From the NCBI GenBank assembly GCA_019722365.1, contig JADFUC010000954.1, forward strand, positions 2,542,001 through 2,606,000: a stretch of 64,000 bases of DNA, given 5' to 3'. The position numbers were made by a program, and so were the translations under genes. This DNA comes from Lithospermum erythrorhizon. Its lineage: Eukaryota; Streptophyta; Magnoliopsida; Boraginales; Boraginaceae. This document shows positions 1-64,000 of the stretch, one piece after another; position 1 is the stretch's first letter; every line of letters starts with the position of its first letter. A model generated the notes under the pieces. That model worked only from the letters and a program-made list of their open reading frames with translations. It made no database searches and was not told the origin of the DNA.

Positions 1-97
1 AAAAAATGCATGCAAAGGTTGGTCAAATGAGACAAGTTATGGGAAATGAATATAGTGTGAAAGTGGACAATCTTCATGAGATGGAGGGAGTAATTAT
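1..97. mobile_element. 3' part of a dispersed MITE in an NSF intron
   Basis: The segment ends in GATGGAGGGAGTA, the reverse complement of the TACTCCCTCC terminus typical of Stowaway-like MITEs. Its body closely resembles 21300-21392 (shared words such as GGACAAGTTATG-like and GACAATCTTCATGA). It is cut by the window edge, so its other end is not visible. Confidence 0.6.
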
Positions 98-367
98 TCT
101 TTGAACATAGAGTTCTGTGATAATTTGGAACGATTTTATAGTTTTCTTGCTTGTGCTCTCACTTAAGGTCAAGCTTCCTTTCATGATTGTTATTCCTAAG
201 TCTTGGCCTGCCCTCGTGTTCCTTCGGCAAATTATTTAATTATACCTATATGGTTCACATGCTTTCCTGTTCTCTCAGTACCTCAAATCTGAATCACTGA
301 GACGTCCGTGTTCTTTTTACATGCCATTATGAGTGGAACTGACCTTTTCCTGATTATCTTGTTATAG

Positions 368-2720
<2,353 letters not shown>

Positions 2721-4258
2721 TTAGCTGTGCCGCCGTGCTTGAGTTGATGGGCCATTCGCATTGATACATCAGCCATTCCAGCATGGGGTTAGTTTATCAT
2801 TTCATAATTCCTATGGAGATGGCTTAGACGATGCCTTATTTTTCTTCAAATTCTTCAATTTTTTCCGTTTTGGCTAGGAAGATGGTGATGGACATTTTGT
2901 ATCTGAGGATGAGGGTTGACATTCTGGTGTTTTCAATTTATGTAGTATTTCAGGTGTGGTGGTATGGGATAACTTGAGCATGGAATATGCCTATATCTTT
3001 TCCTGGGTAAATTTAGGGTTGGGAGGTTTTGTGTGTGTGACATGAAAAATATGTATAAAAATATTATTGCGACTTTTGGTGATATGTAAAAGAATAAATC
3101 TAATTTTACAGTGAATAATTACACTTTCAATCATCTTTTTGAATGAAAGTCACTTGTCATACATAGCTTCTTCCGATGGTTATCTCATGAAAGTTGTATT
3201 CAGAAAGTCCTTCAAAATCCATTTATGTAGAAGTGAAGAAGAAAATATGAAATGTTTGTTAGCAGTCCTATGCATATAGTGGTGGAATTAGGGGTTATAG
3301 AACTTTAGAAGGGATGGAATAAAAATGTGCTGTAAAATTTTACTATTGAAATATTTAAAAATTACTCATTTCTTCAAAAATCATTTTGTTCGCTTTCCTA
3401 TATTTGAAATTTATACATTAACATTCTAGTTTTGTCACTCCATGCATTGCAATATGATTATATGATTGGGAGTCTAAAGTCCACCTTGGTTACTTATCAC
3501 TTCGTTTTCGTACTTTAAACGAGTGATAACATGGTAAATGAGCTTTTTGTCTTAAAGGAGTATGGATTATGGAATATATATCTTGAATTTACGTGCATGA
3601 TTTTAATGACGATATTTAGATAGCTTTTAATAATTCTAATGTTGTTAAAATCCATTTTACTTCATATATGGACCTTACTTTTTATCACAATATATATTCA
3701 TCATATATTTTCTATCAAATCGATATTTTAATATCAGTCATTTCATCATTTGATATACCGATTAAACAATCAAACTTAACATCATACTACATACATGTCT
3801 TATCATTATAAATTAATTTAAAAAATTGAAATAAAATAATTATCATGATTATTATAGAATATAACAGAAAGTATTATTGATACATTTTTATAATCATGTA
3901 TATTCATTCACTATATTTATAGTCTGGATTCCTGTCTCAATTGGTTGGTAATACACCAATAAAAATAGAATACATATATAGTTTTTTAAAAATAAAACTA
4001 ACTTTTAATTTAAACTAACTAATTAAATACTAACACGTAAAGAATAGATAGTTATGTGAGAGTTGTGTCGAGAGCGTGTAAATTAGTTATGACTTTTACG
4101 AGGTAAATGTCAAAACTTAACATCAACGAGAAGCAAATATTATTACACTTTTTCATCACTTCCATTAAATAGGTTTCTTCATCTTCACTTTTGCCTTATT
4201 TCACCAACTTGGTACTCAAATTCATCAGCTAAATACTCCATCTTTGCTTAATACTTAA
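2721..4258. other. NSF 3' UTR and AT-rich intergenic DNA
   Basis: The first few hundred bases are the likely NSF 3' UTR (probable poly(A) signals in the AT-rich stretch near 3060-3110). The rest is AT-rich with no open frame, RNA gene or repeat that I can support. Confidence 0.5.
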
Positions 4259-4480
4259 TACTCCCTCTATCTTAATAACATTATCCAATTTTAAATTTTC
4301 ATGGTTGACTTTTTCAATTTTTAACTTTTTTTTTATGTTGTAGATTTTGTTAATAAGTATATCAAAATATGGTCTTTTTAATATGGTTTACTATATAATT
4401 TTGATTTGAATTGAATAAATTTTGTTAATTTTGACCATTGAAAATTGAAGCATACAATTTTTTTGAGATGGATGTACTAT
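4259..4480. mobile_element. MITE of the recurrent 220-260 bp family
   Basis: Starts TACTCCCTCTATCTTAA and ends GAGATGGATGTACTA. The interior has the family's TTTTGATTTGAATTGAA-like and GACCATTGAAAATTGAAG words, which also occur in the copies near 8698, 34025 and 56148. Confidence 0.6.
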
Positions 4481-4811
4481 TATTTATAATTGAATCTCAC
4501 CCTCCCCCCTCCCCCCCTCAATGGGTGAAATTGGATTAATGCATATTCGGTTATTCGTTGATGAGAGCAATCATATATGGATCTTTTATATCAGAATTTA
4601 TCATAAAGTGCAAAAGGATATTTTGTTTTCCCTTTGATAGTAAAAAGGGATTTTGATGTGGTATGGAATCAAAATATCTTATATTCTCTCTGACTTCAGA
4701 TATACTAATAAATAAAAATACCATTATTATTGCTGTATACGCTTATTATCTAGTCATAAGAAGAGAGCTTTATAATTAATCTTAGGCTTCAATTTGCCTC
4801 CTGTTATCACA

Positions 4812-4892
4812 GGAGGAAGGCTGTGAACAATCCGACTCCCTTACCCCGCGTAGGAGGGAGCCTATTTAGAGGCAATGGGAGGTGTTATTGTT
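4812..4892 (+). mobile_element. tRNA-derived SINE 3' part
   Basis: GGAAGGCTGTGAACAATCCG, then CTTACCCCGCGTAGGAGGGA and GGCAATGGGAGGTG, ending in a TTATTGTTATTG tail. This is the common asterid SINE pattern (a 'GTAAGGCTG..CCGAC..TTACCCCGC..GTGGGAG' block followed by TTG repeats). Two further partial copies lie in the Maf gene, at 57362 (inverted) and 60070. It sits about 150 bp upstream of the cyclin-T relic. Confidence 0.65.
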
Positions 4893-5039
4893 ATTGTTCA
4901 TAGTAAGAAGGGGAAGGGAAACTTTATGCTGAGTGCATTTTGGGAATTTGTGAATCTCTTTCGTTGCTTGGAAGTTTCTAGTTTTCCAGTACTAAATATT
5001 GTTGTTATGTTGGATATGTTTCTATCTGGCAGAAAGAAC

Positions 5040-6543
5040 ATGGCAATGGAGCTTCTACATAGTCATAAATGGTACTTCACAAAAGAAGAATTAGAAAATC
5101 ATTCTCCATCAAGGAAAGACGGGGTCATTTTCGCAAGTTATACTGCTCCTTCATTCAAGAACTTGGCATTGAGCTGAAAGTGTATGCTCCAATTTTATGT
5201 CATATAATTGAGAATGACTCAAATGCATCAGTTTCCTAATTGTGTATTACACTCGTAATGGTCAAGTCTTTTAATAAATTCATCTAGGAGCAAATTTTAT
5301 AAAATTTCATTGAGTTTGTTTTAGTTTATTGTTCATGCTGACGCATTAAGTTTTTTATTTCTTACGATCTTTCTATAAATATTTCCATGTCGTATGGAGT
5401 CATTTAACTATGCTTCTTACCTATTGTGAAGTAATAGATAGTGCCACCCACTTCGAACACTTAAAAAGCCTCCTCATATTTACACAGTAGTAAGCCATAC
5501 TATCCCTCTCCTCTTACCTACAGAGCTGCCTTCAAGCGACGTGACTGATATAATATCTTTCTATAAATGTACAAAGATGACCTAGAAAGTGGTATTCTGT
5601 TTACCAGGCCTCAAGTGACAATAGCAACTGCTATGATTTTGTGCCACCGGTTTTATACACGCCAGTCTCTTGCAAAGAATGATTGGCAGGTAAGAGGTGG
5701 TACTTCTTATAGATCCGATTTCTTTAGTATGCCTTGTTGTGAGCATAGGCTGCATGCTTTACTTTTCTGGCATTCAGTACTTCAGTGAAAAAGTATATAA
5801 CACCTGCAAAATAGCAGTATTTTCAATTGAGATATCAGGGATCACATGTATTCTCAGTGTGTGAAATTTTCACTTCTATGGTTCTCAAGTCTAGCTGATG
5901 GATGCGTATAACTATATAAGAAAGTATTTTTTTGGAGTTTTAGGACAATCCTATTATTTCGTCTGAGTTTTCAGTGGTGTTTGATTTATAACATAATGGT
6001 GTATATTTGAATGAGACATGAACAGGAGATGTTGTTGTCCTAGTGAAACAAACACCGCCACCTCGTGTTTGTGGTATGAAGACTGGAAGAGAAATTAGAA
6101 GTCGTCAAACAATGGTCAACAGCTCAGAATCATGTATTTCGAGTGTTAAGATTTCAAACATAGGTTCTCACAATGCTAAGTCGTCATGTGTCCAGAAACT
6201 GCCATCTGCAGACATTAACGCTACAAAAGAAACAGAGTGGTCCAGTTCTAGTATAAGTAATCAAGGGAGCGCTATCAGTACAGTTGAGGATGGAGTTGCC
6301 AGGCCAACTGCAAGTGAATGCAACAGGCAGCCAAGTTGTGAGATTGTTCGCTCTGATAGTAAATGCAACACGATAGATGTAAACCACATTAAAGAATTGA
6401 TGAGGAAGAGGAAAATAGACAGGAGAAAGGAGTCGACAAAAGACATGGAGGATGAGATAAATAGTGAGTCTTGGATAGAAAGGGAGCTTGAAAATGGAAT
6501 AGAACCATCATCATCTCCTTCTAAGAAGCGGAAGATACTATGA
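5040..6543 (+). pseudogene. Degenerate cyclin-T gene (CYCT1;3-like)
   Basis: Three exon remnants can be joined. 5040-5181 encodes HKWYFTKEELENHSPSRKDG and then, in another frame, RKLYCSFIQELGIELK. 5608-5689 encodes [19 protein letters not shown] and AKNDWQ. 6026-6543 encodes a Ser-rich tail with NHIKELMRKRK and ESWIERELENGIEPSSSPSK near its end. Cyclin T pairs with CDK9 in P-TEFb to phosphorylate RNA polymerase II. About 8 residues plus a frame change are lost between DGVIF and RKLYC near 5125. The exons for the rest of the first cyclin box and the whole second box (about 150 residues) are absent from the 336 bp between 5690 and 6025. The ELENHSPSRKDGV wording resembles Arabidopsis CYCT1;3, which I recall as a neighbour of bHLH110, the next gene here. 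Transcripts may still arise, but no functional cyclin is possible from this copy. Confidence 0.82.
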
Positions 6544-7719
6544 GATTTTCGTCACTCCAGCAGAGCGAAGATAAATTAGGTGTTAAGACACTTGACATTG
6601 GCTGTAAGTACATCTGTCCAAGAAAAAAACTTGAGATTCATGATTTAAGGTTCTATAGAAACACAAGTTCATTCAAAGACTAGCATCATTTTTGGTAATT
6701 ATGAAATATTTTTTATGAAATATTCCAAGTTTATGAAATATTGGTTGGTTAATTGGTAATTATGATATATTTTTTATTCATTCCAAGTTTATTCATTCCA
6801 AGTTTATGATATATCTTTTCTTTCATTAATTATATTGAGTATCTAATAAGTTTGCACTCTTTCATTCATTCCAAGTTTGCACACTTCCATTCATTTCGTC
6901 CAAAGACATCTCAATTAAATTAGATTTTGGACTCTTTTAAAACAAAATGCACCTTAGATAATTACTACTGTATACTCCGTATTATATTAAAAGATAGTAT
7001 TTCAACATATTTTACTATTAACACGATCATTTTGATTCAAATTATTGTTAATATGTATGTCAATTACTTTTTTAAAGTTTTTTAGCTTTGATCATTGAAA
7101 ATTAAACTAGACATTCTTATGGATCGAGCGAGCAAGTAATTTTCTTAATGAAGAAGAAAGGTGAATGCTTAAGAACAGCAATCAGTCTATGAAGGTAACA
7201 TTTCAGGTCTCAGGTCATCTAGAGATAAGCAGAACTAGATTGACTTGGTTTTGTTGGGCAAATTTCTTTTACTTTCTTGTGTGGAAAAATATCTTTTGTT
7301 GAAATCATTTACATGTTTTTCCCCTTTAGTATTATTTTTAAAGATGATGGCTGATTGATGAGATGTTGAAAGATAAGATTAGTGTAGTGTAATGTGTTGG
7401 GTTAATTTATGGGGCAGTTTGATATCTATGGATGATGATTATTCTGCATGACCTACCTAGTACTACTGTCGAACCAGAAGTGCAGAACCATTGATGATTG
7501 ATCGCTTTTGATGTTAATATGAAGTTGTCGACATACAAAGTAATTTCTTATGGGCATAATAATTTTAATTCAAATAAATAATTCATGTTAAAATAATCAT
7601 AAATTTTATTTATTTTTTATATGTAATTTACTAAATTTCATTAATAAAATCAATTGATAATAAAAGAAGAAGCATTTGTCCAAGGTCATGAACATTGATG
7701 TTGGAGTCTTATCAATATA
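6544..7719. other. Intergenic; short repeats and a MITE remnant
   Basis: 6690-6800 repeats short words (ATTCCAAGTTTAT and GAAATATT) several times. 6970-7137 is a probable partial MITE with TACTCCGTATTATATTA at its start and GATCATTGAAAATTAAAC near its end. No gene was recognised. Confidence 0.45.
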
Positions 7720-8441
7720 CAGTAAAAACTCGATAAATTAATAAACACTCTAAAATAATAAATTTGTCCGGTTCCGACTTGGGCCAGTTAAAAAAATTAC
7801 AAAAATCTATAAACTAATAAGATAATAATTTTTTTCTGAAAATCCTTTTATAATATAGGTCCCAAGAAAATCATAAATTAATAATTCTTAGAAATTGAAG
7901 AAATAATTATTACAAGTTAATGAAAATATAATATGAATCTGTAATTGTTTGTTTTCTTTTAAAGTTCAAGTGTTGTTGAATTTTATCTCTAATTTTTCTT
8001 ATCGCATCCAATAGTTCGGGTGTTGTGTTTTTGAATTGTAACATAAAGTTTTGAAGAGTTTTAGATGTTGTTGTTTTTCTGCATGTGCTCCAAAGCCTAC
8101 CGTGACATCTTCGCCATCATAAATATTCTTCTCGCAATGGGGTAGCCACAATATATTCTAAACTCTGAACCTCTTGAACATGCTTTATTTTCATCCGGAT
8201 AATACTATTTCCTTATTATCTTCTTGTATTTACTATCTTCCGATATTTTCTGGATGATTCTACATCTTTCGGATCAATCTCAATAAATTCAAGAACCCAT
8301 TAACTGTACATGTCTTCGTATTGTTAAAAAACTCTTTAAATTAATAAATTATTAATTTATTATTAATTTGTCGACAAATTCAATTCTCTAAATTAATAAA
8401 TTTTGGTCCCAACACTATTATTTTATATAGAATTTTTACTG
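7720..8441. mobile_element. Non-autonomous pogo/Lemi1-like DNA transposon
   Basis: Left end CAGTAAAAACTCGATAAATT, right end (inverted) AATTTATT..ATAGAATTTTTACTG, flanked on both sides by TA, the pogo/mariner target duplication. Inner sequences ATAATAAATTTGTCCGGTTC and AATTTTGGTCCCAACACTAT match the known subterminal 'ATTAATAA..GGTCCCAAC' pattern of plant pogo-like elements. The 722-bp interior has no open frame, so it depends on a transposase elsewhere. Confidence 0.85.
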
Positions 8442-8697
8442 TACCATAAAAATAAGCTAAAGTCCCCATCTGATCCATAATTTATAGCATCACTTTAATC
8501 AATTATTGTCCAAAGCTGTTTCTTGCATTATTAATATAGAATATATGACATTTGGTCAAAGGAGGTCTATCTGCTCTAATAAGGCAACGTAAAAAGGACC
8601 ACGGCAATAAAAACTTTACTGCTTTCGAAAAGGTTTCCTCATTAAAGCAACAATTTTGGTTAGACTGGGCATTTGTAGTTACTTTTATGAATTTATT

Positions 8698-8946
8698 ACT
8701 CGCTCCATGTTAAAAGAATGTCCAGTTTTGAATATTGTTAGTTTATTTAGATTTCAAACTCACATTTAGTATATAATAATCTGTGAAAATTATACCAAAA
8801 ACATAGTATGTTTAAGCTACTTTAATATGTACATAATAATTTTGATTCAAATTAAAGTTGTTTGTGTCAATTAAAATGACCAAATTTGTTAGTTTTGATC
8901 ATTCAAAAACAAAAAATTAAAATTTTTTTAGAGATGGAGATAGTAT
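8698..8946. mobile_element. MITE of the recurrent family
   Basis: Begins CTCGCTCCATGTTAAAAGAA and ends TTTAGAGATGGAGATAGTAT. The interior carries ATAATTTTGATTCAAATTAA and TTAGTTTTGATCATTCAAAA, the hallmark words of this family. Confidence 0.65.
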
Positions 8947-9814
8947 TACAATAAAAATGGTGCATGTAAGCGAGCAGAAGAACCGTAGTAATGTACATTT
9001 TTAGGCAGATGAAAATGAAGAATGACATTATTGAAGGTTGCACAAAAGAAAATTGAAAGAACAGATCGAAGACGGAACAAAACAAGGAAACAGTTTATTA
9101 ATTTTTCAAGTGGAAAGGAAAATAATAAGATGGGCATGCTCCTAGAGTCTGATTTCATGGCATTGGCTTGTAAGTTGTAAATATTCTACAAGGCCTTCAA
9201 ATGATGCAACTTTATACCTCCTTTTGAGGGTTTGGCTAAATTTTTGTAATTTTAAGATGTACGAATGCAAAATCATTTCAAAAGCTAGATGTAGGTTGGC
9301 AACTACTTAATGGATGCATGAGTTGAATTGTGTAGATTGTTTGCTAATTTAATGATTCAATATAGTGGTTAATTTTATAGTTTGACATTGTAATTTGCAA
9401 GTAGAATTTTATTCTGACCATTTTAATATATGGACTAAATAAACCATAATTCTATCTATCAAAAACTAAATTGCGACTCATTGCAAAGTCTACTACATAC
9501 CAGTCTATAATACATTATTTACATTTGAATGACTATCCTCGTTGAAGGATTTCATCCCTTCTACTCTATGCCTCCATGCCATTTGAACTATTCTATACAT
9601 ACAAGAATCTATAAAAAATACTACCGAAGCTGGAATTCTGAGTTCAGTTAAAATGAAGAAGATTATGAAATAAACTTGAACACACCCTTCAATTTCAGCC
9701 GGCGAGTAGTGAATTGCCAGCTACTGGCCTCTAGGGTAAAAAGGTAATCATAGCTGAAATTAATATTCCTCATATTAATAATTAGCTATCTAATAGTACC
9801 TAGCATTAGAGGTG

Positions 9815-11130
9815 GCTATGTAGCGCCTCCGAAGGCACGCATTAAATCCCGGTGACGCGAATCCGGCCCATTCATCTAAGCATTGGGCTTAGCCTGGTGA
9901 CCGGAACGAATTCAAGACACCAAAAAATTATTGAGGCTACTCTGATCCCACCGACCACTGTTGAAGGCCGAAGCGAACCCAAATCTTACTTAGTCCACCG
10001 TGGACATCCTGTTACCTAACTGCCTTAGCGCTTTATTTCTCACAGCCACATATTTACACTATTGTAAATAAAAAAAAAATAAAACCGCACACAACATAAA
10101 AAATAAACCACAAATATCTAAATCGAATCAAACAAATTCACAAAAACAAACTTCAAACATTAGAACTAAAGTTTTAATATCTGTAAAATAAAAAAACAAC
10201 AAATCATAAAATGTCCTATCCATAGAACAAATAAACCAAAGTTCATTCATAGAAGAAAAACAAAAACAAAGAACAATAATTTTATTTTCATCTATCATAT
10301 CTTGACATTTGGGAGTAAAGATCATTGATTTTACGCCCGAGAGGCATTATATAGTATGTTATTATGAAGTTTAGTTACATGGTAAGATCAATGGAATCCG
10401 CACGATTTTCAATCTTCTACATTCCAAGTTGAATATTCTCCCAACTCCACAAATTTTAACATTCATAAAAATGATTATATAAAATTTTAATTAGACATTA
10501 CATTCATACTCTTTATATATATCCAACAACATCTCATGGTCACCATAACGGTAAGCATTTAAAGATTGTATCAACTTTTAATTTAATAGAGAGAATAATA
10601 AATAACTTGAAATACTAACAAGATTTTATCAAGCAACAAGTAACATAATGCTAATAGGATGAAACGATTGTATCAATATTATTCAAATTTAACTTAAACG
10701 GCGAAGATGATGATGCTAATTCCTTTGAAATTCTGATCAAATAATTCCGTGCCTGATGTCCGGTTACACTAAGCGGACGTCCGCTTAATAAGAGTAGTGG
10801 AATCCTAACTTGAAAGCCCATGCATCGGACATCCGGTTTAATTAAGCGGACGTCCGCTACATTAACGAACCACTAACGAACGTGTGCCGAACGCGATTCG
10901 ATCCATCCACCTAACTGCAGAATCTAACGTGTGCCGTGATCATCTTTTGGCTAAAATCTTAGCCCACCCCACCGTTAAGAAGTTTTAACGAACCCAAAAA
11001 CGAACTAATCTGAAATGGGACACGAATCCACTCCACCAAACCTCACCCCACTTACGACGCCACCCAGCATCATTCTGTACTACATACATCCACATTGAGA
11101 GATCTCAAATTAACCATTCTAACTTTAATC
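9815..11130 (-). mobile_element. hAT-like non-autonomous element, copy A
   Basis: The reverse complement of this stretch aligns along its whole length with 44945-46490. Paired landmarks are TGTAGAAGATTGAAAATCGT (10395-10417 here; about 45975 there), GAATTTTGGTTTATT-like words, TTTGAAGTTTGTTTT, GAGAAATAAAGC and CGTTAGTGGTTCGTTAA. It also contains the palindromes CGGACGTCCG and CGGACATCCGG. It has no open frame longer than about 65 codons. Family assignment rests on the GGTGGC/GGCAAACGG-type end seen in the other copy. Exact ends and target duplication were not resolved. Confidence 0.7.
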
Positions 11131-13429
11131 AATGTTGTCGTCACTTTTGATCCCTCAACTCAAATCGAATTATAAATTAGGGATCCCCTGGCGGATAATT
11201 TTTTGAAATATACTGTATAATTATTATTTCGTTCATTAATAAACATATTATAGAAGCAGGTAGCACATAGGCTAAATTTCTTCCATACATTTACCTTTCA
11301 AGCAAATAAAACAATTGGCAGTAATTTTTGACACCTAAACTTTTGAAAACATCTTTTTTTTAACCTAAACTTCACTTTAACAGATAAACCTAATACCAAA
11401 ATAAGAAATTTGTGTATATTACACTTTATGGGTCATATTTTATTTTGTCATTAAGTTAATCATAGCGGAGTCTGTACAAAAAAAATATTTCCAAAAATTC
11501 AATAGGCAAAAATCACTCCAGACCCCACCCCAGGTGCTTGATTGAAAAATTGAAAGTGTTTTCCATAATTCAGTGCTTGGATGAAATTTAGCCCACATAA
11601 AAGTAGCTCAGGTTACTATTTTCCTATAAACTATAAATATCGTCTCCCTTACATAAAGGCGAGACACATGAGAAATGTAGGGCTATTGGTAGCACATTGC
11701 ACATAGAAAGCAGCTAGGCATGTTTGAATCAGAAAGTAAAAACTTTGGAACTTGTACCCTGTTTTGATCGTATCTTCAATTAAATTATTGATCAAATAAT
11801 GCATCAGAAATTCAGAATGTAAGATCGAATATATAGTTTAATCATCTCATCAGAAATATTATACATAGCAGTGCATGTGTGTGTTTCTTGCTTGCATATA
11901 CACTTGTAGTAATTACAATATACTATTAATAATAATTATATATAAGGTGTAGGATATGTCCTCGAATGCAAAAAATGGTTAAAAGAAAAAGGGCTAGAAA
12001 GTAAAGGTAAGTTTGCCCATACCCTGAGCTGAGATGTTGCTGATCTTCACATTCTCCCATTAACTTTTCGTCTGATACGAACATTAGTGGGCCCCAGGGA
12101 ATTAGATCATAGATAATTACTGTTATAAATGTGAGTAACTTAGCTTTGATTTAGTTATTCAAATTAAATCGATATAATGTTGGTATATTCTTTCTTGCAC
12201 TACTCGTCATCAATCTCGTACTATAAAAAGGACGGTCAACATGAATACATGATTAATTAAAAGTACAAACTACGGATAAAATGAGTATGTAATTGGATGT
12301 AGTATCACAAGTTTGGCTAACCTTATTTTTTGTCAAAATTAACTTCAACAAAGTGTCGGACTAATTCCAATGTGTAACTTATAAGTTTAAAATAAAAAAA
12401 TTATCAAAGCCTTTTTTCCACTTATGTTTCTGGCTGAATTCACCAATTTACTATACTTAATTATCCCTTAATATTTAAATTTATATGGAGTAATCTTTTA
12501 TTTATCCTTCATTTAATAGTCATAAAGATAAATTTTTTAGTTATACCAACTTTTAGTATTTTACTTTATTGAAAAATAAAAAATAAAAAAAATATTATAT
12601 TTTGGTCATAAAATATAATTTTAGCAATTATTTTATTCTTTTCAAATATTAAATTAATAATTTATTTATATGATTCATCCCTATAATAAACACAAGCCCC
12701 AAACTATAGAACGTAAGCCTAAATATCGCTGCTCAAATTATATTGCCGACTATTTTGCCTCCATAACGGCTTTTCGCAATTTAAACGAACTATCATGAAT
12801 TGGTATATAATTTAAATAATACTAAATTACAACATATAATTACATAAAATACTTCATTCAGATTTTCCTGCAGTACCAAAAATCTATTTCGATCAATATT
12901 CATAATAAACCTAATATTTCGATGATTTGTGCAAATCCATTGAAAAATTCACATGAAGTAATCTCGCCGCATAAGCTGGATTTGTGCACAAACAACTAGC
13001 AAAGATGTTAAGCTGATGGCCATAAACGAGATGTCCCTTTATGCTCAATCTCAATTCTACCCTTCTACAACTTATATAACTCCCTCGATGCATCATAACC
13101 TCTAATGCAAAAAGATATATTATTGTTATCTAAACATGTACAAAAAAAATCTCATTATAAATTATATTAGGCAAACAAGTTGATTATTTCGCATAAGTGC
13201 ATCAACTTTATGTGCTCGTTATAAGCTCTGGCCACTTATAAATTAAAAAAAAGTGTGCCTTTTAGCCAACCTGCCTCTATATGTAAAGATAAATTTAATT
13301 TTCAATAAAGTCAGTGTAGGATATTGATCGAATAAATTTTTATCCATGATGTTTGTTTGTAAATTTTTTTTTGTTAATTCATTTCTTAAATTAGGGCAAA
13401 TTGTTCAATACATCGTTGACGTAGCTGGC
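11131..13429. other. AT-rich intergenic DNA, no gene recognised
   Basis: Very AT-rich with poly-A/T runs. A TATAAATA occurs near 11632 ahead of a short leader-like segment, but no supported transcript follows. A 61-codon open frame on the minus strand at 12911-13096 shows no family I recognise. Confidence 0.4.
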
Positions 13430-15050
13430 AGTACACGCCTTGTTATGACTTCTAATTTAAGCAATGAATGGAACATGGATAAGAAGTCCGGATAAAGTCC
13501 CTCGGAACCATTTTTGAAATGGCCAGGACGCAGTGAGTGTAGATAGTCCTACCCAAAGCAAGAGTTGTAACGCGGGGGAAAGATTTTATTATTTATACGT
13601 GCTACTTAAATAATAAAAACCTCTTCGGGGGGAAATCTTCGTATAAAGAAAATTTATCGAGTAGATCGGAAGTTCGACCATCGCCTAGTTATCTCCCTAC
13701 GACGCCGACGCTCTGCCACACATTCACCTGATACGGACTCGGTACCGGCCGGAACTGGGTCTCGATTTGAATGACGTATCCCGGATGCCCGGACGATTTG
13801 GTCTTTGACGCCGATACGTCCAAACCGCGGTGCTTCAATTAACTCGATATTTGTCTTGGACTTTAACTTGAGATATGGATCGATGGGCGGATTTGCACTT
13901 CTCCGCTTTTAGTCGATACGTGGGCCGGTTAAATGTTCGACCTCGATACGCTGGGCTAACCGGACGCCGACTCTTCTGATACGCCATACTTCGCGACACC
14001 TAATCTCTCGACATGAATTTTTATGGACTTTGATACGCTGTGACATGGATATGTGTCCTCGCCAGACGTGCCAAAGAATCCTGTCTCCTTATGGCTAGAC
14101 TACTCGTGAGCTTCGCTGCATCGATTCGATGAACCTCAGAGCTTCGGCCGGGTTCCTTCAAAGCTAGGCCTGGCAGCTCTTCTCAAGGCTGACGCCTGAT
14201 GCAGAGTGGGCTTCGGGCCGCTTTGATCCTACTTTGATTTGTTTTGGATATAAAGGCTATAGCATCGTGATCTCCTCAAGTAGCTCGATTTCGCTGAAAT
14301 GGGCAGCCAATAACTGGGATGGTCTTTCCTTCCTTGGCCTTAGGCGCCTATTTGGGCGCCTGGAGTCAGCTTCAAAGTGAACTCTGAATTTCTCCTGATT
14401 TGATTCCAAAGGTAGGGGCATCATCAGCAGCGATGTTTCGTAGCTCGGTTGGGATTAAAGACAATTTCCCTATCGGATGTCAGGGATCGACTTATTCATC
14501 AAGTGTTTGAACGCCTACTGGGACTTCCCTCGTGTCCTAGGCGCTTCTTCCCTTTGAATTTCAAGCTCGGTACTTCAGCGCTTTTCCTTTGAATCTTCAA
14601 GCTTTGGAGGTATTTACGACGCTTTTGCAGCTATTCCTCGTTGATCTTCTTCAGAGCTTTCTATAGCTTTTCCACCTTTTCATGCCTTCGATTTTTCTAC
14701 AAACGTTGATTTTGAGGCATAATCTGGACCGTTGGATATTTTGCACATATTTTCCTCCAAGAAATGTGGTCATGCCTATTTATAGGTCCCTTAGGTCAAA
14801 AAGTTTATTTATTTAATCCTTGACATTTCTTACCAGATTTATCCAAGCTCTGTGATCTTCTTAAACTCCATTCTAGATTTAAAATTAGGTTTATTTAATA
14901 TAAAATCCTAATTTTAACCTTAAAATTAATATCAAGCCCTTGAATTACGAGAACTCCTATTATTTTCTCCTAGCTTGAATTTAATTCGAAGTTTCTAAAG
15001 TATCCTAATCAACACGCTGCATCGCGTGATCGGCTGGCACTAATATATCC
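13430..15050. other. GC-richer island with repeated GATACG; possible solo LTR or old retroelement piece
   Basis: Base composition shifts sharply from the surrounding AT-rich DNA. GATACG occurs six times between about 13729 and 14037, mostly in the form (T/C)GATACG. TGTAACGCGG at about 13566 resembles the start of some plant LTRs, but I could not find a matching CA end with a target duplication, a primer-binding site or coding frames. It is left as unclassified repeat-like DNA. Confidence 0.35.
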
Positions 15051-15142
15051 ATAGAAATGAATTTTATTAATTAAAATTAATTAAATTCTTACTATCTACA
15101 TGGTTACTTGTTTTTATTGTCATTGCAACAAAAGTGTAATAT

Positions 15143-15397
15143 TACTTCCCTCCATCCCACAAAGACGTCTACTTTCGACTCTTTGTTATACCTTCAATTT
15201 TAACCATGGGATATTTTGTTCTCAGACAGAGTATCATTGGATGGGAAACTATATCAAATGAAGTTATTATTTCAAACTCTTCCATCGATATATATTTTAG
15301 CAACATATCATATAACACAAATAAATATATTTAAGGCCAAAGTGACGAAGTTACAACTATAAAAAAAGAGACAATCTTGGTAACGGGGCGGAGTATT
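15143..15397. mobile_element. MITE, Stowaway-like
   Basis: Left TACTTCCCTCCATCCCACAA and right GGTAACGGGGCGGAGTATT form imperfect inverted ends, with an AAAAGAGACAATCTTGG-like stretch inside the right end. About 255 bp, non-coding. Confidence 0.6.
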
Positions 15398-18300
15398 AAA
15401 AATTTTACTGTACCCATGCCTCATTTCAGACGGCATACGCGATCCCCAATATTTATAAAACTAGCCATATATATTTAATGCGCACTCGTGAGTAGCGGCC
15501 ACAGGTCCTTAACAAAGAATCGTTGATATCATAATAAGGTAAAGATGACATCAGTAGTATGATTACCCAACAATTGCATATAACGTACTAGTTGTATGTC
15601 CTGATGTAGCGTGGGGTGGCGTCAGGCAGGCTCCAGTCAAGGATTTCATCATTCATTTCATATACTACCAGTACCACTAACTACTGAATGTTTTATATCA
15701 CATTGTGGCTCCTCCTTTGTTGGTCCCCTTTAGCTTCATGTGGCTTTGTCCATTTTTCTTGGTTGTATTCCACTACATAATGTATGTATATATGTACATA
15801 TATTTGGACCAGTTAGATTAACGAATTTCCAACCGTACCTAGATATATATTCTCAAAATGGAAATTTTGTTTTCTAAGATATAGTAATTAGTTATTCAAG
15901 ATGAAAAGCGTGGCACTGCTCCTTCCTTATTTCTCCTCTGCCTTTCGTTATATTGCTCGCATAATCGCACAACACACTCGTATTCACTCGTGAATATCTA
16001 AAAATAAAGTAAAGTACAATAAAAAGAATAACACAAGTGGACAGAATCTAATTCAAGCGCTAATCGTGACAGAAGACTTACCGAGGGTAGCTTGCTCCGC
16101 AGCACCCCACTAATACGTGATTACAAATAAGCGACTTATATGAACGTTTTCTCATTCTTTACGCCTCTACTCTACTACTATCCTTCAATGTATAGCAAGT
16201 CTAGGCTCCCCTTTGATTTCATCGTCACACATACCTCCCATCGGCCACAATACTCTCCCAAAGACGCGTGATAACCATATGTTGATAAGCACGATAGCAA
16301 GACTGGTTGTAACATAGCGTTAATAACAATGATATACCCCAAAGCGAGCTTTATAAAAGCATCCTCGGCGATCCAACCTACAAACACAAGATTAAACTCT
16401 CAAAGTATTTGTCCTCACGTAAGAACAAATGCGTAATCCATGTATAATGCAGTTTCCTCGTAGCCTGACAGTTCCGCATACGAGGTTTTATATGGGCTTG
16501 TAGGCACACGGTTTATGGTACACCACATGAATAAAACTCTTTATCTTAAAAATAATAAATTCACACTATCTTTCTTTTTTTTGAGCAAGCCATGTAAGAA
16601 TTCTTCATTTGAGATTCAAAAACTTTTTAATTATATTAATAAACATATCTCCAAAATCTTCTTACACAAAGAGAACATTCCAAAAATAGAATATGAATAT
16701 TCATGTGAAATCTTATAACCAAAAAGATATATGCTACGTATGTGTACTCAGAATTGGTCTTCAAGACTCATCGTATTGTTGAGTTCAGTTTACTGAATAG
16801 TTGTAGCACCATTTCACCCTTCCAGCTTTCGGAAGTCTCGGCCTTAATAAACGCACTTTTCTCCAACCTTTTTTTTCTTAGAGTTCTTTTTATACTATTA
16901 GAGTTTTTCTAGCAACCTTATTTAATTTTTTCATTAGTAAAATGGGTCCCAGTATATATGTTTCATTTTACTTTTATATTAAATACGAACTTTTTAGAAT
17001 TAATGATTTTGTCAATTTAGGTCAAAGTACAAACTATTGAAAACAATTGAGGATTAATAGATATAAACACTCGAAATATCTATATATAAAAAATGAGACG
17101 TCAACCACTCATACATTATATCTTTAGTCTCACAATGGTGGTCAATACCTTTCGAGTGGATTAATAAAGTTTTGAGTTTTATCTATCAATAATCAATTGA
17201 CTTTTTAGTAATAATATATATTGAAATTTGGTTACTAATAACCTAAGAGTTCACTGACGCTGACCCTCATCAAAAAATGTGCTTTTAATTCACCACTATA
17301 TAAACCAAGCCCACCCTGTCACTAATTCATTTTAAAACAAAGGCTCTTGGACTTTATAATAAAGTGTGTTATCTCTTTACAAAAAGGCCCAAACCCATTT
17401 ATTAAATTTAATAATATATAATTTTATAATCAATTAATTTTAATAAAAATATATGATTTTATCCATCTATTGATTAACAATATGACCACAGTAATACATT
17501 GAAGACTAGTATTACAACACACAACATACAAACCAGCATTCATCCTTTCGGCCTCACTTGGTGCTGATATTGTCGAAATTGCTATATACAATACCCCAAA
17601 AACAAGAATTTTAAACGACTCATTTTGGCTCCCTATTCGTAGTTAGGCTTACAAAAAATTGATGCTCGTGAAAGAAATACCATTTCAAAAACACTATTCT
17701 CGTAAGGCCAGATATTGATCCCACATTAGATATTCTCTATCTACTAATAGAGACATCTTAATAATGTTCTACTACTGTTTATAAAGGGTTGGCAACAAGA
17801 GGGTATGAGAGAGAGGAGATATAGATTCATCATGCGCATGTTTGCCATCATATCTCTTCTCAGACTTTTCCTGAAAGCCTTGGGATCTATTGCAGATATT
17901 TTAATCATTAACATAGCCAAACTATAATCATCTTCTTGTAATTGCAGAGGGCCAAAAAGCACAACGAGGGAGGCCAAGAAACAAAGAGAAGACAAAGAGA
18001 TAAAGGAGGAGATAGGACAACCATATATATTTTAATATTGTGAAGTTGCATATCAAAAGGAGAAGCATAAGGGAATAAGAAATTATATAGGGTTTAATAT
18101 ATAAGAGGCCTAGAAGAAGGGGTTTATTCATTTGTTTCTTAGGTTAATTAAGTTGTTCATTTCAAGCTTTCTTTCTTGTTTTTTTTAAAAATTTTAATTT
18201 TATTTTGAAAGGTGCTTTAGGATGATCCTTTGAAGAAAGAGTAAAGGGGAAACCATGAAAAGTTGCTAAAAAGCAAAGAAGTTTGTGAAGGAGAGTAGTA

Positions 18301-18457
18301 TGCCCTAGCTAAAGTGTTTCTTGGAATTTAGAGGGTTATAACTTACGTATAAGTGGAGTCTTTGAGCATATACTTAGCTTTAGGCAATACTTTGGTTATT
18401 ATAAGTATTGATATTGGGATTTTCAAGTGTTCCTTAAAGATATAGCAGCATATAATA
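15398..18457. other. Intergenic DNA and bHLH110 upstream region
   Basis: 15.4-17.5 kb is mixed sequence without a recognised gene. 15950-16850 is less AT-rich and may be an eroded retroelement, but no family motif is visible. 17900-18450 is purine-rich (repeated GGAGGA, AGAGA and AAGAAG words) and is likely promoter and 5' leader of the bHLH gene starting at 18458. Confidence 0.4.
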
Positions 18458-21400
18458 ATGGAATTCAAAAAATATTCACCACCACTAACATCAATGTAAG
18501 TTCAAGATCAGCATGCTGTTGGCTCTCTTCCTTTAGTCACTAATTCCTTCAAGGCAGTTGAGCCACCTTTTCATACCTCACCCCCATTAGTACTTATCTT
18601 GTAAGTTTCTTTAATTTAATTCCTTTGTTCCTTAGCTTCTTCCTAGCCTTCTTGGCATGTGTAAACCAGTTATTTTTTAAGTTACATCTGCATAAATCAT
18701 TATTAATATCTTCACTTCCTTACTTTTGTTTATTCTTTCTTTGAGTAGATCTGAATATTCAGTTCATATACAAATTTGTTTTTTTTTTTTAACATTTCAT
18801 TTTCTTGATTAATTGGTGTTTTTTTTCATTAATACCATATAAATAGAGAGAGCAAGAAGTAGTATTCTTCTATTAACCACTTAACCTAATTATTGTTCTT
18901 GAAATGGTATGTATGTATTCCACTAATAATCACAGAAAAAGGCAATCCAATACATAAGAGTTAGAAATAAGCTAAGGTTGAGATGGATAACTTTAAATGT
19001 ATTGGCCACTTCATCAAATGATAAATTTGTTATTACTCTGTGCAGGAATAATAGTAGCTTCGATATTAATGCATGTTCCAACTTGAGAGATTCATGGCAT
19101 GAAACAAATAGTAACAATATGCTACTATCTTCACTCAATAGTACCATGATGGTGAATGCACAAGATTTGATATTCCACATGAAGAATAATGAAAAAAGAG
19201 ATCCAAATCAGTTAGAGGCAGATTTATTAATGCTGAGAAACTTGTCTAGTAGTTCATCATCTTATAATCAAATGAATAATGGTTATCATCAACTATGCTT
19301 GGAGGAATCATCCAATACTCCATTGAGTTCATCAAGTAGAAGTTTCCAGAGTTATCCTTCAATAAATGTTTCCAATTTCAATCATCAAACATTGACTTCA
19401 GCAAATTCCAGCACCTCTTTGGACATGAATTTGCAGTCTATGGATCTTAGGAACTCTTCAAGATTTAGTGATGAGGGATTTGGTCTCTCATATGGCTTTG
19501 ATCAGCATATGATGATGCAATCTAGTAGTCAAATAAAGCCATTACTTATCTCCAATAATATACGTACTACTCTCTTTTTTCCAATTTTTTTGCCTAGTTA
19601 ATAAAGCAAAATTTTATATGGTAAGTGATAGGGAATGAATGAAAATGATTAGCCGTTAAAAATTCATTTTATTCCTTAATTTACCTCAACAGTGAAACTC
19701 ATTTAATTTATTTGTGCATGATTAGATCAAACTAATGAGTTCCTTTATATTATATGGTCGATCCGTTAGGGAACGTAACATTAAATAAAATCAAGTCTAA
19801 TAAATAGTCAAATAATGTTCATGATGACTAATTCCATATATAATTATATACTATCAGGAAAACCCAGAATTATAAGTTCAAGTTATTTTCAAAGTAAATA
19901 AAGAAATTGGTGAAGCTTTAATCATTATTGTTATGAACATTATTATTCTAAACAATTTGATAGAGTATATACCTTTAACTATATAAATGATTGTTTAGAT
20001 TAAAAATTTATTATATGAGTTATACATTTGCAAGAAAAGATTCAGAACATTTTTGTGGAAGTTCTAAAAAAGTGATTACCTCTAATTAATGTTATCTAAA
20101 GAAAAAATTTTAGCCATATCCTCGATAAAAGCTTATTTCGAATTTAAACAATCATTTTATGTTCATACGAATAAATAAATATCCAAAAATATAAAAATAT
20201 AAGTACAAAATTTCTTCCAAGATAGAAAGTTTAGCATTTGGACGAAACTCAATAAGAAAGCCATGATTGCTTCCCAATTTTCCCTTTTCAAGTGAAACTT
20301 CACAAAAGTGAAGTCCTTTCTTCTTCAACCTCAAAGGATGCATGTTTCAACTTTAAACATTTATGCGCATCTTTATATGGTTTTATTTTCCTTTTTCCTT
20401 TTCAGAAATTCAGTCTTTTTTCAAGGAATTGTTTTTAGAAAAGCTAAACTTTATTACTGTTTACATATTGAACATATCATCCTTTAGCAATGGGGTATAT
20501 GATTCAAAAAGATCTAATGTCATGTTGGAACCTAAGGGACCTCATCAAACAGCTACCAAGAAATCGAGAACGGATTCACGCGCCTCTTGCCCTCCATTTA
20601 AGGTAATCAATCAAAATTATTTGAGGTAATCACTAAAAGATATAATTGTCGATTTGATCTATTATTGTAAGATAAAAATAAAATTTAATTTTGTATAATT
20701 ACATTGTTACACATTAGTCCTAAAAAATTATATAAATATTGTAGTATGGTTCCCGAGAATTGTTTAAATTTAGATGGAAAAATATAAGTGGAGATACTTT
20801 TGGTCAGATAATTACATCATACACATTAGTCCTTAAATGGAATTCTAAGCAAAATATCGTAAGCATTTATCTCCTTTAATTAATGTAATCTGTTGGGTTC
20901 TGACGAAAAAATATAAGTGGAGATACTTTGGCGATTATAAAGATTGGCTTATCGATATAATTATGCTATTTATGCCAAAAATAACCTCCAATGGTATTTC
21001 ATCGTCCAAATCTTATATTTTTGTTAGTCGGGGACAATGCATGTTGAAACATTTATGTCACTTTCAATTCGTTGATTGATTTATAACATTGTAACTATCT
21101 AAGTTTAAACTATCATTTGATCCTATTATTTGGGACCAAATAATAGGTAATTGACTAATATAGAGCCAAAATGTAGTTTGAGAAAATTTATTATGAGACC
21201 ATTTTAATAATTCATTCCATGAAAACTGTATAGTTTTGATTTTTACAAAAATTTAAAAATAATATTTTAAGACTACTTAAAGTTGGTCTATTTCCTAAAA
21301 TACATATAAAGATTGGTCAAATATATAGGACAAGTTATGAAAAATTAAGAAAATAGTGAAAATAGACAATCTTCATGAATGGAGGGAATAATTACTTCAA

Positions 21401-24096
21401 ATTCTTAATCTACAAATGAATTTTCATTTTAAAATATCATATATTCATTTCATATATACACATATATACTAAGCTATAATAATCTATCCATTTACGTTTG
21501 TGCTATTCGATCATGGGCTCCGTAATGGCGAATCAAAATTTTATAGGATCAAGTAATTATATTATATAAATGAAGAAAAATATACAAAAAATTTAGAGGG
21601 CAAACAAATTAATTTCAATAAACGAATAAAGAAATTCTATTTTGTAATAATAAAAATATAATTTTCAAAATTTTAAGATAGTCAATACCTTCCCAAGTTC
21701 CTCTACTGGGTCGGTGGAATTAAATTCTTGTTCTTTAACTTATACTCTTGAGACACATACATAATCAATAATGAAATAATGAATTGTTATACTACCTTTT
21801 ATTATGACATCTAAAACAGGTTAAAAAGGAGAAATTAGGAGATAGAATTTCGGCTCTCCAACAAATGGTGTCACCTTTCGGCAAGGTAATTATTTTATAC
21901 TCCCTCAATTTCAAAAAAAAATTGCGTCTTTAATTTTGATGATTTATTACCTAGTAAATCCGAGATTAAATATATATATATATATATATATTATATAATA
22001 TGGAGTATTTAATAAAAATATATCAAAAGATAGTATTTAAAATCCTTGTAATGATAAGGATTAATTTTAAAAAATATATTATTAACACGGTAGTTTAATT
22101 AAAATTAAAATTATATGTCAATTAAGGTAAGAACATTTGTCAATTGTGACTATCATTATTATTAGAAGATAAATTGGACGGTCCATTTTTTAATAAAAGT
22201 ATGAAATCGTCACACTAACGATGCATCGAAAAACGAATGTTGAGCGGTCCTTTTTTGTACAGAAGATTTCGTAATTTATTGGAACATGGTATGAAATGCA
22301 AATGTAACTTTGTTTTCTGTTCTTACTTATATAGATAGATTTGATCAACTCATTCTTGAGACCTCTTTATTTGTCAGCTTCGTTCTCGGGTAATAATAGC
22401 TTGAGCATACTTGGGGGAAATTAAATGATCAAATGAAGTAGGAAATTTCCATTCAAACTAGCACTAACAAATCGAAATAAATCTGCTTCCACAATTGATT
22501 CATTTAATTGGAAAACCTCACAGACGGATACTGCATCTGTGCTGATGGAGGCTATCGGGTACATCAAATTCCTCCAAAACCAAGTAGAGGTATGTACATT
22601 ATTATATACTATATATCTCATTGCAATATTATATTATTATATATAAAGAATCTTGTATGATTCACGTGTGGTCATAAGTTTTGGACACGCGCGGGGCTTT
22701 TTTTTTAAATTCGATAAATTAATACTCAATTATTTAATAAATTCTTTAAGATAAATTCAATAAATTAATAATAGATTCTTTAATAAACTCTCTAAGATAA
22801 TATTCTTGCCTAGCCTCCCCACTTCTGATAAGGCGCTGATTTTTTACAAATTAACATCGACAAGTAGTTTCGATAAAATTAATACGATTATTTAAATAAA
22901 CTCTCTAATATTTTGTCGGGACCTTTACTCGCTGATAGGGTGCTGTTAATAATTGCTTTTTTCGCCTTTTCATTTTTTTTAATTTTTTTTTCAATTATCA
23001 ACTACAGTGATGCTTTGATAAATTAATACTCGATTTTGCAATTATATGCGTAGGGTTTTTTTTTTGTTTTTTTTTTCCTTTTTGGTGTTTTTTTTTTGGC
23101 TTCTCGATAAATAAATACCAATTATTTACTCAAGAGCACATGTATTTGCCCGACTTGGGATAGGGTGCTAAATTAATCATTCATTTTTTTTATAATTATC
23201 ATCTACAGTATAAGCTCGATAAATTAATAGTCGATTATTTAATAAAATCTCTAATATAATATTTTGGCCGGTCCCAACTCGGGGATAGGGTGCTAAATTA
23301 ATAACCTTTTTTTGATATTTTTTTTTCTTTTTTTTTTGAAACTCGATATATTAATACTTGATTATTTAATAAATTCTCTACGATTTTTGAAATTATCAAC
23401 TACAATAGAAACTCGGCGACTTAATTATCTCGATTATTTAATAAACTCTCTAAGATAGGAGTAATATTTTTGGTCAGTCCCGACTCGGGGATAGGGTGCT
23501 AAATTAATAATTCGTTAAAATTATAAGATGATATATTTTGATAATTCAGCTAAGTTTAAGCAACTCCAATTTTAATTGAACCGTTTTTTATGTCATTATG
23601 CAATTAAGTTGTGTGGATTACTAATACTTAACGGTCATTATTTTGCAACTTCATCTATCTTATTTTAAGCATTTCAAATACTTTTGAAGTTCATGAACTA
23701 TGTAAAACTATTACAAAACTAATGTTGGCCGGTCGTTAATATTTTAATGATATTATAAATAGCTTAGTCCCGTATTTCATTTAATAATAATATTTTTGAC
23801 CGTTTCCTCCTTAGCTAGTAATTATTATAATTTCATTGTGACTCTTATCATAGTACGTACTTATTAGTTATCATATGATTTGTTTGTGCATGCAGACCCT
23901 TAGTGTGCCATACATGAAGTCAAATAACAAGGACAATAGTAAGGCTGTGCATGATCCAAATGGAAATAATGAAGAACCAAAGAGAGATCTTAGAAGCCGA
24001 GGGCTTTGCTTGCTGCCTTTGTCTTGCTTGTCCTATGTCACCGACGGCGGTGGAGTAGTTTGTTGGCCTCCACATAATTTTGGTGGAGGCTTTTGA
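18458..24096 (+). CDS. bHLH110: bHLH110-type transcription factor
   Basis: Exons: 18458-18495 (or to 18600), 19046-19563, probably 20406-20602, 21820-21885, 22524-22589 and 23896-24096. With the short first exon they sum to 1086 nt, 361 residues. The C-terminus is diagnostic: SCPPFK, KKEKLGDRISALQQMVSPFG, KTDTASVLMEAIGYIKFLQ, NQVETLSVPYMKS, then DLRSRGLCLLPLSCLSYVT. This is the atypical bHLH subfamily whose basic region lacks the classical E-box Glu, so it is expected to be a nuclear regulator with non-canonical DNA contacts. The N-terminal part is Ser/Asn-rich and aligns loosely with bHLH110 (SSFDINACSNLRDSW, NAQDLIFHM). The first exon has an in-frame TAA at 18497-18499 unless the GTAAGT donor at 18496 is used. 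The exon 2/3 junction is the least certain: 19563/20406 is the only phase-compatible pair I found, and it adds residues the family usually lacks. Confidence 0.88.
21300..21392. mobile_element. MITE fragment in bHLH110 intron 3
   Basis: AAGATTGGTCAAATATATAG through GACAATCTTCATGAATGGAGGGAATAATTA; nearly the same as the window's first 97 bases. Same family and orientation. Confidence 0.6.
21898..22200. mobile_element. MITE in bHLH110 intron 4
   Basis: Starts TACTCCCTCAATTTCAAAAA 12 bp after a splice donor and ends near GGACGGTCCATTTTTTAATA. It contains a run of TA dinucleotides (21971-21991). Degenerate at the right end. Confidence 0.55.
22700..23515 (+). repeat. Tandem degenerate array of pogo-terminus-like units in bHLH110 intron 5
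   Basis: Roughly five units of 130-190 bp follow one another. Each has CTCGATAAATTAATA-like, then ATTATTTAATAAACTCTCTA, then GGTCCCGACTCGGGGATAGG and GTGCTAAATTAATAA, then a T-run and ATAATTATCAACTACAGT. The words match the subterminal region of pogo/Lemi1-like elements such as the intact copy at 7720-8441, but here head-to-tail and without closed ends. Confidence 0.7.
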
Positions 24097-24616
24097 ATCC
24101 CACTTGGTTGCGTAAGAGGATATTTTTTCCTTTCTCGGAATCAAATCGTCCCATATATTTGATTCCGCGATAGGAAAAGGTATCCTCAATTTCCTTATCA
24201 AGTAACCATTTGAATTAGCAAGTAGCTAGCTAAGTGATTAACTATACTGGCTTTGATGATTTAACTGTTGCTTATACTAGCTACTTAGTATCTTCATTTG
24301 CTTGGATGGAACAAACTTGGCCATTCCTAGAAGAAAAGTTGTACTAGAATGGACCACGTTTGATCCATTTAGTTTTTACCTAGCCTGTTTAAACATTGTG
24401 GTTTGGTAGTTAATTATTTGGGAATCACTTCTTTAACATTCAGTTTAATTTCATATATTTAAGAAATGAGTTTTATCACTATTCAATTTGGATGAGTTTT
24501 AAGGAAGAATGGGCTATGTTTGTTACTCAATAACTCTAGACCTCTAGTGTCACTATTCATAGTCCATTAATTATAGTGTCCAAGACTATTTTCGCTTTGA
24601 GGCCGAAATAAAATAG

Positions 24617-24889
24617 AAAATTGATCGAATAGCACCTCTTTGACGATTTTTTTATTTTTAATATTCTTTTTCTATTTTGCCTGGGTTAGCACCTAAGTAA
24701 TTCTATCAATTGGGTTTAAAATGCTTAATTTAAAAATCTATCATCTCCTTCTTGACTAATTAAAAGGAGATTGTGAATTTTTAATAGGTTATATTTGCAT
24801 AATCGATGAGGAGTACGTTATTTGACAAAAGAATTGTGGAAGAAGAGTTAAATTAAAAATCGTCGAAGATGCTATTTTATCAATTTTTT
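24617..24889. mobile_element. MITE-like element with about 35-bp inverted ends
   Basis: Left AAAATTGATCGAATAGCACC then TTTGACGATTTTT; right AAAAATCGTCGAAGATGCTA then TTTTATCAATTTTT is its inverted counterpart. It lies about 0.5 kb downstream of the bHLH110 stop. Non-coding. Confidence 0.65.
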
Positions 24890-25784
24890 GGAAAAAAAAT
24901 GTACAATAATAGGCCCAAATGAACATGAATATTGAATATTTTAACCTTCCAATTTATTTTAATCGACTTTTCTACATATCAGAAATTTTTATCTTCACCA
25001 TTTTTAGTTATATTATTAAAAAGTTAATATTATGAAAATATTTTAAAAGTTAATTCAATTATATAATTATATTTTTTAATAACGAATACCACAATCAATA
25101 ACAAATTCACTTTAAAAATTCAAACAATAATTAAATTTTATTGGAGGGCGTATGATCATTCTCATAAGTCATATACTCCTTACCTTAATCAGAAGTTTCC
25201 AACAAAAATGGCCAGTCAACTAAACTCTATCTTTGATCTATATGACTTATGACTATATCTGGTAAATTATCATCTCATCTCTGAATCTCTGATCAATATT
25301 CAGTGCCAAAGATAGGCAATTCAACTGGTCAATTATGATCTCACCTTCTTATAGTAGAAACTAGAAATACAAGAGGCCAAATGAAGAATCTTGCATCTTT
25401 GTGGTCCCTGGATTTTGCAAATGAAGTCCCTCAATTTTAAGGAATTCGTATTTCATGAGGTATAAATAGAACCTTATCGGTTATCAAGACCACATTCGGT
25501 GGGTGTTTGACACGTGGACGTTTCATGTTTTCTTTTCCAGCTCTCGTGTCAGTTAGCTTCTCCGGCAATAATGTTTCAACCTTTTTTGTGTAATGTCAAT
25601 AATACCCTTTAGGAGTATTTTTATAATATTTTCACCTACTTAATTGCATAAGGTATTAGGGAGTACTACTCAATAAATGTCATTATCCTAATGATAATAC
25701 TGAGCACTCTGATAATAATATTCCAGCTACCTCTTTTATTTATTTTGGTTGGTTCCAACTTACTCTCTACTAATGGATAGTTGG
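24890..25784. other. Intergenic DNA, no gene recognised
   Basis: AT-rich with no supported open frame, RNA gene or element. Confidence 0.4.
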
Positions 25785-26060
25785 TAAATCAAAAACTACC
25801 ATTACTCTTTCTTTTATCGGGTATGAATGGATCAATTTGATTTACATCCGATCGGTCACACGAGCCTTTTTTAATATAGTTTATCATAAAAATTTAAGTG
25901 TAATCCCCTACTAATGAAGAACTGGTGAAAAATCAAAAACTACCATTACTTTCTTTTATCAGTCTCGAATGATCAATTTTGATTTACGCCGATTTACGTC
26001 CGTCTGGCTACACGGTAGTCTTTTCTAGTATGATTTACTATAAAAATTTAGGGTGTAAAA
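25785..26060 (+). repeat. Direct duplication of about 125 bp
   Basis: 25785-25910 and 25921-26060 share AAATCAAAAACTACCATTAC, TTTCTTTTATC, GATCAATTTGATTTAC, CCGAT/GTCCG(A/T) and TATAAAAATTTA in the same order, with scattered differences. Part of an old tandem duplication or two adjacent element copies. Confidence 0.7.
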
Positions 26061-26480
26061 TTACTAGTCTGTCTCCCCTATTTACAAGTATAGTATTTGA
26101 GCAATTCTTATTTAGTAGAAAAATAATCATTTCACAGCTTTTTGTTACGGTTTGATGTGCTTTTAGTCCTTCTCTCCCCTACTGACGCGTTTTCAGACGC
26201 TATCGTCAACCAAATCTATCATATCCACACTGATTTAGCAACGGTTTCGAATTTCCGTTACAAAAGATTTCCAATTAAAATAAAGGCTAATTCACTTTTT
26301 TGTCCATATACTATCGCTAATTTTCTACGGCTCTTATATTATCCTCGTTTTTTCACCATTGGGCCCCTCGAATCCCTATACTATTGAATTTCTCGCATAA
26401 AACGACTATTTCATTTCTTAACACCTGGGCTAAAAGTATAGAAGATATTTTACATAATTAAAATAAAATATCACACTTTT
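26061..26480. repeat. Dispersed repeat shared with about 42240-42350
   Basis: CCCCTATTTACAAGTATAGT..AAAAATAATCATTTCA..GATGTGCTTTTAGTCC here corresponds to CCCCTTCTATTTGTAAGTTT..AAAATAGTCATTTCA..CAGTGTGCTTTTAGTCCC at 42246-42350. No coding sequence or terminal structure was identified. Confidence 0.5.
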
Positions 26481-27599
26481 TTTTAACACACTCCAATTTA
26501 TCCCCATCTCCCCGCCTAAATTTTGGCCAAACTGACCAACCCTATTCCTTCTTTCTCTCTTCAACACAACCCATCCTATTTCCCCATCCCACAACCCCTA
26601 CAATACTGCCCTGTACCCCTCACTCCCAAGAACCCCCTCACCCTGCCCCTGCCCACAATCCCCACTCCACTCCCTCTACCTCCCCTCAGTCCACAGCCCC
26701 CACCCCCGTCCCCTGTCACGAAGAAATGCTAGCAATGAACATACCCAAAACCTTTAGAATGAGCTCACCTCACTTTGAAAGAGTCCAGCTCATCTCCTGT
26801 TAGTTTGTCTCCAATTCCCTCCTGTTAGTTTCCCGTAATTCATTCATTTGCGTTAACTCCATGCCCTTCACTTTTATTTTGAAACTCAAACCCCCATTAT
26901 TTATTTCACCTTTCATTTGTTTAACAAAATGAAAATGGAATGTGTACCGTTGGATCTAATATTGTGTGACTTGGTAGAATCTTGAACGTGACTGTATGGA
27001 GCAGAAGATAGAAATAGGAGAGATCTAAATTCACTTTGAAATGCTTTCAATATAAAAAAAACCATCTTTTCTTGATCCCATCACTTAATAATTTATAACA
27101 TAACTAATCAGAAACCAATTATTTTGCTGAAATCAAAATTGCAGAAAAATATCAAAATTGCTGAAATCAAGATCCAATTTTTTTTGCTGAAATCAAAATT
27201 GCAGAAGCTGAGGTCCGATGACTTCTCAGGTAGGGCAGCGGTAGGGGTTGTACGGTGGAGGCGGAGGGCGAGCGGGGGTTGTGGCAGTGCAGAAGCGGCC
27301 ATACAAGCAAGGCGATGTGACGCTAAAGTTTCTTGAAAAGCAGGCGGCGTAGTGACGCCAAGTAAAGTTAACAAAGTCATTGGCGCTTTTATTTTAATTA
27401 TTTAAAAAATAATTTATGCTTTAGTTAAGTTTAAGATACGACAAAATACTATTTTTTACGTAAATTGATAATATGCGACTCGTAGATCATGTTTAAAAAA
27501 ACTAATAATATAGAAACCAATTAAAAAATTAAACGATAATATAATAACCAAAAATTAAATTAGCCTAAAATAAATGAATAAAGTAAAAAGGATATAATG
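26481..27599. other. Gene-free stretch with a C-rich tract and short internal repeats
   Basis: 26540-26730 is a strongly C-rich, G-poor strand (CCCCT/CCCAC words). 27120-27210 repeats GCTGAAATCAAAATTGCAGA three times with variation, followed by a short G-rich block (27220-27330). I see no gene here. Confidence 0.4.
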
Positions 27600-28060
27600 A
27601 TCATTTCACATCCAGAATGTCACAGAATGGAATCTTAGACTTCCATACAAATCCATCAATGTCAAAATGTCACACTATGGAACAGTTTTTCCTCTTCATC
27701 ACATCACCTCATTTATGCAATAATAATAATAATATCTTCACTCTCAAGACTTCAAACCCATCTTCTCTCTCACACAATTTCATCTCTCCTTTATCCAATT
27801 TCAGTCGCTAACTATCCCTTCATCTCTCCACCCAATTCTGTTACCCTTTTTTTAGTACAATAAAACTTTTATTTTATTCATTACTTTTAGAGGAAAGAAC
27901 AAATATTTACTCTTTTTTTATATAAAGATATGATATTTTCTTGAAAATAATTTGTGGGTAGTTTATAACTTTGTTTAATAAGTTCTTGCTTTTGATTATT
28001 GAAATAAACAATTTTTTGTGTGTGTTTTGAGTTCAAGAGCTTCTAAGGCAGACCTTGAGG
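27600..28060 (+). promoter_or_regulatory. Probable promoter/5' leader start of the BBD nuclease gene
   Basis: 27650-27840 is pyrimidine-rich (TCTCTCTCACACAATTTCAT, TCATCTCTCC), the Y-patch type often found at plant transcription starts. A GAGGTGAGAATC donor-like site follows at about 28060, and the coding start lies at 29010 directly after a CAG, so a 5' UTR intron of about 0.95 kb is plausible. No clear TATA box was chosen. Inference only. Confidence 0.45.
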
Positions 28061-28524
28061 TGAGAATCAACGATCTTATGTAGTTATATAAATACTCCTG
28101 CAGCTAAATAATTTACTTTTAATGTTTGTTTCTTTTATTTTTTGTATGTATCTGTACTTTATTTCAGATAATAATAAATGATTATTTGATTTTTGTTGTT
28201 GCATATTTTAGCTAAATAATTATGTATGTTGTGATGGGTTAATTGTACATCTGTAGTAAAAATAGTACTTTTTGGCTAAGAGGTGAGTAGATTTAGAAGA
28301 ATTGAGGAAGATTCTTCTTATTCTAGTGTCAGATGTGGTCCTAATTATTTGTCGCATAGTTAATACTCTACTCAGTTTCTTAATACCGTATAAAAGTATA
28401 GATGTGGTATTGTCATTGGTGATGGAAGCCCAACATAGTCTTTCTTCGTTGAAAGTTCAACGTATAAGTCATTCAATATTTCGATTTTTTACCATGAGTT
28501 ACAGCACTTTGTTATAGTACTACC

Positions 28525-28925
28525 TCGATCATTGTCTAGTTTTGACTTTTGATGGTTTTGGATTATTATGGTTGACTTTTTAGATTTTGTACTTGGATTT
28601 TATATGTTTGACAAAAAATATATTCCCTCTTAACTCATTTTAGTTGACCTGAGTATTTTTGGTATACAACTATAAAATTATAAGCCAAATTTCAGTTTAT
28701 GTTAAAATGTTTTATAATATTATTTTCTTACATATTTTCATAATATAATTAATAAGAAATTGATTGTTTATAAGATTGATATGAAAAATTAAATATAATA
28801 AATTAAAATAGAATTGATTCAATATTTTAGGTTTCACTTTGTGCATTAACATGATAATTTTGATTCAAAATTACATATGATGTCAATTCTGAGTCATAAA
28901 GGATTCGTTAATTTTGAGCTTTAAC
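28525..28925. mobile_element. Degenerate MITE(s) within the BBD leader region
   Basis: CTACCTCGATCATTGTCTAG at the left, and ATAATTTTGATTCAAAATTA with TTCGTTAATTTTGAGC at the right, are the words of the recurrent MITE family. The distance is longer than a single copy, so this may be nested. Confidence 0.45.
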
Positions 28926-29009
28926 TTCACTATGTTGTATGTTTGTGTAATTCCAATATTCTGCACATTGTTTTCAGAAATGTTTGTAATGAACATTTTC
29001 ACTGTCCAG

Positions 29010-32000
29010 ATGGCTTCTCTGCAAAGATTCGTAATCTGTCCCTCAATGTGTGCAAACCAGAATGGAAGATGCACTTTGCCAGCAGTAGCACCTTTCCTAA
29101 AGGGTAGAGACCTTGCAAGCAGATCCTGGGCGCTGAAAGAGTTAAAAAATGGTGTGGTGAATGTGAATTATCAGAAAAATCTACGAACAAGCACAACAAT
29201 TAAGTGCACTTTTAGTTCATCAGATGGTAATGGTAGCATGGCGGAGAATTTTAACGAGAGTGATGCGGATTATGTGAATTCTAGTGTGATTGAAGCTGGT
29301 ATCATCTCTATATCTAGGCTTTTAAGGAATGTTAGTGCATAAACGGAGGTTTCCTGAAATTTTGAAGCTTACCCAATGGCTTGTGCGAATGTTACTCGAG
29401 CACATGAAAGTCTCCCTTATATTCCTTGTTTAGCCTTTCTCATGTGAATCGAAGAAACAACTTACTTCTTTTTCAATACAATAGCTATCAAAAGTAAATT
29501 GGCTTTTCTTCTGAAACTACTTCCATAAGTCATGAAAATTCTGTTAGAAAATAAATTGTACTCAAATTTTTAGAAGGATCATTATAAATATTGTTTGTAA
29601 ATGAGTTCTTGTATGTTTTAAAGTTTGATCCCATCATCAAAAAGATATTTCGAATTTTCTCATTGCTTAACCATGAGATTCTATATGCAGTGTCATTTTA
29701 ATACGGTGTTAAATTGATGCTTTTGACCATGTCTGTGCAGTTGAGGTGAAAAGCGGCTCAGATGGTTTTATGGTTAAGATGAGAGATGGTAGACATCTGA
29801 GATGCATTCACAATAGCCCTCAAGGAGGGCATCTGCCAGATTATGCTCCACATCCTGCTATTGTACTTAGGATGGAAGATGGAACAGGGCTCCTCCTACC
29901 GATTATTGTTTGTATGTTTATACTGCACTTTTATTTAGCTTTTCTGTAAAAAATCTGTTGGGAGTTGGGACTAATATCTAGTTTCTCTTATATGCTTGAT
30001 GATTCTTGACTTATCTGAAATTTATGCAGTGGAGATGCCAAGTGTACTCCTCATGGCAACCCTTCGGAATGTTCAAATTGTATGTTTCAACTTTTCTTGT
30101 TCCAGTTAACCTGAGAAATCTAATTCACAATTTTAGAATCTCAACTGGTTATATGAGATATGTTATAATTGTTTCAGGCTAGGCCTACAATGTATCATGT
30201 AGTGAAGGATATGGTTGAAAAGATGGGGTACATTGTGAGTTCTCGAGTGCTTCATTACATTTTCTTGTTGAGGATATGACCTTGTTGGGATGGATTTGCA
30301 TCACGCTCTTTTGTTTCTTGTGCAGGTAAAACTTGTACGAGTCACTAAGAGAGAGCATGAGGCATACTTTGCTCGGTTGTATCTTACAAAGGTTTGTGAA
30401 CTGCTCTTAGCAATATATTTTTTTTCTTTTTACATGGTACTTGGGATTTATGATAGCTCTCTGGTTTTGATTCAAGGTTGATAACGAAGCAGAAGTTGTC
30501 AGTTTTGATCTCCGACCCTCAGATGCAATCAACATTGCAGTGAGATGCAAGGTAACAATGGAAGTCCTTGAAAATCCACTTCCTGTTTTATTTCCCTCTT
30601 CTTTTTCCCTCATGATATATTAATTGGTTTTCTGTATCTTGTATGTCTATGCTGACCTATATAAGTTTAAAAAATCCCAAAAGTGAAAACATTGAATCTC
30701 CTGTGTACTATTGTTGGGCTTTGTGACTTACGTTCACATTTTCTTTATCTGAGATTGCCATTTACATAAAATCCAGAAAAATCCTTGTTAAGTCTGTTTG
30801 ATCTTTGATGTGTCCACAAGGGGTGTGTCATTTCTCCAGAAGCTGTCCACAGCTTCTGTTTTTATGCACCAGGCTCACCTTTAGTGAGTTGGTGAAAAGA
30901 AAAATGTGCATAATAGGGAGCTATAGAACAAAATAGAATAAGCAGTGTTATGCCAAAGTCATATATATTTATGATTCTTGATACTTAACATCTAACTGTT
31001 GTGATTGGTAGGAAACTTGTTCGGTAGTTGGGCTTTTTTTTTTTGGGATGTGGGGATGAATGGCTGAGAAGGAGATGAATTTTCTTCCACTTCTCATCTT
31101 GTGTTTCTTTTAGGTTCCAATTCAGGTGAATAAGCACCTGGCCTACAATGACGGGATGAGAGTTGTTGAATCTGCAAAAGTGTCGATTCGAAGTTCTGCT
31201 TCAGAAGGCTTTCCATTTTCAGAACTGGACAGGTAAAGTTATATTTGCTAATCCTTTTTCAAAATCACCTCAATAAGCTATGGGTTCATGAAGGAAAGAC
31301 ATTCAATATGAAGGTCTAGTTAGATGTCGATGTTGCACAATTGAATGTTTATGGGGCTGTGGTTGTCATGTACTCTATATGTTTATAATATTCTCTAATT
31401 CTTTCATTTCTAGATCCATGTAGGAAATGAAAAAAGATAAATGTCTATTTATATTCATGCAGACAGATAATAGACAAGCATTGAAACAGAAGAGTTTGAT
31501 CTTATGCGCAACATGCTGATTGCTGCTGTAGAGGAACGTTACAAAGATGCAGCTTCATTTAGGTGCTTGATGTTGACAAAGCAGTAAGCTGGGAGAGTCT
31601 ATCACAAAGATTACTATGCTTAATATTCTTTACCTGCTCTCTGATTTATGTGATTTATATGGGAATTAAGTCTCATACACCCATTAGGCCATTGCTAGGC
31701 ACAACCGAAGTAGAGAACAGTAGCTAAGCATACATGCAAAATGAGAGGTGAAGTAGAACATATGAGAGTATGAATCAAGTCCCAAACATTTTAAACTACA
31801 AAATGAACTTTATTGTTGATAATGAAGTCCCTAGCTCTTAAAACTCACGAAGGAAAAATGGAGGAGAAATGTTTATAACTACATTATATACATCAACGTA
31901 ATCTGCATCAGAGGAGAACTCTAGCTGCTTGAGGGGTAGGGGTCGGATAGTCTAATATATTTTCCTCTTTTTGTGGCTTGTCGCCACCATATGGGCTAAA

Positions 32001-32285
32001 TAAGGTAATATGAAGTATTTGGTAACATATTCACAGTGTTAACTCAAGGCATACATTATGCAAGAAAGGGTTCCTGGTTCTAAGCTGTTTTGTGTTTTCC
32101 TTGCCTAAATGGAGGCTGAGGCTCAAGGAGTTACTTTGACCACTGGAAGTTCTTTTTTCTTCAAACCCATATTACGATGGTACTGTCATATTGATATTTC
32201 GACTAACATTCTTATCGTTGTGGTGATAACAGCTTCATTTAGGGACAAGCTCACTCAACTTCGTTCTAAAAGGAACTGGACATAA
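29010..32285 (+). CDS. BBD1: Bifunctional nuclease (BBD1/BBD2 family)
   Basis: Exons: 29010-29298, 29741-29911, 30030-30079, 30178-30234, 30326-30391, 30477-30551, 31114-31232, 31479-31562 and 32243-32285; 954 nt, 317 residues, close to the family's about 325. The start ATG at 29010 gives MASLQRFVICPS, matching BBD N-termini. The family (DUF151 plus a short UVR-like tail) has DNase/RNase activity and a reported role in basal defence against necrotrophic fungi. Landmarks: ADYVNSSVIEAVEVKSGSDG, MRDGRHLRCIHNSPQGG, MEDGTGLLLPIIVLEMPS, KLVRVTKREHEAYFARLYL, SFDLRPSDAINIAVRCKVPI and NMLIAAVEERYKDAA. Two oddities: the frame downstream of 31232 is open only if the weak acceptor AAG at 31478 is used (the better CAG at 31462 gives a stop after seven residues), and the last intron is flanked by a 14-bp direct repeat. 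bHLH110 lies upstream and a SEC14-like gene downstream on the same strand. Confidence 0.93.
31550..32243 (+). repeat. 14-bp direct repeat bounding the last BBD intron
   Basis: CAGCTTCATTTAGG occurs at 31550-31563, across the donor (AG|GT), and again at 32230-32243, across the acceptor (TTTAG|G). The 666 bp between and the second repeat copy make up the intron plus one exon base. The arrangement is what an insertion with target-site duplication would leave. Confidence 0.85.
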
Positions 32286-33599
32286 CATAGATGCTCTTTA
32301 TACTCCTATCTCTTGGCATTTTCTAAAACTTTCCTAGGAATCTTTGTATGTTATATTGGTGTGCTCAGGGCGTGAAGATAATTATGTACATATAAACCAT
32401 TGATCGAAGTTCGTCAGGGTCAAGCTGCATTGGCAAACGTATCCTCACTCCTCAATTATCGATAAAATGTAGAAATTGTTGTTTATATCTGTATATATAC
32501 ATAAATAATAGACGTAATGTAGCACCTTTGGGTGATTAACTGCTTCATGGTGTGATGTATTCTGCTTGTTAGTTGTTTCAAGTTACATTGATCTTGGCAG
32601 TAGCTTATATGCGCTGTCGTGGCACGAATGTGTCGATGAATTCCTAAAATTACATCGAGCAATCTATATTCTCGACATCAAAGTAGGGCGTTACAGTATC
32701 GTATGTGCTCCTTCACGTTAGTCCTTTCGTCCAAAACATTTTATTAAAATGGATGAAAATTGTTGTAACAACTCACAAGCTTGACCTTAGTAAGGTACGA
32801 GTTGATGCAGATTGTTACAAGTAACTTTTACCAATCCGTATTTATCCAATTTGTATAAATTGTGTGTCATTGTGTCAAGTTTATGAAAAATGTTAAAAAT
32901 GGTACATTATTGATGGTGTCAAGAACGTCAAAATCTTGTAAGTAGTAGCATTCTCGCCTCTTTATGTAGTGTGGATTCGAGTCTTATAAGGAGCGAATTT
33001 TGTGTTGAAATGATTAAAAGAAAAGCTCTTGTATCATATCCCGTGATTAGTTTCATCGTTATATTTATAACAGGGATCTCGATGTGCTGTTAGTGTAATG
33101 GTTTCACACTATTAATAACGTCAAATCTTGCCATTTTCTGTTATTGGTATGTTTAGATAACGTAATAATAATGATGTTTGGTAAGTTGATTCATAATTCA
33201 TGGAAGTACATTAATTGCGAAGTAAGATCATAGTGGCGTTATGGAAACTCCAACATTTACCAAATTTGTATAATTACTGCTGAAGAATCTCATAAGAACA
33301 ATCAGTAACCCCAAAGAAGAAAGAAAAGAAAAAAAAAACCAAAAAAAAAGAAGAATTATTCAGTTAAGTAAAAAGCAAGCAGCATAAAGTCAATAAACAA
33401 CTCACTATTGTCCGCATATTCCCATGATGTTGTGTTGCCACGTGTAAACCATCTTACCTGCTAGCTTTACTTGTCCCATTGCTTTAGATTTCTCAAAATC
33501 CTACCGACTTCAAGATTTTACAGCTTGGAATTGCCATATTTGAAAAGGGTTCACAAGAATTGGTGAAGATCAATATACCAATTTAAGCTAACAAAAATA
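32286..33599. other. BBD 3' UTR and intergenic DNA
   Basis: Holds the likely BBD 3' UTR (to about 32560). Two tRNA-like box A/B-reminiscent stretches follow (about 32940-33000 and 33075-33135, GCTGTTAGTGTAATGGTTTC), perhaps SINE remnants. An A-rich tract lies at 33316-33350. The SEC14-like leader precedes 33600. Confidence 0.4.
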
Positions 33600-36438
33600 A
33601 TGTCTGGACCCTTTGATCTTTTGGCAAGGCCTTGTGAGTATTTATTGTTAATGAAGTTTGTTGTTTGATGTTTTGATTTTGATTCGATTTTGTTTAGCAA
33701 GTTCATGCATATGTATAATCTTGAAGTTGATTGTGGTTTTTTAGGTAGTGTTGGCTAGGGACTTGAAAGTATATTATTGGTTTTATCTATCTATTATGAA
33801 AGTCTGATTGTTTGATCTTTGATGGAGGGGTTGTTACTATATTTAGTTACTACTTAGATGCTCCTTTCTTGATAAATTGTTTGGTAATTATTAAGTTCTA
33901 CAAGATTTAAGAAAGCTTCAGTGTATAGGTGTGAAATATGACAATTATGGTTTGCTTCTATATTCATTGATGAAATAAGACATGTTTTTGACATTGCAAG
34001 ATTAGACAAGTACAGTAATATTACTAACTCCCCTAAACGATCGTCTGATCAAAACTAACAAACTTTTCGGAATTAATTGACACACATCGTTGATTTGAAT
34101 AAAATTGCCATGTTAATAATAAAGTAGGTTGAACATACTATATTTAATATATTTTCACACAAAAATATACAATATAGTAACAGATTACTAAGATCAAAAT
34201 TAAAAAAAATCAACTCATAAAAATTCAAAGATGGACGATCTTTTAGGGATGGAGGGAGTCATAAAACTGGAGGATATTAAAACTAGTCATCAGTAAATGC
34301 ATAAATAAGATTTGATTTCATTTTGTTGTCTCGAAATCATGTAGGCTGTGATGGCGTACGAGATGAGAAGGTCAACAGAGATAATGAAATCGTGGTGGAT
34401 GAAAGAAGGGAAAAAGCTGGACTATTGAAGAAGAGAACGGTAAATTTGACCACTAAAGTTCGTCATTCCCTAAAGAAGATAGGTAGTAGTAGAAAGCCTC
34501 ACAATGTTATTGATGTTGGTGGCTCTTCTATGACAAATGAGGATGATCGTGTTGCTGAGGAGATGAAGGTTGTGGGTGTCTTTAGGGAAGCTCTGCTCTT
34601 GCATAAATTGCTCCCTCCTCGGCATGATAATTATAATATGATGTTGAGGTATTCCTGTCTACTACTTATTAAAGTCTTTTATTGCAAACCTGTAATATTG
34701 AGAAATAGGCAGAGCCTGTAGTCTGCTTCTGGTCAGCTATAGCTTTTCCTTATTGAGCCAAGTTCTCAAACCTTCATAAAAAATATATGAGTATCGACAA
34801 AAACTCATAGTATTTGAGTATAAAATCAACTCAATAGTCTAATTGGTAAGATGGTAAGCTAGAGTTCAGGCCTTACTGCCCTAATCCAGAATCCATTTTT
34901 CATTCATTTGGGCCGGGGCCAAGGTGGGATGGATTTGTTCACTTTGTTGTGTGTTGTATACTCATCGGTGGTGGCAAAACTCTACCACAGATGGCCTATA
35001 ACAAAGCTATTGATTATTTGCTTTCGCATGCATCATACTATGAGCTATAACACAAAAATGTCCGATGTCAAAACCTTTGAAGTGTGTTTTTATCTTAAGA
35101 GAGATCAAATCTGTATATTGACCTTCAAAAAAAATTATTCATTTCAGGTTTTTGAAGGCGAGAAAGTATGATATTGAAAAAGCAAAGATAATGTGGGCTA
35201 ACATGCTTCAATGGAGGCAGGAGTTCGGAGCTGACACAATTGTTGAGGTGATTATTATTGCCTTCTCTTGCCAAGCCTCTTAGTAACTAGTCAGACATTA
35301 TTCTGGCAACTGTTTAGAACTCATTCGCCTTATGTGTTTTGTGGTCAAGAAGTTTAATAATTGACTGGTTACAATGTGTATTTTTGGTCCAGTGATCCCT
35401 AACATAGTATCTTTTTGGCAGGACCTTGAATTTGGTGAGTTGAATGATGTAATTAAATACTACCCTCAGGGTTATCACGGAGTTGATAAGCAGGGAAAAC
35501 CAATTTACATAGAATTGTTAGGAAAGATTGACATAGACAATCTAATGGAAGTGACTACTCTGAATCGGTACGTGAAGTACCATGTTCAAGAGTTTGAAAA
35601 ATCTATTTCTATTAGGTTACCTGCCTGCTCCATAACTGCTAAGAGACGCATAGATACAAGCACAACAATTTTAGATGTTCAAGGAGTGGTAATATGTAAA
35701 ACTAACTGTGCTTAATTATTTTGTCCTTTTACTCAATTGAAGATGAGTACATCGAGAAGACTCATGGGAACTGTTATGTTTGTTTCAGGGTTTAAAACAT
35801 CTAACCAAACCAGTAAGAGAAGTTATTATGAAGTTGCAGAAGATTGATAGCGACAACTACCCTGAAGTATATCTTCAGATGTTATTTCATTTCATTTCTA
35901 TCTTAAATTTCAGCAATACCAATATCTATAGTTTTGGTGTATATTACTAATGTAATTGTTTCTGATTATCGATTACAGACCCTTGGCCGGATGTTTATAA
36001 TAAATGCTGGTCCAGGATTTAGGCTTGTTTGGAATACAGTCAAGACATTTCTTGACCCTGAAACAACCTCTAAGATTCATGTATGTTTATGACCATTTTG
36101 CATTTCTTTTAAATATCAGACGTGCTACGATATTCTGTTTCAATAAACAAACTTACTTGCAGGTTCTTGGAGACAAATATCGAAGTACATTGCTTGACAT
36201 TATCGATTCTAGGTAATTATTCTTAATTCTGAACGAATATCCAGTTTATTGGCCATTTTCATTTCAAACAAAATACATTCTTCTGTCCAGCGAGTTACCA
36301 GATTTTTTAGGTGGAAGCTGCAACTGTGCCCTGGAAGGTGGTTGTTTGAGGTCGGATAAGGGGCCATGGAAAGATGAAAATGTCTTGAAGATGATATGTC
36401 AGAGTAGCATGTTGATATTGAATAGTACGGAGTATTAG
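33600..36438 (+). CDS. SEC14-like phosphatidylinositol/phosphatidylcholine transfer protein, short form
   Basis: Exons: 33600-33633, 34345-34648, 35148-35247, 35422-35688, 35789-35866, 35979-36080, 36163-36212 and 36291-36438; 1083 nt, 360 residues. The start ATG gives [11 protein letters not shown], as in plant SFH proteins (MSG..). A basic [19 protein letters not shown] region is followed by the CRAL-TRIO N region ([20 protein letters not shown]) and the SEC14 lipid-binding domain: [68 protein letters not shown] and [18 protein letters not shown]. Family members exchange phosphoinositides and phosphatidylcholine between membranes. The usual coiled-coil/nodulin-like C-terminus of about 200 residues is absent: the frame stops at 36436 soon after [11 protein letters not shown] lost donor at 36391 may explain this (see findings). 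A MITE lies in intron 1. The RPL31 gene converges on it from the opposite strand. Confidence 0.88.
34025..34260. mobile_element. MITE in SEC14-like intron 1
   Basis: Left ACTCCCCTAAACGATCGTCT and right GGACGATCTTTTAGGGATGG then AGGGAGTC are inverted partners. The interior has TGATTTGAATAAAATTGCCA and GATCAAAATTAAAAAAAATC. One of the best-preserved copies of the family; about 85 bp upstream of the exon 2 acceptor. Confidence 0.8.
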
Positions 36439-36824
36439 ATAAATGATGTACATCTGCAGTCTTTCTTACTGTTCTTATTCGCAGATGATTTCTTGTGGTG
36501 AGCAATCTGAATTCTCTGGCGTAGATCACATCCCTGGCGAAGTTTAATTATTGATTATTAACAACTGGTATGATTAACTCTTCCTATCTTAATTCTTTCA
36601 TGAACTCCTCGAGGACTTGTTTTTAAGTCAACTTCAATAGATATTTACTTCATAGGCAGACTTGATCTCATAGGAATGTTCTCCAAGCTCAAATATCAAA
36701 AATCTTGATGACCGGATCATCTGTGTACTGATTTTTCTGTTCTTCAAAACTTACCTTAGCTATGATAAATTGTACTTTATCTTCAACCAGTTTAATTCAA
36801 GATTATGTATGGTTACTTATTTTT
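36439..36824 (+). other. SEC14-like 3' region with a possible orphan exon
   Basis: TTATTCGCAG at 36475-36484 is a good acceptor, followed by an open stretch (36485-36547) that reads MISCGEQSEFSGVDHIPGEV and then TAA in the frame that continues ENVLK. The rest appears to be 3' UTR. Confidence 0.45.
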
Positions 36825-36916
36825 TGAAGTGCAACTGGAATATGTTTTGAGCAACTGCCAGGAAGGGTGTTGAAGTGCAACTGGAATATGTTTTGAGCAA
36901 CTGCCAGGAAGGGTGT
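36825..36916 (+). repeat. Perfect 46-bp tandem duplication
   Basis: TGAAGTGCAACTGGAATATG..GGAAGGGTGT at 36825-36870 is repeated immediately at 36871-36916 without differences that I can see, so the duplication is recent. It lies in non-coding DNA downstream of the SEC14-like gene. Confidence 0.92.
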
Positions 36917-38154
36917 ATGACAATCCTGAGAACATTGATATATGAATTGTCCTTGTTTGGTTCAATAGATGGGTTGAATCCTTCTAGAACAAAATCGATA
37001 TATGCATTGTTCTTGTTTGTCGGGTGGAATCCTTCTAACTAGTCCTAAAAGCGAGAAAGTTTGTCAGGTTGAACCCTTATAGAACAACCTTTGGTGGTGC
37101 TCATCACTTCAGATCCTTCTTCGACAACCTTTGGTGGCGCTTGTCAAAGTATTTTTTAGTAGTAAAATGTAGCTTTGTCTGAGTGCAAAAATGAATGCAG
37201 GTTTACCATGACTCTGAAGTGTTGTGTTATTATATCTGAATTGAGGACACAAAACATATTAATTTACCCAGGGGCATGATGCAGACTCAATTGTTACTGA
37301 AGCCGAGACCAGATAATTATGAACTAGAAAAGAAGCAAAATAAACCGAATCTCTCAATCACTAAGATAAAGCAGTAAGCAGAGTCTTAAGTAGCCTATAA
37401 TACATATAGTACAAACCATTACAACAAATTACAGATGGTTCTACCTTTGTGAAGAAACTATTATGGCAAAAGGCTCAGACCATGCTGATTGCAGTTCGTC
37501 GAGGTCACTCTTTTGTGTTGCACACAAACGATTGCTATCAAAAGATATTTCCTGATAGACCGAAACAGAACAAGGTAAATTCCTTGTTTAATTTTATTCT
37601 AGACATACATTGTATATCAAAGTATCAAACATGTTATGATACACATGCAAATAGTACAAGGAGAAAAGAAGTGAAATGCGAGTTTACCTTCAGGGCCATT
37701 GATCATCGAGTTCTCCAATGAGTTAACATTAATATGTCTAATGTCTCTTAAAAATTTTCCGTCTAAACAACAGAGGGGTAAGAGGAGATTCAGACCCAGA
37801 AGGTCATCTAATGTTCATTGCACATAAATATAACATACACCAGAAAGGAGTCTGTTAAAAGTATTGCATGGTCCTTAGGGAACAGAGCTAGAAGTGAAAT
37901 ACTGGAGTAACATTTTGATTTCATGGTCATCTCAGTAAGATATATGCAAATGCCAAATTAGCAAATAAACTCAAACACTACCATAACTCCAATTTTCAAA
38001 CTACTCCATAATATAGAACATAAAACAAGAAAACATCAACTTAGATACACAAATAACCATTATATCCAGCAGAAGATTTCAACTCAACACAACAAATTCA
38101 ACTCAAAAGTTCCATACTTATCAATACAACAAATCAAAACACAACATTTCCAAA
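36917..38154. other. Intergenic DNA between convergent genes
   Basis: No gene recognised. An open frame at 37449-37721 lacks any family signature. The AT-rich part 37900-38154 is probably the RPL31 3' UTR on the minus strand. GACAACCTTTGGTGG(T/C)GCT occurs twice (37084 and 37123). Confidence 0.4.
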
Positions 38155-39056
38155 CTACTTCTTCTTGGTTTTGCTCTTCCTCTTGGGAGGCAACACAATC
38201 TCTCCCTTAAGGTTAGGAATCTCCATAATCTGAGTCAACCCACCAAACCGTTTTCGGAATTTCTCAACTTGGTCATCATCAAGAAGGTTCTGAGACCTAC
38301 TCCCTAAGTAAAAGGGGTGATTTCCAGACCAGACATCAATAACATACTCCTGTTTGGGTACTGGTGTGACTAAGCTCTGGTTGCAATAAACCTTAGCATC
38401 CTCGTAAAACTGTGGGTGTATGTCCTTCTTCCTACAAGTCCACCTCATCCATTGCTAAAATTCAACAATACTGGAAATATATAAGAAATTCCACTGAAAA
38501 AATTGATTTTCAATAGTAAAAGATACTTGAACTTTGTAGATTTAAATTTAGCCTTCATATTGCAGTAATTCAGACAGGACCTCTTGATTGAGGGTATCAC
38601 TGCGAGGTATTGCAACGATCGTCATTGCAAGTAATGCCTGGCCACTAGGCTAACTTAACATTCTAGATCTGTTACGAGTAATCCCCAGAGTGGCCACTAA
38701 GTGGCTGCTTCCTCATCATTGCAACATGACTACTAGGCTAACTTAACTTTGATTTAAGTCAAAATTATCATGGCAATTGTATATTATGTTGACATTTAAT
38801 ATATTTATCCTTAAATATTATACTAACATATACAAAAATATTTGATTTTCAAATTGAATAAGTCAAATATCAAAATTCAAAGCTGGACAGTATTTTTAAA
38901 ATAAGGGAGTATTAGAAAAATGGTGAAGGTGGATTAAGCAACTTTGGTAATCAATTAAAAAAAGGGTGTTGAAGAAAGCCAATAATTTACCTTGTTGTTA
39001 AGGGAGAGAATTGGAGGGGTCTTGTGGAGAAATGGATTGGATAAGGTGAGCGACAT
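38155..39056 (-). CDS. RPL31: Plastid 50S ribosomal protein bL31c (nuclear gene)
   Basis: Two exons on the minus strand: 39056-38991 (22 codons, MSLTLSNPFLHKTPPILSLN..) and 38454-38155, spliced in phase 0, 121 residues. bL31 sits in the central protuberance of the large subunit of the chloroplast ribosome. The first exon is Ser/Thr-rich with few acidic residues, as expected of a transit peptide. The mature part begins CRKKDIHPQFYEDAKVYCN and contains YVIDVWSGNHPFYLGSRS, DDDQVEKFRKRFGGL and a basic Lys-rich tail after LKGEIVLPPKRK. The zinc-type CxxC pairs of bacterial 'C+' L31 are missing, which is normal for the plant protein. The 536-bp intron contains a degenerate MITE. Its position next to the BBD and SEC14-like genes matches the Arabidopsis order as I remember it. 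Confidence 0.96.
38720..38912. mobile_element. Degenerate MITE in RPL31 intron
   Basis: Right end CAAAGCTGGACAGTATTTTT then AAGGGAGTATTA matches the recurrent family; TTAAGTCAAAATTATCATGG is the internal word. The left end is eroded. Confidence 0.5.
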
Positions 39057-40331
39057 GCTTGTGTTGTGTGACTTTACCAGAAGATTATCAAATTACGGAT
39101 ATTTCATTTCCCAAAATGATGTCCAGTAATTTACCTTAGTGTTATTGTTTGGAATCAATAACAAATTCACATATACATTCACATCAATTTCTATAATTTT
39201 CACCAAATTAACCATTAGTCATTGCTATTTTTTATTTTTAAGATTCAACTTTTTGTATTATATTAACACTTGATTTAAACATTGATATTAAAGAAATTAA
39301 AATTAACTATTTCAAACTTGTCAATGAAATTTAGAATAAAATTAAATTTTAAAGAATAAATAAATATTAAATATGAATGTTGAATGAAATATCTTTTGAT
39401 TTATATTTGTATATAATGAAAATATTTATTTTTTATATAATTTAAAAATAACAAAAGAATGAGGAAGAAAAAAATAATCCTTGAAAATAAAAGAGTTTAA
39501 TTTAGGAATTGGAATAGTGTTAATATTTTAGGAAAATTTGAAAAAGCAATGCTTTTTAGTGATTTGATCTCTATTATACTTTCTGAGGAATACAATATAA
39601 GTGCTCTACATGAATTACGCAGTTTCCCAAATTAGACATGTCTAAACTAACTGTTGGACCGGATCAGTTCTAAAAACGGAAAGGACGCTGAGGCCGTGGA
39701 TCCGAGGTCCGACGGACCCATCTTCTTAACGAAACATGCTCGGATGGCCACATTCTGCTTAATTTGGAAACTGGCAGCCATAGTACTTGCAAAAGGACTG
39801 AGGACCTTAACAGGGTACCGTTAATATTTAACAGGAAGCTGAGAAATCCTGAGCCTGATTTCCAAAGCCAAAATAATGTGATATTGATTAATAATAAATA
39901 AATTTGCAAATGAATAAGATCCAAGTCAACGAACTTGTCATCACGAGCCTACTTTACGTCGGGCCCGTCTAGCTATCATGGATAGATTGTGTTGACAATG
40001 GTTGAGTGGCAGGAACACCTCAAAACGGACACTTTATCACGGGCATTATACTTACAACGGGTAATTTTTTTAGCCGATACCATATATTATCCGGACCTAT
40101 AACCCAATAAGTACCCGAAATTTTGGATATTATGTAAAAAATATCCAAAACTCGGACCGGAATACATAAATTTCTAATGCTATATAACTAACCGAAAAGT
40201 GGGCAGAATGTCAGCACTTGTAAAATTTAACTCCGGTGCGGTCCCTATTTAAATGAGAGTGCACGGATAGAACCTTTCGATAGCAACACTAGGATGATAC
40301 TTAGGAGCACTCATATGGAACTGGTCAAAGG
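39057..40331. other. Intergenic DNA, no gene recognised
   Basis: 39057-39120 is the RPL31 upstream region. 39120-39600 is AT-rich. 39655-40280 is less AT-rich with words such as CCGAGGTCCGACGG and may be an eroded repeat. Confidence 0.4.
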
Positions 40332-40427
40332 AGTATCCTAGGTATAGAATTCATATATGTGGACCTAGTCCAAAAGTATCCTAGGTATAGAATTCATATA
40401 TGCGGATCTAATCCAAGAGTATCCTAG
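40332..40427 (+). repeat. 43-bp tandem repeat, about 2.2 copies
   Basis: AGTATCCTAGGTATAGAATT-containing units start at 40332 and 40375, with a partial third at 40418. Units 1 and 2 differ at only a few positions (ATGTGGACCTAG against ATGCGGATCTAA). Confidence 0.85.
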
Positions 40428-43400
40428 CTAGAATAAATAGAATTATTTAAGGGATGTAATAACATTTACATCAACTTCCTTAAAATTTCTCTAAAATTAA
40501 GAAGAGTAAATTTAAAAGCTGGAGAGAGTGAGCAAATAATTTTATAGGAGAATAACTTATTTTAAAAATGCTGAAAAAGAATAATTTTTTTGATTTCAAC
40601 TGTATTTTAACTTTTATGAAATCTGATACACATGCTCTAAATGAGCATAAAATTTTGAAAGTCACTGTATTTAATTTGGTTTGAGCAGTACAAGTGGAAA
40701 GTTCAGTTCAAAAGTTAGAATGAATTGAAAAAATATGAGCTTGATACGATTAAATCGATTAGAATGTTACAAACCGAACCAGATTGCGAATTGTTGAAAT
40801 TCAATTGATAAAAGAGTTGTGTAATGTTAGAAATTATCTACTGGTGAAGAGACCGAAGAGTCAAGCTGTTCATTATACAAAGGTTTTGGACTTCATCTTC
40901 TATATGTACTCCATGTTCCCGTTTAATCACGTAATTATAATTTTAAAAGTTAGGTGATCAAATGGAACAATTTGAAACATAAATGATCAAATAAAAACAG
41001 ATAAACATGTGTGATCAACTCAACCATTAATCATTTCCAAAGTCTTAAAAGTGCAAAGTCAAAAAATAATGTAGTAAAATCGAACCTTGCTAATCGCGCT
41101 TATCATATTCTATCCCCTACTCTTTATTTTATTAACAATTGCGATTTGAGATATTGTGATGATTAATTTCAATTAGGATTTTTAATTTGAGAATTTATTG
41201 ATTGTGTTTTAAATTGATTTTGAATTTTATTGATTGATGTTTCATTAGGTCCAATCGAAACATAACTATTTTGATTAAACAAAAATATTTCCTTTTTACT
41301 TTGCTATCCTAATTCACCTCACTAATAGTCGGTGAACCCACATCATCACAATCTGTGTTAACCCATAATTATTAGGGGTTTTATTTATTGTCATAGAAGC
41401 TCATAACATGCCATACATAAAATTAGGCCAGCATTATTATAATTTGGTATTGAGCAATTCATATTCAGTGCAATATATTATTTTATATTACTCTATCAAC
41501 CTTTCTTTTTTAGAATTGTCGATATCTATAATCAAACACAAATAACCTATCATTTTATTTTAAAAAACATCAATTTAAAAGAAAAGTACTATATAATTTT
41601 AAATTTAATTTTATAATAAATATTGGTTATGATTAAAACTTGATGCCCACTATAAGTAGTGAATGTTATTTAAACTATGATTTTTTATACATACAACAAT
41701 GTATCTTTGCTCATGGAGAGCATTGAGAATGGGAGGTCTTATTTGACATAGAAGTCTCTTGGGTTAAGGTCTGAATTGTGAAGAGGGGAGGCCGATTGGA
41801 TGGATTTAAAAAAAAAAACAATGTATCTTTATCATGGAGATTTCGTTACATATGAACATTATTGTTCACAAAATATTCTACCAACAAATATGAATAAAGT
41901 TCAGGAAGGTTATTAATCATCAGAATCTAATTAGGAAGTAAATTTTCTGGCAGGAAGAGTAATTACTACATTGGCATCCAAATTTTGGTAAACGAACGGT
42001 TCGTACTCGATTTTCTTACAATTTAAGATATCTAAAAGTTACAATACAATACACATATATAGCAATTTAAGATATCTAAAAATTACAATACACATATAAA
42101 CACAAACTCTTTTTATATTTGATAGTTCCAAAAAACGACGTTAATTTTGGCAAATATGCGATAATAACGGATTGACCAGCCATTTCTTTTCTTTACTAAA
42201 AACACATCCCAAACATTGTTAAAAAGTAATGAAATTATTATTTTAGCCCCTTCTATTTGTAAGTTTAGTTTTTGAGGAAGTTTTATTCAGAAGCAAAATA
42301 GTCATTTCAGCATTTTTAAACACTGTTTCAGTGTGCTTTTAGTCCCACCATGCACTTATTCATCCACAGTATTGGAAGATTTGTTTGAAGTAGCAGCTAT
42401 GTTGGCCACATGGTGGCTGCGTATCTCTTATGAATATCCACTCACTGGAGGCTCATTTAGAAATGCCGAGTTACTACTTATCCACCTAAAATAATCATAA
42501 CAAAAAATACATTTAATTATGTAATACATACACATCAAGCAATAATAATGTATGGTGAGATACTCGATTTATTGAGTTATCAATGATGTATCACTTTCTT
42601 ACTTAAAAAAAAAGACTATTGAGCAGCACGACATTATTAATTACACACGGCCTAGTTGATTGAAACTGAAGCACACCGTTTTTTATTTAAATGACCTAAT
42701 AATACAAATTGTATAGATTAATTTTAACGCAAAGAAAAAACTTGCAAACTTGACCGATAACTCACTGTCTTATCGCGTAATTTTGTATGTGGCCCCCTGT
42801 TTTATCTTGTCTATATATGCAATACAAATCGAGCCAAAGCGAAGTGGAGGTACGATTAGAACCGAACCCGGTTTGAAAAAAATAGAAACCATTTTCGGTT
42901 CGGTTCAGTTTTCTTGAGAACCCCGGTTCCGAAACCAAACCGATTGAATTATTAATTAAAAAAATTAATATATATACTCTCAAAACAGAAGAAAAAAATA
43001 ATCTCACCTCATCATCTGGCCTCCGTCACTCATTGCAAGTGTTGTCAATCTCATTTCGAATTACTTAATTAAATTATTTTTGAGTCATATATTTATGCAT
43101 CTTATTTCGAATTAATTAGTTAAATTATTAATTTGTTAACAATGATATTTTTAGGTAAATAATTTATTGGAAATTATTTCAAGAAATTAATCTGATAATG
43201 ATATTTTTTGAGTAAATATTTGTTACTAATATATTAAATAATCTGTTAATTATTAATATGTTAATCATATTTTTGAGTAAATATTTTCAAATTAATCTAT
43301 TAATAATATAATCTGTTAATTTAAAAATGTGATCTTTCTTGTTAATAATGTTAATAAAGTATTTTTGACCAGCAACCCAAAACCGAACCGATTGTGTTCA

Positions 43401-43524
43401 GGCAGTCGGATTCGATTTTCTTTTTACATGAGACCAAGAGATAAATGATTCATAAAAATTAAATGTCGAACAAATGAATGAATTGATGTCGTAGAAAATT
43501 AGTGCTCGACAAAACTAACAATTA
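40428..43524. other. Intergenic DNA with repeat traces
   Basis: 42015-42055 and 42062-42100 are a short direct duplication (CAATTTAAGATATCTAAAAA/G). 42243-42350 is the second copy of the repeat at 26061. 42850-42945 and 43370-43420 carry ACCGAACC/GGTTCGGTTC words in opposite orientations around an AT-rich middle, suggesting an old element with inverted ends. No gene recognised before 43525. Confidence 0.4.
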
Positions 43525-44021
43525 TTACCAGCCATTCTTTTGGATTAGTTTCTCCAAACTTGAATCGGATAATTCTCCACTACTTCTTAAAGCTTCCTCA
43601 ATTGCATTAGCCTGTAACAAAAATGAAATTCACATATATTTATTTAGCAATTTATGTAACATTTATTTTATTTATAGAATAAAGTCTGGACCTAGCTAGG
43701 TACAATAAAATTATACTCCGTATAACTTGTTTTCCATCGAAAACAATCAAAAGGAGGAAATAGATTAAAGACCTGGCTGCGTGGTGATAGCATAGAAATA
43801 TGTTTGAGATGTTCCTCTTCTTTTTGCTTCCGTAATTTCCAGAAAACGTCGATTTCTTCGTTAGTTAGTGACTTGTTCCTCATTAATTTTTCTATACATA
43901 CAATAGGACAACATATATCACATCAAAGATCAAATATCAAAAAAATTCCTAACCAATCTAAGTATTACAATTTACTAACAAAAACAAACTAACCATTTTT
44001 TGGATCTTTCATGAATCCCAT
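43525..44021 (-). CDS. Small plant-specific protein of unknown function, three exons
   Basis: Minus-strand exons 44021-43994, 43891-43773 and 43611-43525 join with GT-AG introns (102 and 161 bp) and matching phases into 77 residues plus TAA. The protein begins MGFMKDPKN, continues RNKSLTNEEIDVFWKLRKQK, EEEHLKHISMLSPRSQ, then ANAIEEALRSSGELSD and ends EKLIQKNGW. It is hydrophilic and probably helical, without a signal peptide or membrane segment. The pattern 'S.T.EEIDVFWK..K..EEEHLK.IS.LSPRS' resembles a family of short uncharacterised plant proteins that I recall but cannot name; no function is claimed. The first-exon frame stays open upstream of the ATG to a CAG acceptor at 44067, so a longer N-terminus or a 5' UTR intron is possible. 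Family members I recall are usually longer at the C-terminus, so this copy may be shortened. Confidence 0.72.
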
Positions 44022-44944
44022 AGAAATTGAACTACATTTTTCTCTCTCTTTAGCTTTAAATAAACCCTGAAAAAGAAGTATAAAATAGTTGGTAGAGTAA
44101 AACATATGATATTTTGTCTACTCTATGAGATCCTTTATATGCAATATGAAGTACTAATAAAAAAAGTGGTAATGGAAGTCGGTCTCAGCTATCTTGATCT
44201 TATCTAATCCGAAATGATGATATTTCCAACAACTTTGTTCCTTATGAATTTAATCAGATAACTATGAGAATTTAATATTAGGAGGCTGTTTTCAATTTGT
44301 TGGTAAATGGTATGTATAAGCACTATAGTAGTCTAAACAAAAGCGATCGTGGCGCTCCGTTGTTATAAAGCTGCTACTTTGAGATAAATTGCGGGATATG
44401 CGCTTATGTGCAGTCATTTAGGCCTCTGCATTCTGCGCCTTGTAATTTTAGGATCGAGCGCGTAGCTGAGGGGGTTGAGCATTAAATGATGTAGAGGTCG
44501 ATTAATACTTATCCGTCAAATTTCTCCACTATTGAGCTATGGTCTGGAACTTTCACTATAATAGTCTAGTACTTTGATACCAATACAATTGTTCTCACTA
44601 ACTTCTTACTGTAGCCGCCAATTGTTTTCACTAGCTTTAAAATGTTGTATCAGACATATAAGACAACAATTCCAACAACACTAAAGATAAATACTAATTA
44701 AATTAATTTAAAATCTAATCAAATCTTAGTTTTACAACTCTTTTCTTATTAATTATCGCCTATTCAAATCTAAGTGTTTTTATTTCAAGAATTGATCATG
44801 AGCAAATAACAAAACATTCACATACATAGATCTTAAATATACTCCGTGGTGGAGTCAGTGTAGTAACTTTTTTATTGGACGTCGACAACATGAACGAACG
44901 CAAGGGTGAAGTGAAAAAATCACCTCACATATTCACATTACTCA
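44022..44944. other. Upstream region of the small unknown gene; intergenic
   Basis: No further exon was recognised. A tRNA/SINE-like word (GCGTAGCTGAGGGGGTTGAG, 44459-44478) is present without a foldable tRNA. Confidence 0.4.
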
Positions 44945-46490
44945 CATGGGCATGGCAAACGGACCGGACAGCAATTCAGTTGTGGGTTGGGAGGCATGAC
45001 GTGGCAAGTGTGTCGAGTGTGATGGTCCATTTCTTAGTTTGAAACATTAATTAGTTGGGGTTATTTTGTCTTTTTGTTAAATTTCGTTTGTTGGTAAGAA
45101 CTTCTTAATGAGGTGGGGTGAAATTTTGAGATTTCTGCGAAAAAGTTTAACAGAAGCCTTGGCATTCGTTAGTGGTTCGTTAACGTAGCGGATGTAAAAC
45201 CCAATTAAACGGACGTCCGGTACATATATTTTAATTGGATTCGCCTCGTCTTATTGGCGGAATCAAGCAGTGTAACGGACATCCGTACTTGTAACCGGAC
45301 ATCCGGCTTTGCTGTAGCAGATAATAAAACTTTACGTATCCTTAGGACGTCGACGTTAATAGCAAATCGGCTTGATGTAGGACATCCGGTAACTGGCGGC
45401 ACTATTTAAACATTAAACATTATTGGTGAAGTAATATAGTTGTTGTGCTTGAGTCCGCTTGAATGAACCAGACCTCGGTTTACAAAAAACTAGTCATTTT
45501 CCTCACATAATAAGAACCACTCTTTCTTTCGTTACCGACATCAAATGCTCATCGTTAGTTCGTTTCTTTCGTAATATATATCATTCTTGGTTGCTTGCTA
45601 GCTTGATTATAAAGTTACATGTAAATTAGTATGATTCCATCTATGAGAATAAATTATTTGATCGAAAATTTCCAAATGAATTATGTCATGTCTTCCCTCG
45701 TTAAGTTGTATTGAATATTGATACAATGATTCCATCTATTACTTTTATTATATTACTTATTTACTTGATAATATATATTGTTAGTATTTAAGTTATTTAA
45801 TATTCTCTCTATTAAGTTGAGACAATCTTACATGCTTACCAAGATTTACATGGTGGATCCTTGAGAATGTTGTGGATATATAAAGGAGTATGAATATGAA
45901 GTCTAATTAATTTATAACATCATTTTTTTATGAATGTTCTGATGTGTAGGTTGAAGAATATCCAAAGCAAAATGTAGAAGATTGAAAATCGTGCAGTTCC
46001 GTTGATTTTCATGTAACTAGAACTTCTGCGTCTGATATAATGTATATCGAGAGACATTCCGTCAGCCAGATCTTTCAACAAATCTCGAATCTGATAAATG
46101 AAAGAAGAATTTGAGTTCTTTTTTCCTTTTATGAATGAATTTTGGTTTATTTTGTTACATGGATAGGATGTTTATAGTTTGTTTTATTTACAAATGTTAA
46201 AACTTTAGTTTATGATGTTTGAAGTTTGTTTTGTGAATTTGTTGAATTTCGATTTAGATTTTTGTAGTCTATTTTATGATATGTGTGGTTTGTTTTTTAT
46301 TTAAAATAATGTAAATAAGTGTGACTTGTGAGAAATAAAGCATTAAGCTGAGCAGGGCGTCTTTGTTAATTTGAGAGCGAGGGAGGTCAATTAAGCCCAG
46401 TGGGCCAGATGAGATGGAGTGAGCCTCAATAATTCTCTGGCGTGCCGTTCGCGTTCGGCGCGCTAGAAATCGCCGTCCAGAGTAGGCATG
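44945..46490 (+). mobile_element. hAT-like non-autonomous element, copy B
   Basis: Left end GGGCATGGCAAACGGACCGG resembles the 'GGGTGGCAAACGG' ends of plant hAT elements; the right end region holds GTAGGCATGG. The whole stretch aligns with the reverse complement of 9815-11130. It shares the palindromic CGGACGTCCG/CGGACATCCGG cluster (45210-45310) and the CGTTAGTGGTTCGTTAACGT block. No transposase frame is present, so it is a deletion-type derivative. The 8-bp target duplication was not confirmed. Confidence 0.72.
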
Positions 46491-46772
46491 GCATGGATAG
46501 TTCGTTCATTAAGCAACAGTGTGTATCGTCCGATCCAATTCGATAGCCACGCTCTAGGTTGAGTTAGCATCAGGTTCAGTCCTCTCCAGACTCCATTAAT
46601 TCAAATGTCCGAATCTTTATTGTTGAACACTTGAATGGAATTATGGAATAGAGTAAACTACAGAGTACAGAGGATGGAATTTGGACATATGGAATAGGTA
46701 GACTTTTTACTAATAGACTAGAATTGAATTAAATGTTGATAGAGTTCGGAGTTCAAAAGCTTTATTGTTCGA

Positions 46773-46848
46773 TAGCCACTATCCTCCTTCTCACATTAAT
46801 GTTTATTTTCTTTTTTATTATTATTTTTCTCCTCACTTTAATGTCATT

Positions 46849-46884
<36 letters not shown>

Positions 46885-47070
46885 CATTATTACTTTGTTT
46901 CCTCTTATATAGATTTCCATTTTTTTTAGAAATAAGAACATAGAAAACCATTCGGAACCATGATAAAAGGTAACATTATATTATTATTATTATAAATGAC
47001 ATTAAAGTGAGGAGAAAAATAATAATAAAACAGAAAAGAAACATTAATGTGAGGAGGAGGGTAGTGGCTA
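46773..47070. mobile_element. Fold-back MITE with about 95-bp inverted arms
   Basis: Left arm 46773-46870 (TAGCCACTATCCTCCTTCTC, ACATTAATGT.., TTTTCTCCTCACTTTAATGT) and right arm 46976-47070 (ACATTAAAGTGAGGAGAAAA, ACATTAATGTGAGGAGGAGG, TAGTGGCTA) pair almost perfectly. The ends are GCCACTA..TAGTGGC with TA on both flanks. The left arm runs into an (AAT)n tract at 46851-46884. A young mariner-type MITE whose transcript would form one long hairpin. Confidence 0.88.
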
Positions 47071-47732
47071 TTTTCTACCAATAAGAATAGTTTGTTTAAC
47101 GTGAACTACAATGGTAACAAAATATTTATTAATGTGAGAGGACAATGATTTCTTTTTACTCGAAAGAGTAGGAATAAAGTAGTAGTATATAGAGCATATA
47201 TTAAGAGATTTCGATTAATCGATGATTAATATTAATTTAATATTGCAGTTAAAAGGGAGGTATATATGAAAGAAAAATTGTTTAATATTAATTTAATGTT
47301 ATTAATATTATTTGCATAGTATATTTCATGAAACTATATTTACGAATTGATCATCAATATAATATTATCGAATTATTTGCTTTTATGTCAATTAAAGTGG
47401 TATGATTTATAAAGTACAATTTAAATATTTGCGAATCCCCGATATATAAGAAATATCTATATACTTAAAAGAAGAGAAATTCAAATTAATAATAATTAAT
47501 TAAAAAAAAACATTAATAATTATCATTGCATGCTTAATTATAATTTACTAGCATAACAACATCGAAATTCTATCAGTAGTTGAGTATATTATTTTGATTA
47601 GTTTTTATTGATTGAAAAATGATTTGTTATGGTAAATTAAAAAATATTAGCTTCATGTCATCATTTTGGAGTTAATTATCTATTTAGAGATATGAAACGT
47701 TCGGTTCTCAAACATTCATAATGATTACTTAA

Positions 47733-47893
47733 TACTCCCTATGTTCTTTCCCTTCATTTTTTTACTTGTCTTTCTAGTCATTTGCACATAGATTAAGAAA
47801 AATAAAAATTAGTCAAAAAGTATATTGAAAATGTAAAATACATTAGAATTGTAAAATTAAAAAGACAAACAAAGAGGAACGGAGGGACTAGTA
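47733..47893. mobile_element. Stowaway MITE, 161 bp
   Basis: TACTCCCTATGTTCTTTCCC at the left and GAACGGAGGGACTAGTA at the right. Inside are ACATAGATTAAGAAAAATAA and AAAAAGTATATTGAAAATGT, shared with the next copy at 48063. Confidence 0.82.
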
Positions 47894-48062
47894 GTTATCC
47901 TATTAGAACTCACGAGTTATCAATTAAGAGGTAGAATCATTAATTAAAAAGGATACGTAATATTTTGCCTAAATTTTAGATTTTTAGAGAGAATGGTAAT
48001 TTAGTAATTATTAATGTGAAAATGGAATAAACGAAAAAACACAACCCTTATTCGGACTTTTA

Positions 48063-48212
48063 TACTTCCTCCGTTTTTTTTAGTTGTCGTTTTACCACTT
48101 TATACATAGATTAAGAGAAAGAAAGAATAATTAAAAAGTGCATTCAAAATGTAAAATGATAATCGAATTAAAAAACTGATATGTCATTGGTTGCGAGACG
48201 GAGGCGGGGCAC
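48063..48212. mobile_element. Stowaway MITE, related to 47733
   Basis: TACTTCCTCCGTTTTTTTTA at the left. Internal ACATAGATTAAGAGAAAGAA and AAAAAGTGCATTCAAAATGT match the neighbouring copies. The right end GAGACGGAGGCGGGGC is altered. Confidence 0.7.
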
Positions 48213-48264
48213 TTTCCCTACTAGGTGTATAATTATAGATGTTATATAACAAAACCAAATAGAT

Positions 48265-48330
48265 TGCGAGGTAAAGTTGGTAGAGTATTAGACTTTCATT
48301 AGGATTGAAACTTGGGTTGAAGAAGCAAGA
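48265..48330 (+). mobile_element. tRNA-like SINE head remnant
   Basis: GGTAAAGTTGGTAGAGTATT resembles an RNA polymerase III box A and GGATTGAAACTTGGG a weak box B, spaced as in tRNA-derived SINEs. No cloverleaf can be drawn, so this is not called a tRNA. Confidence 0.4.
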
Positions 48331-48414
48331 TGCAACTTTGGTGTACTTTTGCTTTCAATTTAGTTTAAAGAGCATTTTTAACTAGGTGAGTCCCCACTTA
48401 TTTTACTTTTAAAA

Positions 48415-48590
48415 TTTTCTACTTCGTTTCTTAAGTCTTGGTTCGTGATTGGTTGGTTGTTTATTTCAAGAGAGAAAAAAATAATTAAAAGAATGCATTG
48501 AAAATATAAAGTCTTGTTATTATGCTAAAACGACAACTATAAAAATTAATTTTTTTTGCTAAAACGACAACTATAAGAAAACGGAGGAAG
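48415..48590. mobile_element. Stowaway MITE, third member of a local cluster
   Basis: Starts CTACTTCGTTTCTTAAGTCT and ends ATAAGAAAACGGAGGAAGTT. Includes a short duplication of GCTAAAACGACAACTATAA near the right end. Confidence 0.6.
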
Positions 48591-49727
48591 TTATATGTTA
48601 GTGATTAGAATATTTCTCTATTGTGCTAGCCCATTATATTCTATAATATATACATATATATTATAGGGTTAATGACACGTTCAATCATATATGTTTTAAA
48701 ATGTTTACCATTTGATCACACATGTTTCAACATGACCTATTCGATTCTGAATGTTTCAAAAGTGCTCCTCATTAACATTCATGATATTGTTTTAGAATAT
48801 ATTATTAAATTAATGTAGATGCAGTTGGTTTCATTTAGTTGATTCATTTTATAATAGACTGGTAATAAAACATTTGCTAATCAGAAAATGTTAAATAGAT
48901 GTTGAATGACTATATCAATAACATAAAATGAAGATTAGTTTTGGAGGACTAATCAGAGTAGAACCAATATAGATGAATGAATCATTCAACATGCGTTGAC
49001 ATTCTTAATACTATATTAATTTCTTTTCATTGCTATTGAAATAGTCTTTCTTCCTTCAAAAAGTCTACCATGCTAAATCCTAATTTTACCATAGGTCTAT
49101 TAAGCTTTATTTGTTGATTGTTGGTGATATATAACACACTAATGGATTTCATTCCCGACACTAATTTGGAATCTATCATTATCTTATCATCGACTCATCA
49201 TCTGACCTGTTTCCAGTATTAATATGGAATTTCAAGTTATAAGTTGTTGGAATTTTACCCGAATTTTACCAAAAAATACAAGGAGGTCCTTGAATTGCAT
49301 AATTCTAATAATTTATTTTCCAAGCAAGTAGACTAAAGGGGAAATTCGCCACTTTGAATTCTTAATTTTTACTTAGTTGAAGTGTTGCATTATTACTTGA
49401 TTCATTTAATAAGTTATTCAAAGACACATTATTTGCCGGCCGGGATGGATTCACCTTATTAATAATAAGATATTCACATAAATATACTACATTATAAAAT
49501 AGTTTAAACGATTTAGCCGTCTTTTGAGTTGGTATTGATGGCCCTAGTTCAAAACTTCCTCTGGTACATTCCACTTTTATCCATGTTAAAAGCATAGATC
49601 CATCCTCTTTACGGCCATCAAACTTCTTAAAAACGATAATTTTTATAATATATCATTCAATGAAAAACGAACAAACTACATATATAGTAGCCCCCAGCGA
49701 GCTATCCGCCAGAAGATTGAAAACCTT

Positions 49728-49766
<39 letters not shown>

Positions 49767-50949
49767 TATTTTGATAAATCCAAAAACGGATAAAAACCAT
49801 GAGTGGAGAATACGAATGCGGTAAGTAGCGTAATCTTATGGAAAGAGAGTGTATTATAGCTCGCTAGTGCTGCTTTTATAAATCACATATTCGAATGCAT
49901 TCATTCGCTTAATTAAATTATATTGGCTAGTACATTTCCTTCGTTTATGCCCCATATAAATCAAAATCTTGGCTGCATTCGAATTATTGTGATGATTAAC
50001 TTCGAGTCAACGGCTTAGCATATCTGGACTGCGGACTTTATTAAATCAGGCAGCTTCCGGCCCAAACGAAGAAGAAGCGGCCCAGCCTTATAAACTTGAT
50101 GAGATAATATCGCTTCAGCTGGGTGTGAAAATTGTGGAGAGTCCAGTTCTTATTAAAGTCATCTGATACAAATCCCATTGGATCCTTGTAATCATACATT
50201 ATTAGCGGATTGCAATTATCACATTGGAATATAGGCATGTAGCTCTATATAGTTTCAGATCGATTGTGATACAAACACCATTTCTAAGTGCACTTCATCT
50301 ACGATATGATAAGCTGTTATAAGGAGCGGAGCGTATTTCTTTATAACAGAGCGATTGCGAATTCTAAGATAGCAATTAAGTAAGTCTTGAAACTGAGAGA
50401 CGGAGATTTAGCATTGGTATCCCTATGATAATATTAGGACTAATCCACCAGGCAAAGTCATATAGCAGATTTCAACATAATGGAGAAGCATATTATAGAC
50501 TTGAGCCAAAATTTACTCTCAGATGAGCAAACTATGCACTTTCCCGGTATAGGCTAACCTAGGAGCTATGCAACCAGCTGTATATCAGGCATGAATGAAA
50601 CTAAGAAGAATAAAATTCGCTACTACAAAACAGCAGAATAACAAGGATCTAATATTCAAACTTTTAATTCTCTGATACAATACTTTAGGATTCGAGTTGG
50701 AGAATCATGAGGAGGGGTATTTATGAGCAAAAAATCAACCTAAACTAGCCTCGGATGCAGCATGGCTTGACCTCTGGAGCGGCCCATTTTAACCGTTCGG
50801 GGGTTACGTCCGATTGTTTCGATGCGTGAAACGAATTTTAACGTTATCTTAATTTACATCTTTGTGCTAACTCCATGACACTTAACTGTCTATGCAGAAT
50901 CTAATTTTCATTAATGAACTCAAAAGCTTTGGAGTTATTCATTAAAATG
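48591..50949. other. Intergenic DNA with a TA tract
   Basis: A (TA)n microsatellite lies at 49731-49763. 49980-50900 is less AT-rich and may be an eroded retroelement, but open frames there (for example 50041-50238, minus) show no recognisable family. No gene called. Confidence 0.4.
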
Positions 50950-50979
50950 TTATATATATATAATAACATATATATATAA

Positions 50980-51044
<65 letters not shown>
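50950..51044. repeat. TA-rich microsatellite, about 95 bp
   Basis: Nearly pure TA dinucleotides with two interruptions (TAATAACATA and TAACTC). Such tracts are unstable and hard to assemble. Confidence 0.95.
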
Positions 51045-51045
<1 letters not shown>

Positions 51046-52289
51046 AAGCATTGAATCCCAGGATGATCAAAAACATCTATGATCAGAAGTGGAAATTTAT
51101 CGATTTACAAGAATACTTGAGCTTGGATAAAGTCTGTTTATCAGTCAAGTACTGTAAACATGGATATTTCCACTTAATTCATCAGTTGTACTTCTAGTAG
51201 TTATTTATTTCTTTGATAGACTTGTTATTTTGGAGTAAATATGTTGATATCCAAATCTATATTTGGTATATTCAAACTATTTCCGAATCTCATAATCATC
51301 ATCATTTTTGTTCATGCCTTTTGTTAGGATTACCATTATAGTAACAACAAGTTCAGGTTCATCTTATTGTTTTGTCAACTGTTTGACTCGGGTGAAAGTT
51401 TATAAGATTTCGAACCTGATTATTATGGAATAGTTATATATCATATTCTTATGTGATGTTCTAGATGATGATTAGTTGAGTTATACTTGTTTGGTGGTCA
51501 AATGAAGCTTGAATATGTATTCACGAGCTTTATTAGGTGAATCACGAGTTTCATAATCTTATCTCTTTAACAATTTTTAAAGAGTATTAAATATTATATG
51601 CAGTCAATACCGATGCATTTAAACTATTGAGGATGTTTTGCTGTTTCCAAAATACAATAATAAATATAGACACTTATATTTTTCTAGAATTATTGTACCT
51701 GATGAAGTGCTTGTATTCTCATAAATCTGTTATGATTCTAAGCAAATATGTTGCTTTTAATATTTAATTCTAAGCCAATGAAAGATTATGAGATTATGAA
51801 TTTTAAGTGTTGTTCACATTTAAATCATCATTCGAAACATATGATTCTAAAGATTCTGTCTGTACGATCTATTGATAACGTGATCATACTTTTAATAATT
51901 CATATAGTGTTAGGAGATGAGATTTCAAGTTACTTTACTTGAATTCTTATGAGCATACATATATGACAAATTAAATGTTGATGCAACAATATAATGGAAT
52001 GTTGTTGGACTCACGAAGTCAGTCTATTGAACAATTTAGATTTGACAGTTCTCATTCAAATTATATTCACGTAATCAGAAAATTATTAAATATATATTCG
52101 GTTATTAACAATATATTACTCTTGTCAATTCGTCCTAAGAGGTTACCATGGCTTGATAAATCAAGTATATAATAAAATGTATTATAAACTTCCAGTGAAG
52201 TGAAAGCGTGAGGAAACATTCAGAAAATCTCATTAAATAGAACATTGGAGATAAGAGGTGAAATTTATCTCTCCTTGAAACTCTAAAGT
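51045..52289. other. AT-rich intergenic DNA, no gene recognised
   Basis: Short open frames only. 51080-51175 has GTGGAAATTTATC and GGATATTTCCAC facing each other, a small inverted repeat. Confidence 0.35.
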
Positions 52290-54835
52290 GTTTGCCTTTT
52301 AAGTGGCTTAATTAAACACATTTCAACTAATGCTCATATTTTGATTTTCATGAAATCAAAAACTCTCCACTTTCTCCATGATAGCAGCCACCCCATAAGA
52401 AGAAAAAGAAAAAACAATTTCTTTATCTAATGATCCTAGTTTATACTTTAATCGTTCTAGTAAACGTATGGAAGTAGATCGAAGTTTTCTTTGGTATGAG
52501 CAGTTTAGAGATACTACTGGCAGGTATTGTGAGCAATTCAGTTCGCTTCAACCTCATTGATATTGTCGAAATTCAGGTACACACTTATACCTAATTTTGT
52601 TTATTATTTTTGTACAATCCGTAGCCTTTGGGAATTCGTATCGGTTAAGTTTAGAACTTGATTATACGTTTAAGAACACCAACAGATATTATTATCATTT
52701 GTGACTTTTATGTAAGGATTAATAGATAATGCATAAAATATTCATGTTCAAAGCTATGCGCTTGAAAGAGACATTCGTGAGTCAAAGTAAGAAGATAACT
52801 AGACAATCGTGCTTAATGAAGCGGTAGTCCACAAAAAAGCGATAAAAGTTAGATTCTTACAGTTGGCTTCTTCTCCTGCTTGGCTCGGGTGAGGTACGCC
52901 ATCTGCTTGATCTTCTACTCGACCCGCACATTTCAAGAAAGTGTCGAATGTCAGCAACATTATCATATCGAGTGAAGTATCTGTGAGTCATAATATGGTA
53001 TTGCCTCTCGAAGATGGTTGTGATAGTATCGCGTCTCAATCAGTAATGGGAAGAAGTCCTCGTGGCATAACTCCTTGTTGTCCTCTTGGGGCTTCGCAAA
53101 TATCCATCATGTAGCCAATGCGCCCCATCTCTGCACTTTCCATAACCCCTCAAAGCGCCTGAGGTGAAAGCGAGACTTTTCTACATCCCTTTAGGTACTG
53201 GAGTCATTTTATGATGTTCTCCTGAAAATAAGAGACAAAGCATAGCGGCTCTTCTTGGATCGTTGAGACCTTATTCTAGGAGAGTCCTACGGATATATAC
53301 CTTAAATGACATCCTTCGCCAACATCTACGGTGTTATTAAAATTCCACGAATCTGGGAGTAGCTCGATCAAACACCATCTTATCATACATGTGGGAATTA
53401 GGTAATTCAATTTAGCTAGTCTCTAGAAAATATTTCGAAATGCTTTGACTTCAGCCTCACATGCAGTCAGACTTTAGAGCTGATAAAATATGTCTTTGGG
53501 TTCGGAGAAAACACCAAATCTCCTTGAACTAAATCGTCCATGCAAACTTGCATCACGTATTGGATATATTCGAATCAGCGAGTGCACCAGGTATTAGCAT
53601 GGATGAAGAGGATAGCTAAGTCTGATCATGATTTCCCTTTCAATGCATATCTTTGTTCTCAATTTGAAGGATGGGTTTTGGTCGTTCATGCGACCCTTTC
53701 AGCAATTTGTGCCATCGTAGGATTTGTTGTATAGGTAAAAATGTAATGGGTTCACGACGCCGGAGCTTTCATAATAACTATATTGGAAAGTCCATAAAGA
53801 ACAACTTAATCTATATGTGGAAATGTTCTATAATCGCTTAATAGCATAAGCATACTAGTGTTTACAATCCCCGCTCTAAACTACAAAGAACTTATGACAC
53901 AAAAGCCTTGACGGCGTAACCGTGAGACCCAATCGAATCCAGTGGAATTATTGACCCAAACACCAAAACCGGACCGATGTGTCGTACCACGTGTGGCTTT
54001 ATCCGGGTCAAGTCGGTCGAGTCAGCTGGGTTGTTGAAATCAATAGATTTTGACTTCGTTTAACCAGTCGACTCGGTTGACTTTGACCGAACAACTTCAG
54101 AGTTGACCTCGAGTCTGTTGATGTCGATCTTGGTAGTCGATTCATTTTTCTGCATTCGTCTGATTCGGAACAGAATCGATGGTTTTGACTCGTTTCAATT
54201 AATAAACTAAGATAAAATTAATTCAGAAAAATCCAAAAATCTTTACAAATGAAATAATTATTTGAAAGTTTCACATTAAAATATTTTGAAAATAACTAAC
54301 TTTTAATTATATTTAATTATTTTATTAACATAATTCATTAACAAGAATTAAAAACATCATAAAATTAAATTGAACATCTGAAATAATTCCAAAATTTAAC
54401 AAAAAAACATTTTTAATGCTTGTTGACATAATCACGTAGCTTTGAGCTTTGAGGCCCTTTGTGGGTATTTCTAGCGATATAATCAAGTTCTAAACTTAAA
54501 GGATATGAATCCCAATCTTGCGGATTGTACAAAAACTATATAGCAATTGGCTATAGGAATAGCGCCTTTTTTTCGATTAAGCGGGTGGAATTGCTTTCGC
54601 GATACCCCAAGCAGTATCTACAGATTTAATACGCTGACAAATTGTCGATCTACTTCCGTATGTTTACTAGAACGCTTAAAGTATAAACTAGGAATCAAAA
54701 GATGAAGAAAAACTAGGTTTTCTTCAAGGGAGGGGTCGGTTATTTTGATTGCGATGGAGAGAGTTTTGATTTCATGTAAATTAAAATATGAGCATTAGTT
54801 TTAGTTGTGTTGAATTAAGCCACTTAAATAGGAAA
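52290..54835. mobile_element. Unclassified element with about 350-bp inverted arms
   Basis: Left arm about 52290-52670 and right arm about 54480-54835 are inverted copies. AGTGGCTTAATTAA pairs with TTGAATTAAGCCACTT; TTTATACTTTAATCGTTCTA pairs with AGAACGCTTAAAGTATAAAC; GAAGTAGATCGA pairs with TCGATCTACTTC; TTAAGTTTAGAACTTGATT pairs with AATCAAGTTCTAAACTTAA. The 1.8-kb core (52671-54479) has no long open frame. It could be a MULE-type long-TIR transposon or two LTR copies in inverted order; I cannot tell which. Confidence 0.65.
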
Positions 54836-55469
54836 GCAACGAGAGTTTGTGAAAAAAACTCCTCAAATCTCATCTCTTCCCTTTGCCCCCAATCGGTCCT
54901 AGGGTTTCAATTTTCGTCCCAAATATTTTTCTTCGTGTTTGGCTTACATCTTTGGGAAGTTTATACAGATATTATATAATTAAACTTTCTTGTTTGTGTG
55001 TGTGTGACCTGCTTGGGGCCCAATTGAGCCAAAGGTAATATATTAATTAATATTAACCAACTATTATATTAATATATAGATTCTGAGCGGACCTGGTAAA
55101 AATTCATTAAATGTAGCGTAATGTCGATATGTTAATCACCAAATACGCCTAGATTCTCACGGCCATTAATATATGTTAAACTCACGTATTTATATATATA
55201 TATATAATTTGAATGGTGTCGATTGTATAATTTAAATTGTTCAGCGAGCATTTATGATATCGATTTGCTCATAGTTCCTAATACTAACTCCCGAGTCAGT
55301 ACTCGGCAGTTCTTAATTACCCACTAGTCCCTACTCCCTACCCATTTTTAAAGGCCATATTTATATTTGGGCCCTGTATACCCAATTAATATACTCTCTG
55401 ATTTCTCATTTTCACCAATGTTTATCACTCTTCAGTCTTGACTTGAGGACTATAACCTCTTGATCAAGC
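54836..55469 (+). promoter_or_regulatory. Upstream region of the Maf-like gene
   Basis: Contains (TA)n at 55193-55205 and, at about 55350-55380, GGCCATATTTATATTTGGGC, which could supply a TATA-like element roughly 100 bp before the ATG at 55470. The transcription start is not determined. Confidence 0.4.
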
Positions 55470-58400
55470 ATGGGTACAGTCACAGATTCTCCTTCCTTCA
55501 AGGTCATGCAATATTTTCCAAAACCAATCAAAAAAATTAGTATTAATAGCACATTTTACAATTATTTTTTTGGAATTTTAGTACAAATTATCAAAAATTG
55601 TAAAACAAATAGCATCATTCATATTTTCATTACAAAAATATCATCAATATTCATGTAGATACATATGATATAGATGGATATTGTAGTTACAGAGAGTGAT
55701 TTTTTTTTTTTTGCCAAAAAATGTTATTTTTTATAAATTTTGCAACAAAAAATGCTAAAAGATGTCATTTTTTATTTTTTATTTTGGAAATTTCCCATTT
55801 TTATGCTACTAGAACTAGTTTATTTCAATTATATAATGTTGGGCATGGTATATTTTTTATGCAGATAATATTGGGTTCATCTTCTATTGCTCGTAGACAA
55901 ATATTGGAGGAAATGGGATATGAATTCACTTTGATGGTATTGTTTTTTTTTTTTGGATTTCTTGATAAGTTCTGCAATTTGAATTTCTGTTATTCCCTAT
56001 GTCCCATAAAGATTGTCCAGTTTGATTTTATGTTATCAAAACTCAAAAGTAACATCCTATGTAGCATTAATAGACAAGCGTAAGTTTGGTTTGAATCAAA
56101 ATTATCGTGTTAATTATAAAGTACATTAAAAATACTAGCATTAGATATACTCCTCCATCTCTAAAAGATCGACTGGTTCATAATTTTCAAGGTTGAGTGT
56201 TAAGTTTTGAACTCAAATAGTTTTGCATATGTTGTATAATATTTTGTAAAACAAATATATCAAAATATATTTTTTCAATATATTTTACTAATATCATGAT
56301 AATTTTAATCTAAGTCTAAAGTTGTGTGCATCAATTAAGACCACAAAGCTTGTTAATGTTGACAATTGAAAAATAAACTGGACGATATTTTAGGGATGGA
56401 GGTAGTATTTTCCGATTATTATACAATATATATAAATATTTGTGGTTAAAATTTACAAAGATTATCAAGGTTCAAAAAGGACAATATGTTTTGGATGGAA
56501 GGACTAGTTAATTTACTTTGGGTGTTGGTAATGTAGTCTGCAGATATAGATGAGAAAGTGATTCGAAAGGAGAAACCAGAGGAGTTGGTTATGGCTCTTG
56601 CTGAAGCAAAGGTATATTCTTCTTGATATTGGAACAGTTGTTGTATATGTGTATCCTAGTACTTTGTGGACAACTATGCAATTGTCGAGGTGCATTGTCT
56701 TCTGTTTTAGTGTGAGAAATGAATATAATAAACTAGTTCTTGAGTCGTATCCTGCAAAACTAGAAAGAGGAAGGGGAATTAAGCTTCTTAATCACATGTA
56801 TGAGCTAATTCCTAGTCTTTCAAATTAGTTGAGAATTCCGTATAATTGTTTGGTACAATTTTGGTTGCATCTCAGGCAGATGCTATCATATCGAAACTTC
56901 AAAATACTGAAAATGGAGAGAAGGAGGACAACGAACAAACAATTCTTATTGCAGCCGATACAGTATGTCCTGTTTCATGCTTAATGAAATACAAGCAAAT
57001 CATTTTTCAAGAATACACCCGCAATGCCATCTATATGATGATGATACAATTGTAGTTCCAACACCAGAGTAGGAATTTGAGTTTATAGGGTAGATCTGTA
57101 AGATAATGGTAGCCAAATAAATAGAACTTCATGTTTCATGTTCCTGTAAACGTGGAACAAGAGTTATCTTTCTTTCTTCTTTTCTTCATTTTTTTATGTT
57201 TTGTTCGGCAGAACAAAAAAAAAAATCTGTTCAATGGTAGGATATTTCACAATGATGCTTTTCTACCAACATTTCTCCCCCAGAAGCATGTGAATTTGGG
57301 AAAATTGAGATGGGAACACCAGCATGTTATGTTCTAAAACATCGACATTCCCCTATGCCTCTTAAAAGTCTCCCACCTAAGCGGGGTAGGGGGGAGGGGT
57401 GCGTATAGCAAACAGCCTTGCGGTGAAACAAGGAGGGTTGTTTTACGAGTTGACCCAAGGGGCCAGAAATTGAAGTGCAAATGCATGTTATTTTTTACAT
57501 GCTACCTTTTGTCAGAAATTTTATTCACATAGTATTTTAACAAAGTATGTTTGAAATGAGGGTAAAAGTTTGATAAATAAGAAGAGATGGGTCACTATTT
57601 GTGAACAATTCCAAATGATGAAGAGGGTTACTCAAATTAAAATGGAGTACACATGAACTTGTGTCGTAGAAATTCTACTTAGCTGAATTCTGTCCAGCAT
57701 GGTTAGGACTTGAGGGAGTTGATAGGAAATCATGAACATTCAATGGAGGTTCTGGTTAGCTATTACGTACATGTTTAGGTCTGCACTCTATTAAGGACTT
57801 GTATTATAGACATAGTATATGAAAGTTGGTGCATCTCTTTGTAAAAACTTGGAGTTAGAAATCCAATGCCTTAGTATCATTATGATGTTAAATTTTCATC
57901 TTGAATTAAAGATCACATGTTTATTGATTTGTGCGTTACTTCGTGTGATGTATTATCTAGAGCCTAGGCAGACACTTATCTTTAATTGGTAAAACATTTC
58001 ATTAGGCTGAAGCCATCATATCAAGGCTCCCTGGTTCTGAACAAACGACGGATGCTGAGCCAACACTACTAATTACTTGTGACCAAGTATAATTCACTTC
58101 TATCTCTCTTATGTTTGTTTATCTAGTCATAACATTCCATGTAAACGAATATGTTCAGTTCATTTGTTTTAAACCTATCTGGTGTAAAGAACCTATACAT
58201 TTAATTTATTCACAAGTTCAGAATGAACTGGGTGAAGGCACCTCCTAAGGAAACCTTACTTGCTGTAATGGAGGATGTGTATCTTAAAATGATAAGCATA
58301 GTTTTATGTGCTGGTGTTCTGAAATTCTTACTAGTTCATTTGCCATGTTCAATCAGACATTGATCTTTCTTTAAAAAAAGGTTATTTCTCTGCTGCTGCA

Positions 58401-60280
58401 ATTTTGAGCTGTATCATCTCTATCTCTGTATGATGAGATAGTAGATACTATGATATCTATAATACATCATCTAGAAGTCCTTAGTTCACAGAGATGAAAG
58501 GCATGTATCCTTTTTGTATCCTCCTGACATATAGATGGCATTGTCGTGGTTGAAGATATCGCATACAAGGAATTTTGAGAGCTTTTCTGCTATCCCTTTG
58601 TGTTCAATAGTTCAACTAATTTACTGATGTATTGAAATGATCTGGAGGTTGTGGTCTACAAAGGTATGATCAGGGAAAAGCCTTCAAGCAAACAAGAAGC
58701 TAGGCAGTTCCTCAAAGGTTTGCTGATTTATAAGACTAAACCTTAAGAAGCAGAAAAATTATCATATATTGGTTCTGAGGTTCTTCCGTTCAAATTATCT
58801 AACAACTTTAGCTTGCAGATTACTCTAATGGGTTTGCAGCAACAGTAAGTTCTGTTCTTGTTACAAATCTGAAGACAAAATCCAGAAGAGGGGAATGGGA
58901 CAAAGTGGAGGTATTTCAAGTCTTCTAATACTCAATTCCTTTATGAAGGACTTATATTACACAATTCATCTGTATAGGACTCCATATTATTGTTTATGGC
59001 CTGATCCAAACAGAGGTATGCTGATTCAATATAGACCCTTTCCAGACATAGGCAGATCTAGTACTTGAGCTCTCTTGTGCTCTATGTTTTCCGTTAGTGA
59101 TGTAGCCAGGATTTAATATTATGATGTCAACAATTTACAGTAAAAAATTAAAATTTAAATAAGAATCCCAAATCTTTGTGGTTGACATGGCACACCCCTA
59201 GCTCCGCCTATGTTTCCTGATTGTTTTGTCAATCTCTCTGAAATTACTTAATGATGCGATCAAATTGTTATATATTTCTTCTCTATATTAACAACATACA
59301 ATGCCGCTATTACATCAAGATGAATCTTTATTGTTTGATGAGTGTCCACGTGTCCAACAAATTCAGGGTTTAATTTCCAGTTCCGAAATCATAATTGAAC
59401 CTTTTTTTGTTTCCCTTCCCTTTATTTAGTTTGAACGGTTGTATTTTTGAGAATTGCAACTCAAGTTTTAATGGCCCTGCAGATACATTTCCAAGAGATC
59501 CCTGAGCAAGTTATAGATAATCTGGTAGAGACTATTTTACTTGCAGTTGTGGTTTCTTAGTCATATTTTGAACTGCAACTGTCAAATTTTTTTCAATTTT
59601 TTGTAGATTGCGGAAGGCCTGATACTAAATGTGGCTGGAGGACTGATAATTGAGCATCCTTTGATATTACCACATGTCAAAAAAGTGGTGAGCATCTCTA
59701 AGAACATGTGGAAATATGTAGTTGATCATAGTTCATGAACTTGTTTTCATGAAGGTTATCAAAATCTGGTTGATCCAAAGGATCTCCTTCTCTGAACTGT
59801 TCTCTCATCTCTCACGCAATAGTCAAGTCCATATACTAGTTCATGTAATTGAGTAAAATAGACGGCCGATAATCCAAACATTTGTTGATTTTCACCCGAT
59901 TTCCATGTCATGTGGAGTCGAATGTTTTATATTCTGTAACTCTTGAATATAATGAAAAATTCAAAATGGCTCATTGCGCTATTTTTGCTTATTATCTATT
60001 GTGAAGTAGTATAATAGTGTTTGCACAAATACTCTTGGGTCAATTAAAAAATGAACTCCTTGTTATTATAAAGGTAAGGTTGAGTACTATCCGACCCCTC
60101 CCCTCCTATCCTATTTACGTGGGAGGCAATGAGGCATATTGATGTTATTTATTTCGAAATTTGCAGAACATTATAAAGTATAAACTGATTTTTGTTTCTT
60201 TTTGTCAGGACGGGGCAACTGATAGTGTTATGGGACTACCAAAAGATCTTACAGAAAGATTGATAAGGGAGGTCGTCTAG
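55470..60280 (+). CDS. Maf/HAM1-like nucleotide pyrophosphatase with two alternative exon 4 copies
   Basis: Exons: 55470-55502, 55865-55936, 56537-56611, then 56876-56962 (4a) and/or 58006-58086 (4b), 58648-58717, 58819-58910, 59483-59524, 59607-59687 and 60209-60280. With 4a alone the product is 207 residues, with 4b alone 205, the usual length. Maf proteins hydrolyse non-canonical or modified nucleoside triphosphates (such as m7GTP, dTTP, UTP or pseudo-UTP) to monophosphates, cleaning the nucleotide pool. Landmarks: the phosphate-binding IILGSSSIARRQILEEMGYE, SADIDEKVIRKEKPEELVMA, LAEAK, the catalytic Asp in AADT (4a) or TCDQ (4b), VVVYKGMIREKPSS, TVSSVLVTNLKT, EIPEQVIDNLIAEG, NVAGGLIIEHPLI and GATDSVMGLPKDLTERL. 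The protein has no obvious signal peptide and is likely cytosolic. All splice phases agree. Introns carry SINE and MITE copies. Both exons 4 in one mRNA would also keep frame. Confidence 0.94.
55995..56125. mobile_element. MITE 5' half in Maf intron 2
   Basis: TTATTCCCTATGTCCCATAA then AGATTGTCCAGTTTGATTTT. The internal GTTTGAATCAAAATTATCGT word is present but the right terminus is missing. Confidence 0.55.
56148..56407. mobile_element. MITE in Maf intron 2
   Basis: TACTCCTCCATCTCTAAAAG and GACGATATTTTAGGGATGGA then GGTAGTA are the inverted ends. The ATAATTTTAATCTAAGTCTA and AATTGAAAAATAAACTGG words are typical of the family. Confidence 0.78.
56876..56962 (+). other. Maf alternative exon 4a (AADT version)
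   Basis: 29 codons, phase 0 at both ends, between ATCTCAG and GTATGT. Encodes ADAIISKLQNTENG.. ending TILIAADT. The Asp-Thr at its end forms the canonical catalytic D-T-V of many bacterial Maf proteins once joined to VVVY of exon 5. Confidence 0.85.
57362..57415 (-). mobile_element. SINE fragment, inverted, between Maf exons 4a and 4b
   Basis: CTCCCACCTAAGCGGGGTAG then GGTGCGTATAGCAAACAGCC is the reverse complement of the SINE block seen at 4812. The downstream GGAGGGTTGTTTTACGAGTT may belong to the same insertion. Confidence 0.6.
58006..58086 (+). other. Maf alternative exon 4b (TCDQ version)
   Basis: 27 codons, phase 0 at both ends, between TTCATTAG and GTATAA. Encodes AEAIISRLPGSEQTTD.. 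ending TLLITCDQ. It replaces the AADT of exon 4a at the same position of the protein; the LLIT.DQVVVY form also occurs in plant homologues I remember. Confidence 0.85.
60070..60150 (+). mobile_element. SINE fragment in the last Maf intron
   Basis: AAGGTAAGGTTGAGTACTAT, CCGACCCCTCCCCTCC, then ACGTGGGAGGCAATGAGGCA and a TTGATGTTATTT tail. Same family as 4812, same orientation as the gene, 60 bp upstream of the exon 9 acceptor. Confidence 0.6.
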
Positions 60281-62309
60281 ATGGCGTAATAGCTTGAGCC
60301 GCTCTAGCCATCCGCCTTCTTTTCTTTGTTTGTAAAGTATGTTTTCCACCTTCAAAGCTGTGGTATTATACTTTTGTTCAACCTATGATCAAGTCTGAAT
60401 CCTCCTTAATCCTTATGGTAACATATTCCAAATTCGGATTGATAATTTTTATGATGATTTTATTGAAAAATGTAATATGGGCAAGACTACCCTGGAAATT
60501 GATGCTTAACACATTGAATAACAGTTCATTTAAGATTGCTCATTCTTCAAATACTAGTGAGCCGCTCATTTCTAAAGCAGCTCTCGAGGTCCTTATCCTA
60601 GAATATAAATGGAGGAATTGTTGGATGTCTCCCGATTGATTAGGGGATTAAAGAGATTTTTTTAATCGTTTCAACGTAAAATTCGTTCATTATGAGTGGA
60701 AATTCATCGTCGTGGCGTGACTAAATCTTTTTCTTGTGTTCTTTATTAATAGAATGATAAGTTCTTTTCTTTATTTATTTCCTATGCATCTAAAGTGATC
60801 CTATTTCATTCTTATTGTAATGCATTTTCAACTTGAAATGGTTATTGTTAGAATTCATTTTATTAAAAAAAAGAAGAATTTAGTGAAGGATAATAGAATA
60901 ATTATATTAAAAAAGATGGATTTTTTTTTTATCGAATCAAGATGAATCAAGTCTATGAAATAATGTCCCCAGATAGTTATAAGTTGTAATTTGAAAATTA
61001 CACACACGCAAATGTCCTAGTAAGGCGCTTCCATCCCTTCTCTGTTATTTTCATAGCATTATTCCAACAGCAATTTATTCAACCCGATTTGTTAATCTAA
61101 ACATTCAATTACATTTTCTTCCTCCATTTTCAATATTCATTTTTCAATTGTGTGGTTTGAGTTGCTCAAGTTTTGAACCATTTGATTTTAACACAAATTA
61201 CCGTTGGTGGAAAATTCATCTAAAGACATTTACTCCGTATATAACATGTACCAAACTCGTGAAAACAAGAAAAGACCGACTTTTTCAATCATATAATAAT
61301 TGCATGAGGTGAAGGAAGGTGAACACCTTGCTGAAGTAGTCTCATGTATAACAACACGTTATTTACATTATTCGAATCAAATTTAAATGTGAAGGTGCAA
61401 GTTATTCTGTTACAATACCATTTATTAATAACTTCAGTGATAATATTTAGAATGATGGTGTACTCATTGCCAAATTAAAGAATAAAATTCTAAATATGAA
61501 AATTGTATTTCTTCATGAATCTATTGATCAACATAACCTTTCATATATTTCAAGAATTAAGAGAGATGAATATACTTAATTACTCGATGTTGAATCATAT
61601 AATTCATATTCAAGTAATTCAACCATCCGAATATACAAATGAGAGGTAGCCTTTTGACATGCACTTACTGGATTTGCACTTACACACCCTTTTGGGAACT
61701 ACATTGGTATAGTATACCTTTGAATGAACTTTTTCACTAGAAAAAATATATTGAACAACTTGGGTCTTTGGTAGATCCTTTTTTAATGAGTTGCTTCGCT
61801 TCTACATTGTAATTTTATTGTTGAAGAAGAACAAAAGCAAACTGGATGCATATGCTTTAAGATAGGTTGATTTGATGAACTCTTCGAAAAATGTTTTTTT
61901 GCCTTTCTAGCGGAGCCTAAGTTGACTCATCCGGCAAGGAATAGCAATATAGGATGATGAAAGTAATAAACATTTAATTTGTAAGTATTAAAGTAATAAA
62001 GTAAACATGTAATGTATAAGTATATATATAATAAATTGTGATCAGTTTCATGTAGAACAATATATAGAACATGCATGATGAAAAACACTTGCTAGCTACA
62101 TTTTTCATTCCAAATTCTTTGGGACTTGACCCATTATTGTTTCCCAATGCATGTAGGACGGAGCTTACACATTATTGTTTGAAATATAAATTATCTCCTC
62201 CTAGAATAATTGTTAATCTTTATATATAGGGGCTTCATGAGTATCAAATTATAAGAAAAAATAAATATAGGTACTAAAAAGTATATATGTATATCTATAC
62301 CTTTCTTCC
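60281..62309. other. Maf 3' UTR, intergenic DNA and RL-like 3' UTR
   Basis: 60281-60380 is likely Maf 3' UTR. An 84-codon open frame at 60385-60639 has no recognisable family. The remainder is AT-rich. On the minus strand GAAAGGTATAG just after the RADIALIS-like stop (62309-62298) looks like a donor, so a 3' UTR intron is plausible. Confidence 0.4.
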
Positions 62310-62582
62310 TCACGAACGGTATGTAGACTTCCCTTTGTTGTTACCTAATTTATTGTACTTTGGTAATGGAACAGCTCCAGATTCAATGAGCACTATATCT
62401 TCTTCAAGTGCCTTATAATGTCTCCTCACATCTTCCACAGTCTTCCCCTCTCCCACAGCCTTAGCAATCTTCTCCCATCCATCCGTCGTCACAATTGGAA
62501 CATCTTTGTTGTCCACCAGAATTGCTAAAGCATCTTCAAATCTCTTGTTTTGCTCATAAGTCCATGTTGATTTGGAAGCCAT
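62310..62582 (-). CDS. RADIALIS-like single-SANT/MYB protein
   Basis: Uninterrupted 90-residue protein starting MASKSTWTYEQNKRFEDALA. One SANT/MYB repeat spans about residues 7-60. The regular Trp are Trp7 and Trp36, followed by EKIAKAVGEGKTVEDVRRHY and the family end IESGAVPLPKYNK. RADIALIS-type proteins are small nuclear factors that compete for partners of larger MYB proteins; in snapdragon RADIALIS this sets flower asymmetry, and Arabidopsis RL genes act in early light responses and flowering. The loop before the second Trp (DNKDVPIVTTDGW) is a few residues longer than in the RL proteins I recall. A TATATATA box lies about 75 bp upstream of the ATG. Arabidopsis RL6 (At1g75250) is, from memory, near the At1g75350-75380 block that is also present here. 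The start is chosen for the MAS..W family N-terminus. Confidence 0.95.
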   Translation of the reverse strand: MASKSTWTYEQNKRFEDALAILVDNKDVPIVTTDGWEKIAKAVGEGKTVEDVRRHYKALEEDIVLIESGAVPLPKYNKLGNNKGKSTYRS

Positions 62583-62657
62583 TTTAATTTTTCACTGCTT
62601 TATTAATTTGAGTGAAGGGTGATGATTGATGAGAATAAATGTGGCATTGCTATGATG

Positions 62658-62665
62658 TATATATA
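62658..62665 (-). promoter_or_regulatory. TATA box of the RADIALIS-like gene
   Basis: Minus-strand CCTTATATATACATCA places TATATATA 76-83 bp upstream of the ATG at 62582, a normal TATA-to-leader distance. Confidence 0.65.
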
Positions 62666-64000
62666 AGGTAATTTGGTGGGATTATTCTAAGGTGCCTTTC
62701 TCGTACAGTTGGTGATAATATCTTTCATGTGAAGTAGACGAGGATATTAAAATTGATAACTTAAATGGTTTAAGCAAGTTCACCTTTTTTCCTATGGGAT
62801 TTTTAAATATAACGATATATTTGTAGTGTTTTTAAAAAGATACTCGTAGTAATTTTATCTCGTTACATGTTAAACGGTAGGGGTTATAATACTGCATGTC
62901 TCAAATTTCTGTAAAGTGTAGTAATTTCTATGAATAACATTTGCATTAAGGGCGAAAAACTAAGAAAATCGTAAGTTTTTATGGGAGCCTTTTTTTGGTC
63001 AAATAGGTCATAATAAAAAGTCATTTTTTGTCATATGAGCATAGCTAAGATAAAATGTCGTTATTTCGTGAGTAATATTAGATTGTCGGATGAGTAGTGA
63101 TAAATTATTAGATAATATGAGTAATATGAAAACTAACCAAGGGTAAGAGTTCTAATATATTATATACACACCATGTATGTATAAACTTGAAACTTTTGTA
63201 AGATAATCGAATCAGAACGAGGTACATACATTTTAGAATAGTGCCAAAAGAATAAGTTTAAGAAGCTCTTGCAACATTTCAAAAAGCTATAGACATGAGA
63301 ATGAATGGAGGTAAAAAAATGACATGTCCCGGCAGGTTTCTAATGCTAAGAAAAGTTGTGTCCACCTTTGCATGGAAAGTTAATTACATGCATGCTCAAT
63401 ATGGTTTAATCTTATGTCAAAAGTAAATATCTTCTCCTTTTGAATTATCTCTCTAATTGATATGTTTCTTTTTCTAATATGCATTACGAATTTAATTTAT
63501 ACTTCATCATTTTGGAAACTTTGAAAGAAATTTAAGGGGGCGAAGCAAGCAGTCTCATCAAAGACTGAAAAATCACGTGTCATAAGCTTTTTCAAGTTTT
63601 CTTATGATGAAAGGAAAGGTTTATTTGAGCTCTATGTTTTGTAATTCTTCCAATCCATTTTAATTGTGATTTGATTTTTTTAAAATTAAACTTTGACCAT
63701 CAATTATTAATTATTCATTATTCTAAAAAATATAAAATTTATATAATTAGTTAAATGCTTTTAAAATAAGCTTGTAATATTAATTTTTTAATTTTTTAAT
63801 AATATAATTAAGAGTAATTGAAGATAAAAGATTTACAATACTTCGATATGTGAAAGTCCAATTAAAATGGTGGAAGTGGCAATTTTTGAAAAAGTAGCTA
63901 TCTTTCTGCATATTTTATGTTTCTGGGAGCTAATTTATGATAGAGATAATTGGTTCAAATGAATAAACACACTTGCTTGAGCAAAAGAAACACAAATTAA
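62666..64000. other. Upstream region of the RL-like gene and intergenic DNA
   Basis: AT-rich; no gene recognised to the window end. 63650-63740 has TTAATTGTGATTTGATTTTT and ACTTTGACCATCAATTA, perhaps a decayed MITE. Confidence 0.4.

Follow-up and report, generated by a model that had tools for sequence, protein, structure and literature searches.

In the Maf proteins, the catalytic Asp, which in the gene described here stands at the end of two alternative exons, is the proposed general base (PMC3899018). The residue next to it, Thr or Gln, sits at the bottom of the base pocket and is one of three that separate the YhdE and YceF subfamilies, with specificity triplets of W-Q-E in YceF (residue 1 being aromatic) and R-T-Q in YhdE (PMC3899018). 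A preliminary description of this DNA had drawn the same distinction, D-T in one subfamily and D-Q in the other beside the catalytic base, and the published account bears it out. Few descriptions exist of internal alternative exon pairs in plants, according to a 2014 statement on Arabidopsis (PMC3923563). No description of a Maf exon pair was found in the full-text literature searched, which covers few subscription journals; a single paper connected a Maf-like protein with alternative splicing, and in its accessible text the protein merely appears in a gene list (PMC7397149).

The 64-kb stretch of DNA analysed here (the window) contains a gene that is predicted to encode a eudicot Maf nucleotide pyrophosphatase. 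The Escherichia coli enzymes YceF and YhdE have their fold, their catalytic Asp and Lys residues and the Thr/Gln position in common with it; however, E. coli keeps Thr and Gln in two genes, whereas the window has one gene with alternative exons, whose protein body has Ala and Glu as specificity residues 1 and 3 (PMC3899018). The closest solved structure by sequence is Maf1 of Trypanosoma brucei (PDB 2AMH; 3.3e-21 with the first alternative exon, 4a, and 6e-24 with the second, 4b), which has Gln and Glu in its pocket and is described as a single Gln form (PMC3899018).

Our main reading, to which we give a probability of about 0.7, is that this is a Maf gene with a tandem-duplicated exon 4 that offers a choice between D-T and D-Q, mainly by the inclusion or skipping of 4b. 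Each copy would supply the last part of a helix, then a variable linker, and then a strand with the catalytic Asp at its end, followed by Thr (4a) or Gln (4b), so that 4a alone would yield a D-T enzyme and 4b alone a D-Q enzyme. With both exons included, the helix would come from 4a, and the roughly 30 residues in between, the D-T among them, would be extruded as a loop; D-Q would then occupy the active site, because only 4b can supply the strand that continues into exon 5. What splicing decides would then chiefly be the fate of 4b, its inclusion giving the Gln type and its skipping the Thr type.

Exon structure of the Maf gene

The gene lies on the plus strand at 55470-60280 and has nine exon positions, of which exon 4 exists in two alternative copies (window coordinates):

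55470..55502, plus strand: exon 1 with the start codon (open frame, GT donor)
55865..55936, plus strand: exon 2, GSSSIARR motif (splice-joined open frame)
56537..56611, plus strand: exon 3, DIDE motif, LAEAK with the conserved Lys at its end (splice-joined open frame)
56876..56962, plus strand: exon 4a, Thr-type alternative, ILIAADT at its end (AG/GT borders, phase 0/0)
58006..58086, plus strand: exon 4b, Gln-type alternative, LLITCDQ at its end (AG/GT borders, phase 0/0)
58648..58717, plus strand: exon 5, VVVYKG at its start, REKP inside (splice-joined open frame)
58819..58910, plus strand: exon 6 (splice-joined open frame)
59483..59524, plus strand: exon 7 (splice-joined open frame)
59607..59687, plus strand: exon 8, AGGLIIEHP, its Glu aligning to Glu154 of YceF (splice-joined open frame and alignment)
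60209..60280, plus strand: exon 9, VMGLP motif and stop codon (splice-joined open frame)

All internal borders are AG and GT. The two copies of exon 4 are homologous neighbours of equal phase and similar length (87 nt for 4a and 81 nt for 4b), and their position, full splice sites and phase of 0/0, as first proposed in the preliminary description, are confirmed from the sequence. So is its claim that either copy joins the LAEAK end of exon 3 in frame to the VVVYKG start of exon 5: all four exon combinations stay open to the stop at 60280 and give proteins of 207 (4a), 205 (4b), 234 (both) and 178 (neither) amino acids. That the two segments are homologous yet diverged also held, as their alignment scores 49 against a mean of −13.6, a standard deviation of 7.7 and a maximum of 23 in shuffles (n = 2000). 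The both-exon window protein is identical to the Lithospermum erythrorhizon protein LIER_16188 (P0003) at 232 of 234 positions, which assigns the window to this species or to a close relative. Each version exceeds the gathering score of the Pfam Maf family (PF02545; cut-off 27), with 149.8 (4a), 149.8 (4b) and 149.3 (both) bits, and the S-R-E-K-D-K signature is complete (SSSIARR, DIDE, AEAK, AADT or TCDQ, and REKP).

Elsewhere in the window, a plus-strand open reading frame of 113 amino acids (35374-35715) has a weak CRAL_TRIO match (23.1 bits compared with a cut-off of 22.6), and a (TA)n run of about 47 units occupies 50951-51043.

Conservation and age of the exon pair

Three homologue searches returned 1663, 1464 and 1244 matches, and the best 120 of each comprised 275 different proteins. 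The segment that follows the conserved Lys (LAEAK) and precedes exon 5 (VVV) was read in each, with T, Q or I allowed after the Asp, and all 275 could be classed: among these matches listed, 101 have two segments, 86 have D-T only, 86 have D-Q only and 2 have D-I, which adds a third state to the Thr/Gln position. In all 101 two-segment proteins listed, D-T comes first and D-Q second; the orders QT, TT and QQ do not occur in the 275. No further kind of segment is hidden in this set, because the parser read every row and no single-segment row listed is longer than 30 residues. Recurrence in 101 of the 275 homologues listed means that the pair is not due to chance and, together with the open frames, rules out a chance reading frame or pseudo-exon.

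The pair, first described from the window alone, is present in basal as well as core eudicots among the matches listed, with two-segment rows from Macleaya, Papaver, Stephania, Aquilegia, Thalictrum and Macadamia in addition to the core eudicots. The identity of the residue after the Asp is fixed for each copy: counting distinct segments in two-exon relatives listed, the first has D-T in 77 of 77 and the second D-Q in 74 of 74. Of the 275 matches listed, Lys stands before the segment in 275, DIDE is present in 274 and EKP in 275. Across 54 both-exon rows, exons 4a and 4b have mean pairwise identities of 0.58 and 0.63, compared with 0.72-0.85 for exons 2, 3 and 5-9; the linkers are the least alike (0.39 in 4a and 0.50 in 4b) and account for most of the lower identity, and the last eight residues reach 0.73 in 4a and 0.82 in 4b. 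Some Rosaceae and Vitis rows (P0045, P0052, P0067, P0195 and P0258) carry extra residues between the two segments (LMETSQ, LMETSSQ or LTEKSQ), which probably reflect an upstream acceptor of 4b.

Two segments were found in none of the 15 named magnoliid and monocot rows among the matches listed; 12 of these are D-Q, 2 are D-T (both Anthurium) and 1 is D-I. In a tree built without exon 4 (59 rows), the eudicot two-exon gene groups with single-isoform rows of the same gene, the Proteales rows fall outside it, followed by magnoliids and monocots, and a D-T paralogue of Vitis, Camellia and Actinidia is set apart (99/94). An exon-only tree (28 columns) did not separate an origin of 4a from 4b from an origin from the paralogue. 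Two patterns taken from the plant alignment found 31 prokaryotic relatives (L001-L031), in which the residue after the Asp is Gln in 20, Leu in 6, Thr in 4 and Gly in 1. On the simplest reading of these distributions, the pair probably arose when a single D-Q exon was duplicated on the eudicot stem, the first copy then changing to Thr, a timing that we infer.

Several observations concern other Maf genes. Single-segment D-T rows apart from the two-exon gene come from Vitis, Camellia, Actinidia and Anthurium (P0231, P0240, P0251, P0256, P0257, P0236 and P0241). The prokaryotic relatives are up to 46% identical and 23 of the 31 are labelled as candidate phyla (Parcubacteria, Uhrbacteria, Doudnabacteria and others); one, L004, has Glu in the column of the catalytic Asp. 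Persea has adjacent locus numbers Pa09g2053 (D-Q) and Pa09g2054 (D-I), and a Cinnamomum model fuses two Maf units (P0004, P0201, P0203, P0204 and P0205), which suggests tandem Maf gene copies in Lauraceae.

The Thr/Gln position and substrate specificity

In alignments, specificity residues 1 and 3 of the window protein are Ala and Glu, respectively. Residue 1 is Ala in 234 of the 275 relatives listed, and the Glu of residue 3, in exon 8, is invariant in two chosen alignments (56 of the 101 both-exon rows and 54 of the 174 other rows). The exon swap therefore alters one of the three specificity residues and leaves the other two constant, the Glu being YceF-like. Given this constant Ala and Glu, the 4b form reads A-Q-E, near T. 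brucei Maf1 and YceF, and the 4a form is a hybrid, A-T-E; the former has two of the three YceF residues, with Ala at residue 1, and the latter one of the three YhdE residues. Swapping the exon copy also reverses the order of PDB matches that follow T. brucei Maf1: Bacillus subtilis Maf (1.8e-13) precedes YceF (1.2e-11) for the 4a form, and YceF (4.7e-14) precedes B. subtilis Maf (1.7e-12) for the 4b form. It is plausible that Thr versus Gln tunes nucleotide preference. Among the prokaryotic rows with Glu at residue 3 (n = 19), Thr follows the Asp in 1.

A more far-reaching version of our reading, which we hold tentatively and at somewhat less than even odds, is that the pair is a specificity switch kept since the eudicot stem. 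The T and Q pyrophosphatases would have different modified-nucleotide substrates, the both-exon mRNA would be a third working state, made Gln type by the order of the exons, and the core Lamiales would have shifted to inclusion or skipping of 4b alone.

It is conceivable, if rather doubtful, that the exon choice is real and the substrate unchanged, so that what is tuned is the affinity, stability or regulation of one activity. The constancy of residues 1 and 3 described above would fit this, as would the Q70A mutant of YceF, which retained its catalytic efficiency. With the published columns taken as KM, kcat and kcat/KM, the values are 32.8, 1.2 and 3.7e4 for YceF and 173.3, 5.0 and 2.9e4 for Q70A (PMC3899018). 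Affinity is thus lower in the mutant (32.8 to 173.3) and efficiency hardly changed (3.7e4 to 2.9e4), which counts against a strong effect of the Thr/Gln swap. However, a residue at the bottom of the base pocket that is fixed as Thr in one exon and Gln in the other among the matches listed argues for a difference in substrate, as does the D-T of the separate paralogue in the Vitis, Camellia and Actinidia rows.

Isoforms, splicing and known systems

To count isoforms, a locus was defined as a species plus a contig, which would merge two genes sharing one contig; 255 rows fell into 169 loci, and 6 'lgn' rows and 14 rows without a contig were left out. Among the matches listed, a single class is present at most loci (both exons at 54, Q only at 35, T only at 28 and D-I at 1), and the others are mixed (all three forms at 21, T and Q at 16, T and both at 11, and Q and both at 3). 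T-only and Q-only proteins thus occur together at 37 of the 169 loci, 16 of them with no both-exon form among the matches listed, and in 37 of 37 the rest of the protein is identical, which excludes two paralogous genes as their source. Compared with the both-exon form of their own locus, segments agree in 70 of 71 cases. Judging by their names, many of these rows are predicted isoforms, and most isoforms are database predictions. Contigs of 948-1119 bases, which look spliced because each carries the whole open reading frame, lend some independent support to the T form (P0088), the Q form (P0133, 10 contigs) and the both-exon form (P0094, P0102 and P0169).

The preliminary description had proposed mutually exclusive splicing. 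Its single-exon T and Q isoforms are borne out by the 37 loci with identical bodies, and we infer that the window plant would make both; strict exclusion is unsupported, since relatives depart from one exon per mRNA, with both-exon forms at 89 of the 169 loci (matches listed), and the both-exon message is in frame in the window gene.

In two genera the forms listed lie on different contigs, as if duplicate genes shared out the T and Q isoforms among the matches listed: Camellia (T-only P0092, P0108 and P0111; Q-only P0138, P0148, P0149 and P0173; bodies identical at 145-151 of 176 positions) and Cucurbita (T-only P0059, P0060, P0077 and P0083; Q-only P0266 and P0267; 156-161 of 176).

We modelled the both-exon protein P0003 using AlphaFold with 56 both-exon rows (mean pLDDT 81.6). 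Exon 3 and the first part of 4a form a helix (residues 49-74), residues 74-105 have a pLDDT below 50, with D88-T89 inside this low-confidence loop, and a strand (108-120) contributed by the last part of 4b together with exon 5 places D115-Q116 in the active site. A model of P0005, a 4a-only relative, has a mean pLDDT of 86.3, and 2AMH is the best structural match of both. On these models, the both-exon form would fold with D-Q active and D-T looped out, and the switch may therefore be the inclusion or skipping of 4b. In the both-exon rows of core Lamiales (P0012, P0019, P0055, P0093, P0097, P0100, P0104, P0165 and P0187), 4b no longer begins with AEAII but with sequences such as VENVQ, and PTLLITCDQ is retained in 9 of 9 (matches listed). 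The 17 core Lamiales rows listed comprise 9 both-exon, 8 T-only and 0 Q-only, the zero being subject to the possibility that degenerate Q-only rows score below the matches listed. The Oleaceae (8 rows among the matches listed) retain the AEAI start and include one Q-only row. The core Lamiales pattern fits a working both-exon protein with its helix from 4a and its active site from 4b, and points to 4b inclusion as the switch.

The intron between 4a and 4b is 1043 nt and no exon combination shifts the frame; neither frame nor intron size enforces a choice between the exons. By eye, no donor of the gene resembles a U12 site. The flanking introns contain a perfect 16-nt inverted repeat:

57022..57037, plus strand: left arm, in the intron after 4a (candidate loop-out helix)
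58528..58543, plus strand: right arm, in the intron before exon 5 (candidate loop-out helix)

As a lead only, this candidate helix would leave 4b in a loop and place the donor of 4a close to exon 5; an RNA-helix model has been described for mutually exclusive exons (PMC6071210). Random pairs of the two introns reach a 16-nt inverted repeat in 2 of 2000 cases, with three intron pairs examined, and the motif has no third copy in the window at up to 3 mismatches. Whole-intron RNA duplex energies are ordinary compared with shuffles (z = −1.2, −0.7 and +0.8), and an Rfam scan of the 64-kb window gave no match at gathering scores.

We consider it unlikely that exactly one of 4a and 4b enters each working mRNA and that the both-exon form is an annotation default or mere noise. 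Such exclusion would suit the 37 loci with both single-exon forms, 16 of them lacking the both-exon form among the matches listed, as well as the intact 4b of the window and a candidate helix that could loop it out; however, the both-exon form is also carried by three of the short spliced contigs as well as by 89 loci, its message is in frame, the 4a-4b intron measures 1043 nt, and core Lamiales retain the end of 4b without any Q-only row among the matches listed. Less probable still is that joint inclusion is normal, with the extra segment a tolerated insertion and the single-exon forms minor skipping or prediction artefacts, since the 54 loci with the both-exon form alone, including the nearest relative, Lithospermum, are set against 51 of 169 that pair a single-exon form with another form (matches listed), single-exon short contigs (P0088 and P0133) and a D-T in 4a that is invariant in all 77 distinct exons listed, needless for a looped-out insertion.

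Choice between D-T and D-Q mainly by 4b inclusion or skipping is thus the reading that we prefer. Among the matches listed the pair spans poppies to nightshades, and what it alters is the immediate neighbour of an enzyme's catalytic base. Should both forms prove functional, the pair would give direct access to three questions: why two Maf activities are maintained in plants, which modified nucleotides are cleared by each, and how the balance between them is set by splicing.

Rice NAL22 is a plant Maf-like protein that its authors likewise placed in neither known subfamily; its phenotype concerns leaf width and cell division, and the accessible text makes no mention of an alternative exon pair (PMC9962836). 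Isoforms of human ACSL6 are also reported to switch a substrate-gating segment, the fatty acid gate-domain, in a different, animal enzyme (PMC1543647). By analogy, the nearest plant parallel found is FLM/MAF1 (MADS AFFECTING FLOWERING1) of Arabidopsis, also a gene in which an alternative internal exon pair exchanges a short protein segment, although it encodes a transcription factor unrelated to Maf enzymes despite its name (PMC3266260). The 3' exon of FLM/MAF1 is described only in the MAF1-3 relatives, whereas the Maf pair extends across eudicot orders and alters an active site (PMC3266260).
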